In this document: positions 1 to 42,157 of the stretch, one piece after another
Layout of the letters: each line of letters opens with the position of its first letter
Position numbering within the stretch: position 1 is the first letter of the stretch
Origin: a bacterium HR11
GTDB taxonomy: Bacteria; Acidobacteriota; HRBIN11
Assembly: GCA_002898535.1 (NCBI GenBank)
Contig: BEHN01000022.1
Span: forward strand, 1 to 42,157
Direction: 5' to 3'
DNA: 42,157 nt
Position numbers and translations under genes: made by a program
Notes under the pieces: generated by a model
Database searches by the model: none
What the model was told of the DNA's origin: nothing
Seen by the model: the letters and a program-made list of their open reading frames with translations, nothing else

Positions 1-469
1 CCTCGCCCAGCCGCCGCCGGAGCCACCCCGTCCCTGCCAGCCGCACCTCCAGCCGGTCCCGCCCCCGGGCGCCCTCCACCGCAACCCGCAGAAAGTACGT
101 CCCGTCCCGTTCTTCGAGCGTCCAGAGGTGTGCATCGTCTAAGTACAGCCGCAGACGCCTTGCGTCGAGTCCCGGCCGCGCCTTCCGGGTTCGGCCCTGC
201 CGCCGCCGGCGCCGGAACGACTTCCAGATGGCCCGCGCCTTTGTGATGGCCGTATACGCATAGTGCGAGGGCGCCTCCGGCCACCGCCCCCGCAGTTCCC
301 CGTAGACGGCCTCGTGCAGACGCTTCCGCCCCGTAATGTTGCGGGCTGCCGCTACCTCTAAGGCCACTGCCGCCATCGCCTGCCAGACCTCGGCCTGCCG
401 CCGGAGGGCGGTCGCCTGCTCGGGCGTCGGCTCCAGACGGCACCGGACGGTGATCTTCGAAGGCTTCAT
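1..469 (-). CDS. TnpB/OrfB-like transposon protein, N-terminal part (runs off window)
   Basis: Reading the minus strand from 469 gives an uninterrupted frame of about 156 codons to the window edge, so the C-terminal part is missing. The N-terminus has the LEPTPEQ pattern followed by a helical segment, an LH..VY..LR stretch, SHYAYTAITKA and WKSFRRRRR. This resembles the N-terminal region of IS200/IS605-family TnpB/OrfB proteins, which are RNA-guided nucleases. The catalytic RuvC residues and zinc finger would lie outside the window and cannot be checked. ATG 469 is preferred over ATG 475 because a GGAG lies 10 nt upstream of it and only 4 nt from the other. No tnpA is visible beside it on the right. 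It could be a decayed or domesticated copy. Confidence 0.55.
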   Translation of the reverse strand, partial: MKPSKITVRCRLEPTPEQATALRRQAEVWQAMAAVALEVAAARNITGRKRLHEAVYGELRGRWPEAPSHYAYTAITKARAIWKSFRRRRRQGRTRKARPGLDARRLRLYLDDAHLWTLEERDGTYFLRVAVEGARGRDRLEVRLAGTGWLRRRLGE

Positions 470-638
470 GGGCATCCGGCTCCAATTTTTACCTTATTTT
501 CGCAAAGCGCCGGGAAAAGTCAAGTCTGCCCGTACGCCAGCTGTCCGTGCCATGAAATTCCATAAAATCTATCGGAAAGCCACAATAAGGTCAGCTGTTG
601 CCAACCCCTCTATCGAGCGGGGCTTGGATGAAAAGGGC

Positions 639-1289
639 CTATCGGCCGATCGGCCCACCCGTCCATTTCTGGACCAGAGCCTGGAGATGCCGGAGGTTCA
701 CGCGCCGGAACCCCTCCCACAGAACGTCGGGTGCCGGAAGGTCGTAGCCGTCCAGGCTGACCCAGACCCGGCGGCCGACGACGACCTGAATCTCGCCCCG
801 CCCTTCCGCATGGTAAAAGGCCTCAAAGCCGTAGTAGTCAGGCGTACGGACGCCCCGCCGGTAGTGGTCCGTCGCCTCTTCCCGGAATTCGACGGCCTGC
901 GCCAGGCTCTCGACCAGAAAGGGGGCCGACCGGACGTCCATGACCCGGATTTCGACCTGGGCCGGCGGACGGACCCACACCTGCCGGGCCATCGTGTAAG
1001 CGAATGTCTGGTGCTGGAACAGGGTCCCGTAAGGCGGCTCCTGGAGTTCCCAGCCCGGCCAGTCTGCCGGTAAGGCCCTCAGGAGCTCCGAGTAGGGGAT
1101 GAGGCCCCGGACGGGGGCCGTCGGCCCGGGCCCGGTCCATTCCATCGTCTCGACGGGACGGGGCCGTTCCATCTGGAGGACGGGGTTCAGCCACGCGTGG
1201 AGGCCCCATCCGAGGGCGACCAGCCCCCCGAGGAGGCTCAGCCGGAGGATCCATCGGGCAGTCCGGCGCAGGATCGTCAGAAGCCTCAC
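639..1289 (-). CDS. Membrane-anchored hypothetical protein downstream of coaE
   Basis: I do not recognise this 216-residue protein. It starts at a GTG at 1289 whose GTGA overlaps the TGA stop of coaE, so the two are translationally coupled. Residues about 8-30 form one hydrophobic segment after an Arg-rich start, consistent with a signal anchor; the remaining roughly 180 residues look soluble and probably extracytoplasmic. The C-terminal half alternates hydrophobic and charged residues (QVVVGRRVWVSLDGYD), suggesting beta structure. The frame stays open upstream to 2261, but that extension is out-of-frame reading of coaE and of repeat DNA and is not coding. Function is unknown. Confidence 0.7.
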   Translation of the reverse strand: MRLLTILRRTARWILRLSLLGGLVALGWGLHAWLNPVLQMERPRPVETMEWTGPGPTAPVRGLIPYSELLRALPADWPGWELQEPPYGTLFQHQTFAYTMARQVWVRPPAQVEIRVMDVRSAPFLVESLAQAVEFREEATDHYRRGVRTPDYYGFEAFYHAEGRGEIQVVVGRRVWVSLDGYDLPAPDVLWEGFRRVNLRHLQALVQKWTGGPIGR

Positions 1290-1945
1290 GGTACGTCTTC
1301 CAGGCGGAATCGGACGATGGCCGGATGGTGCGGCCACAGCCAGGCGACGAGGGCCAGGACCTGGCCCCGGGTTTCGGCCATCGAGCCCTCCGTGTCGATC
1401 ACGACGTCGGCCATCCGGCGCTTCCGCTCGACGGGCCACTGGGCTTCGATACGTAGCCGGGCCTCGGCCTCGGAGAGGCCTCGCTCCCGGAGCCGACGGA
1501 TTTGGGTCGCCTCCGAGCAGTAGGTCACGACGACGAGGGGAAACCGCCGATGGGTGCCGACCTCCATCATGAGGGGGGCCACGCCGACGACCAGCCAGGC
1601 CCCGGCGGCCAGGTAAGCCTCGATCAAGCGGGCCGTCTCCCGGATCACGAGGGGGTGCAGGATGGCCTCCAGACGGCGTCGGGCCGCGGCGTCCTGGAAG
1701 ACCCACCGGCCCAGCCGGCCCCGGTCGATCCGCCCGACGTCGTCCAGAATGTCCCTTCCAAAGGCGGCGACGACGGCGTCGTAAGCCGCTCCGCCGGGTG
1801 CCAGAAGGGCGTGGACGACGGCGTCCGAGTCGACGACGGCGGCGTCGAAGTCGGCGGCCAGAATGCGGGCCACGACGCTCTTGCCCGTGGCGATGCCGCC
1901 CGTCAGACCGATCGACCGAACCCGGCGGTCTCGCGTTCCACCCAC
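1286..1945 (-). CDS. coaE: Dephospho-CoA kinase
   Basis: CoaE phosphorylates dephospho-CoA on the 3'-hydroxyl with ATP, the last step of cytoplasmic coenzyme A synthesis. The 219-residue length is normal for the family. The P-loop GGIATGKS is close to the N-terminus, followed by DSDAVVHALL (the D-x-D nucleotide/substrate region), HPLVI, and the LRRLRERGLSEAEA lid segment ending with ADVVIDTEGS. The start is GTG at 1945, about 29 nt after a predicted transcription start. It is first in a two-gene operon with the membrane-anchored gene ending at 639. Confidence 0.93.
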   Translation of the reverse strand: MGGTRDRRVRSIGLTGGIATGKSVVARILAADFDAAVVDSDAVVHALLAPGGAAYDAVVAAFGRDILDDVGRIDRGRLGRWVFQDAAARRRLEAILHPLVIRETARLIEAYLAAGAWLVVGVAPLMMEVGTHRRFPLVVVTYCSEATQIRRLRERGLSEAEARLRIEAQWPVERKRRMADVVIDTEGSMAETRGQVLALVAWLWPHHPAIVRFRLEDVP

Positions 1946-1980
1946 GGCCGGCCTCGCGGCCTCGGTTTTCCAGCGGCCCC

Positions 1981-2010
1981 ATCATAGGGGGAACCCACTC
2001 TGGAGGGCAA
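1981..2010 (-). promoter_or_regulatory. Predicted sigma-70 type promoter of coaE
   Basis: On the minus strand TTGCCC (2010-2005) is followed after 18 bp by TATGAT (1986-1981). The predicted transcription start is near 1974, leaving a short leader before the coaE GTG. Sequence match only. Confidence 0.45.
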
Positions 2011-2044
2011 TAAGGGCCGTTCAGCCCTTCGGCCATTGAGCAGA

Positions 2045-2453
2045 TAACAGAGCCGTTCGGTTCGTGAAAACCCGCATGGATTCGGCTTTTTCGACCCTTC
2101 GGGAAGAACGGTTTTTCAAGCCAAGGGCCATTCGGGAGTTCGGGAATCCGGGAATCCGGGAGTTCGGCCGAGGGTCCCAAAAGCCCTGCTATCCAGGACT
2201 CCACGGCCCAAGGCCGGGGCTCGTCCCTTCCCCCGACGGCCGGGCGGCCGGAGGGCCGCAACCCGCTCTTGGGCGAGCGGGCCTGAGATGAAAGGACCCT
2301 GCTCTGGCGAGCGGGGCTGGGATAAAAAACGGCCCCTTGGCCGGCTGGGTCACTTCGTTGCTTCGTTCCTCCGTCCCTTTGAAAAATCGTGCTTCCCGGA
2401 GGATGGGAAAGGTGGTTCTGACGCTATTCTCACGAACCGAACGGCTCTGGTAA
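2045..2453. mobile_element. MITE-like element, copy A (complete, 409 bp)
   Basis: The left end begins TAACAGAGCCGTTCGG and continues to a GGTTTTTCAAG motif near 2120. The right end, read inverted, begins TTACCAGAGCCGTTCGG and continues to CGATTTTTCAAAG near 2380. The two ends are therefore imperfect inverted repeats of about 70 bp. The interior holds octad units of the ATTCGGGA type (2128-2170) and GC-rich filler with no convincing gene. It lies between the divergent coaE and ruvB genes, so 1946-2647 holds no protein gene. Confidence 0.7.
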
Positions 2454-2520
2454 AATACCCTTGCACCGCTCGGCGCACCCGACTTCGTACTGCCTTACTG
2501 CCTCTTCTGAGGCTACAGTC

Positions 2521-2630
2521 TGTTTCAAAACTCACCGCTGAGGCGCAGAGGACGCAGAGGGTGAGAGCTTTTCTTCGATTTTCCTCTGCGTTCTCGGCGT
2601 CTCAGCGGTGGAATGGAGTTTTTGAAATAC
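2521..2630. repeat. CGCAGAGG-type hairpin repeat, copy 1
   Basis: The spacer before ruvB carries a left arm with CGCTGAGG, CGCAGAGG and ACGCAGAGG units and a right arm with the complementary CCTCTGCG...CGTCTCAGCGG. The loop is about 20 nt and T-rich. TTTCAAAA and TTTTTGAAA mark the two ends. A second copy lies in the opposite orientation at 16522-16624. Confidence 0.85.
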
Positions 2631-2647
2631 ACTCCAGAGTCTGATCG

Positions 2648-3724
2648 ATGGGTACGTTCCGGTCGAATCGGGACACTCGGTGGACCGAACGGGTCGTGAC
2701 ACCCCTCCGCCTTCAGGAGGACGCCCCCTTTGATAACCTCCTGCGGCCCCGAAACCTGCGGGACTTCATCGGCCAGGCCAAGCTGAAGGAAAAATTCGAG
2801 ATTTACATCCAGGCCGCCAAGGCCCGGGGCGAGTCCTTAGACCACGTCTTGCTGTACGGCCCGCCGGGCCTGGGAAAGACGACCCTGGCCAACATCCTGG
2901 CGCACGAGATGGGCGTCCAGATCAAGATCACGTCCGGCCCCGCCATCGAACGGCCCGGCGACCTGGTCGCCATCCTGACAAATCTGGAGCCCGGCGACAT
3001 CCTGTTCATCGACGAGATCCACCGCCTGCACCCGACCTGCGAGGAAGTCCTCTACCCGGCGCTGGAGGACTTCCGGGTCGACATCGTCCTGACGCAGGGC
3101 CCCAACGCCCGGACGATCCGCCTGCAACTCCCGCGCTTCACGCTCGTCGGGGCGACGACCCGGATCGGCCTCCTGACGCCGCCCCTCCGGGGTCGGTTCG
3201 GCATCATCCATCGCCTGGATTACTACACGGCCGAGGAACTCCGCACGATCCTCCTGCGGTCGGCCCAAATCCTCCAGGTCCGCCTGGACGCCGACGCCGC
3301 TTACGAGATCGCCCGACGGTCCCGGGGGACGCCCCGGATCGCCAATCGGCTCCTCCGGCGGGTCCGTGACTTCGCCCAGGTCCGGGCCGACGGCGTCATC
3401 ACCCTCGACGTGGCCCTGAAGGCCCTCGAGCTCTTCGAGGTCGACGCTTACGGGTTCGACGACGTGGACCGCAAGCTCATGCTGACGCTCATCGAGAAAT
3501 TTGACGGCGGCCCCGTCGGCCTCAACACCCTGGCGGCGGCCATCTCGGAGGACAAGCAAACTATCGAGGAGATCTACGAACCGTACCTGATGCAGATCGG
3601 GTTTCTGAAGCGGACGCCCCGGGGTCGGGTCGCTACACCCCAGGCCTTTCGGTACTTCGGCTACACGCCTCGGGGCGGGGCCGCCCGTCAGCCGGGTCTG
3701 ATCCCCGGGGAACCGGGACGATAG
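2648..3724 (+). CDS. ruvB: Holliday junction branch migration ATPase RuvB
   Basis: RuvB is the AAA+ motor that drives Holliday-junction branch migration with RuvA, in the cytoplasm. The 358-residue protein has the N-terminal [11 protein letters not shown] signature, Walker [10 protein letters not shown], Walker [10 protein letters not shown], sensor 1 GATTR, the PLRGRFG arginine-finger region and a C-terminal winged helix with [23 protein letters not shown]. It is slightly longer than usual at both ends; the first 20 or so residues are variable in the family, so the true start may be a little downstream. ruvA and ruvC are not adjacent. It begins about 18 nt after the hairpin repeat. Confidence 0.97.
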
Positions 3725-3972
3725 GGGTGTGGGGAAGGGAGCCGACATCGGGTATTCATGATAGGGATGGAGTCCGGCTCTAAGGGAATCGGTGGGTGCC
3801 CGGTTTCTTTGCGCAGAGGGCCGGGGTCGGATACTCTTAGGAGAGAGCAAGTCGGTGGCTCTCCAAGGGATACCTTCGGTTTTCCGCATCACTTTACGGG
3901 ACCGAAGGTCTCCGCGTTCCCGTCGGAAGGCCGACGAAGCCCGGGGACGTCCCCAGGACGGGAGGAAACTCC

Positions 3973-4647
3973 ATGGCGACTGTAAAAGAAAGGGTCAATG
4001 TCTTAGAAGTCACCCTGACCCGGTTCATCGAGGAGATGCGGGCCTTTAAGGACGAAATGTTGGCCTTCAAGGAAGAGATGCGAGTCTTCAAGGAAGAGAT
4101 GCGAGCTTTCAAGGACGAGATGTTGGCCTTCAAGGAGGAAATGCGGGCCTTCAAGGAAGAGATGCGGGCCTTCAAGGAGGAGGTCCGGGAAGACCGGCGT
4201 CAGATGAATAAGCGGTGGGGCGAGCTGGCTCAGAAGATGGGGACCTTGGTCGAAGACTTGGTCTTCCCGGCCACGGCTCCCGTGATCCGGAAGTACTTTC
4301 AGTGCGAGCCTGTAAGAAAGGCCATTCGCTTCCTCTGCCGCCGGGACGGCCAAGAATACGAAGTCGATATCTTGGCCGTCTGTCCGGAAACCGTGTTCAT
4401 GATAGAGGTTCGGTCCCGACCCAAGCCCCAAGACGTCGATGACATCTTGGAGAAGGCTTCCCAGTTTTGGGACTTTTTCCCAGAGTATAGAGGCAAGGCC
4501 TTAATCGTGATCTTTGCGAGCTTGGTCTTTCCGGAGGGCGTCATCCGCTATGCGACGCGGCGGGGCCTATACGTGATGGCTTTTCGGGAATGGGAGTACA
4601 TGGACATCCTGAATTTTGAAGAAGTTCGGCGTCTTCGGGAAGCATAA
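3973..4647 (+). CDS. Coiled-coil PD-(D/E)XK nuclease-like protein (DUF3782-type)
   Basis: This 224-residue protein has two parts. Residues 18-73 are eight exact-length heptads of the FKEEMRA type, predicted to be a coiled coil. Residues about 90-220 look like the PD-(D/E)XK fold: D132 in EYEVDILAV, then E145-V-R147 in FMIEVRSR, a D-x(12)-E-x-R pattern where Lys is usual in the last position. Such proteins (DUF3782-like) are common, often multicopy, in thermophiles and cyanobacteria; their substrate is unknown. GGAGG lies 8 nt before the ATG. The gene appears to stand alone. Nuclease activity is inferred from fold motifs only. Confidence 0.8.
   Translation: MATVKERVNVLEVTLTRFIEEMRAFKDEMLAFKEEMRVFKEEMRAFKDEMLAFKEEMRAFKEEMRAFKEEVREDRRQMNKRWGELAQKMGTLVEDLVFPATAPVIRKYFQCEPVRKAIRFLCRRDGQEYEVDILAVCPETVFMIEVRSRPKPQDVDDILEKASQFWDFFPEYRGKALIVIFASLVFPEGVIRYATRRGLYVMAFREWEYMDILNFEEVRRLREA
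4024..4191 (+). repeat. In-frame 21-bp tandem repeat, 8 units
   Basis: Eight units of 21 bp encode FIEEMRA, FKDEMLA, FKEEMRV, FKEEMRA, FKDEMLA, FKEEMRA, FKEEMRA and FKEEVRE. The unit length equals exactly one coiled-coil heptad, so gain or loss of units would lengthen or shorten the coil without breaking phase. Confidence 0.9.
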
Positions 4648-4749
4648 ACGGCGTGATCAATGTTCGATCTTCAATGATCGGGATTCGACAGCCCATATCC
4701 CTCCATCCCGTGAGCTCCATCGCGATGGCCGGGGTCGGGGAAGGAGGCT

Positions 4750-5439
4750 ATGCCGGCTGGAAGCGGGCCTGCGGCGGTAGGCGTTCGGGGTCTTCGAGGA
4801 GTGCCCTGGATGCTACTGTTGATCCTGACGGACCCCCTCGGGGGATGCGGGGGAGCGCCTGCCTATGCCCAGTGGTTTGTTTTCCGGGCCGGGGCCGGCG
4901 TCGTCCGGCCTCAAGGTATCCAAAGGACGGCTTGGGCGACGGCCGAATTATACTACTATCCGGACCCCCACTGGGGCCTCGGCTCCGACGTGGGCTTCTG
5001 GTCTCAGACGGAACGCCGTTGTGAATCCATCCCCTTTCCGCCGGCCCACCCGCAACTTTTCTGCGAAGACGTACGATTTCAGGACGTGACGATTTCGATC
5101 AACTTCGTCGTCGAGACGACGGTCCACCGGAGCCTCCGGTTGTTCGCCGGAAGCGGTTTCGGGTCCCACGCCTTAGATGCGGCTTCCGAATCCCTGCGAT
5201 TCGGATTTGGGGATTCTCGGGTCGGCGGGAGCGAAATCCGCATCGGCTTCCAGGGCTTTGCCGGCGTGGACGTGTCGATTTCAAGGCGATGGGGCCTCTT
5301 CCTCATAAGTCGGTACGACGCCGTGGCGGACGTCCCCCAGTGGAAGGTCTACGGGGGCTTGCGCATTCAGTTCCACGGCGGACCCGGGCGGGGCCCCCGC
5401 ATCCCGCTTCCGCCGTCCGAAATAAAGAGCGAACAGTGA
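4750..5439 (+). CDS. Exported beta-rich protein, possibly an outer-membrane barrel
   Basis: I do not recognise the family. The protein has an N-terminal hydrophobic segment (MLLLILTDPLGG) ending in either an LGGC lipobox-like site or an AYA signal-peptidase site before QWFVFRAGAG. The rest alternates polar and hydrophobic residues with frequent aromatics and glycines (ELYYYPDPHWGLGSDVGFW, VYGGLRIQFHGG), as in small outer-membrane barrels. ATG 4750 keeps the Arg-containing n-region; ATG 4810 has better Shine-Dalgarno spacing (GAGGAG, 8 nt) but would lose it. The last codons lie inside the GGCGAAT heptad array, so the 3' end may have been altered by repeat growth. Confidence 0.65.
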   Translation: MPAGSGPAAVGVRGLRGVPWMLLLILTDPLGGCGGAPAYAQWFVFRAGAGVVRPQGIQRTAWATAELYYYPDPHWGLGSDVGFWSQTERRCESIPFPPAHPQLFCEDVRFQDVTISINFVVETTVHRSLRLFAGSGFGSHALDAASESLRFGFGDSRVGGSEIRIGFQGFAGVDVSISRRWGLFLISRYDAVADVPQWKVYGGLRIQFHGGPGRGPRIPLPPSEIKSEQ

Positions 5440-5562
5440 ATGGCGAATAGCGAATGGCGAGTGGCGAACGGCGAATGGCGAATGGCGAGTAGATCCCCAT
5501 TTCCCCTATCTCCCGACCTGCCCATCTGCCCACCTGCCTATCTGCCCATCTGCCCACCTGCC
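5428..5562 (+). repeat. Heptad array GGCGAAT followed by octad array CTGCCCAT
   Basis: From 5428 about nine 7-bp units vary around GCGAATG (GCGAACA, GTGAATG, GCGAATA, GCGAGTG). From 5512 about six 8-bp units vary around CCCATCTG/CCCACCTG. The two unit types are not complementary to each other. The array starts inside the last codons of the upstream gene. Confidence 0.85.
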
Positions 5563-5565
5563 CAA

Positions 5566-5643
5566 TGCTGGAAAAATCGTCTTTCTCGAAAGACCGGAAA
5601 AGTCGAATCCATCAGGGTTCTCACGGGCCAAACCGCTCTGTTA
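5566..5643. mobile_element. MITE-like element, copy B (right end only)
   Basis: GGAAAAATCGTCTTTCTCGA through ACCGCTCTGTTA matches the right ends of copies A and I, with several substitutions. No matching left end is seen upstream; octad repeats occupy that place. Confidence 0.55.
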
Positions 5644-5654
5644 GGAAGGCGAGG

Positions 5655-6443
5655 ATGGCGGCTCAGTGGGCTCTTATCACGGGAGCCAATTCCGGCATCG
5701 GAGAGGCCTTCGCACGGGCGCTGGCCGCTCGGGGCTGGTCGCTCCTCCTGACGGCCCGGGACGAGGGGCGTCTGGCGGACCTCGCCGGGGCGCTGACCCG
5801 GACGTATCCCGGCCAGACCTTTGCGTATGTATCGGCAGACCTGGCCGATCCGACGGCCTCCCGGCGCCTGACCGAGTGGGCCGCCCGGACGGCCGGCTTC
5901 GTCGAGTTCCTCGTCAACAACGCCGGGTTCGGCAGTTTCGGGCCTTTCTATGAGCTTCCCACCGACCGAGAGGTCGAGATGGTCCGGGTCAACGTCGAGG
6001 CCCTTACGGAGCTGACGCATCGCTTTCTGCCGCCCATGATCGAACGGGGCCGGGGGACGGTCCTGCTCGTCGGGTCGGTCGCCGGATTCCAGCCCGTGCC
6101 TTACATGGCGACCTATGCGGCGACGAAGACTTACGTGGAACGCCTTGGCCTGGCCCTGTGGTACGAGCTCCGGCGGCGGGGCGTGCGGGTCTACGTCCTG
6201 GCACCCGGCTATACGGCGACCCGCTTTCACGAGCGGGCCCGGATGTCCCGACGGCCGCCCTTCCGGACACCGGTCGCCACGCCCGAGTCGGTCGTCGCCG
6301 AATGCCTGCGACAGATAGAGCGGCGCCCGGACCGGTGTCTCATCGTGCCCGGCTGGACGAATCGGCTGATGTACCGGCTCGTGCGATGGGTCCCCCTGTC
6401 TCTGGTCGTCCGGACGGCGGGGGCGATGTACCGGCCCCGGTGA
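5655..6443 (+). CDS. Short-chain dehydrogenase/reductase (SDR), NAD(P)-dependent
   Basis: A 262-residue classical SDR oxidoreductase. It shows the Rossmann TGANSGIG motif at residues 9-16, a DLADP acidic turn, NNAGFG, and the catalytic Ser followed by YAATK. The C-terminal part (YVLAPGYTATRFHERA, then RLMYRLVRWVPLSLVVR) resembles the DltE/YqjQ-type SDRs that act on lipid or unknown carbonyl substrates and end in a membrane-associating helix. The frame is open to 5565 but those codons belong to the repeat element, so the start is set at ATG 5655, preceded by AAGGCGAGG. Substrate unknown. Confidence 0.88.
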   Translation: MAAQWALITGANSGIGEAFARALAARGWSLLLTARDEGRLADLAGALTRTYPGQTFAYVSADLADPTASRRLTEWAARTAGFVEFLVNNAGFGSFGPFYELPTDREVEMVRVNVEALTELTHRFLPPMIERGRGTVLLVGSVAGFQPVPYMATYAATKTYVERLGLALWYELRRRGVRVYVLAPGYTATRFHERARMSRRPPFRTPVATPESVVAECLRQIERRPDRCLIVPGWTNRLMYRLVRWVPLSLVVRTAGAMYRPR

Positions 6444-6500
6444 GATGAGCTCATGGGTCATAGGGCGATGAGCCGTCGGCTATGAGCCGTAGGCTAAGGG
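6444..6500. repeat. Heptad hairpin, ATGAGCC type
   Basis: Directly after the SDR stop, units such as GCTCATGGGTCATAGG are followed by ATGAGCCGTCGGCTATGAGCC, giving a short imperfect hairpin. It is also in the potential leader of rsmE. Confidence 0.7.
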
Positions 6501-6529
6501 GCCTATCCATCCACCTGCCGAACTCCCGA

Positions 6530-7309
6530 ATGACCGAAACCGTGGAACGGCGACGGATCTACACACCGGACTGGACGGTCGTCGAAGAATCCGGCCAGGC
6601 CCTCTGTCGGGGACCGGCCGTCGAGCGCATGCGTCGGGTCCTCCGGCTTCGGCCCGGCGACGCCCTGGAAGCCCTCCCCGGCGACGGCTGGCTGTACCAC
6701 GTGCGGGTCGTGGCCTTTCCGTCGGACCAGGTGGCCGTCCTGCAAGTCGAGACGCGGGTCCAGCCCCCGACGGAACCGGCCCGGCCGGTCTATCTCGGCG
6801 TCGGCTTCCTGAAGCACGACCAGCTCGACGAAGTCCTCCGGCAGGCGACCGAGCTGGGGATCACGCACTTCGCCCCCCTCGTCACGCGCCGGACCGTCGT
6901 CCAACCCAAGCCGGAGCGTTGGGACCGGCGGTACCGTCGGTGGCTCCGTCTGGCGGCCGAGGCCCTGGAGTCGTCGGGTCGGACCCGTCTGCCCGTCATC
7001 TTCGAACCGATGGAGCCCTCGGAGTTTCTCCAGAAGGTGCCTTCGGACGCCGTCGTCCTCTGGCTGGTCGAACCCCGTCATGAGCGGCCCGGCCCAGCAT
7101 TGTGGGAGTACCTCCACGGGCATCCGACGGAACCGGCCGGGGGGTGGGCCCTCGTCGTCGGTCCGGAGGGCGGATGGGACCCCGAAGAGCTGGACGCCGT
7201 GGCGGACCCCCGCATCGTGTGGGTCCACCTGGGGCCTCGGACCCTGCGGACGCCGACGGGAGCCCTGGCGGCCTTAGCCCTCTTGATGGAGCGGACGGCC
7301 TCTCGATAG
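6530..7309 (+). CDS. rsmE: 16S rRNA (uracil1498-N3)-methyltransferase RsmE
   Basis: A SPOUT-family methyltransferase that makes m3U1498 in 16S rRNA. Seen: an N-terminal PUA-like domain (LRLRPGDALEALPGDGWLYH), FLKHDQLDEVLRQATELGI, the SAM-binding knot LVVGPEGGWDPEEL, and the C-terminal HLGPRTLRTPTGALAAL. In most relatives the last motif reads LGxRILRTETA; here PTGA replaces ETA, an unusual substitution. The frame is open from 6482 but the first 16 codons are heptad repeat, so ATG 6530 (259 residues) is chosen; no clear Shine-Dalgarno precedes it. Confidence 0.9.
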   Translation: MTETVERRRIYTPDWTVVEESGQALCRGPAVERMRRVLRLRPGDALEALPGDGWLYHVRVVAFPSDQVAVLQVETRVQPPTEPARPVYLGVGFLKHDQLDEVLRQATELGITHFAPLVTRRTVVQPKPERWDRRYRRWLRLAAEALESSGRTRLPVIFEPMEPSEFLQKVPSDAVVLWLVEPRHERPGPALWEYLHGHPTEPAGGWALVVGPEGGWDPEELDAVADPRIVWVHLGPRTLRTPTGALAALALLMERTASR

Positions 7310-7320
7310 ACGCTGGCTCT

Positions 7321-7523
7321 TTGGAGAGCCGTTCGGTTCGTGAAAATCCGCATGGATTCGGCCTTATGGGCTCATAGCTGATGGCTCATGGACCTATGAG
7401 CCATGACCCATGAGCCATGACCCATGAGCCGATCTCACCGGGACCTTCTTGAAGCATCGTCCTTCCCGGGCGATGGAAAAGGCCGTCCCGACGCCATTCT
7501 CCCGGGCCGAACGGCTTTGCTAA
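7321..7523. mobile_element. MITE-like element, copy C (complete, about 203 bp)
   Basis: The left end AGAGCCGTTCGGTTCGTGA starts near 7324; the right end closes with GCCGAACGGCTTTGCTAA. The interior is an ATGAGCC/ATGACCC heptad hairpin (7368-7426). It lies between convergent genes. The TAG stop of the minus-strand gene (7522-7520) is formed by the element's terminal TTAGCAAAGCC. Confidence 0.8.
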
Positions 7524-8152
7524 CTCTTGGATACGACCCGGGCCTTGATCTTGGGGCGGCCTCCCTCGACGGTCACGTAAAACTCCAGGGGACGGTCCCC
7601 GACCCTTTGACGAAGCGCTTGCGCCTGGGCCTCGACCTGCTGGCGGAAACGTTCCTTGTCGAGTCGGATGTCCTGGCCGACCTGGCGGTAGGCCTGCACG
7701 AACTCCTGGTACAGGCGATCGTAGGGGTCCTCGACAGGCGGCGACGACGCGGGACGCGTCTCGGCCGGGACGGTCGGGGCCGACCGACCTCCCGGTACCT
7801 GCATGGCCCGCCGCAGGACGGCGGGGTTGTGGATGCCCATCGCCGCTAAGACGGCCATACGACCCTGCGTCTCCATCAGGTGAAGCCATTTGTTCCACCG
7901 CTCCCGCAGACTGTTGAACCGGTACGCCAAGTTCGAGAAGGTGAACTGATGGGCCACTCGAAGGGTATAGCGAACCGGGAACTGCCGGATCTGGCGGCTG
8001 AGGTCCTCGGTCTCCTTGTCCGGCGGGTACCGCTGGTCCGGACTGCCCATGAAGAAGAGGCGCCACTTCACGTCCAGCTGGGAAATGGCCTCCTCCAATT
8101 GGGCCAGGGCAGCCTCGACTTCATCCCGGCCGATCTTTTTCGAGTCCATCAT
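7520..8152 (-). CDS. Uncharacterised protein resembling the MXAN_5187 C-terminal family
   Basis: A 210-residue soluble protein with no signal peptide. An N-terminal helical region (residues 1-105, with LYRFNSLRERWNKWLHLMET-like packing) is followed by a Pro/Ala-rich linker, a second helical segment and a short conserved-looking C-terminus, EFYVTVEGGRPKIKARVV. That end resembles proteins annotated MXAN_5187 C-terminal in myxobacteria and Acidobacteria; this is from memory and moderate. Function unknown. The stop codon lies in the terminus of an adjacent repeat element. It follows the gene at 8563-8177 by 24 nt and is probably cotranscribed. Confidence 0.75.
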   Translation of the reverse strand: MMDSKKIGRDEVEAALAQLEEAISQLDVKWRLFFMGSPDQRYPPDKETEDLSRQIRQFPVRYTLRVAHQFTFSNLAYRFNSLRERWNKWLHLMETQGRMAVLAAMGIHNPAVLRRAMQVPGGRSAPTVPAETRPASSPPVEDPYDRLYQEFVQAYRQVGQDIRLDKERFRQQVEAQAQALRQRVGDRPLEFYVTVEGGRPKIKARVVSKS

Positions 8153-8176
8153 CTTCGGCTTCCAGGAAAGCCCGGG

Positions 8177-8563
8177 TTAGCCGTTCGACTCGGGCTCCGC
8201 CAGGTAGAAGAATAAAAGGGGGAGCCACAGGCCGGCACCGTAAGGTACCGGTCGGCCCTGGATCCAGACTTCCTTGCGGGGCCAGGCCTCGATAGCCTCG
8301 TAGGCGGCCTGGAGGTCCCGGACCTCACGCACGTCGAAGTCGGCCCAGTAAGTCCGGAAGCGGCTCGTCGTGACGGTCCGGACGATGCGGTCCCGCAGGA
8401 TCGCCGGGACCTCCCAGGCGGCGTTCGGCGCCTCCTCATCCGAAGGCAGGGGGTGACCGAAGACCAGGGTCACCCGCACGGGACGCCGGTCCGTCTCGGG
8501 CCGAAGCAGACGTTGAATTTCCTCCTCGACCTCTGGACTCAAGCGATACGTCTTCCGTACCAT
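8177..8563 (-). CDS. Hypothetical 128-residue protein
   Basis: Not recognised. The protein starts MVRKTYRLSPEVEEEIQRLL, an Arg/Lys-containing amphipathic helix, then mixed alpha/beta sequence with several Trp and Tyr residues (YWADFDVREV, EVWIQGRPVPYGAGLWLPLLFFYLAEPE). The hydrophobic LWLPLLFFYL stretch near the C-terminus is too short to be a sure membrane segment. It is first in a two-gene minus-strand unit. It has the codon use of its neighbours, which supports a real gene. Confidence 0.6.
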   Translation of the reverse strand: MVRKTYRLSPEVEEEIQRLLRPETDRRPVRVTLVFGHPLPSDEEAPNAAWEVPAILRDRIVRTVTTSRFRTYWADFDVREVRDLQAAYEAIEAWPRKEVWIQGRPVPYGAGLWLPLLFFYLAEPESNG

Positions 8564-8605
8564 CCCGACCTTTCCTCTGTCCGGGTCGCCGGGACCCCAT
8601 CCAGC

Positions 8606-8804
8606 CAGATGCAGGATACAAGATGCAGGATACGGGATGCAAGATGTGGGATGGGTCCGGTGTGGGGACTTGGAACGATGGACGCCCCCTGCCTTCTACG
8701 TCGTCCGCCGAACAGCCTTCCCGGATTCCCGAACTGCCAAACTGCCGAACTGCCGAATTGCCCTTTGACCGAACTTGCGTTTGCATCCTGCGTCTTGCAT
8801 CATG
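8606..8804. repeat. Heptad array ATGCAGG with octad array, inverted arm downstream
   Basis: The left arm (8606-8655) has about seven units around ATGCAGG/ATACGGG/ATGCAAG. The loop holds octads around GAACTGCC (8726-8762). The right arm (8780-8803), GCATCCTGCGTCTTGCATC, is complementary to the left. The 8564-8885 gap has no gene. A TTGACA at 8852 lacks a matching -10. Confidence 0.8.
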
Positions 8805-8885
8805 GCCCGCTTTAGAAAGGAGGGGAGGAGGTGTTTGCCGAAAAGATTTCATTGACAAAGCAATAGTGCCTTTCGGGAGGGAGTC

Positions 8886-10205
8886 ATGCGGGGAAAACGG
8901 TGGCTGTGGGCTCTTGTCGGCACGGCCGTGATCGGGATCGTCTTGTATGCCGTCGGCCAGCGTCAGGCGACCGTCCCGGTCCGACCGCCCCAACCGACGC
9001 CGGGTCTGGCCGTCCGCGTGACGCCGGCCGACAAGTGCGCGACCTGTCATCACCGGACGACGCCGACCATCGTCGAGCAGTGGAGCCGGAGCATGCACGC
9101 CGTCCAGAACGTCCGCTGTAGCGACTGCCACGAGGTCCGGGCCGACTATCCGACGGCCAGGGAGCACTTCGGGACCTTCGTATCGCCCGTCGTCACGCCG
9201 GCGACCTGCGCCAAGTGTCATGTCATCGAGGCCCGCCAATACTGGCGTTCTCGCCACAGCCTGCCGGCCTGGACGGCCCTCGTCGGCTATGAGGCTTTAC
9301 CCGAGCCGCTGAAGGCCCAGTTCGACGAAATCGAGGAAGTCCGCCGGGCTCCAGAGGGCGGCGAGCTCCCGACGGGCTTTGTCGGCGCCGTCCGGAACGC
9401 CCTCTACGACATCGAGGGACCGGCCGTCACCAAGCTGGCCTGTGAAGGATGCCATCAGATCGGCAGGCCGAATCCCGACGGCAGTGCGGGCAACTGCAAC
9501 ATGTGCCACCTGCGGCACGAGTTCAGCCTCGAACAGGTCCGCAAGCCGGAGACCTGCAACCGCTGTCACATCGGGCCGGACCATCCGCAGTGGGAAATTT
9601 ACGAGGAATCGTCCCACGGGATTCTCTACCATACCCGGGGCCACGAGTGGAACTGGAGCCAGCGACCGGGCCGGCTGACCGTCCAGGACTTTCCGGCCCC
9701 GACCTGTCAGGTCTGCCACATGAGCGGCCTGGGGCCCCAGCCGACGACTCACGACGTCGGCGACCGCCTGTCTTACTTTCTATTTGCCGAGATGAGCACG
9801 CATCGGCCGAACTGGCGGGAGAACCGGGAGCGGATGATGCAGGTCTGCATGCAGTGTCACAGTCGGCCCTTCGTCGAGGAGGAGTACCGGAAGGCCGACG
9901 CCGTCACCGAGGCCGTCAACGCCTGGGTCCAGGAGGCCAAGACGACCCTGGAGGGCCTGGCCCGGGACGGCCTCCTCTCGACGAAGCCCTTCAGCCATCC
10001 CATCCAGTTTGTCGCCTTCGACCTCTGGCACTACTACGGGCGGACGGCCAAGTTCGGAGCCTACATGCAGGGTCCCGATTACGTGCAGTGGCACGGCGTC
10101 TATCCGCTCCTGAACAAGCTGGCGGAACTGAAGCACATGGCCGCCGAGATGCGGCGCGCGGGCCGCCCGGACGGCCAGTCACGGGAGGCTTCCGATGGCC
10201 TATGA
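8886..10205 (+). CDS. Octaheme cytochrome c of the hydroxylamine oxidoreductase (HAO) family
   Basis: A 439-residue exported protein with an uncleaved or cleaved N-terminal helix (residues 6-24). It has eight CxxCH haem-binding motifs starting at Cys51, 78, 108, 186, 204, 224, 274 and 321. The CNRCHIGPDHPQWEIYEESSHG stretch after haem 6 is typical of HAO-type octahaem proteins. The family oxidises hydroxylamine or hydrazine, or in some members reduces nitrite or hydroxylamine. Oxidative members carry a Tyr crosslinked to the catalytic haem; the post-haem-8 segment contains Tyr candidates (GPDYVQWHG) but I cannot decide the crosslink by eye. It heads an operon with a membrane protein overlapping its stop by 11 nt and an NnrS-like gene. 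GGGAGG precedes the ATG. Confidence 0.88.
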   Translation: MRGKRWLWALVGTAVIGIVLYAVGQRQATVPVRPPQPTPGLAVRVTPADKCATCHHRTTPTIVEQWSRSMHAVQNVRCSDCHEVRADYPTAREHFGTFVSPVVTPATCAKCHVIEARQYWRSRHSLPAWTALVGYEALPEPLKAQFDEIEEVRRAPEGGELPTGFVGAVRNALYDIEGPAVTKLACEGCHQIGRPNPDGSAGNCNMCHLRHEFSLEQVRKPETCNRCHIGPDHPQWEIYEESSHGILYHTRGHEWNWSQRPGRLTVQDFPAPTCQVCHMSGLGPQPTTHDVGDRLSYFLFAEMSTHRPNWRENRERMMQVCMQCHSRPFVEEEYRKADAVTEAVNAWVQEAKTTLEGLARDGLLSTKPFSHPIQFVAFDLWHYYGRTAKFGAYMQGPDYVQWHGVYPLLNKLAELKHMAAEMRRAGRPDGQSREASDGL

Positions 10206-11076
10206 GGCGACCCTTCTGGACGTGGCCCGGCTCCGGATGCCCGTCGAGCGGGACCGCCTACTCCTGCTTTTCGTCGCCGTCAACCTGCTGTTCCTGACGG
10301 TCGACGTCGCCATCGCCCACTCGGTGAACGGCTTCGTGCCCCGTTATGAACTGGCGCCTCTGCTGATTCCGCCCTGGGGGATCGTGACGTCCCTGGCCCT
10401 GGCGTTCCGCCGGACCGAGCGGCCGTGGTTGTATGCCGTCCATAGCCTCCTGATGGCCCTGTCCGTCGTGACGGGCGTCCTGGGGTTTGCCTTTCACCTC
10501 TACGCCGTGATGGGACCGGCCCGACGGCTGGCCTGGTGGTGGCTCGCCTTCGGGGCGCCCGTCCTGGCGCCCCTGTCCTACGCCGGCGTCGGCCTGGTCG
10601 GGTGGGTCGCCGTGATGAGCGAGACGCCCGACGGCCGCCTCCGGCTCGGCCCCTGGCTCCAGTTGAACTTACGCTGGAGCAAGACGCAGGTCCTGATGGC
10701 CCTCGTGGCCCTCGGCTTCCTGGGCGCGACCTTGACGAGCTACTTTGACCACGCCCAGTACGGCTACACGGCGCCCGAATGGATTCCCGTCTTCGCCGGT
10801 CTCTTCGCCTTCCTGTACACGTCGGCCGCGGCTCTGCGGCCCGACCTCGACCGCGCCGACGCCCGCGGGCTCTTGGTGACGCTCCTCGGGATGGTCGCCG
10901 TCGGCCTCCTCGGCTTTGCCTTCCACCTGAGCCGGGACCTGGCCGATACGGGTCAGTTGACCCTGGAGCGGATGCGCTCGTGGGCGCCCATCCTGGCGCC
11001 GCTCCTGTTCTCGGACCTGGGCCTGCTCGGCCTGGTGAGCGCCCTCCAGGCCGTCCGGGAAGAGGCCACGGCGTAA
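10195..11076 (+). CDS. Internally duplicated 8-helix membrane protein, probable partner of the HAO-like cytochrome
   Basis: The gene overlaps the HAO-like stop by 11 nt. The 293-residue protein has eight predicted membrane segments. The two halves repeat with a fixed offset of 143-144 residues: GVLGFAFHL (94-102) matches GLLGFAFHL (237-245), APVLAPLSYAGVGLVG (121-136) matches APILAPLLFSDLGLLG (264-279), and His42 matches His186. Each half thus keeps one His near the end of helix 1 and one in helix 3, a layout that could ligate haem b. I do not recognise the family. A role in passing electrons between the quinone pool and the octahaem protein is inference from position. Confidence 0.8.
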   Translation: MAYEATLLDVARLRMPVERDRLLLLFVAVNLLFLTVDVAIAHSVNGFVPRYELAPLLIPPWGIVTSLALAFRRTERPWLYAVHSLLMALSVVTGVLGFAFHLYAVMGPARRLAWWWLAFGAPVLAPLSYAGVGLVGWVAVMSETPDGRLRLGPWLQLNLRWSKTQVLMALVALGFLGATLTSYFDHAQYGYTAPEWIPVFAGLFAFLYTSAAALRPDLDRADARGLLVTLLGMVAVGLLGFAFHLSRDLADTGQLTLERMRSWAPILAPLLFSDLGLLGLVSALQAVREEATA

Positions 11077-11132
11077 CGTGGGAAGACGGGAGGATGGGAT
11101 AGGAAGCCCTTTGCCAGCATGCCGTTGCGGCC

Positions 11133-12533
11133 ATGACCGAAACGGTCCGCTACCGGGAACTGGACGTCGGCTTCTTCTGGGCCGCCCTGGCCCTGGCGAC
11201 CCTCGGGGGCTTCGCCCTCGGGGCTTTCCTGGTCTGGCGGATGGCTTGGAGCCAGAACCTGCCGGCCGACCTGGCCGTCTGGATTCAGGTCCACGGCCAC
11301 CTCCAGCTCGTCGGCTGGGCGGGCCTGTTCATCATGGGGGTCAGCCTGTTCTTTCTGCCGAGGCTGGCGGCCACGCCCCTGACCCGGCCGGCGTGGGTCT
11401 CGGCCATCCTGGGCGGGACGGTCGGGGGCCTCCTGCTGGAGACCCTGGCCCGGCTCGTCGGACCCCGGCTCGGGTCGATTTCCTTCAGCGTCGTCCTCGG
11501 ACTTCAGGCCCTCGGGGCGGGCCTGACGGCCTTCGGCATCCTGAGCTACGTGTTCGTCCTGGTCGAGACGTTCTGGCCGAAGCGCCGGAAACAGAACGGG
11601 GCCATCCGACCCGTCGAACCCTTCCTGGCCCTGGTGTTCGTCGGTTGGGGGACTTATGCCGTCGTCCATGGCCTCCTGGCCTTAGCGGCGGTCCGGGACG
11701 GGACGACGCTTTTCCCCATCGCCTGGCACCGGTGGTCCGTCGAGGCTTTCATGGCCCTCACCCTGTTTCCCGTGGCCTATGCGTTCTCGGTCCGGACGTT
11801 CCCCCTCTACCTCCAGACGCCCCTGCCGGGGCCGGGCCTCCGCCGGTGGGGCCTCGGGTACGCCGGGGTCACGGCGGCCGGCCTCCTGGCCTCCATGCCG
11901 GCCGCCGTCGAGCGACTCGGGACGCCGGGCCTCCTCCTGACCGAGGCCCTCCGGCTGGCCTGGGACGGCGTCGTCCTGGGGCTCCTCTGGGACCTGAACC
12001 TCTTCGTGCGGACCCGACCGTCCTGGCTTTCGCCCGACGCCCCTCTCTCGCCCCACCCCCGGACGGGCCAGCCGCCCCGGCGCGGATACTCGGACTACGG
12101 GGAGTTCGGTCGATTCGAGTGGCTCCTGTACTCGGCCTACGCCTGGCTGACGGCGGCCGTCGGCCTGGACGCCGTCGGGGTCGTCCTCGGCTGGACAGGC
12201 CGCAGGGTCCCCTACGGACGGGACCCCGTCCGCCATGCGTTCCTGCTGGGCTTCATCACGCTGTTGATCCTGGGGATGGCCCAGCGGATGCTCCCGGGCT
12301 TCATGCACCGGAAGCGCCTGGCCCATCCGGGCATCGTCGCCTGGACGGCCCTCCTGGGGAACCTCTCGGTCCTCGGGCGGGTCGGTTCCCTCCTGGGGCC
12401 GGCGGCGCCGTGGCCGCCCGTCCGGACTCTTCAAAACGTCGGTCTGGCGTTGTCCGGCCTCCTGGCCCTCGGGGCCGTCTTGCTCCTCGGTTGGAACCTG
12501 GCGGCGACCCGGTACGGAAGGTCGTCGGAGTGA
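11133..12533 (+). CDS. NnrS-like haem-copper type membrane protein
   Basis: A 466-residue protein with about 12 membrane helices. VHGHLQLVGWAGLFIMGVSLFFLPRLA (residues 53-79, quoted in parts: HGHLQLVGW, FIMGVSLFFLPR) resembles the NnrS signature HA.GQL.GW.GLFIMGV..HFLPR. Further His residues sit in AWHRWSVEAF, RHAFLLGF and GFMHRKRLAHPG. NnrS proteins are linked to nitric oxide stress and denitrification; the chemistry is unsettled. It is 56 nt downstream of the duplicated membrane protein, in the same direction. The start is ATG 11133. Confidence 0.8.
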   Translation: MTETVRYRELDVGFFWAALALATLGGFALGAFLVWRMAWSQNLPADLAVWIQVHGHLQLVGWAGLFIMGVSLFFLPRLAATPLTRPAWVSAILGGTVGGLLLETLARLVGPRLGSISFSVVLGLQALGAGLTAFGILSYVFVLVETFWPKRRKQNGAIRPVEPFLALVFVGWGTYAVVHGLLALAAVRDGTTLFPIAWHRWSVEAFMALTLFPVAYAFSVRTFPLYLQTPLPGPGLRRWGLGYAGVTAAGLLASMPAAVERLGTPGLLLTEALRLAWDGVVLGLLWDLNLFVRTRPSWLSPDAPLSPHPRTGQPPRRGYSDYGEFGRFEWLLYSAYAWLTAAVGLDAVGVVLGWTGRRVPYGRDPVRHAFLLGFITLLILGMAQRMLPGFMHRKRLAHPGIVAWTALLGNLSVLGRVGSLLGPAAPWPPVRTLQNVGLALSGLLALGAVLLLGWNLAATRYGRSSE

Positions 12534-12589
12534 CCTCGTCCCCCGTTCCGTGAGCCGTCCTCCACCCCTGCCGTTGCCGCTAACAAGCG

Positions 12590-12735
12590 AATCTCATCAA
12601 TCCGACCACAGACCATAGACCATAGACCTACTTGGGCCCAGGGGGTCTATGGTCCATGGTCCATGGTCCGTGGTCTGGGGTCTGTGGTCTAATATCGAGG
12701 GTCCGATCCCGGCCCGTCGGATTTATGAGACTGGT
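12590..12735. repeat. GGTCTAT heptad hairpin flanked by TCTCATCAATCC inverted ends
   Basis: The left arm has ACCACAG, ACCATAG and ACCATAG units; the right arm GGTCTAT, GGTCCAT, GGTCCAT, GGTCCGT, GGTCTGG, GGTCTGT. Outside these, TCTCATCAATCC (12594-12605) and GGATTTATGAGA (12719-12730) are inverted. The right flank ATCGAGGGTCCGATCCCGG recurs inverted at the 31838 locus. Confidence 0.88.
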
Positions 12736-13160
12736 TGGCTCCGTTGATAGCCTCTTCAGGCTTCTGGGGAGGCCCGGAGGCCCTGGGCCCGCCGAAGAGA
12801 GCCCAAAAAATCAGATGGGATGGACGCCGCCGTCACCGGCGGCGCCGGGACCGAGGGACGCCGGCATGACGGCCGGCGTTCGGATGAGATGGACGCCGCA
12901 GGGGGCTTTGAGACGATGGCGCAGGGATGTCAACAGAGCCAGATTGGTTCAAATGACAAAGGGCTGTGTCGCCGCCACGCCCCGGACCGATGGTGGGCCT
13001 CGCATGGCCGGTCTTGGCCCACAGCCGATGGCTCATGGGAATCGGCCCGTGACCCCTTGGAAGGTCCGAACCCATGGTCCATGACCCTCAGGATAGACGG
13101 ATTCATCCCGGCGTCGAAATGCAGAAGTGCCCCGCCGCTTCCGGCGTTCACGAGGCCGCC
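12736..13160. other. Gene-free stretch with REP-like palindromes
   Basis: No credible gene: reading frames here are short and cross repeat DNA. It contains palindromes at 12824-12846 and 12858-12879 and short ATGGCTC/ATGGTCC heptad traces around 13024-13085. The rest is unassigned. Confidence 0.6.
12824..12879. repeat. Two REP-like palindromes
   Basis: The ACGCCGCC...GGCGGCGCC palindrome at 12824-12846 and ACGCCGGCATGACGGCCGGC at 12858 belong to the same CATGAC-loop family as those at 13877-14031 and 29683. Confidence 0.75.
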
Positions 13161-13651
13161 TCATCCGAAGGATTCCAGGGGGATGCGGCGCAGGAAGGGA
13201 AGGTCGTCGAAGGCCCGGTCGGCCGTCACGATCTCCCGCAGGCCCACCCGCTCGGCCACGGCCCATGGACGGCGCCCCGGGGCGAAAGCCGGGGGAAGGC
13301 CTCCAGGAGCGCCCGGGCCCGGGCGACGTCGTCGGCCGTCACGGGCAGGACCCGTCCCGGCGTCATGACCCGGGGGAAATCGTCGGAGACCTGAAAGCCG
13401 ACCGTCCGGGCCCCGACGGCGTGATAACGGTACAAGATCTCCTGGAGCACCTCGGCCGAGGTCACGGCCTCCAGCCGGCTCAGGCGTTCGAAGGCGGCCC
13501 GGCGGCTCTCGGCGTCCTCCGCCAGGAGTCGCCGGATGGCTTCCCGGACGAGGGCCCCGACGGACATGCCCCGCCGGTCGGCCTCGGCCTTCAGGCGGCG
13601 AAGGGTCATCGGGTCGAGCCGGATCTCCAGACGCTCGGTCAGAACCTGCAT
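13161..13651 (-). pseudogene. Decayed VapB-VapC (RHH antitoxin fused to PIN toxin remnant)
   Basis: Residues 1-60 from ATG 13651 are a ribbon-helix-helix antitoxin (LTERLEIRLDPMTLRRLKAEADRRG, read in parts). At LEAVTSAEVLQEILYRY the frame passes directly into the middle of a PIN-domain VapC ribonuclease, through VLPVTADDVARARALLE and LSPRGAVH. The PIN N-terminus with its first catalytic Asp is missing. Near 13262 the frame is lost: shifting one base recovers AVAERVGLREIVTADRAFDD and a natural stop at 13161-13163. So one in-frame deletion fused antitoxin to toxin and one single-base loss broke the toxin end. The intact open part is 13226-13651, 141 codons. The antitoxin part might still be made and repress. 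Confidence 0.78.
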
Positions 13652-13807
13652 GATTTTTTCCGGTTACCGGTTCCGTTCGGTATTCTCAGGAAAGACAAGC
13701 CCGAGGTCAGACCCCGTCAAGGGCCTTGACAACGGGGTCCTCTGGGTGCCCGATGCGGCGGCTCCTTGCCGGACAACGGTTTATCTCGCTTGGATAAAGG
13801 GTTTGGA

Positions 13808-14156
13808 TAACAGAGCCGTTCGGTGGGGGGAAATGTTGCTCCCATCCGGGAAAACGGTGGCCCGGCGACCTCGATGACACCGCCATGACGGGCGGTGTTC
13901 AGAGGGGATCTGACACCGCCATGGCTGGCGGTGTTCGGAGGGGATCGACCCGGCCAGGACGGGCGGTGCATGCGGAGGACGCCCGCAGGACAGCGGGCTC
14001 TCTACGGAAGCCACCGGCATGACGGCCGGTGTGCTGGTCTCCCGACCTGCCCATCTGCCGACTGCCCATCTGCCGAATACTTGAAACATCGCGCTTTCGC
14101 GGAGGTGCCCTTTCCACTCTCCACCTCACTTCTCACCTCCCGAACCACTCTGATAA
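13808..14156. mobile_element. MITE-like element, copy E (about 349 bp)
   Basis: The left end TAACAGAGCCGTTCGG is at 13808 and the right end CGAACCACTCTGATAA closes at 14156. The interior holds four REP-like palindromes and octads around CTGCCCAT/CTGCCGAC (14041-14075). The 13652-14205 gap has no gene. Confidence 0.7.
13877..14031. repeat. Cluster of four REP-like palindromes
   Basis: ACACCGCCATGACGGGCGGT (13877), ACACCGCCATGGCTGGCGGT (13913), a degraded copy at 13949-13970, and CACCGGCATGACGGCCGGTG (14012). Arms change together (CCGCC/GGCGG versus CCGGC/GCCGG) while the ATGAC loop is kept. GCCCGC/GCGGGC at 13981-13999 is a further small hairpin. Confidence 0.82.
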
Positions 14157-14205
14157 GCGAGACTTGGACGAAGGGATTAGATAAAGGGGAACCGTTCTGT
14201 TCGTC

Positions 14206-14550
14206 TCAAACAGCAGAGGGTTCCGTCGGCTCGATGCCGTATTTCTTCTTGAACTCTTCCCACGTCATGGCGTAAAAGTCCCGATTCTTCTGGATGTAGC
14301 CTTCCCATTCGCGGGGGACTTCGTCCTGGGGGTAGATGGCCGAGACGGGACACACCGGCTGGCAGGCCCCGCAATCGATGCACTCCTCGGGGTGGATGTA
14401 AAGCTGGTCGGTGCGTTCGTAGTCGACCTGAACGTCGGGCCGATAGCCGGCGGCCTCGTTCTTTTTCGGATGGATGCAGTCGACGGGGCAGGCGTCGACG
14501 CAGGCCGTGTCCTTGACGCCGATGCAGGGAAAGCAGATCACGTAAGCCAT
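14206..14550 (-). CDS. Ferredoxin with [3Fe-4S]/[4Fe-4S] type motifs
   Basis: A 114-residue soluble electron carrier of the FdxA type. The first cluster motif is C-x7-C-x3-CP (CIGVKDTACVDACPVDC) and the second is CIDCGACQPVCP, separated by an insertion containing YERTDQLYIHPEE. The C-terminal FYAMTWEEFKKKYGIEP tail is typical of this ferredoxin group. A GGAGG lies upstream of ATG 14550. It is 88 nt downstream of the hemerythrin gene in the same direction and probably belongs to that unit. Its redox partner is not evident. Confidence 0.9.
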   Translation of the reverse strand: MAYVICFPCIGVKDTACVDACPVDCIHPKKNEAAGYRPDVQVDYERTDQLYIHPEECIDCGACQPVCPVSAIYPQDEVPREWEGYIQKNRDFYAMTWEEFKKKYGIEPTEPSAV

Positions 14551-14637
14551 GACGGTACCTCCTCACGGCGTGACGTCGGGACGGGGTCGCTGCCGTTCGT
14601 CCCGGCGGCGACTGCTTTTTCCGGCCTCGTCACGCTG

Positions 14638-15072
14638 TCACACTCGTAGCTGGGTCGCCAGGGCCTGTCGTTCATCGTCGGACAGCTCCCGGTCGATCCA
14701 GGGATAGAGGATGCCTTCCTCCTTGCTGTTATGGACGCCCAGGACCTGCAGGAGGTCCTGCTCGAGGGCGTCCGTGTCGGTCCGGCCGGCCTCGAGGGCC
14801 CGGGCGATTTCGGCCAGGAGCTCCCGAATCTGGCGGTGCTCCATCCGCATGACGACCGTCGGTCCCGCCTCGTGCATGCCCGTGCGGGCCTCGAAGGCGG
14901 GGAAAAGGATGTCTTCCTCCCACACGATGTGCCGCTCCAGGCCCGACCGGAACTCGTCGAACAGCCGTCGGGCCCGCGGCAGGTCTTGCGTCTTCGTCCG
15001 GCGGAATTCCTCGAAGAGGGCATCCAGCCGGTCGTGGTCGTGACTCATGAAGTCGGCCACGGAAAAGCTCAT
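14638..15072 (-). CDS. Hemerythrin domain protein
   Basis: A 144-residue single hemerythrin-like four-helix domain with a di-iron site. Ligand candidates are His13, His48, Glu52, His79, His114 and Glu118 in HDHDRLDALF, HIVWEEDILFP, HRQIRELL and HNSKEEGILYPWI. Such proteins bind O2 or NO or store/repair iron. The start at 15072 has GGAGGT 7 nt upstream and its ATGA overlaps the previous gene's stop, so the much longer open frame reaching 16422 is not real. It lies in a minus-strand unit behind a Fnr-type site. Confidence 0.9.
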   Translation of the reverse strand: MSFSVADFMSHDHDRLDALFEEFRRTKTQDLPRARRLFDEFRSGLERHIVWEEDILFPAFEARTGMHEAGPTVVMRMEHRQIRELLAEIARALEAGRTDTDALEQDLLQVLGVHNSKEEGILYPWIDRELSDDERQALATQLRV

Positions 15073-15419
15073 GTCGGGACCTCCATGCCGGGAGTGACTG
15101 AAAGCGTCGGTTCGGCCCCCAGAGTCGGAGAGACGCCGGCCAGGGCGACGGCGACAAACGTGAGGTCTGCACTCAGGGACGGCTCCACGGGCACACCCAG
15201 CAAGACCAGGAGGGGGGTCAAGCGTTTTCGCAAGTCCGCCTGCAGAGTCGGGCCCTCGGCCAGGAGGTCCACGCCCCGGTAGGAACGAACCCAGGCCCGC
15301 ACTTCCTGCAGGACGGCCCGGACCCAGGCCGCGGCGGCCGGATGGGGAAACCGACCGTTCTCCAGCCCGTCGCGTAACCGGGACTCCAGGACCTCTTCGA
15401 CGGCTCGACGGGTTTGCAT
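15069..15419 (-). CDS. Hypothetical protein heading the hemerythrin-ferredoxin unit
   Basis: A 116-residue protein, not recognised. The N-terminal half is predicted helical with conserved-looking VLQEVRAWVRSYRGVDLL; the C-terminal half has hydrophobic stretches (LTPLLVLLGVPVEPS, LTFVAVALAGVSP) without clear membrane topology. ATG 15419 is preceded by GGAGGT with 6 nt spacing, and the gene ends in an ATGA overlap with the hemerythrin gene. It is the first gene after the Fnr-type operator and -10 box. Confidence 0.65.
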   Translation of the reverse strand: MQTRRAVEEVLESRLRDGLENGRFPHPAAAAWVRAVLQEVRAWVRSYRGVDLLAEGPTLQADLRKRLTPLLVLLGVPVEPSLSADLTFVAVALAGVSPTLGAEPTLSVTPGMEVPT

Positions 15420-15461
15420 CGAGGGACCTCCCCGATTCCGGTTTCCGGGACGCCTCATGAG

Positions 15462-15504
15462 AGTATGACCCGGCGGGACGGTCGGGTCTTTGCGGAAAGT
15501 CAAA
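15462..15504 (-). promoter_or_regulatory. Class II Fnr/Dnr-type promoter of the hemerythrin unit
   Basis: TTTGACTTTCCGCAAA on the minus strand (15504-15489) fits the TTTG-N8-CAAA layout of Fnr/Dnr sites with one TTGAC half. A CATACT -10 box at 15467-15462 puts the site centre 29.5 bp from the first -10 base, i.e. at -41.5, the canonical class II activator position. The Crp/Fnr gene next door is the obvious candidate regulator. Confidence 0.55.
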
Positions 15505-15536
15505 TTGGGCCGATGAGCCGATAGGCAGGTCGGCGC

Positions 15537-15542
15537 TATAAT
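15537..15542 (+). promoter_or_regulatory. Perfect TATAAT -10 box of the Crp/Fnr gene
   Basis: TATAAT sits 32 nt before the chosen ATG. The -35 region (TGAGCC) is poor, as expected if an activator is needed. The Fnr-type site at 15489-15504 is centred near -52 from the predicted start, so autoregulation is possible. Confidence 0.5.
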
Positions 15543-15573
15543 GGACGCCCCGGCATCGTGGGCGGAGGGCGTT

Positions 15574-16320
15574 ATGGAGACGAGGCCTGCCAGCCAAGCG
15601 GTCCTCCGGCGAGTCGGCCTGTTTGAGGGCTTGGACGAGGAGGCCCTCGACCGCATCGCCGAGGTCGGATTCCGTCGGCGGCTGGACGCCGGGGCCTTCC
15701 TGTTCTTTCAGGACACGCCGGCCCGGTCGGCGTACGTCGTCCTTGAAGGCCGCCTGCGAATCGTCCAGGCGACGCCCGAGGGCGAGCGGGTCGTCGTCCG
15801 ATACATGCAGGCCGGGGACGTCGTCGGCCTCATCGCCGCCCTGGGGGATATGGAGTACCCGGTCACGGCGGAGGTCGCCGAGGACGGGACCGTCGTCCTC
15901 GGCTGGTCGGGCGAGACGCTTCGGTCGCTCATGGAGACGTACCCCCGCTTGGCCCTCAACGCCATGACGCACATGGCCGGCATGGTCCGGGACCTCCTCC
16001 GGCGCGTGCGGGAGCTTTCGACCGAGCGGGTCGAACGGCGGATCGCCCGGACGCTCCTCCGGCTGGCCCGGCACGCCGGCCGGCGCGTCGAGGCCGGCGT
16101 CGAGATCGCCTTTCCCATCACCCGGGAGGAGATCGCCCAGATGGCCGGGACGACCCTCTACACCGTCAGCCGGACGTTGAGTCGATGGGAACGGGAGGGC
16201 CTGCTGGAGACCGGCCGGGAGCACATCGTCATCCGGGCGACCCACGCCCTGGTCGCCATCGCCGACGACCTGCCGCCAACTCGGGGTCCTTCCCCGCCGT
16301 CCGCCCCCCTTCCCGAATGA
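15574..16320 (+). CDS. Crp/Fnr-family regulator without iron-sulphur cysteines (Dnr-like)
   Basis: A 248-residue regulator with an N-terminal cyclic-nucleotide-binding-like beta roll (LFEGLDEEALDRIA, then LRIVQATPEGERVVVRYMQAGD), a long dimer helix and a C-terminal winged helix (ITREEIAQMAGTTLYTVSRTL). There is no cysteine at all, so it cannot carry an Fnr-type [4Fe-4S] cluster; Dnr/NnrR regulators, which sense NO through haem, also lack it. The recognition helix has YTVSR where Fnr has ETISR, which keeps the Ser-Arg pair. ATG 15574 has GGAGGG upstream; an ATG at 15541 overlaps the TATAAT box. The flanking genes point to nitrogen-oxide or oxygen signals. Confidence 0.85.
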   Translation: METRPASQAVLRRVGLFEGLDEEALDRIAEVGFRRRLDAGAFLFFQDTPARSAYVVLEGRLRIVQATPEGERVVVRYMQAGDVVGLIAALGDMEYPVTAEVAEDGTVVLGWSGETLRSLMETYPRLALNAMTHMAGMVRDLLRRVRELSTERVERRIARTLLRLARHAGRRVEAGVEIAFPITREEIAQMAGTTLYTVSRTLSRWEREGLLETGREHIVIRATHALVAIADDLPPTRGPSPPSAPLPE

Positions 16321-16450
16321 CCCGCCGGCGAATCCTGCGGGTGGCCGGGTGACCTGTCTGCCATTGCCGTAGAGTCCGTTGGCGGCCGACCCCCAGGACT
16401 CGGCCCATTTGCGGTTGCGCAAAGACGGCCTTCTCTTAGGGGGATATCCT

Positions 16451-16700
16451 TGGATAGAGCCGTTGGGTTCGTGAAAGGGGGTCCGGTCCGGCGAATGGCG
16501 AGTAGCGAATGGCGAGTAGAGCGTATTTCAAAAACTCCATTCCGCCGCTGAGACGCCGAGAACGCAGGGAAAAATCGAAGAAGAACCTTCATCCTCTGCA
16601 CCTCGGCGGTGAGTTTTGAAACAGGCTCTGGCGAATGGCAAATGGGGACTGTTCGCCTTTCGCCTTTTTCCACGGCCCGAAAGAGACGGTTTTTCAAGAC
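16451..16700. mobile_element. MITE-like element, copy F (rearranged)
   Basis: The left end ATAGAGCCGTTGGGTTCGTG is at 16453-16473. GGCGAAT heptads follow, then the inverted CGCAGAGG hairpin, then ACGGTTTTTCAAGAC near 16686-16700, an inner motif rather than a proper right end. The 16321-16718 gap has no gene. Confidence 0.55.
16522..16624. repeat. CGCAGAGG-type hairpin repeat, copy 2 (inverted)
   Basis: The reverse complement matches 2521-2630 nearly end to end, including TTTCAAAAC, the CGCTGAG and GCAGAGG units, the CTTCTTCGAT loop and TTTTTGAAATA. GGCGAAT heptads flank both sides here. Confidence 0.88.
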
Positions 16701-16718
16701 GAAAGAGGAGTCGAGGCG

Positions 16719-16943
16719 GTGAGAGTTTCTGAGACGATGAGTGTAGCCGACATCCTGGGACAGTGGCCCGAGACAGCTCGGGTCTTCATCCGACGGGGGA
16801 TGGCCTGCGTCGGCTGTGCGATGGCGCCCTTCGAGACGCTGGCCCAGGCCGCCAACTACTACGGCATCCCGCCGGACGTCTTATGGGCAGAGGTCGAGTC
16901 AGTCGTCGCCCCGTCCGCAGGGGCCGACCCCCCTAACGCCTGA
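16719..16943 (+). CDS. DUF1858 (hybrid-cluster-associated) small protein
   Basis: A 74-residue protein starting at GTG 16719, with AGAGGAG 8 nt upstream. The body SVADILGQWPETARVFIRRGMACVGCAMAPFETLAQAANYYGI (quoted in parts: ILGQWPETARVF, GMACVGC, TLAQAANYYGI) is DUF1858, a domain often linked to hybrid-cluster proteins and to hemerythrin/DUF2249 genes. Its C-x2-C pair could bind metal or a sulphur species. It lies 31 nt upstream of the hemerythrin-DUF2249 gene. The open frame extends to 16635 but that part is repeat DNA. Confidence 0.85.
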   Translation: MRVSETMSVADILGQWPETARVFIRRGMACVGCAMAPFETLAQAANYYGIPPDVLWAEVESVVAPSAGADPPNA

Positions 16944-16974
16944 CGCCGAATTCCGCCTCTCCGGAGGTACGGTC

Positions 16975-17694
16975 ATGAGCCAAGCCATCGAGGCCATCCG
17001 GAAGCATCACCGGAAGATTCTGGAGACCTTTCAGGGTCATCTGCAGACGCTTCGCCGGCGGCCCGAGTCGGAATCCTTGGGGGCGCTCCTCCACTTCCTC
17101 AAGACGGAGCTCCTGCCTCACGCCGTCGGCGAGGAGCGGGCCCTGTATCCGGCCGTCGAGGGTCTCCTGAAAGCATGGGGCCAGGCGACGGCGACGATGA
17201 TCGTGGACCACGAGTTCATCCGCCGGTCCATCCAGGCCCTCGAGGCCCTGGCGGAACGGCTCCGCACGACTTCGGACGTCGCCGCCCTGTGGGGCGAGGT
17301 CGAGACCCAGCTCCTTCAGCTGAGCGCCGTCCTGCGGCTCCACCTGGAAAAAGAAGAACGGGTCTATCTGCCCCTGGTCGAGCGGCATTTGTCCGAGTCG
17401 GTCCAGCGGTCCATCCTGGACCGGATGCACGAGGTCGGCCCGGCCGACGTCGAGGCGGCGGGGAGCGTCCTCGACGTGCGGTATATGCCGCCGCCTGAGC
17501 GGCATCCCCGGATTTTCGAGACCTTCGACCGACTGGCGCCGGGGGCCTCGTTCATCCTCGTCAACGACCACGACCCAAAACCGCTGTATTACGAATTCCT
17601 CCACGAACGGACGGGCCAGTTTGCCTGGGAATACCTGGAGTCGGGTCCCCAGGTCTGGCGGGTCCGCATCACGAAGGTCGCCCCCCAGGGGTGA
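16975..17694 (+). CDS. Hemerythrin - DUF2249 fusion protein
   Basis: A 239-residue protein. Residues 1-150 are a hemerythrin domain with HHRKILETF, HAVGEERALYP, HEFIRRSI and HLEKEERVYLPLV. Residues about 165-235 are DUF2249 with LDVRYMPPPERHPRIFETF, VNDHDPKPLYYEF and WEYLESGPQVWRVRI. This fusion is widespread next to NO-responsive genes; DUF2249 is believed to act as a redox or NO-related module but its reaction is not established. GGAGGT lies 6 nt before ATG 16975. Confidence 0.9.
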   Translation: MSQAIEAIRKHHRKILETFQGHLQTLRRRPESESLGALLHFLKTELLPHAVGEERALYPAVEGLLKAWGQATATMIVDHEFIRRSIQALEALAERLRTTSDVAALWGEVETQLLQLSAVLRLHLEKEERVYLPLVERHLSESVQRSILDRMHEVGPADVEAAGSVLDVRYMPPPERHPRIFETFDRLAPGASFILVNDHDPKPLYYEFLHERTGQFAWEYLESGPQVWRVRITKVAPQG

Positions 17695-17712
17695 ACGGTC
17701 GGGGTCGGGACG

Positions 17713-18213
17713 ATGCGGGTCGTGTTCGTGTGGCTTCACGTCGTGGCGGCCGCCGTATGGCTCGGGAGCCTGGTCTTTCTGGCCCTGGGCGTCCTGCCCG
17801 TCCTGCGGCGGCCTGAATATCGGACCGTGTATGGGCCTATCCTGCACGCCGTCGGCCTCCGGTACCGGTGGATCGGATGGGCGGCCCTGGGCGTCCTGGT
17901 CCTGACGGGTTTGCACAACCTGGCCGCCCTGGGCTTCGGATGGTCCCACGTCGTCTCGGGTCAGCTATGGGCGGGGCCCTTTGGTCGGGCCCTGGCCTGG
18001 AAGTTGGGCCTGGTCGGGGTCATCGTCGGGCTGAACCTGGTCCATGACCTGTGGCTGGGGCCTCGGGTGACCCGTCGATGGCAGGCGAATCCGGACGACC
18101 CGTCGCTCCGGTGGGTCCGGCCGGCGGCCGCCTGGATCGGGCGTCTGGTCGTGATCCTGACCCTCATCGTCTTTTATCTGGGCGTGACGCTGACGCGCGG
18201 AGGCCTGTCATGA
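17713..18213 (+). CDS. CopD-like four-helix membrane protein
   Basis: A 166-residue protein with four membrane helices. His residues occur at helix ends: FVWLHVVAAAVWLGS, LTGLHNLAALG and VHDLWLGPRV, the pattern of CopD/DUF4149-like small proteins that may bind haem or copper. It starts 18 nt after the hemerythrin-DUF2249 gene and overlaps the next start by 4 nt (ATGA), so it is in one operon with both. The copper link is only by family name. Confidence 0.75.
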   Translation: MRVVFVWLHVVAAAVWLGSLVFLALGVLPVLRRPEYRTVYGPILHAVGLRYRWIGWAALGVLVLTGLHNLAALGFGWSHVVSGQLWAGPFGRALAWKLGLVGVIVGLNLVHDLWLGPRVTRRWQANPDDPSLRWVRPAAAWIGRLVVILTLIVFYLGVTLTRGGLS

Positions 18214-19388
18214 AATCCGCCGCTGAAGCGACCGGGGCGACCGCCCCCTTTTTCGCCATGCCCTCTCTTCGGGCGCCGACGCCCGTCCTGCGGGCGGCCA
18301 TGATGGTCGGGGTGGCCTGCTTTTTAGGGGCCGTCCTGACGGGCATCTGGCGGCTGGCGGCGACGCGGGGCTTTCCGGTCCCGCCGGTCCCGGCCGCCTG
18401 GCCGCCGCACGGGCACTGGATGGTCGGCGGCTTTCTGGCCGTCCTGATCATGGTCGAGCGGATGACGGCCCTCCCGCCGGGCTGGCTGGCGTGGGTCCCC
18501 TTCGTGTACGCCTTCGGGACCTTGACCGTTCACATGGGTTGGGCCGTCGCCCGGGGCGCCGTGATCTTGGGACTTCTGGGCTGGACCGTCCATCGGCTAC
18601 GGGCAGTCCGGGTATACCGGGCGTCGGAAAAGCCCCTGATCGAGGTCGCCGCCCTGGGGCTTCTGACGTTGGCGGTTACCCAACCGGGGGGTCTGGTCGG
18701 CCGGCCCGACGCGGCCCTGGCGGGCCTGGGGGCCATCGCCAGCGTCATCGCCGTCGAGCGGCTGGAGCTCCTCCTGCGGGGACGCACGCTCGGACCCCGG
18801 CTCGCGTGGGCGGGCCTGCTGGGCTGGATGGCCCTGCTGGCCGGTTCGGTCCTGTGGGGTCCCCTGCCGCTTCCGCTCCTGGGCTGGGCGACAGCCTTGG
18901 CGATGGGGGCCGTCCTGACCCACGATGCGGCCGTCCGGGCGGCCGTGCGGGTCTTCCGGGGCGGGGCCGGTCCGGCGACCGGGGGCCTGCCGCCGCTTTA
19001 CGGGTTTCTGACGAAGGCCCTCCTGGGGGCCTACGCGTGGATAGGCCTTGGGGCAGCTCTCATCGTCGGATGGGACGCCCTGCCGCCGGCGACGGCCAAG
19101 GACATGGTCTATCATGCGGTCGGCCTGGGCTTCATCTTTACGATGATCCTGGCGCATGCCCCCGTCATCCTGCCGGCCGTCTTCGGGGGTGCTCCGGTCC
19201 GCCGGGCGCCGGTCGCCCTCTTCTGGCTGTTTCAGACGACGACGGTCCTTCGCCTCGTCGGGGACGCCGCCGTCGCGAAGGCGCCCGTCCTGTGGGCCTG
19301 GACGGGATGGCCGACGGGCCTCCTCCACACGATTCTCTTCGGCCTCTACATGGCGGCCCTCGTCCGGCAGGCCCGCCGTCGGTGTTAG
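18210..19388 (+). CDS. Second NnrS-like membrane protein
   Basis: A 392-residue protein with about 11-12 helices. HGHWMVGGFLAVLIMVERM and the later HAVGLGFIFTMILAHAPVILP resemble the two His-rich helices of NnrS proteins. It is shorter than the copy at 11133-12533 and only distantly similar to it. ATG 18210 overlaps the CopD-like stop; the open frame reaching back to 18051 is an out-of-frame reading of that gene. The stop codon lies in the first units of a heptad hairpin. Role in NO handling is inferred from family and neighbours. Confidence 0.75.
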   Translation: MKSAAEATGATAPFFAMPSLRAPTPVLRAAMMVGVACFLGAVLTGIWRLAATRGFPVPPVPAAWPPHGHWMVGGFLAVLIMVERMTALPPGWLAWVPFVYAFGTLTVHMGWAVARGAVILGLLGWTVHRLRAVRVYRASEKPLIEVAALGLLTLAVTQPGGLVGRPDAALAGLGAIASVIAVERLELLLRGRTLGPRLAWAGLLGWMALLAGSVLWGPLPLPLLGWATALAMGAVLTHDAAVRAAVRVFRGGAGPATGGLPPLYGFLTKALLGAYAWIGLGAALIVGWDALPPATAKDMVYHAVGLGFIFTMILAHAPVILPAVFGGAPVRRAPVALFWLFQTTTVLRLVGDAAVAKAPVLWAWTGWPTGLLHTILFGLYMAALVRQARRRC

Positions 19389-19437
19389 GTGCCGGGTGTC
19401 AGGCCCTTCCGGAAGCCTGATACCTACCGTCCGGTGC
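19383..19437. repeat. Heptad hairpin over the stop codon of the NnrS-like gene
   Basis: GGTGTTAGGTGCCGGGTGTC on the left pairs imperfectly with GCCTGATACCTACCGTCCGG on the right. The TAG stop of the upstream gene is inside the left arm. It may end transcription. Confidence 0.65.
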
Positions 19438-19493
19438 TAAATCCCTTCCCTGTAACCTCAGTCGGCCCCAGCCATCTAAAACTATCGAAATGC

Positions 19494-19704
19494 ACAGACC
19501 CGTCCGGTTCGTGAAAATCCGTATGGATCCAGCCTTTCCGGCCCTTCGGGGCGGACGGTTTTTTTGAAGGGACGGAGTAGCTCGGGATCATCCTTACACC
19601 GTCACTTCATCCCTCCGTCCCTCCGTTACTTTGAAACATCGTGCTTCCCGGGCGTCGGGAAAGGCCGTTCCGACGCCATTCTCACGGACTGAACCTTCTG
19701 CTAA
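19494..19704. mobile_element. MITE-like element, copy G (211 bp)
   Basis: The left end CGTCCGGTTCGTGAAAATCC is followed by a CCC-TTC-GGG hairpin and GGTTTTTTTGAAG. The right end TTTGAAACATCGTGCTTCCC runs to CCTTCTGCTAA. The interior has CCTCCGT units. The right terminus abuts and helps form the AAGGAGG ribosome-binding site of the next gene. Confidence 0.78.
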
Positions 19705-19715
19705 GGAGGTCGGCC

Positions 19716-19919
19716 ATGACGTGCAACGTCGGCGGCGTAGAACGCGTGATTCGCATCCTCATCGGTATCGGGCTTTTCCTGTTGGCCTTTCTGGCCCTGG
19801 ATGGGACGGCCCGATGGGTCGTGGGCGCCATCGCCCTGGTACCGCTCGCGACGGGCATCGCGAAGTTCTGCCCCCTGTGGGCCGTCCTGGGCATCAACAC
19901 GTGCCGGGTGAAGGGTTGA
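19716..19919 (+). CDS. DUF2892 small membrane protein
   Basis: A 67-residue protein with MTCNVGGVERVIRILIGIG at the N-terminus and two hydrophobic helices, typical of DUF2892 (the membrane part also found in YgaP-like rhodanese proteins). Cysteines occur at positions 3, about 50 and about 61 (KFCPLW, NTCRVKG), so it may act in sulphur or metal redox at the membrane. AAGGAGG lies 6 nt before the ATG. Mobile element copy G is directly upstream. Function uncertain. Confidence 0.85.
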   Translation: MTCNVGGVERVIRILIGIGLFLLAFLALDGTARWVVGAIALVPLATGIAKFCPLWAVLGINTCRVKG

Positions 19920-19920
19920 T

Positions 19921-19977
19921 TCGGTCTTGGGTGTTGGGTGAACTACCCGACTCAACACCCGCATCTAAGACCCGACG
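19921..19977. repeat. Heptad hairpin, GGGTGTT type
   Basis: GGTCTTGGGTGTTGGGTG pairs imperfectly with CAACACCCGCATCTAAGACC. It starts right after the DUF2892 stop. Confidence 0.75.
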
Positions 19978-20006
19978 CTGGTATCTTGGGCCGATGGGCC
20001 CCCTTC

Positions 20007-20074
20007 GCTCATATCAGCTCATGGGTCATGGCTCATAGTTCATGGGCCCATGACCCATGAGCCACGAGCCATGG
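20007..20074. repeat. Heptad hairpin, ATGGGTC/ATGACCC type
   Basis: The left arm GCTCATGGGTCATGGCTCAT and right arm ATGACCCATGAGCCACGAGC are complementary around a GGGCCC centre. Same unit type as 6444 and 7368. Confidence 0.85.
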
Positions 20075-20098
20075 GTCGATTTCACCGGGACCCTCTTG

Positions 20099-20234
20099 AC
20101 ATAGCCGTTCGGTTCGTGAAAACCCGCATGGATGCGGCTTTTCCGGCCCTTCGGGGCGGACGGTTTTTTGAAGGGACGGGCCGGGCATTGGAAAAGGCTG
20201 TTTTGGCGCTATTCTCCCGAACCGAACGGTCCTG
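20099..20234. mobile_element. MITE-like element, copy H (shortest, 136 bp)
   Basis: The two inverted ends are nearly back to back: ATAGCCGTTCGGTTCGTG on the left and CTCCCGAACCGAACGG on the right, with almost no interior. This copy shows that the heptad hairpin is not an essential part of the element. Confidence 0.8.
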
Positions 20235-20253
20235 AGAAGGTGGGTATCGGGCC

Positions 20254-20901
20254 GTGCATCCCTTCGATGTGTGGGCTTTCCGATATGACGAATGGTACGA
20301 CCGGCCCTTTGGGCGGTCGGCTTACGTCGCCGAAGTCGCTTGTCTTCAACGCCTGAAGCCGACGTTTCAGCGGGGCCTGGAGGTCGGCGTCGGGACGGGG
20401 CGGTTTGCCTCGATGTTGGGTGTCGCCTTCGGTTTAGACCCTTCGCAGGTGGAACTCCGTATCGCCCGAGCTCGGGGCGTTCAACCCGTCCAAGGCGTCG
20501 GCGAGGCGCTTCCTTTCTTGGCCGAGAGCTTCGACTTGGTCCTGATCGTCGTGACCCTCTGCTTTGTCGAGGACCCCGTCCGGGTCCTGTTGGAGTCGGT
20601 CCGGGTCTTAACGCCCGGCGGCCACGTCTTGCTGGGCCTCATCTTGCAGGACAGTCCCTGGGCTGAATTCTATCAGACGAAGGCCCGCCAGGGACATCCG
20701 ATTTACCGGCTGGCCCGGTTTTATTCCTTTGAGCAAGTCGTGAGTTGGCTGGAGGCGGCGGGTCTGCGCGTCGAGGGGGTCGCTTCCACGCTTTTCGAGC
20801 CGCCGCAAGACATCGAGCCGATTCGGAACCTCGAGATCCGGGACGGCTTCTGGCCGGCGGCCGGGTTCACGTGCATCCGGGCCGGGAAAATCCGGGGGTG
20901 A
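20254..20901 (+). CDS. Class I SAM-dependent methyltransferase
   Basis: A 215-residue protein with motif I LEVGVGTGRFASML, an acidic FGLDPSQVEL after strand 2, ESFDLVLIVVTLCFVEDP as motif II region and LLGLILQDSPWAEFY. It belongs to the Methyltransf_11-like group whose substrates vary widely. The start is GTG 20254 with MHPFDVWAFRYDEWYD, a beginning common in this group; no strong ribosome-binding site precedes it. It stands alone between mobile element copy H and the tol operon promoter. Confidence 0.85.
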   Translation: MHPFDVWAFRYDEWYDRPFGRSAYVAEVACLQRLKPTFQRGLEVGVGTGRFASMLGVAFGLDPSQVELRIARARGVQPVQGVGEALPFLAESFDLVLIVVTLCFVEDPVRVLLESVRVLTPGGHVLLGLILQDSPWAEFYQTKARQGHPIYRLARFYSFEQVVSWLEAAGLRVEGVASTLFEPPQDIEPIRNLEIRDGFWPAAGFTCIRAGKIRG

Positions 20902-20914
20902 ATCCCGCTTCTGA

Positions 20915-20964
20915 TAATGCAAAGCGCAAAGAGTGCCGGGCCAAGGGCCCTATGCGCTTTGCCC
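20915..20964. repeat. Heptad hairpin, GCAAAGC type
   Basis: ATGCAAAGCGCAAAGAG and CTATGCGCTTTGCCCT are complementary, with a GGCC-rich loop, downstream of the methyltransferase. Confidence 0.65.
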
Positions 20965-21017
20965 TCGGTCCTCACCGTCTTCTCCCCAGACGGAGGCGGG
21001 TCGGGTGAGCCCCGTCC

Positions 21018-21046
21018 TTGACGGGCATTCGGAAGGATGGGATACT
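21018..21046 (+). promoter_or_regulatory. Predicted sigma-70 type promoter of the tol-pal operon
   Basis: TTGACG (21018-21023), a 17-bp spacer and GATACT (21041-21046). The predicted start is near 21053, about 58 nt before the first gene. Confidence 0.55.
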
Positions 21047-21110
21047 ACTGGAGGGGTACCTGTGTTCCGAGCGAGACTTTTCGGCCCCCGGCCGGCCGCG
21101 GGAGGTGCCG

Positions 21111-21824
21111 ATGGGTCGGAAGCATCTGACTCGCAAGCAGATCAAGCACTATGAAGAACCGACCTTCAGGTTCTTGCGTCTAATCCTTACGGGGTGGCAG
21201 ACCCATCCGGGATGGTGGTGGATGACCCTGGCCCTGGCCATCGGCGCCGTCTTTACATGGATCGTCTGGAACCAACGGATGGAGCGTCAGGCCCGTCCGA
21301 TGGTCGACCGTACGATTCAGGCCGCCCAGGACTTGCTGAACGACCCCCCGGCGGACCCCAAGGTTTATCAGGAACGTTTAGAAGCCGTCACGCGGGACCT
21401 CGAACGGTTCTTGCAGGAATTCCAGGACTCCCATCTCCAGACATACGGCGCATATTACTTGGCCAGTCTGTACCTCCAGACGGACCGCATGGCCGAGGCC
21501 CATCGCCTGTTCGAGTCGATCCGGTCGGCGACCGAGCCTATCGGTTCTCTGGCTCAACTGGGCTATGCCCAAAGCCTGGCCGGCCTGAACCGCTACGGGG
21601 AGGCCTTAGAGGAGCTCCGGCGGCTGGAGCAGAGGAAGCCCCGGGCCGTCCATGACGATTACATCCTGTACCTGCGCGCTCGCTGGCTCCTGGCGCAGGG
21701 TCAACGGGAGGCCGCCCGTCAGACGCTCGAACAGTTGGTCCAGAAGTACGGCGGGTCGCCCCTGACGGCCGAGGCCCAGCGGCTCCTGGGTCGCCTGACC
21801 CCTACGGCGGAGACTTCCTCATGA
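21111..21824 (+). CDS. Membrane-anchored TPR protein leading the tol-pal operon
   Basis: A 237-residue protein: a basic cytoplasmic N-terminus (GRKHLTRKQIKHYEEP), one membrane helix at about 36-55, then helical hairpins at 60-230 with TPR-like spacing (YLASLYLQTDRMAEAHRLFE, YLRARWLLAQGQREAARQTL). It resembles YfgM/CpoB-type envelope proteins. In most genomes cpoB ends the tol operon; here a TPR gene opens it. ATG 21111 has GGAGG upstream; the frame is open from 21018 but lies in the promoter. Its stop overlaps the tolQ ATG. Confidence 0.8.
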   Translation: MGRKHLTRKQIKHYEEPTFRFLRLILTGWQTHPGWWWMTLALAIGAVFTWIVWNQRMERQARPMVDRTIQAAQDLLNDPPADPKVYQERLEAVTRDLERFLQEFQDSHLQTYGAYYLASLYLQTDRMAEAHRLFESIRSATEPIGSLAQLGYAQSLAGLNRYGEALEELRRLEQRKPRAVHDDYILYLRARWLLAQGQREAARQTLEQLVQKYGGSPLTAEAQRLLGRLTPTAETSS

Positions 21825-22609
21825 TGGTCTGGACCATCCTGATGACGCTCCAGGCGGCCCAGCCTCCGCCGGGGGCCGGAGTCGACCTGTGGGCCATCCT
21901 CATGCGGGCGTCCTGGGTCTCGAAGGGCGTCCTCCTGATCCTCCTCGTCTTCTCGCTGGTCTCCTGGGCCATCATCATCGGGAAGGCCTTCGTGTGGTGG
22001 CGTCTGAACCGGCTGGACGACCGGTTCGTCCGGCTGTTCCATCGGACGAATGACCCGGAGGTCCTCTATCGGGAGGCCTACCACGCCAAGGCCAGCGGGT
22101 ACGCCCGGGTCTTCGTCCAACTGTTTCAACAGCGGCGGGCCTGGGCCCAGGCCTTTTCGGACCGGCCCGTCGACTGGCGACGAGAGTTGGAACCGGCCGT
22201 CGAGCGCACGGCCAACGAGGTCCTGGAGGACCTGGAGCGACAGTTGGGCTTCCTGGCGACGACGGCCGGCGTGGCCCCCTTCGTCGGCCTCTTCGGGACC
22301 GTCCTGGGCATCATCGCGGCCTTTGAATCCATCGGCCGCTACCGCACGGCCGACCTGTCGGTCGTCGCCCCGGGGATCGCCGAGGCCCTGGTCGCCACGG
22401 CGATGGGTCTGGCGGCGGCCATCCCGGCCCTCATCGGGTATAACGTCTTTGTTCAGAAAAACCGCCGATACCGGACAGAGCTCCGGGACTTCGGGTCCTA
22501 CGTCCTGGACCAGTGGGTCTTTCAGCAACGGTTGGCCGAGACGGCCCCGCCGCCGTCCAAGGCGGCCGAGGCCCGCGTCGCCGAGCGGCCCCTCCGGTCA
22601 CCGGGGTAA
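21821..22609 (+). CDS. tolQ: TolQ/ExbB-type proton channel subunit
   Basis: A 262-residue inner-membrane protein with three helices: 33-55 (GVLLILLVFSLVSWAIII), about 150-175 (TTAGVAPFVGLFGTVLGIIAAF) and about 185-210 (IAEALVATAMGLAAAIPAL). The APFVGLFGTVLGI and ALVATAMGLAAAIPA motifs are those of TolQ/ExbB. With TolR it forms the ion-driven motor that energises TolA. ATG 21821 overlaps the TPR gene stop. Confidence 0.95.
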   Translation: MMVWTILMTLQAAQPPPGAGVDLWAILMRASWVSKGVLLILLVFSLVSWAIIIGKAFVWWRLNRLDDRFVRLFHRTNDPEVLYREAYHAKASGYARVFVQLFQQRRAWAQAFSDRPVDWRRELEPAVERTANEVLEDLERQLGFLATTAGVAPFVGLFGTVLGIIAAFESIGRYRTADLSVVAPGIAEALVATAMGLAAAIPALIGYNVFVQKNRRYRTELRDFGSYVLDQWVFQQRLAETAPPPSKAAEARVAERPLRSPG

Positions 22610-22615
22610 TATTCG

Positions 22616-22722
22616 CTGTTGGGTGTTGAGACAGGCCACAGACCACGGACTATAGACCACAGACCTGTCTCATAAGGTCTGTGGTCTATGGTCTGTAGTC
22701 TCTTGGGACCCAACACCGATTT
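22616..22722. repeat. Nested heptad hairpin between tolQ and tolR
   Basis: The outer arms are TTGGGTGTTGAG (22619) and GGGACCCAACACCG (22705). Nested inside is a GGTCTAT-type hairpin with ACCACAG, ACCACGG, ACTATAG, ACCACAG on the left and GGTCTGT, GGTCTAT, GGTCTGT on the right. It sits inside an operon that is otherwise tightly coupled. Confidence 0.88.
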
Positions 22723-22737
22723 CCCGTCGGAGGACGA

Positions 22738-23163
22738 ATGCCGCAGATTCGGCCGCCTCGGGACGAAGACGACGTCTTGGCGGACATCAATGTCATCCCC
22801 CTGGTGGACGTCGTCCTGGTCCTGCTCATCATCTTCATGCTGACGGCGCCCCTGCTTCAGCGGACCATCGACGTCCAGCTCCCCCGGGCCCGCTCGGCGA
22901 GCCTGACTCAGGAAGAGCGGATGGTCGTGTCGATCACGCGGGAGGGCCTGTACTACTTTGACCGCTTTCCCGTGGCGGCCGAACAGCTGGAGGACTTCAT
23001 CCGGCAGGGAGCCCCGACGTGGAAGGACCGGTCCGTCTACGTGCGGGCCGATGCGGCCGTCCCGTACGAGCGGGTCATCCAGCTCCTGGACGCCTTGCGG
23101 CGGTACGGCATCACGCGGGTCGGCTTGCTGACGCGACCGTGGACGCCTGAGAGAAAGCCATGA
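22738..23163 (+). CDS. tolR: TolR/ExbD-type proton channel subunit
   Basis: A 141-residue protein with one membrane helix at about 20-38. The helix carries the ion-channel Asp in INVIPLVDVVLVLLIIFM. The periplasmic domain follows. GGAGG precedes ATG 22738. It ends in an ATGA overlap with the tolA/tonB-like gene. Confidence 0.95.
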   Translation: MPQIRPPRDEDDVLADINVIPLVDVVLVLLIIFMLTAPLLQRTIDVQLPRARSASLTQEERMVVSITREGLYYFDRFPVAAEQLEDFIRQGAPTWKDRSVYVRADAAVPYERVIQLLDALRRYGITRVGLLTRPWTPERKP

Positions 23164-23921
23164 GTCTGGACCGCTTCGGAAGCCGCATCGGGTGGGTCGT
23201 CTCGGTTTTGCTTCACGCCGCCGTCCTGATGGCCTTTGTCCGGTGGGGCGGCCCGGCGTTCTCGCCGGGGACGGTCGCCCGCCTGGGCGGCGGCGGGGCT
23301 TCGATCCGGGTCGACCTGCTCGAGTCGGTCGGGCCCCCGGCGTCGCCGCCGCCCGTCGTGCCCCGTGTGATCCGGAAGTACGAGGAAACCCCACCGGCCC
23401 CGCCGCCCCGGCCGGACGACATGCCGGAGCTCCCCGAAAAGCCGTCGGCCCGGAAGTCCTCGCCGGAACGTCCGACGGTCGCTCCCAACGTCCGGGCTCG
23501 GAAGACAGACCAACCCGTCCCGCCGCCCGTTCCGTCGCCGACGCCTTCCGGGAGTCCCGGGGGGACGGCCGTCCAGATGGGGATCGGAAGCGGTACCGGG
23601 TCAGGCGGCGAGGAGGGCCTGAGCGGCATCGTCTTCCCGTATCAGGACTACATCCAGGCCGTGAAGTGGCGAATTCGCACCAACTGGCGGCCCCTGGTCC
23701 CGCCCCGGGGCGAGTCGGCCCTCTACCAGGCCCGCGTCTTTTTTACCCTCAACCGGGCCGGTCAGGTCATCGAGTTCAAGGTTTTGGAATCCAGCGGGGA
23801 CCCCCAGTATGATATGTCCATCGAGCGGGCCGTACGTCTGGCGGCACCCTTTCCCGCCCTGCCGCCGGCTTATGCGGGGGAGACCCTCTCCTTTGACATC
23901 GTGTTCCGATATAAGCCGTAA
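23160..23921 (+). CDS. TolA/TonB-like energy-transducing protein
   Basis: A 253-residue protein: one N-terminal membrane helix (WVVSVLLHAAVLMAFV), a Pro-rich periplasmic spacer (residues about 60-130) and a C-terminal TonB-type domain (VKWRIRTNWRPL, ARVFFTLNRAGQVIEFKVLE, YDMSIERAVRLAAPFPALP). By position it is the TolA of this set; by C-terminal sequence it is closer to TonB, as often in non-proteobacterial tol operons. It starts inside the tolR stop. Confidence 0.88.
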   Translation: MSLDRFGSRIGWVVSVLLHAAVLMAFVRWGGPAFSPGTVARLGGGGASIRVDLLESVGPPASPPPVVPRVIRKYEETPPAPPPRPDDMPELPEKPSARKSSPERPTVAPNVRARKTDQPVPPPVPSPTPSGSPGGTAVQMGIGSGTGSGGEEGLSGIVFPYQDYIQAVKWRIRTNWRPLVPPRGESALYQARVFFTLNRAGQVIEFKVLESSGDPQYDMSIERAVRLAAPFPALPPAYAGETLSFDIVFRYKP

Positions 23922-23924
23922 GGG

Positions 23925-23967
23925 ATGCGAGATGAGGGGTTCGGGATGCGGGATATGGGATGAAGGG
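23925..23967 (+). repeat. Short heptad array, GGGATGC type
   Basis: GGGATGCGAGATGAGGGG and GGGATGCGGGATATGGGATG are degenerate 7-bp units between tolA and tolB. No inverted arm is present. Confidence 0.65.
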
Positions 23968-23975
23968 GGTTCGGA

Positions 23976-25322
23976 ATGGGGTCGGTGAAATGGAAGAGGG
24001 GGCGACCCGTCGGGCTTCGGACAGGGCTTCGATTCGTCGCCTGCTGGGGCCTCTTTCTGTTCGGGCTTCGGGCCGCGGCCTGGGGTCAGGCCGTCGTCTC
24101 CGACGTCATCGCCGCCGAGGGCTTCCAGCCCATCCGGGTCGCCGTGCCTCGCGCCTGGACGGCCCAGTCCGATGCCGAGCTCATCGAGTGGGCCGCGACT
24201 CTGCGGAAGACCCTCGTCGATGACCTCACGTTCAGCCGCCTCTTCACGCTCCTGCCGGAGGCCGTTTACGACGGCCTGCCGCCTTATCGGGGCGAGGCTC
24301 CGGACGTCGGGCCCTGGAAGGCTCAGCAGGTCCAGTTCTTGGTCCTCCTGAAGGTCGGTCGGGACCAGCAACAGATATGGGCCGAGGCCCGTCTGTGGGA
24401 CGTGGCGACGAACGAGCTCCGCCTCGGACGCCGGTACACGTGGAATCCCAAACTCGTCCGTCAGATGGCCCATCACTTCGCCGACGAAATCCTGGCCGCC
24501 CTCTTCGGGATCCGGGACCGCATCTTCACCTCCAAGATCGCCTTCTCCTCGACCCGGGACGGCAACCCCGAGATTTACGTGATGGACTACGACGGCGAGA
24601 ATCAGACCCGCATCACCCGCAACGATTACGTGGACCTCTTTCCGGACCTGCGGCCCCGTCACCATCAGCTGGTCTTTACGTCTCTCCGGCAGGGCGTCTC
24701 GGCCCTCGTCCTCTTCGACCTCATCACCGGCCAGCTCCGGACCCTGGTCGACCGGGGCGGCCTGACCTCGACGCCGCAGTGGTCCCCCGACGGCCAACGC
24801 ATCGTCTTCGTCGGCGCCATGGACGGCAACGCCGAGATTTACGTCATCAACGCCGACGGCACGGGCCTCCGGCGGCTGACGTTCTCGAAGGCCATCGAGA
24901 GTTCGCCGACCTGGTCGCCCTCGGGCAACCAGATCGCCTTTACGTCGGACCGGTCGGGGCGTCCGCAGATTTACGTGATGGACGCCGACGGCGGCAACGT
25001 CCGCCAGTTGACCTTCTTCGGGGAATACAACGACCGCCCGGCGTGGTCGCCCGACGGGGCCCGCCTGGCCTTCGTCTCCCGGCAGGGCCTGATCTTCGAC
25101 ATCTATGTCCTGGACCTGACGACCAACGAGGTCATCCGCCTCACGGAAAATCAGGGCAGTAACGAGTCCCCGGCCTGGGGACCCGACGGGATTCACCTCG
25201 TGTTCGCATCGAACCGCACCGGCCGATTCCAGGTCTATACGATGGACCGGTGGGGCCGAGACGTCCGCCAGCTGACCCACGTCGGGGAAAACAAGACGCC
25301 GTCCTGGCGGCCCTTCGAGTAG
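23976..25322 (+). CDS. tolB: Tol-Pal system beta-propeller protein TolB
   Basis: A 448-residue periplasmic protein: basic n-region and hydrophobic signal (FVACWGLFLFGLRAAAWGQA), an N-terminal domain with LRKTLVDDLTFSRLFTLLP, then six beta-propeller blades with repeated SSTRDGNPEIYVMDYDG, SPDGQRIVFVGAMDGNAEIY and TSDRSGRPQIYVMDADG. TolB binds Pal and TolA. It is slightly longer than usual at the N-terminus; a downstream start is possible. Confidence 0.95.
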   Translation: MGSVKWKRGRPVGLRTGLRFVACWGLFLFGLRAAAWGQAVVSDVIAAEGFQPIRVAVPRAWTAQSDAELIEWAATLRKTLVDDLTFSRLFTLLPEAVYDGLPPYRGEAPDVGPWKAQQVQFLVLLKVGRDQQQIWAEARLWDVATNELRLGRRYTWNPKLVRQMAHHFADEILAALFGIRDRIFTSKIAFSSTRDGNPEIYVMDYDGENQTRITRNDYVDLFPDLRPRHHQLVFTSLRQGVSALVLFDLITGQLRTLVDRGGLTSTPQWSPDGQRIVFVGAMDGNAEIYVINADGTGLRRLTFSKAIESSPTWSPSGNQIAFTSDRSGRPQIYVMDADGGNVRQLTFFGEYNDRPAWSPDGARLAFVSRQGLIFDIYVLDLTTNEVIRLTENQGSNESPAWGPDGIHLVFASNRTGRFQVYTMDRWGRDVRQLTHVGENKTPSWRPFE

Positions 25323-25328
25323 TGAGGC

Positions 25329-25405
25329 CGGGTGTTCGGTCTTGGGTATTGGGCGTTTGGTCAGACTCGGGACGCAACACCCAAGACCCAACACCGGATA
25401 TCCAA
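25329..25405. repeat. Heptad hairpin, GGTATTGGG type, between tolB and pal
   Basis: The left arm GGTGTTCGGTCTTGGGTATT pairs with CAACACCCAAGACCCAACAC on the right. Same unit type as 19921 and 29786. Confidence 0.82.
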
Positions 25406-25425
25406 GACTGCCTGGGAGGTGGACG

Positions 25426-25989
25426 ATGACGACCCGGAACGCATGGATTGGCCCGTGGATCTTGGTCGTGGCCGTGCTGGCCGTGGGGTGTCCCAAGAAG
25501 GCGAAGGTACCGCCGCCGGCGCCGGCGGCGCCGCCCCCGGCGCCCCTGAAGGAGGAGCGGCCGCCTCAGCCGCCGACGACCCTGGAGGAGGCCGGCCGGG
25601 TCGAGGACATCACGGAGATCAGCCGCCAGCTCCAGCTTTATGATATATTCTTTGATTTTGATAAGTACGACATCCGGCCCGACCAGCTTCCGCGGGCCGA
25701 AAAGCTGGCCGAGCTTTTGAAGCAGAACTCGACGTGGCGCATCCTCATCGAGGGCCACTGCGACGAACGGGGGACCAGCGAGTACAACATGAGCCTGGGC
25801 TGGCGGCGGGCGAATACCCTCCGGGACTTTCTGGTCGGCCGGGGCGTCGAGGCGTCTCGGATTCAAACGATCAGTTACGGCAAGGAGCGCCCCTTTGCCC
25901 TCGGTTGCTCCCAGAAGCCGACCGTCCAGGAGCGGGAGGACTGCTGGCAACAGAACCGCCGGGCCCATCTGGTCGCCGTCGGGAAGTAG
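25426..25989 (+). CDS. pal: Peptidoglycan-associated lipoprotein Pal
   Basis: A 187-residue lipoprotein with lipobox LAVGC (Cys22), a Pro/Ala-rich linker and an OmpA-like peptidoglycan-binding domain from about residue 68 (YDIFFDFDKYDIRPDQ, ILIEGHCDERGTSEYNMSLG, RRAHLVAVG). A CSQKPTVQEREDC segment near the end forms a probable disulphide loop. GGAGGT is 7 nt upstream of the ATG. Last gene of the tol-pal set. Confidence 0.95.
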   Translation: MTTRNAWIGPWILVVAVLAVGCPKKAKVPPPAPAAPPPAPLKEERPPQPPTTLEEAGRVEDITEISRQLQLYDIFFDFDKYDIRPDQLPRAEKLAELLKQNSTWRILIEGHCDERGTSEYNMSLGWRRANTLRDFLVGRGVEASRIQTISYGKERPFALGCSQKPTVQEREDCWQQNRRAHLVAVGK

Positions 25990-26084
25990 GGCGGTAGGGT
26001 CGGTCCGGCTATTGGAAAGTCAGGCCCGGGGCAGGGGCCCCGGGAGGCCGGGGACTTGGGGGTCCTAATTGCCCGGGAAATGAC

Positions 26085-26124
26085 TGGGGTGTCGGGTCCC
26101 AGGTCCCGGGCGTCGGGTGCGGGA
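26085..26124 (+). repeat. Heptad array, GGTCCCG type, single arm
   Basis: About five units (GTGTCGG, GTCCCAG, GTCCCGG, GCGTCGG, GTGCGGG) directly before terC. No inverted arm was found. Confidence 0.65.
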
Positions 26125-26131
26125 AAAGGGG

Positions 26132-27088
26132 ATGCATACGTCGGTCCTCGTCTGGGTGGCCTTTGGCGCCTTCATCCTCCTGATGTTGGCGCTGGACCTG
26201 GGCGTTTTTCATCGGCGGGCCCACGTCGTGGGCTTGCGGGAGGCCCTGGTATGGAGCGCCGTCTGGATCGCCCTGGCCCTGACCTTCAACGTCGGGGTTT
26301 ACGTCTGGCGGGGACCCCAGGCGGCCTTGGAGTTTCTGACGGGCTATCTCATCGAGAAGTCCCTGAGCGTGGACAACATCTTCGTGTTTTTGCTCCTCTT
26401 TCAGTACTTTCAGGTCCCGGCCCAGTACCAGCATCGGGTCCTTTTCTGGGGCATCTTAGGGGCGCTCGTCATGCGGGCCGCCTTCATCCTGGGAGGCATC
26501 GCCCTCATCCACCGTTTTCATTGGGTCGTGTACATATTCGGGGCCGTGCTGATCGTCTCCGGCGTCCGGATGGCGTTTCAGAAGGACAAGGAGGTCCATC
26601 CCGAGCGGAATCCCGTCCTGCGGCTCTTGCGGCGCTTCCTGCCCGTCTCGGCCACATACGTCGAGGGGCGTTTCTTCGTGAAGCAGGCCGGCCGGTGGGT
26701 GGCGACGCCCCTGCTGGTCGTCCTGGTCGTCGTCGAGACGACGGACCTCGTCTTTGCCGTCGATTCGATTCCGGCCATCTTCGCTATCACGCTGGACCCC
26801 TTCATCGTGTACTCGTCCAACGTGTTTGCCATCCTGGGCCTGCGGGCCTTGTACTTTGCCCTGGCGGGGGTCATGCCCTTGTTTCGCTACCTGCACTACG
26901 GTCTTTCGGCCATCCTGGTCTTCGTCGGGGTCAAGATGTTGATATCGAACGTTGTGAAGATTCCCGTGGTCCTTTCCCTGGGCGTCGTAGCGGCCGTCTT
27001 GACGGTGTCGGTCGTCTTTTCGCTCCTCCGACCGGCGCCGGCGGCGGCATCGGCAGACCCGTCGGCCCGACCCGAAGGGGAGGGATAA
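26132..27088 (+). CDS. TerC-family membrane protein
   Basis: A 318-residue protein with about nine helices. It has the TerC signatures LALDLGVFHR, IEKSLSVDNIFVFLL and ETTDLVFAVDSIPAIFAIT with their membrane Asp/Glu residues. TerC/Alx/MeeY proteins are linked to manganese export and to metalation of secreted proteins; older names mention tellurium resistance. ATG 26132 is chosen; a GTG at 26117 is an alternative. The TAA stop is the first three bases of mobile element copy I. Confidence 0.92.
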   Translation: MHTSVLVWVAFGAFILLMLALDLGVFHRRAHVVGLREALVWSAVWIALALTFNVGVYVWRGPQAALEFLTGYLIEKSLSVDNIFVFLLLFQYFQVPAQYQHRVLFWGILGALVMRAAFILGGIALIHRFHWVVYIFGAVLIVSGVRMAFQKDKEVHPERNPVLRLLRRFLPVSATYVEGRFFVKQAGRWVATPLLVVLVVVETTDLVFAVDSIPAIFAITLDPFIVYSSNVFAILGLRALYFALAGVMPLFRYLHYGLSAILVFVGVKMLISNVVKIPVVLSLGVVAAVLTVSVVFSLLRPAPAAASADPSARPEGEG

Positions 27089-27343
27089 CAGGGCCGTTCG
27101 GTTGGTGAGAACCCGCATGGATTCGGCTTTTTCGACCCTTCGGGAAGGACGGTTTTTCAAGCAAAGGGCAGTTCGGCAGATGGGCAGATGGTCCCAAAAG
27201 CCCTGGGGCCGATCCTTGCCCACCCGGCTTCTATCTGCCTATCTGCCGACCTGCCCATCTGCCGGATGCTTGAAAAATCGTGCTTCCCGGGCGTTGGGAA
27301 AGGCCGTCCCGACGCCATTCTCACGAACCGAACGACTCTGCTA
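27086..27343. mobile_element. MITE-like element, copy I (complete, 258 bp)
   Basis: The left end TAACAGGGCCGTTCGGTTGG starts in the terC stop. The right end closes with GAACCGAACGACTCTGCTA. The interior has GGCAGATG and CTGCCCATCTGCC octads that are mutually inverted (27172-27200 and 27229-27268). It lies between convergent genes. Confidence 0.85.
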
Positions 27344-27351
27344 GTCAGCCC

Positions 27352-28839
27352 TTAGGTCCGAGGGGTCGCCTCCTGACGCAGGCCTCGGGGAATGACCAGG
27401 CGGGCCAGGCCCTCAAAGAGTCCCTGCACGGCCAGCGCCAGCAGGGCCGCCGGGACGGCGCCCTGCAGGATGGTCGCGTGGTCGTTCAGGTTCAAGCCGC
27501 TGATGATGGGCTCGCCGAGGCCCCCGGCCCCGATGAGGGCCGCCAGGGTAGCCGTCCCCACGTTGATGACGGCGCTCGTCTGGATGCCGGCCAGGATCGT
27601 CGGGGCGGCCATCGGAAGGAAGACTTTCCGGAGCTGGGCCGCCGGCTCCAGGCCGAGGGCCGCCGCCGCGTCCCGCAACGGCGACGGGATGTTCTGCAGG
27701 CCCGTGGCCGTGTTCCGCACGATCGGCAAGAGGCTGTAGAGGAACAGGGCCACGACGGCCGTCGCCGGTCGAATCCCCAGGAAGGGCACGGGCACCAGCA
27801 AGGCCAGCAGGGCCAGCGATGGGATCGTGTAGATCATGCCCGTGACGCCCAGGATGACCTGGCTGACGATCCCCGGCCGGCTGGCCCAAATCCCCAGGGG
27901 CACGCCGATGCCGACGGCCAGCAAGAGCGACACCCCGACCAGGAGCAGGTGCCGGAGCGTCCAGCGGGCGACCTTCCGGGTAAGGGTCTCGCCCCGGACC
28001 TCGACACCGAAGTAGAGGGCCGCCGCCCGGGTGTAGTCCTTGGTCCGCTCGGCTTCGGCGTTGAGCCGCATCATGCGGGCCTCGTCGAGGGTCCCCTCCA
28101 GACGGCGCAGGGCCGCGAGGGCCCGGGGGTCCAGGTCGAGCCGATAGAGGAACACGGCCCGGTAGGCGGGAAAGAAGTGCCGGTCGTCTTCCAGGACGGC
28201 GAGGTCGTAGGCGGCGATCTTAGCGTCCGTGGAGTAGGCGTCCTTGACGTCGATGGCCCCAGCCTGCAGGGCCACGTAGCCTAAGGTGTGGTCGATGCCC
28301 CGCACGTCCCCGGCCGCAAGTCCGTAAGCCCGCCGCAGGGGCTCCCAGCCGTCCTGCCGGCGGAGGAACTCGTGGGTCAGGCCAAACCGCAGGTCCGGAT
28401 GGCGCCGCAGGTCGCTGATCCGGCGGACGCCCAGCGCCCGGGCCCGGTCCCGCCGCATGACGAGGGCGTAAGTGTTGTTAAAACCCAGGTCGTCGGTCAT
28501 GCCGACGCCGAATCGGGCCAGGGCCGCCCGGAGCTGGGCGAGCGTCGTCGCTGTCGGGACCCGGAGGATCTCCTCCCGAATCGTGCCCGTGTAGTCGGGG
28601 TACACGTCGATGGCCCCGGCCCGCAGGGCCTCCCACAGGATGATCGTGCCCCCCATGCCCGGCCGATGGACGGCCGGCACGCCGGCCCGCTCGAGTTGCA
28701 TGCGGGCGATCTCGCCCAGGACGTAGGACTCGGTGAACTTCTTGGACCCGATGACGACGGGCTTCGGAGACCCGTCTCCCAGGGTCGGCCCGGCCAAAAG
28801 CCCGATGACGACCAGCCCGAGGATTCGGTATCGCTTCAT
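27352..28839 (-). CDS. Osmoprotectant-type ABC transporter: substrate-binding protein fused to permease
   Basis: A 495-residue fusion. Residues 1-20 are a signal peptide; residues about 25-285 are a quaternary-amine binding protein (VVIGSKKFTESYVLGEIA, GGTIILWEALRAGAIDVYPD, YTGTI). Residues about 300-490 are an OpuBB-like permease with five helices and the EAA loop LGLEPAAQLRKVFLPMAAPT. The order binding protein then permease is the reverse of OpuFB/ProWX-type fusions. Five helices with the N-side outside would fit a periplasmic domain in front. ATG 28839 overlaps the ATPase stop and has GGAGGGG upstream. Substrate (glycine betaine, choline or similar) is inferred. Confidence 0.9.
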   Translation of the reverse strand: MKRYRILGLVVIGLLAGPTLGDGSPKPVVIGSKKFTESYVLGEIARMQLERAGVPAVHRPGMGGTIILWEALRAGAIDVYPDYTGTIREEILRVPTATTLAQLRAALARFGVGMTDDLGFNNTYALVMRRDRARALGVRRISDLRRHPDLRFGLTHEFLRRQDGWEPLRRAYGLAAGDVRGIDHTLGYVALQAGAIDVKDAYSTDAKIAAYDLAVLEDDRHFFPAYRAVFLYRLDLDPRALAALRRLEGTLDEARMMRLNAEAERTKDYTRAAALYFGVEVRGETLTRKVARWTLRHLLLVGVSLLLAVGIGVPLGIWASRPGIVSQVILGVTGMIYTIPSLALLALLVPVPFLGIRPATAVVALFLYSLLPIVRNTATGLQNIPSPLRDAAAALGLEPAAQLRKVFLPMAAPTILAGIQTSAVINVGTATLAALIGAGGLGEPIISGLNLNDHATILQGAVPAALLALAVQGLFEGLARLVIPRGLRQEATPRT

Positions 28840-29594
28840 CGTGCATCCCCTCCGCCGACGGGGATAAAGCCCGACCGCCGTTGGGCCGTGATGAATTGGG
28901 TCACGAAGGGCGACGCCGGACGCTCGAGGAGGTCCGCCACCGTCCCCCGTTGGACGACCCGGCCCTCGTTCATGAGGACGATCTCGTCGGCCAGGAACGC
29001 CGCCTCGGCCATGTCGTGGGTCACCAGGACGACGGTCTTTCTCAATCGCGTGAAGATGTCCTTCAGGTCTTCCTGGAGGGAGGACCGCACCATCGGGTCC
29101 AGGGCGCCCAGGGGCTCGTCCAAGAGGAGGACGTCGGGGTCCAGGATGAGCGCCCGCATGAGGGCCACCCGCTGGCGCTGGCCCCCCGAGAGCTCGACCG
29201 GGTATCGCCGCAGGGCGTCCCGGGGAAAACGGGTCAGGTCGCACAGCGCCTCCAGGCGAGGCCGAACCGCCTCGTCGGGCATGCGCAGATGACGGGGCAT
29301 CAGCAGGATATTCTGCTCGGCCGTGAGGTGGGGAAAGAGGCCGCCCTCCTGGATCACGTAGCCCATCCGCCGGCGAAGCTGAAGGACGTTGTCGGGTCCG
29401 AGGCGTCGTCCGTCCAGCTCGACGTAGCCGGTCGTCGGCTCGACCAGGCCGACGATGAGCTTGAGGACCGTGGACTTGCCGCATCCGCTGGGGCCGATGA
29501 GGACCGTCGTTCGAGCCGGCGGGATGTCCAGGGACGTCGGGTGGAGCGCCCAGACGTCCCCGTATCGTTTCGAGACGTTCACGAGGCGAAGCAT
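28836..29594 (-). CDS. Osmoprotectant-type ABC transporter ATPase
   Basis: A 252-residue ATPase with Walker A GPSGCGKST, Q-loop VIQEGGLFPHL, signature LSGGQRQR, Walker B VLLLDEP and H-loop VLVTHD. It matches OpuCA/OpuBA-type subunits but stops after the nucleotide-binding domain, so it lacks the C-terminal CBS pair that senses ionic strength in OpuCA/OpuA. ATG 29594 is preferred (AAAGG 7 nt upstream) over the open frame starting 29693. It forms a two-gene operon with the fused permease. Confidence 0.92.
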   Translation of the reverse strand: MLRLVNVSKRYGDVWALHPTSLDIPPARTTVLIGPSGCGKSTVLKLIVGLVEPTTGYVELDGRRLGPDNVLQLRRRMGYVIQEGGLFPHLTAEQNILLMPRHLRMPDEAVRPRLEALCDLTRFPRDALRRYPVELSGGQRQRVALMRALILDPDVLLLDEPLGALDPMVRSSLQEDLKDIFTRLRKTVVLVTHDMAEAAFLADEIVLMNEGRVVQRGTVADLLERPASPFVTQFITAQRRSGFIPVGGGDAR

Positions 29595-29682
29595 CGTAGC
29601 CTTTCGGGAATCAGTCGGGCGGGTCCGTATCTGCATCGAATATATCGCGGCCGCCCGGTCCATGCATACTCGGCCGGGGCAT

Positions 29683-29705
29683 GACGCCGGCATGACGACC
29701 GGTGG
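29683..29705. repeat. REP-like palindrome
   Basis: ACGCCGGCATGACGACCGGT, with one arm base changed, matches the family at 12858 and 14012. Confidence 0.65.
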
Positions 29706-29730
29706 CGGACCAGAGGGACGCCGCCATTCA

Positions 29731-29760
29731 TTGACGGGTTCGAGGGGCGTGGTCTATAGT
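29731..29760 (+). promoter_or_regulatory. Predicted sigma-70 type promoter of glmS
   Basis: TTGACG (29731-29736), 18-bp spacer, TATAGT (29755-29760). It gives a leader of about 130 nt that contains the hairpin at 29786-29849. Most of the 29595-29898 gap is accounted for by this promoter, the palindrome and the hairpin. Confidence 0.6.
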
Positions 29761-29785
29761 CAAAGGGCTGATCGGCGGGACAAGC

Positions 29786-29849
29786 CTGTATCAGGTCTTG
29801 GGTCCTGAGTCAGTTCATCGGCCCGATACTGAACACCCAATGCCCAAAG
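29786..29849. repeat. Heptad hairpin in the glmS leader
   Basis: The left arm ATCAGGTCTTGGGTCCTGAG and right arm ATACTGAACACCCAATGCCC are imperfectly complementary. No sign of the conserved core of the glmS ribozyme. Confidence 0.65.
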
Positions 29850-29898
29850 TTCAGATTAATAGAACGGTTTACTGATTTTTTAGGGCCGGAGGTCGTCC

Positions 29899-31728
29899 AT
29901 GTGTGGCATCATCGGGTATGTCGGTCCCCGGGACGTCGTGACGGTCCTGATGGAGGGCCTGAAGCGGCTGGAGTATCGGGGGTACGACTCGGCGGGCATC
30001 GCCGTCGTCCGGGACGGCCGTCTGGAGGTCCGCCGCTGTGCGGGCAAGGTCCGCCAGTTGGAGGCCATCCTTCACGAGCATCCCGTCGCCGGGGACTACG
30101 GCGTCGGCCACACTCGATGGGCCACGCACGGGAAGCCCTCGGAGGAGAACGCCCATCCGCATCGGGACTGTCGGGGTCGGCTGGTCGTCGTCCACAACGG
30201 GATCATCGAGAACTACCTGAGCCTGAAGCGGCAGTTGACCGAGCGGGGCCATCGGTTCGGGACCGAGACGGACACGGAGGTCATCGCCCATCTCCTGGAG
30301 GAAGCCTATCGGGGCGACCTGGCGGAGGCCGTCCTGGCGACGGTCCGGCGCCTGCAGGGGGCGTATGCCTTCGTGACGCTTCATGCGGACGAGCCCGAGG
30401 TGCTGGTCGGGGTCCGGAACGGGGCGCCCCTCGTCGTGGGCCTCGGGCCGGGCGAGGCTTTTTTAGCGTCGGACATCCCGGCCGTCCTGGAGTACACGCG
30501 GGATTTCATTTTCCTTGACAACGAGGAAGTCGCCGTCGTCCGGCGGGACGGCGTCCGGGTCTTGCGGTTTTCCGGCGAGCCCGTCGCCAAGCCCGTACGG
30601 TCGGTCCCCTGGGACCCCGTGATGGCCCAGAAGGGCGGCTACCGACACTTCATGCTCAAGGAGATTCACGAACAGCCCCGGGCCGTCCGGGACACCCTGC
30701 TGGGTCGGTTTTCGCTGGAGCAGGGTCGGGTCGAGTTGGATGGGATGGAGGCAGTCGCCGAACGTCTTCGGGCCGTCCGGCGGGTCCTCCTGATCGCCTG
30801 CGGGACGTCCTATCATGCCTGTCTGGTGGGCCGGCACATGATCGAGGGCCTGGCGCGTCTGCCGGTGGAGACGGACTATGCCTCGGAGTTTCGATATCGG
30901 GACCCCGTCGTCTCGGCGGATACGCTGGCCGTGTTTGTGTCTCAGTCCGGCGAGACGGCCGACACGCTGGCGGCCCTCCAGCACGTCAAGGCGCGGGGCC
31001 TCCTGACGGTCGGCATCTGCAACGTCGTCGGGAGCCTGATGTCCCGGGAGGTCGATGCCGTCCTGTACACGCATGCGGGACCCGAGATCGGCGTGGCCTC
31101 GACGAAGACGTTCACGACCCAGCTGGTCGCCCTCTACTTGTTGGCCCTGTACCTGGCGCAGGTCCAGGGCCGGATGGACCCCTCGCAGGTCGCCGCCCAT
31201 CTGGCGCCGCTCCATGCGCTTCCCCGGACCCTGGAGGAAGCCCTCCAGCAGGAGGAGGCCATCGCCCAGGTCGCCCGGGAAGTCGCCCACTGTACGAACT
31301 TCCTGTACCTGGGTCGGGGCATCCACTATCCCATCGCCCTGGAGGGTGCCCTGAAGTTGAAGGAAATTTCCTACATCCACGCCGAGGGCTACCCGGCGGG
31401 CGAGATGAAGCACGGCCCCATCGCCCTCATCGACGGGAACATGCCCGTCGTCGCCCTGGCCCCGCGGGACGGCACGTTCGAGAAGATGCTCAGCAACATG
31501 TCGGAGGTCAAGGCCCGGGACGGCCGTCTCATCGCCGTCGCCCACGACGACGACCCGGCCTTGCGAAGCCTGGCCGACTTCGTGATCCAGATGCCCCACC
31601 TGTCGACCTACTTGGACCCCGTCGTCATGGCCGTCCCGATGCAACTCCTGGCCTATCATGTCGCCGTCCGGCGGGGCTGTGACGTCGACCAGCCCCGGAA
31701 TCTGGCCAAGTCCGTCACCGTCGAGTAA
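29899..31728 (+). CDS. glmS: Glutamine-fructose-6-phosphate aminotransferase (isomerising)
   Basis: A 609-residue enzyme that makes glucosamine-6-phosphate from fructose-6-phosphate and glutamine, first step of UDP-GlcNAc and so peptidoglycan and LPS synthesis. Cys2 in MCGIIGYVG is the glutaminase nucleophile; TRWATHGKPS and VVHNGIIENY follow. Two SIS domains (residues about 285-420 and 455-590) carry CGTSYHA, SQSGETADT, STKTFTTQ and the C-terminal DQPRNLAKSVTVE. Full length. GGAGGT precedes the ATG. Confidence 0.98.
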   Translation: MCGIIGYVGPRDVVTVLMEGLKRLEYRGYDSAGIAVVRDGRLEVRRCAGKVRQLEAILHEHPVAGDYGVGHTRWATHGKPSEENAHPHRDCRGRLVVVHNGIIENYLSLKRQLTERGHRFGTETDTEVIAHLLEEAYRGDLAEAVLATVRRLQGAYAFVTLHADEPEVLVGVRNGAPLVVGLGPGEAFLASDIPAVLEYTRDFIFLDNEEVAVVRRDGVRVLRFSGEPVAKPVRSVPWDPVMAQKGGYRHFMLKEIHEQPRAVRDTLLGRFSLEQGRVELDGMEAVAERLRAVRRVLLIACGTSYHACLVGRHMIEGLARLPVETDYASEFRYRDPVVSADTLAVFVSQSGETADTLAALQHVKARGLLTVGICNVVGSLMSREVDAVLYTHAGPEIGVASTKTFTTQLVALYLLALYLAQVQGRMDPSQVAAHLAPLHALPRTLEEALQQEEAIAQVAREVAHCTNFLYLGRGIHYPIALEGALKLKEISYIHAEGYPAGEMKHGPIALIDGNMPVVALAPRDGTFEKMLSNMSEVKARDGRLIAVAHDDDPALRSLADFVIQMPHLSTYLDPVVMAVPMQLLAYHVAVRRGCDVDQPRNLAKSVTVE

Positions 31729-31748
31729 AGTCCGGCGGGGAGTCCGGG

Positions 31749-31815
31749 CAGAGCCGTGGAGCTCGGGAAAATAGCGTCAGACCGGCTTTCCCCATCGACC
31801 CGGGAAGACGGAGGG
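31749..31815. mobile_element. MITE-like element, copy J (diverged end)
   Basis: CAGAGCCG, then GAAAATAGCGTCAGACCGGC, then CCCGGGAAGACGG align with the inverted right end of copies A and I. The other end is not visible. It lies 21 nt after glmS. Confidence 0.5.
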
Positions 31816-31837
31816 GCCAGCAAAATGGCGAGAACCC

Positions 31838-32010
31838 GTCTCATCAATCCGGCGGGACCGGGATCGGAACCTCGACATCAGACCGCAGACCACGGACCAT
31901 GGACCATGGACCATAGACCATGGCCCCCCGGGGCCCAAGCCGGTCTATGGTCTGGGGTCTATGGTCGGATGGATGCGAGCACTTCCAGGCACCTTTTATG
32001 AGATAGCTTG
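31838..32010. repeat. GGTCTAT heptad hairpin flanked by TCTCATCAATCC ends, second locus
   Basis: The left part has TCTCATCAATCC and a CCGGGATCGGAACCTCGA flank, then AGACCGC, AGACCAC, GGACCAT, GGACCAT, AGACCAT units. The right arm has GGTCTAT, GGTCTGG, GGTCTAT, GGTCGGA. TTTTATGAGAT (31996) is the inverted outer end. Relative to 12590-12735 the flanking module is inverted. The 31729-32104 gap has no gene. Confidence 0.85.
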
Positions 32011-32104
32011 GAGTCATGACGGGGACGGGGTCCAACGGGTGGCCTGAGTCTCGTTCCCCGTCACTTCTTGGTCATGAGACGGCAGGGGGGCCGGAGGTAC
32101 GACC

Positions 32105-33679
32105 GTGTGGCGGCCGGTGCGATGGGTCGGGTCGATCGGCCTCGCGTTCGGCCTGTCGGGTAGCGTGGCCCATGCGATGGCCTGTATGACGCCGGAGCTT
32201 CGGGCCTCGGTCGCCGCCGTCTATCGGCAGGCGTACGAGGGCTTTCTGGACGGAGCCCTGGCGGCCATGCGGGAGCTGGCCGACCGGTCACCGGACTGTC
32301 CCATCTTGCAGGCCTACTGGAGCGACCTCCTGCAGTGGCAACTCCTGAATCGCTGGATTCATGAGGACGTCCGCCGCGACGTCGAGGAAGCCTTCCAGAC
32401 GGCGACCGACCGGGTCATCCGCCAGGCCCGGAAGCGGCGGCCCGACCGGGTCCACGACCCGGAGGAGGCCTTTGCCTATGCGGCCGCTTACCTGCTCCGG
32501 GCGCAGTGGTACGGCTTCCTGGAGCGCTGGTGGAGCGTCGTCGAACCCCTCCGTCGGGGCAAGGCCTGGCTGGACCGGGCCTACGAACTGGACCCCCGGC
32601 GGCCGGAGGTCCAGTACTACATGGGCGTGTATCTTTACGTCCTGGACCGTTCTTCGTGGGTCTTTCATGTCCTGCGGTGGCTCCTGGCGATCCCGGGCGG
32701 CGACCGGGCCCGGGCGTGGGGCCTCCTCGAGCAGGCCCTCTCCCGTCCCGGTCCCCTGCAAGGCGAGATGCGCGTCGTCGCGACCGGTTTCCTCCAGTAC
32801 GAGGGCCGCTGGCTGGAGGCCCTGGACCAGCTCCGGCAGATTCGAACCGACTATCCGGAAAACCCGTTCTTCCACTTCTGGGAGGGCCTCTTCTACGAAC
32901 GGGTCGCCGTCGATTACGAGCGGGCCTTTCAGGTCTATCAGGCCATCTGGGAGCGGGCTCGGTCCGGGGCCGACCCGCGCTATAATCGTTGGGTCGCCTT
33001 TCAGGCCCGGTACCGGATGGGTTACGCCGCCTATAAGCTGTTCCGTTTTCACGATGCCGAGCAGTACTTTCGGGATGTCCTGGCGATGAACGACCGGGAC
33101 CCCCCGTGGGTCATCCCGTGGACCTACCTGGCATTGGGGAATCTTTACCGGGACTGGGGCCGGTTCGATCAGGCCCGAGACGCTTACAGTCGGGTCTTGC
33201 AACTGCCCCCCGTCGTGGACGCCCGGGCCCGGGCCTCGGCGGCCTTGCGGGAGGACTATACGGTGCCTTACTGGCAGGTTTACCCTCGCTACGTACAGGG
33301 CCGGGTCCGGCTGGCGGAGCGCTCGATCGCCGAGGGCTGTGCCTACTTTGAGCGGTGGCGGTCGACGGCCGACGACCCCGTCGCCCGTCTGGGCCTGGGC
33401 GAGTGCAGTCTGGCCCGGGGCGATACGACGGCGGCCCTTCAGCACTTCCAGGCCGCCGTGAGCCTGGCCGGCGGTCCCGGCATGAGCTGGGCTCAGGCGA
33501 AGGCCGCCCTCTATCTGGGGATGCTCTACGAGGCATCGGCTCGGGACAAGGCCCGTCAGTACTACACCCAGGTCCGGGCCTACCCCCAGGTCCCCTGGGA
33601 CATCGCCCAGGCCGCCGCCTTCCGAAAGGCCCGTTTGGAACACGTCGGAGGTGCCGGTGAAGTTCACACCGCCCCCTGA
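32105..33679 (+). CDS. Exported TPR-repeat protein
   Basis: A 524-residue protein with a signal peptide (VGSIGLAFGLSGSVAHA) and, over residues 50-510, repeated helix pairs of TPR type (EVQYYMGVYLYVLDRSS, FQARYRMGYAAYKLFRFHDAE, PWTYLALGNLYRDWGRFDQA, VARLGLGECSLARGDTTAAL). It is probably periplasmic and binds other proteins. The start is GTG 32105 with GGAGGT 7 nt before it. Its 3' end overlaps the DUF4388 gene by 23 nt, so the two are cotranscribed. Function unknown. Confidence 0.85.
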   Translation: MWRPVRWVGSIGLAFGLSGSVAHAMACMTPELRASVAAVYRQAYEGFLDGALAAMRELADRSPDCPILQAYWSDLLQWQLLNRWIHEDVRRDVEEAFQTATDRVIRQARKRRPDRVHDPEEAFAYAAAYLLRAQWYGFLERWWSVVEPLRRGKAWLDRAYELDPRRPEVQYYMGVYLYVLDRSSWVFHVLRWLLAIPGGDRARAWGLLEQALSRPGPLQGEMRVVATGFLQYEGRWLEALDQLRQIRTDYPENPFFHFWEGLFYERVAVDYERAFQVYQAIWERARSGADPRYNRWVAFQARYRMGYAAYKLFRFHDAEQYFRDVLAMNDRDPPWVIPWTYLALGNLYRDWGRFDQARDAYSRVLQLPPVVDARARASAALREDYTVPYWQVYPRYVQGRVRLAERSIAEGCAYFERWRSTADDPVARLGLGECSLARGDTTAALQHFQAAVSLAGGPGMSWAQAKAALYLGMLYEASARDKARQYYTQVRAYPQVPWDIAQAAAFRKARLEHVGGAGEVHTAP

Positions 33680-35294
33680 TCACGGTACGTTAGACACTTC
33701 CTACATCGCCGACGTCCTGGCCGCCCTCTACCGGTCCGGCCGGACGGGTGCCCTTCGGGTCGAGAAGGGCGTCTTCTTGAAAACTCTCTACGTCCAGGAC
33801 GGTCAGGTCGCTTACGCCTCGTCGAATGCCCAGTCGGACCGTCTCGGCGAGGTCCTCGTCCGCCACGGGCTCCTGACGCCGGAGCAGTTGGATGATGCGA
33901 TGAAGCGCCTCCAGCCGGACGTATCCCTCGGGAAAGTCCTCGTCCAACTGGGGTACCTGTCCCCGAAGGAGCTCGTCCAGGGCGCCCACCTCCAGGTGGC
34001 GGCCGTCGTCGACAGCCTCTTTCAGTGGACCGAAGGCGCGTACCACTTCATGGAGGGGCCCCTGCCGAAGCAGGTCGTGAACCTCCACATTCCCCTGCCG
34101 GCCCTCGTCTTGGAGTATACGGCCCGCCATGCGCCGGTCGCCTGGGTCCGGCGGTACCTGCCCGAGGACCACGAAGCCCGGGCCAGCCTGCTGGAGACCT
34201 TCTATCGGGTCCAGCCGGAGATGACCCTGCCCGCGGAAATCGAGGAAGTCTTCACGTGGCTGGACGGTCGGTCGACGGTCGAGGAGATCGCCGCTCAGAC
34301 GGGCCGGGAGGCTTTCTTTATCGCCAAGGTCGTCGTCGGCCTCGGCGTCCTGGGCCTTGCCGAGGTGACCCTCACGCCCCGTCCGGTCTCGGTCCCCGAG
34401 ACAGTCCCGGCCCAACCGGAACCCCAGACGGAGGCGATCCCGGCCCCGGCCGAGACCCTGCGCGTGGCTTCGCCCGAGCCGGCGGAGGTTCCCCCTCCCG
34501 CGCCCGAGCCAGTCCGGCCGTCGGAGGCGCCGCCGTCTCCGACGCCGCCTTTCACCGGCGTCGTCACCGTGCCCCAGCGTCGTTACCGCCGGCGGGCCGT
34601 CGCCGCCGTCCGGCTTCGACGGCTGGCCATCGCCGTCTTTCTGGCCGTCCTGGCCGTCGGCCTGTCGGGCCTGGCCCTTTGGGTCTGGCGCCAGGGTCGT
34701 TCGCCTCAACCCGCCTTTACGGAGGTCCCGACGGCGCGGCCGTCGCCCCCGCCGATGCCGCCGGCACCGTCCCCGGTCGCTCCGACCTCTCAAGAGGCGA
34801 CGAAGCCGTCTCCGACAGCCCCCCCGTCCTCGCCGCCGGCCGAGGCGCCAGCCCCGGCACCGTCACCGACGTCCCCGCCTGCGCCCGCACCGTCCGGGCC
34901 CGTGACGGTCGAGACCCAGGCGCCGTCCGTCCCCGGCCCGGGTCCGGAAGTCGCTCGCCTGATTGAACAAGGGGAACTCCCGACGGCGGCCCGCCGGTCG
35001 TCCGAATGGCTCCGCCGGCAGGACCCGCAGGCCTGGACCGTTCAGGTCGAGCTGGCCTGTCGGGCCGAGACCGTCTTGCAGGCCCTCCGGCAGGTCCGGA
35101 ATCCCGGGCAGATGTACGTCCTGCCGAAGTCCTTTCGGGGCCAGCCGTGTTACGTCATCGGGTACGGCGTTTTCTCCGACCCCGCCGCCGCCGAGGAGGC
35201 CCGCCGGACCCACCTCTCTGAGGAGCTTCTCCGTCAGCCGAGCCCGCCGCGCGTCCTCTCCGTCCGCCAGATCCTTCAACTGGTGGGAAAGTGA
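33657..35294 (+). CDS. DUF4388 protein with membrane helix and SPOR-like C-terminus
   Basis: A 545-residue multi-domain protein. Residues about 8-175 are DUF4388/PATAN-like (LDTSYIADVLAALYRSGRTG, FLKTLYVQDGQVAYASS, LGEVLVRHGLLTPEQLD). Residues about 180-240 form a winged-helix-like segment (TWLDGRSTVEEIAAQTG). A Pro-rich stretch, one membrane helix (about 325-347) and a second Pro/Ala/Ser-rich stretch (350-425) follow. The C-terminal 80 residues (QMYVLPKSFRGQPCYVIGYG, FSDPAAAEEARR) resemble a SPOR-like peptidoglycan-binding fold. GTG 33657 is preferred to GTG 33651 by Shine-Dalgarno spacing. It could link cytoplasmic signalling to the cell wall. Confidence 0.8.
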   Translation: MKFTPPPDHGTLDTSYIADVLAALYRSGRTGALRVEKGVFLKTLYVQDGQVAYASSNAQSDRLGEVLVRHGLLTPEQLDDAMKRLQPDVSLGKVLVQLGYLSPKELVQGAHLQVAAVVDSLFQWTEGAYHFMEGPLPKQVVNLHIPLPALVLEYTARHAPVAWVRRYLPEDHEARASLLETFYRVQPEMTLPAEIEEVFTWLDGRSTVEEIAAQTGREAFFIAKVVVGLGVLGLAEVTLTPRPVSVPETVPAQPEPQTEAIPAPAETLRVASPEPAEVPPPAPEPVRPSEAPPSPTPPFTGVVTVPQRRYRRRAVAAVRLRRLAIAVFLAVLAVGLSGLALWVWRQGRSPQPAFTEVPTARPSPPPMPPAPSPVAPTSQEATKPSPTAPPSSPPAEAPAPAPSPTSPPAPAPSGPVTVETQAPSVPGPGPEVARLIEQGELPTAARRSSEWLRRQDPQAWTVQVELACRAETVLQALRQVRNPGQMYVLPKSFRGQPCYVIGYGVFSDPAAAEEARRTHLSEELLRQPSPPRVLSVRQILQLVGK

Positions 35295-35426
35295 GGCCCG
35301 GCGGACTCCCATCGGGGCCTCCCGCTATGGCCCCCTTTCCGAATCCCCAATCCCCTTTTCATCAAGCCGCATGGACTCTCAGGGACGGCCCTGAACGAGA
35401 GGGACGAGGGCGCCGCTCCCGGAGAC

Positions 35427-36581
35427 ATGCGGGATATGGCACGCGACCGCGTTGTTCCTGACCGCCCAACCCTATCCGGCTCGAATCGGCGGGAACCGGG
35501 GTCCTCCCTCAGACCCCACCGCCGGGCCTTCCGGCCGACGGGCGACACCGGTCGGTCCCGTCGGTCTCGCGCTCTCCCTTTAGATCAGCGGTGGACGCTG
35601 GTCCGCCTCTTGGACCAGGCCCTCCGATTTGGCGTCTCGGTCCCCGACGTATTCCAGAGTCTGGCGCCGCCGGGTCGACTGGGCGAGACGATGCGTCGGA
35701 TGGCCACGGCGATGATGGAGGGCGCGGCCCTCTGGGAGGTCCTCCGGGACGCGGGGTTTGAGCCCGATGAAGTCGTGAGCGTTCGAGCCGCCGAGGCCAC
35801 CGGTCAATTCGACCGGCTGATCCCGTCCCTGGTCCGGCGAATGGAGCTGAAGCGGTCGGTCCGGCGGAGCGTCCGGGCCGCCCTGGGACGGCAGGTCCTG
35901 ACCCTGGTCCTGGCCAGCGTGACGGTCTGGGTCTTGGCCGAGCACTTTCTGCCGGCGGTCGTGGCGGTCGTCCACGAGGTCGGCGGGACGGTGCCGGCAT
36001 GGTGTGTCGGCGTCCTTCGCCTGGGTCAGTGGGGCTTGCCGGGGATCGTCGGGATGACGGTCCTGGCCTGGTGGGCCGCCGGGCGGGCTCCCGCAAGGCT
36101 TCAGAGATGGGCCGACGCCTGGGTCGGCCGCGTGCCGGGCTTGCGGCGGGTCGTCTTCGAGATGGACTGGGGGCAGGCTTTCCTGACGGCCGCCGCCGGC
36201 GAGCAGGCCGGCGTGGGGTCGGGCCGGGCCTGGGCCCTGGCCGCCCGGGCCTGCCGGACGGCCCGTGTCCGCCGGGCCTGTCAGCGTCTCGCCGACTATC
36301 TCCAGGAGGCCCCGATGGCGATGGACCTCCGAGGGGTTCTTCAAGAGGCGGGCTTTCCGGCGATGGACGCCCTGGCCGTCCGGACGGCCTTGCGGACGGG
36401 CGGCGTGGCGGGTGTCCTGGACGAGCTCGGGGAGGCCCACATGCGCCAGGCGGCGGCGTCCGCCGAGGCCCTGCAGGACGTCCTGGCGGACGCCGTCCTG
36501 GTCGCCGTCGGCCTCCTGGTGGCGGCCATCGTGCTCGGCGGCTACGTGCCCCTCTTTCGGGCTTATGGCCGTCTCGGATGA
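35427..36581 (+). CDS. GspF/PilC-like type II secretion inner-membrane protein
   Basis: A 384-residue protein with two GspF-type domains: residues about 55-185 (LVRLLDQALRFGVSVPDVFQ) and 245-375 (WGQAFLTAAAGEQAGVGSG), each followed by hydrophobic helices, three long ones in all (VLTLVLASVTVWVLAEHF, GLPGIVGMTVLAWWAAG, DAVLVAVGLLVAAIVLGGYV). The N-terminal 50 residues are Arg/Ser/Pro-rich and look poorly ordered; ATG 35436 is an alternative start. Its TGA overlaps the ATG of the ATPase gene. It is the platform protein of a type IV pilus or type II secretion relative. Confidence 0.82.
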   Translation: MRDMARDRVVPDRPTLSGSNRREPGSSLRPHRRAFRPTGDTGRSRRSRALPLDQRWTLVRLLDQALRFGVSVPDVFQSLAPPGRLGETMRRMATAMMEGAALWEVLRDAGFEPDEVVSVRAAEATGQFDRLIPSLVRRMELKRSVRRSVRAALGRQVLTLVLASVTVWVLAEHFLPAVVAVVHEVGGTVPAWCVGVLRLGQWGLPGIVGMTVLAWWAAGRAPARLQRWADAWVGRVPGLRRVVFEMDWGQAFLTAAAGEQAGVGSGRAWALAARACRTARVRRACQRLADYLQEAPMAMDLRGVLQEAGFPAMDALAVRTALRTGGVAGVLDELGEAHMRQAAASAEALQDVLADAVLVAVGLLVAAIVLGGYVPLFRAYGRLG

Positions 36582-38539
36582 TGAGGTGGGCCGTGCAGGT
36601 CGCCTTTCTCGTTTACGAATGCATGGCCGAGTGGAGGCCGGCGTCGTCGGTCGAATGCTGGATCTGCGGGCACGGGACGCCGCTCGTCGTCGAGGGGATC
36701 CCCCTGTGCCTGGGGTGCCTGCTGGCGACCCGAGGGCTCCGCACGGGCCGGCCGCCGGGACCGGCCAGCGCCTACATGTATCCGTCCATCGTCGGCGAGG
36801 CCCTCCCGGACGCCGGCTGGCAGGCCGTCGCCCTCCGTCAGGCCGAGCTTCTCTCCCCGACGGCGGGTCCGGTCTGTCCGTATGAAGTCGAGCGGGTCGC
36901 CTTGACCCGGGTATTCGGCCCGGTCGATGTGGCCCGCCTGCTGAGGCTTCCCCTCGAGGCCGACCGGCCGGCGGCGCCCCTGCCGGTATCGGTCCGCCGT
37001 CTCTGGCCCCTCGAACGGGCCCGGTCGACGGGGATCGTCCCCGTCGAGGCGGTCCTCCAGGGAAGCGGTCGAATTCGCCTGACGCTGGCGGGTCTGCCGG
37101 CCGAGGGGGACCTGGCCGACCTGCTGGAGGCCTGCGCCCTGCAGGTCGCGGAGCTGACGGTGCAGATGACGGCCCTGGACCCCCGCCAGGAACGGGAAGC
37201 CCTCCTGACGTGCCTGTACACGGAGGGCCTGCCCCGGCGGATCGCCCTGCCGGCCGACCGACCGTCGTCCCCCCCGACGGACGGCGTCTCGTCTTGGGAG
37301 ACCCGAGCCGTTCCGATTGACCCCCAGGCGATTCAGCCGACGGTTCGCTCCGGGGCCGAATCCGTCCGGGTCCTGATTCTGGAGGCCTACCGGCAGGGCG
37401 CGTCCGACATTCACGTCGAGCCCTATCCGATGGAGGACGGCTGGGGGACTCGCATCCGATTTCGGGTCGACGGCCTCCTGCAGGACGTCCTGCGGGTCCG
37501 GGAGCCCCTTTGGCAGTCCATCGGTCAGGCCCTCAAGCACCTGTGCCGCATGACGGCCGGCGTGGCCCTGGCGCCCCGGGACGGGAGCTTCACGGCGGAC
37601 CTCGAGGGGACGCCGGTCCACCTGCGGGTGAGCATCATTCCGGCGGGACCCGAAGCGGGCGGGGAGAGCGCCGTCATCCGCATCCTTCAGCAGGACATGC
37701 TCCGGTACACGTGGGCGGAGCTGGGCCTGATGGGTCCGGCCTGGGAAGCCCTCGAGGCGGCCCTCCGGGAGCCCTGGGGGATGGTCGTCGTCGCCGGTCC
37801 GACGGGGAGCGGCAAGTCCACGACGTTTCACAAGCTCGTCCAGCGGCTCCCGGCTCATTTTAAGGTCCTGACCGTCGAGGACCCCATCGAGTACGTCCAT
37901 CCCGGCATCGTCCAGTGTCAGGTCTCCGAGCACATGTCCTTTGCGTGCGCCGTCCGGGCCTTTCTGCGACAGGACCCGGACGTCATCCTCGTCGGCGAGG
38001 TCCGGGACGCCGAGACGGCCCGGGCCGCCCTGGAAGCGGCCTCGACGGGCCACCTCGTCCTGACGACCGTCCACGCCCATACGGCCCTGCAGGTCGTGGA
38101 CCGTCTGGAGCGGATGGACCTGGACCGGGCCTGGGTCGCTCGCGTCCTGCGGGTCGTCGCCACGCAGGAGCTGGTCCGGCGGCCCTGTCCCCACTGCGGC
38201 GAGTGGGCGTCTCCCGAAGAGGTCGTGCATCCGGCCCTGCAGGTCCGCATCCGGGAGGCCGGTGTCGGTCGGGTCTGGGTCGGACGGGGATGCTCCCGTT
38301 GCGCCGGCCGGGGCTTGGCCCGGGGTGGGGGCCTCACTCGAGTGCCCGTGCTTTCGACGGTGACGGTCTCCGACGACGTGCGGTTAGCCATCGAGGCCCG
38401 GCGCCGGCCGGGTGAGGTCCTCCGGGTCTGCATCGCGGCCGGCGGCTACGTATCCCGGTGGGAGAGCGCCCTCTTTCTGACGGGCCGTCGCCTGCTGGAC
38501 GGCCGTTACCTGAACGTCCTGGGGGGCGACGATGTTTGA
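36578..38539 (+). CDS. GspE/PilB-like secretion ATPase with N-terminal zinc-ribbon-like motif
   Basis: A 653-residue ATPase. The C-terminal half has ASDIHVEPYP, Walker A GPTGSGKSTT, the VEDPIEY Asp box, Walker B DPDVILVGEVRDAETARAAL and TGHLVLTTVHAHTA, then the tetracysteine CPHCGEW...CSRCAGRG. The N-terminus has a C-x2-C-x13-C-x2-C pattern (Cys27, 30, 44, 47; CWICG and CLGC) where GspE/PilB normally carry an alpha-helical MshEN/T2SSE-N domain; whether the 100-300 region contains a diverged version is unclear. The open frame upstream to 35999 is out-of-frame with the gspF-like gene. Confidence 0.88.
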   Translation: MMRWAVQVAFLVYECMAEWRPASSVECWICGHGTPLVVEGIPLCLGCLLATRGLRTGRPPGPASAYMYPSIVGEALPDAGWQAVALRQAELLSPTAGPVCPYEVERVALTRVFGPVDVARLLRLPLEADRPAAPLPVSVRRLWPLERARSTGIVPVEAVLQGSGRIRLTLAGLPAEGDLADLLEACALQVAELTVQMTALDPRQEREALLTCLYTEGLPRRIALPADRPSSPPTDGVSSWETRAVPIDPQAIQPTVRSGAESVRVLILEAYRQGASDIHVEPYPMEDGWGTRIRFRVDGLLQDVLRVREPLWQSIGQALKHLCRMTAGVALAPRDGSFTADLEGTPVHLRVSIIPAGPEAGGESAVIRILQQDMLRYTWAELGLMGPAWEALEAALREPWGMVVVAGPTGSGKSTTFHKLVQRLPAHFKVLTVEDPIEYVHPGIVQCQVSEHMSFACAVRAFLRQDPDVILVGEVRDAETARAALEAASTGHLVLTTVHAHTALQVVDRLERMDLDRAWVARVLRVVATQELVRRPCPHCGEWASPEEVVHPALQVRIREAGVGRVWVGRGCSRCAGRGLARGGGLTRVPVLSTVTVSDDVRLAIEARRRPGEVLRVCIAAGGYVSRWESALFLTGRRLLDGRYLNVLGGDDV

Positions 38540-39566
38540 ATGGCAGGTCGAAGCGGTCCTTGAAGATCACGGCCACGGTCGTGTCGAGCGGGTCCGGGAC
38601 GCCCGGACGGGCCTGACGTATGTCCGAACCGTCGGGTCCCGAGACGACCGCTGGAATCCCGAATTCCTGGGGGTCCTCCGAGAAGTCCCCGGCTTCCCGA
38701 CCCTGCTGTATGTAGAGACGGACGGGACGGACCTCGCTGCGGTCGCCCGACCCGTGACGGGCCTGAACCTCTTGGAAATCTGCGGACGCATCCGAATGGT
38801 CGAGGGCTTGGGGTCGGGTGTCCTTTTACCGGTCCCCGTGACGGTCGTCGTCGTACGGGCCATCGTCCGGAGCCTGATGGTCCTCCACCGGCATCGCTAT
38901 GTGTACCGGGCCCTCCATCCCCGATGGGTCGTCGTCGACCCGACGAGTGAGCGGGTCTGGCTGACCCGACCCGGGTGCGTCGCTCCCTTGGGAGATGCCG
39001 CCGGAGACGTGCCGAACGCCGACCCGGCACCCGACGTCGCCGGATGCCTTCACGAGCTGACGCCGCCCGAATGGAAAGTCGGGTCCTATACGCCGGCCTG
39101 GGACGCCTTCGCCGTCGGGGGCCTGATGGCCTTCTGCGTCACGGGCCAGTACCCTCAGCGGATGGACCCGGCAGGCCGGCCTGTGTTTGTTCGTCGGGAG
39201 GTCACGGCCCTCGTCGACGCGGCGGTCGAGCGGCTCCGGACGGCCCAGGCCCCGGAGCTGGGTCCCATCCTGGAGGGAACGCTTCGGGAGGACCCCCAGG
39301 AGCGGGCATCGCTTCCCGTCGTTCACGAACAGATCGTCGGCTTCCTCGTCCGGCACCGTATCAGCGAGACTTGCGTATGGCTGGCCCTGGGTCGCCTCGC
39401 CCCGGTTTCGGGGGTCCCGCCGGCGACCTATGCCCGGGCCTGGCAGTACGTGCGCCACGGCTGGCCCATCCCTCCGACGCCGACCCCCGAGACGTCCGCG
39501 CCGGCCCCATCGGAGGCAGACCTGCGGCCCTCCTGGCGGCAACGACTTCGAGCTCTATTCCCGTGA
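38532..39566 (+). CDS. Degenerate protein-kinase-fold protein (probable pseudokinase)
   Basis: A 344-residue protein overlapping the ATPase gene by 8 nt. The layout follows a Ser/Thr kinase: a hinge-like VARPVTGLNLLEICGRI, SLMVLHRHRYVYRALHPRWVVVD in the position of the catalytic loop (L.H..giVHRDLKP..iLvd), VWLTRPG where DFG is expected, then PPEW and YTPAWDAFAVGGLMAFCVTG like the APE and DVYALGVLLYELLTG helix. The HRD aspartate is replaced (YRA, residues 125-127) and DFG by RPG, and no VAIK lysine is clear. It is probably catalytically dead and a regulator of the secretion ATPase; this is inference. Confidence 0.62.
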   Translation: MFEWQVEAVLEDHGHGRVERVRDARTGLTYVRTVGSRDDRWNPEFLGVLREVPGFPTLLYVETDGTDLAAVARPVTGLNLLEICGRIRMVEGLGSGVLLPVPVTVVVVRAIVRSLMVLHRHRYVYRALHPRWVVVDPTSERVWLTRPGCVAPLGDAAGDVPNADPAPDVAGCLHELTPPEWKVGSYTPAWDAFAVGGLMAFCVTGQYPQRMDPAGRPVFVRREVTALVDAAVERLRTAQAPELGPILEGTLREDPQERASLPVVHEQIVGFLVRHRISETCVWLALGRLAPVSGVPPATYARAWQYVRHGWPIPPTPTPETSAPAPSEADLRPSWRQRLRALFP

Positions 39567-39622
39567 GGTCCCGGGAGACGATCCCCGTATACTTAGGACC
39601 TCGTCTATCCTGGGACCTGAAC

Positions 39623-40864
39623 CTACTCCGTCCGGATGGACTTCCGGAGGCGGGAGACCGTGGCGACCGAGACGGTCACCGAAAATTGTTCCCGCAGAAA
39701 GTCCCGGATCTGCTGGAGACTCATCGAGGGATTCAGCTGAAGGAGCACGCGAAGCTCCTGCCGAATCTCCCGCAGGGGGAGCGGGACGAGCCGCCGTCGG
39801 TTCGGGAGGTAGTCCCAGCCCAGGAGGTACCACAAGGGCTCGATCGTCTGGTCGGGGAGGAGGCAGAGGGCGTGGAGCACGGCGTGGTGCCGCCGGGGCG
39901 GTCGGAAAGCGGCCAGCCGCCGCAGGCCTGTTTGACCCCGCAGGAAGGGACCATTGGCCGTCAGGGCGGCCCGACAGGCTTCCGTCAGGAGTCTCTTTCG
40001 GAGCTGGACCATGACCTGGTAGTGCCGGACCGGCGCCGTCGGGTCCCGGAAACCGGCCTCCGTCAGGAGGATCGTGGCCGTCTCTTGACCGCCCGGCGTG
40101 TGCAGACCCGGCGTGTACACGACGGGCTCCAGCGTGTCCCCGACTTCGACGAGGAGGACGTCCGGCACGATAAATCGGGGGACGGCTATCGAGGCACTTG
40201 GCACCGGTGCCACGGGTCGGGTCCCGTGCTGGCGAAGGGCCGTCTGCAGGAGGGCTCGACGGTCGGGCCGGTGGTCCAGCCAGTCCAGTAGGGCGGCCAG
40301 GACCTTCTCTTCTTGGGTCGCGGCGTCCGGGACCGTCTGGAGGACGGCCGTGATGCGGCCGGCCAGACCTGCCAGGTCGGGCGAGCCGGTCCGGTCTGCC
40401 AGGTAATCGAACATGTGGAGCCAGCCGACGCCGCACGTCGCTTGCAAGCGGCGTCGGGCCCGGGCGACCTCCGGCAGGGGAATCCCCGTCTGGCGGGCCA
40501 GCGTGGCATCGTCTTCCCGAAGGAAACCCTCCGGCGTCAAGAAGGGGAGGAGTTCCAGGGCGAACAGCGTCTCATCGCCCGGCGGGAGTTCGGCCAGACG
40601 CTGACGGCAGGTCTGCACGAGGCCCTCCGGCTCGACGTCCGGGACGTCGCCCTCGATGAAGCACGGCCAGCCGCTCGGGGGTCGAACCCGGACGCCGAGA
40701 GGACTGTAGAGGGCGACGTACTCGAAGAAGTGGGTGACCGGCCCGATGAGCCGGCTCGTGAAGGCCCGCAGGGTCAGACGGACGGCTTGGGGTATCACGG
40801 CGGGCCGGACCGCCGCGCTGGCCTGCACCCGAGGCGACAGCTTGACCTGAAGCCCTAACCGCAT
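39623..40864 (-). CDS. Strongly diverged sigma-54 (RpoN)-like protein
   Basis: A 413-residue protein. The start MRLGLQVKLSPRVQ and following hydrophobic/Gln segment resemble RpoN region I; ELLPFLTPEGFLREDDATLA with GIPLPEVARARRRLQ resembles the core-binding LDEDGYL...LGVS.EEVE.AL..LQ. VPDVLLVEVGD, RKRLLTEACRAALTANGPFL and SLQQIRDFLREQF fit the later core-binding, HTH and C-terminal regions. The RpoN box (ARRTVAKYR) is replaced by SVATVSRLRKSI. It is about 70 residues shorter than typical RpoN. Its ATG lies inside the end of the activator gene. Assignment rests on order of weak motifs plus the coupled sigma-54 activator. Confidence 0.6.
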   Translation of the reverse strand: MRLGLQVKLSPRVQASAAVRPAVIPQAVRLTLRAFTSRLIGPVTHFFEYVALYSPLGVRVRPPSGWPCFIEGDVPDVEPEGLVQTCRQRLAELPPGDETLFALELLPFLTPEGFLREDDATLARQTGIPLPEVARARRRLQATCGVGWLHMFDYLADRTGSPDLAGLAGRITAVLQTVPDAATQEEKVLAALLDWLDHRPDRRALLQTALRQHGTRPVAPVPSASIAVPRFIVPDVLLVEVGDTLEPVVYTPGLHTPGGQETATILLTEAGFRDPTAPVRHYQVMVQLRKRLLTEACRAALTANGPFLRGQTGLRRLAAFRPPRRHHAVLHALCLLPDQTIEPLWYLLGWDYLPNRRRLVPLPLREIRQELRVLLQLNPSMSLQQIRDFLREQFSVTVSVATVSRLRKSIRTE

Positions 40865-42015
40865 CCCAGCGACTCCACCTGCTTGCGGAGGAAGGGGTGG
40901 CGTAGGCTCGAGACCGTGACGGTCGCCTCGGCCGGGACGGTCTCGGCGACGGCATGCAGGAAGTGAATGAGCTGGCGGACGTTACCGGGAAATCGGCATC
41001 CCAGGAGGAACTCATAGAAACCTGCGTCGGCCGTGCGGCCCAGCCGATGGGTCAAGACGTAATGCGTGATGGCGACCACGTCGGCCGGCCGCTCCCGCAG
41101 GGGCGGGCACTCGATATAGAAGTGCATGAGCCGGTACAGGAGGTCCGGCCGGACCCGGCTGAGACGCTCGGCCGACGTGGCGGCGATGAACCGACAGCGC
41201 ACCCGGACGGGTTCGTCCTCCCCCAGGCGCTGGACTTCTCCCCGGTCCACGGCCCGCAGGAGGACGCTCTGATACTCGGCCGGCAGGTCCCCGATCTCGT
41301 CCAAAAACACGATACCGTCCCCGGCGGCGGCCATCACGCCCGGCCGGTCGACGGCCCCCGTGAACGAACCGGCCCGGGCCCCGAAGAGATGAACCGGGAC
41401 GACCTCCGGCGGGAGGCCCGAAATCAGGACGGGGACAAGACGCCGACCGGCCCGACGGGCGATCAGCTTGGCCAGGACTTCTTTACCCGTACCCGTCTCC
41501 CCGACGATCAGGACGGGCGCCGTCGGGTTCGCCACGACGGACCGCTCGATGTACCGCACGACCTGCCGCATCCCGTCGTCGGCGACGACCAGCGTGTCCT
41601 GGGCGTCGATGGGAACGACCGTATAGGCTTGCCGGAGGTCGTCCCCGACGAGGGCGACAGCCTCATCCTCGTCGGCAGGCGGCGGTTCGGGCCGTCGGGC
41701 CGTCAGGCCCGCCAGGAACCCGTTGAGGAAGCTCTCCAGCTCGGCGGCCGAGCGGTCCGACTCCAGATAGACCTGAATGACCTCGTCTTTGTACACGATG
41801 CCGTGAAGAGTCCCCTTCTGGAAGGTCGTCCCGCCACGCCGGGCATTCTGCACGTAGGGGCGGACCTCCCGTTCGTCGGCGACGTTTGAGAGACAGGTCC
41901 CGTCCGGCAGGCGGATCCAGTAACGCCGGACGAAAGAAGTCAGGTCCAGCCCCATGCCCCGTAGCCCCTGGGGAGCATATCCCGGGCTTTCATCGTATCT
42001 TTCGACCCGCCCCAT
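40855..42015 (-). CDS. Sigma-54 interacting AAA+ activator lacking a DNA-binding domain
   Basis: A 386-residue protein. Residues 20-105 are an unrecognised N-terminal domain; residues about 145-385 are the AAA+ core with Walker A GETGTGKE (172-179), the sigma-54 contact loop GSFTGA (216-221, GAFTGA in most), Walker B GIVFLDEI (234-241), PPLRERP (304-310) and FPGNVRQL (342-349). It ends at ESLGCG without a Fis-type helix-turn-helix, so it must act from solution or through partners. GGAGG lies 8 nt upstream of ATG 42015. Its last codons contain the start of the sigma-54-like gene. Confidence 0.88.
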   Translation of the reverse strand: MGRVERYDESPGYAPQGLRGMGLDLTSFVRRYWIRLPDGTCLSNVADEREVRPYVQNARRGGTTFQKGTLHGIVYKDEVIQVYLESDRSAAELESFLNGFLAGLTARRPEPPPADEDEAVALVGDDLRQAYTVVPIDAQDTLVVADDGMRQVVRYIERSVVANPTAPVLIVGETGTGKEVLAKLIARRAGRRLVPVLISGLPPEVVPVHLFGARAGSFTGAVDRPGVMAAAGDGIVFLDEIGDLPAEYQSVLLRAVDRGEVQRLGEDEPVRVRCRFIAATSAERLSRVRPDLLYRLMHFYIECPPLRERPADVVAITHYVLTHRLGRTADAGFYEFLLGCRFPGNVRQLIHFLHAVAETVPAEATVTVSSLRHPFLRKQVESLGCG

Positions 42016-42016
42016 G

Positions 42017-42157
42017 TCAAAGTCCTCCTTGGCCGCTGAGCTCTCTGAGGTCCAGCATGGAGCCCCCCGCCCAGCCGGGCCGGGTGTACGTCCGGCCCGT
42101 CCCGCCGATCTCGACGGCCCCCGCCGCGAGAAACCCGAGGACCACGACGACCGCCGC
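42017..42157 (-). CDS. C-terminal fragment of an unknown membrane-linked protein (runs off window)
   Basis: On the minus strand the last 46 codons of a frame enter from the right edge and stop one base before the activator start. The fragment begins with a hydrophobic AAVVVVLGFLAAGAV and continues with Gly-rich EIGGTGRTYTRPGWAGGS. No family can be assigned. Tight spacing suggests an operon with the activator. Confidence 0.45.
   Translation of the reverse strand, partial: AAVVVVLGFLAAGAVEIGGTGRTYTRPGWAGGSMLDLRELSGQGGL

Follow-up and report, generated by a model that had tools for sequence, protein, structure and literature searches.

The locus at the contig end

The window analysed here makes up one whole contig (G000:C22, 42,157 bp) from a 95% complete genome of 2.99 Mb in 49 contigs. 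At its right end, on the minus strand, two open reading frames overlapping by 10 nt encode an ATPase of the sigma-54 activator type (P0002) and, downstream of it, a protein related to sigma-54 itself, as judged by profile comparison (P0001); their positions, which the preliminary description of this DNA had given correctly together with the overlap, are collected in Table 1 with those of their recognisable parts.

Table 1. Coordinates in the window of the gene pair, of its component parts and of the gene preceding it.
Feature	Position	Strand	Basis
Further upstream gene, tail, 46 aa visible, cut by the contig end	42017..42157	-	translation
P0002, sigma-54-type activator ATPase, 386 aa	40855..42015	-	Pfam and motif comparison
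GSFTGA loop of P0002 (L1, sigma-54 contact)	41350..41370	-	translation
P0001, diverged RpoN (sigma-54) paralogue, 413 aa	39623..40864	-	profile comparison, global alignment, BLASTP
Region-I-like N-terminus of P0001, LQVKLSPRVQASAAVRPAVIPQAVRL	40774..40855	-	local score, alignment
First half of the core-binding domain, residues 79-154, best conserved segment	40402..40630	-	shuffles, model
Second core-binding segment, containing the PDV motif of RpoN, around RFIVPDVLLVEVGDT	40141..40185	-	HMM-HMM alignment
-12 helix-turn-helix, approximate position, now RPPRRHHAVLHALCLLPDQ	39815..39918	-	alignment with 33 RpoNs
C-terminal domain of three helices, including the degenerate RpoN box SVATVSRLRK	39629..39775	-	HMM-HMM alignment, pLDDT

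The inner ATG, which is the start codon of P0001, has AGGTGGAG upstream of it. Since the visible tail of the preceding frame stops 1 nt ahead of the P0002 start codon, the two genes probably belong to an operon of three or more genes, which the contig end truncates; no contig continuing past position 42157 was identified by end overlap, and the genome context ends there. The GC contents at the three codon positions, 0.75/0.48/0.84 in P0001 and 0.74/0.46/0.83 in P0002, are those of real genes of a high-GC genome. A scan of the whole window for the -24/-12 pattern gave no excess above chance.

P0001 and the sigma-54 family

Neither the three Pfam models of RpoN (PF00309, PF04963, PF04552) nor TIGR02395 matched P0001 up to E=10, and the protein went unrecognised as an RpoN in searches of Pfam, NCBIfam, PDB sequences and PHROGs, where its best match was the weak and generic HTH_32; its likeness to RpoN lies below the detection limit of all four collections. 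The relationship appears in direct comparisons: BLASTP against the genome's own RpoN gave E=6e-5 over residues 79-140, residues 79-147, within the core-binding domain, reached a score of 75 that none of 2000 shuffles equalled, and the mean global-alignment z against four RpoNs was 5.08, the 94 unrelated real proteins used as controls having a mean of 0.4 and a maximum of 1.79. The HMM-HMM comparison with 33 RpoNs of the phylum, which the preliminary description had proposed as a check on its reading of 39623-40864 as RpoN-like, supported that reading (P=4.6e-6; score 50.7, rank 1, the best of 219 unrelated control proteins scoring 33.5); it also bore out the order of the motifs, the alignment being collinear over 295 columns from the core-binding domain to the RpoN-box helix. 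The homology lies close to what can still be detected, because with a stock comparison tool and a smaller alignment of 18 RpoN sequences only P=4.7e-4 was obtained, over 57 columns of the core-binding segment.

Structure prediction, also proposed earlier, answered in part. The AlphaFold model built from the single sequence was too poor (pLDDT 42) for its fold search to have any meaning; the model built with an alignment of viral RpoNs reached pLDDT 76-91 over residues ~80-150, and its best 27 PDB matches were all sigma-54, in a test that is partly circular because the input alignment contained RpoNs and that serves as supporting evidence only.

The silence of the four collections, with HTH_32 as the best and weak match, and the modest result of the smaller profile are what would be expected if the product of 39623-40864 were an unrelated DNA-binding protein, helical in build, whose resemblance to RpoN is fortuitous. 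Two WYL-type regulators (L046 and L047) sharing the string WYLLGWDY might be quoted to the same end; however, this string was itself the search pattern, and they were rejected as relatives for this selection bias. Such mimicry is very improbable, given that P0001 stands far outside the background in two independent sets of real-protein controls, that the similarity is collinear over most of its length and that its gene adjoins that of a sigma-54 activator, a neighbourhood of which the homology test made no use. On these comparisons P0001 can be regarded as a real, extremely diverged homologue of RpoN.

The degree of divergence, which had been surmised earlier, differs from part to part, 24 of the 91 strongly conserved columns being kept in the alignment with 33 RpoNs. 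The N-terminus resembles region I of the genus's own RpoN (LQQKLVPTVRLDLRPLLIQAVRL) through the pattern LQ.KL.P.V...RP..I.QAVRL, a weak similarity whose local score of 40 was equalled in 12 of 2000 shuffles, and the linker from region I to the core-binding domain is short. In canonical sigma-54, the RpoN box serves recognition of the -24 element, the helix-turn-helix (HTH) that of the -12 element, and the GAFTGA loop of the activator contacts region I (reviewed in PMC7057263). The -12 HTH of P0001 is unrecognisable, the consensus MHESTVSRVVxNKYMHTP being replaced by the segment given in Table 1, and the RpoN box is degenerate, as had been noted: the consensus ARRTVAKYRE has become SVATVSRLRK, which in the alignment stands opposite SRRAVTKYRL in the canonical RpoN of this genome, with the helix position kept, RR replaced by VA and both arginines gone. 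Because both signatures are lost, recognition of canonical promoters by P0001 is unlikely as far as its residues tell. The C-terminal domain still appears to fold, residues 361-412 being predicted with pLDDT ~70-87 even from the single sequence, and its last helix bears polar and basic residues. The tree branch of P0001 measures ~10 changes per site, a saturated divergence that leaves it unplaceable in the tree.

A complete canonical rpoN lies on another contig (G000:C2); it encodes 475 aa, scores 413.7 bits with TIGR02395 (cut-off 277) and lies between genes resembling lptB, hpf and ptsN, in the usual lptB-rpoN-hpf-ptsN-like context. P0001 is therefore not the only RpoN of the lineage, an objection that the preliminary description had raised against itself, and this copy would be free to specialise. 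RpoN core-binding domains were found in 380 of 396 sampled genomes of the phylum. The canonical RpoN of the genus (L001:568-1995, L083, L084) is itself unusual in region I, having VRLDLRPLLIQAVRL where TPSLQQAIKLL is expected; the three congeners carry almost the same protein, although its branch in the tree is long (2.0 changes per site).

The activator ATPase and its possible partner

P0002 matches the Pfam family Sigma54_activat with E=4.6e-37 and consists of an N-terminal domain, an AAA+ core and a lid; the AAA_lid_14 match extends to residue 379 of 386, leaving 7 residues to the C-terminus, and no C-terminal HTH or other DNA-binding domain was matched in Pfam. The N-terminal 138 aa match no Pfam family, the response-regulator receiver domain included. 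Two weak matches to this N-terminus were judged spurious, one (L095) because it lies on the strand opposite a pyruvate phosphate dikinase-like gene and the other (L096) because it is a match of 33 residues. The sigma-54 contact loop reads GSFTGA, a variant of the GAFTGA of bacterial enhancer-binding proteins (bEBPs); Walker A (GETGTGKE), Walker B (GIVFLDEIGD), both arginine fingers (VRPDLLYRL) and the sensor-II arginine (FPGNVRQ) are present. The genome has ~20 activator-domain matches. Of 59 positions that do not vary among 14 of its other activators, P0002 retains 40, and each of the 14 retains 55-59 of ~60; by this measure P0002 is an aberrant activator with its catalytic motifs intact.

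From the GSFTGA loop the preliminary description had concluded that a sigma-54 partner exists. The loop is there in the translation of 40855-42015, but alone it is no proof of a private partner, since the activator could equally be served by the canonical RpoN. The open reading frames, the profile comparison of P0001 and the Pfam matches of P0002 do uphold the description of the locus as a translationally overlapping pair in which a strongly diverged RpoN homologue accompanies a sigma-54-type ATPase without a DNA-binding domain.

The reading preferred here starts from what can be read in the sequence (RpoN homology, loss of DNA-reading residues, gene overlap, ATPase motifs, a missing DNA-binding domain and a canonical rpoN elsewhere) and adds polymerase binding, mutual pairing and a new promoter specificity, all of which we infer: P0001 and P0002 may constitute a private pair of sigma-54 and dedicated activator, co-translated within one operon and acting at non-standard promoters, a proposal to which we give somewhat less than an even chance. 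The core-binding domain of P0001 would still let it dock on core RNA polymerase; P0002, devoid of a DNA-binding domain, would reach it from solution, touch region I of P0001 by way of the GSFTGA loop and use ATP to remodel the complex; the helix-turn-helix at the C-terminus of P0001, being rewritten, would steer the complex to promoters unlike the -24 GG/-12 GC type. In favour of this reading, both halves have drifted (24 of 91 conserved positions kept in P0001, 40 of 59 in P0002).

An altered reading of DNA and no reading of DNA fit the sequence of P0001 equally well, and the main rival is therefore a decoy or modulator that does not bind DNA and restrains the activator or the canonical RpoN, P0002 serving the latter. 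Such a decoy would bind core polymerase, the activator or both by means of what is left of its core-binding and region-I parts. The parts of P0001 that would contact polymerase and activator are those still recognisable, both DNA-reading elements being lost; GSFTGA would also suit the canonical RpoN of the genome, which is common to ~20 other activator-type matches. A pure decoy would, however, have no need of the C-terminal three-helix fold, kept with fair confidence, or of its polar and basic last helix, and we regard this explanation as unlikely, though it deserves to be kept in mind. The private pair could also be taken further, as a self-contained module in which a sigma factor and an ATPase acting from solution diverged together and serve a promoter class unlike -24/-12; this wider proposal is to be considered doubtful.

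Precedents cover each part of the proposed pair separately, as far as analogy goes. With canonical RpoN (TIGR02395; PF00309-PF04963-PF04552), P0001 shares, in collinear order, the core-binding segment, the PDV strand and the C-terminal helical domain, preceded by an N-terminus that weakly resembles region I; it differs in falling under every curated cut-off, in its short linker and in the loss of the -12 HTH and of the RpoN-box arginines. The RpoN paralogues of Cereibacter sphaeroides keep readable RpoN domains, and xrpA has a sigma-54 consensus promoter, whereas the DNA-reading parts of P0001 are rewritten and its gene overlaps that of P0002; the likeness is that an additional RpoN is present, perhaps committed to a single activator. 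Each of the C. sphaeroides paralogues studied so far has one cognate activator, the pairs being RpoN1-NifA, RpoN2-FleQ and RpoN3-AprX (PMC11999139). An RpoN without HTH, as P0001 apparently is, has been described in Neisseria meningitidis, where most sigma-N proteins have lost the HTH and, unlike P0001, kept the RpoN box; the passages concerned mention neither an activator gene overlapping theirs nor that they are additional rpoN copies (PMC6755734). The group 5 bEBPs FlgR and CtcC are, like P0002, sigma-54 activator ATPases without a DNA-binding domain, but have response-regulator N-termini (PMC7175178, PMC7482065), whereas the N-terminal domain of P0002 matches no Pfam family and an RpoN-like gene adjoins it.

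Sigma-54 is noted for a very conserved promoter code; if the proposed pair is real, P0001 would show that this code can change, and the pair would offer a natural test of the contributions of region I, HTH and RpoN box. Paralogues of this kind can escape standard annotation, as no library model finds P0001.

Distribution and the genomic break point

The preliminary description had suggested that the pair be sought in other genomes; protein searches found it neither in two congeners nor in 396 genomes of the phylum, and no relative of P0001 turned up in phage, plasmid and viral-contig collections. The weak matches to P0001 seen repeatedly within the genus are the canonical RpoNs. Of P0001 and of the N-terminal region proper to P0002 there is no trace in the congeners G001 (90% complete) and G002 (87% complete), where other activators alone were matched, and the pair is likely absent from both.

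Among the remaining candidates, a weak RpoN-box match on G004:C352 was rejected: it is a protein (L085:2542-3474) built from several repeated units resembling the RpoN-box HTH, ending in VTKHRKALGIPN, beside a TPR-like protein, and is no RpoN. About 22 viral contigs of IMG/VR (L137-L159) encode a compact RpoN of ~430 aa, in which region II is shortened while HTH and RpoN box are intact; flanks of up to 3 kb contained no GAFTGA activator, and two of these RpoNs together with two neighbours had no PHROG match. They are possibly phage-borne sigma-54 factors, on putatively viral contigs.

The neighbour of P0001, a kinase-like protein encoded at 38532-39566, has a 77% identical counterpart in G001. 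At the DNA level, similarity to G001 runs up to the stop codon of the kinase gene and ends precisely there, and the gene order differs beyond it, so that the pair lies at a rearrangement break relative to this congener. In G001 the kinase is adjoined, in opposite orientation, by the cytochrome-type genes found at 11133-12533 of the window, which suggests an inversion with its break exactly at the kinase stop codon.

The position at this break, the absence from two congeners and the many conserved positions gone from both proteins would suit functionless relics under relaxed selection, namely a degenerate rpoN duplicate beside a degenerate activator. Neutral drift that deep should, however, have erased the frames and the codon-position composition, and relic status is for this reason less likely: the frames are intact, the overlap is preserved, the composition is normal despite saturated divergence and the catalytic motifs of P0002 are complete. 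Open frame and coding composition at such divergence argue for selection on the protein, and we consider the relics improbable.

Some features of the surrounding DNA may also be recorded. A block at 33651-39566, convergent with the sigma/activator pair, encodes a DUF4388 protein, a T2SSF-like protein, a T2SSE ATPase and the degenerate protein-kinase-like protein, and is possibly a secretion or pilus system; in the comparison of 12531-39566 with the corresponding locus of the congener (L081, on G001:C167), the kinase/T2SSE block is flipped relative to the cytochrome-type genes. Short dispersed repeats occupy 12650-12900 and 13870-14170, some of them on palindromic GACGCCGxCATGACGGCCGGCGT-like units; G001 has ~70 places matching them and G002 very few, and they possibly represent a proliferating REP-like element.
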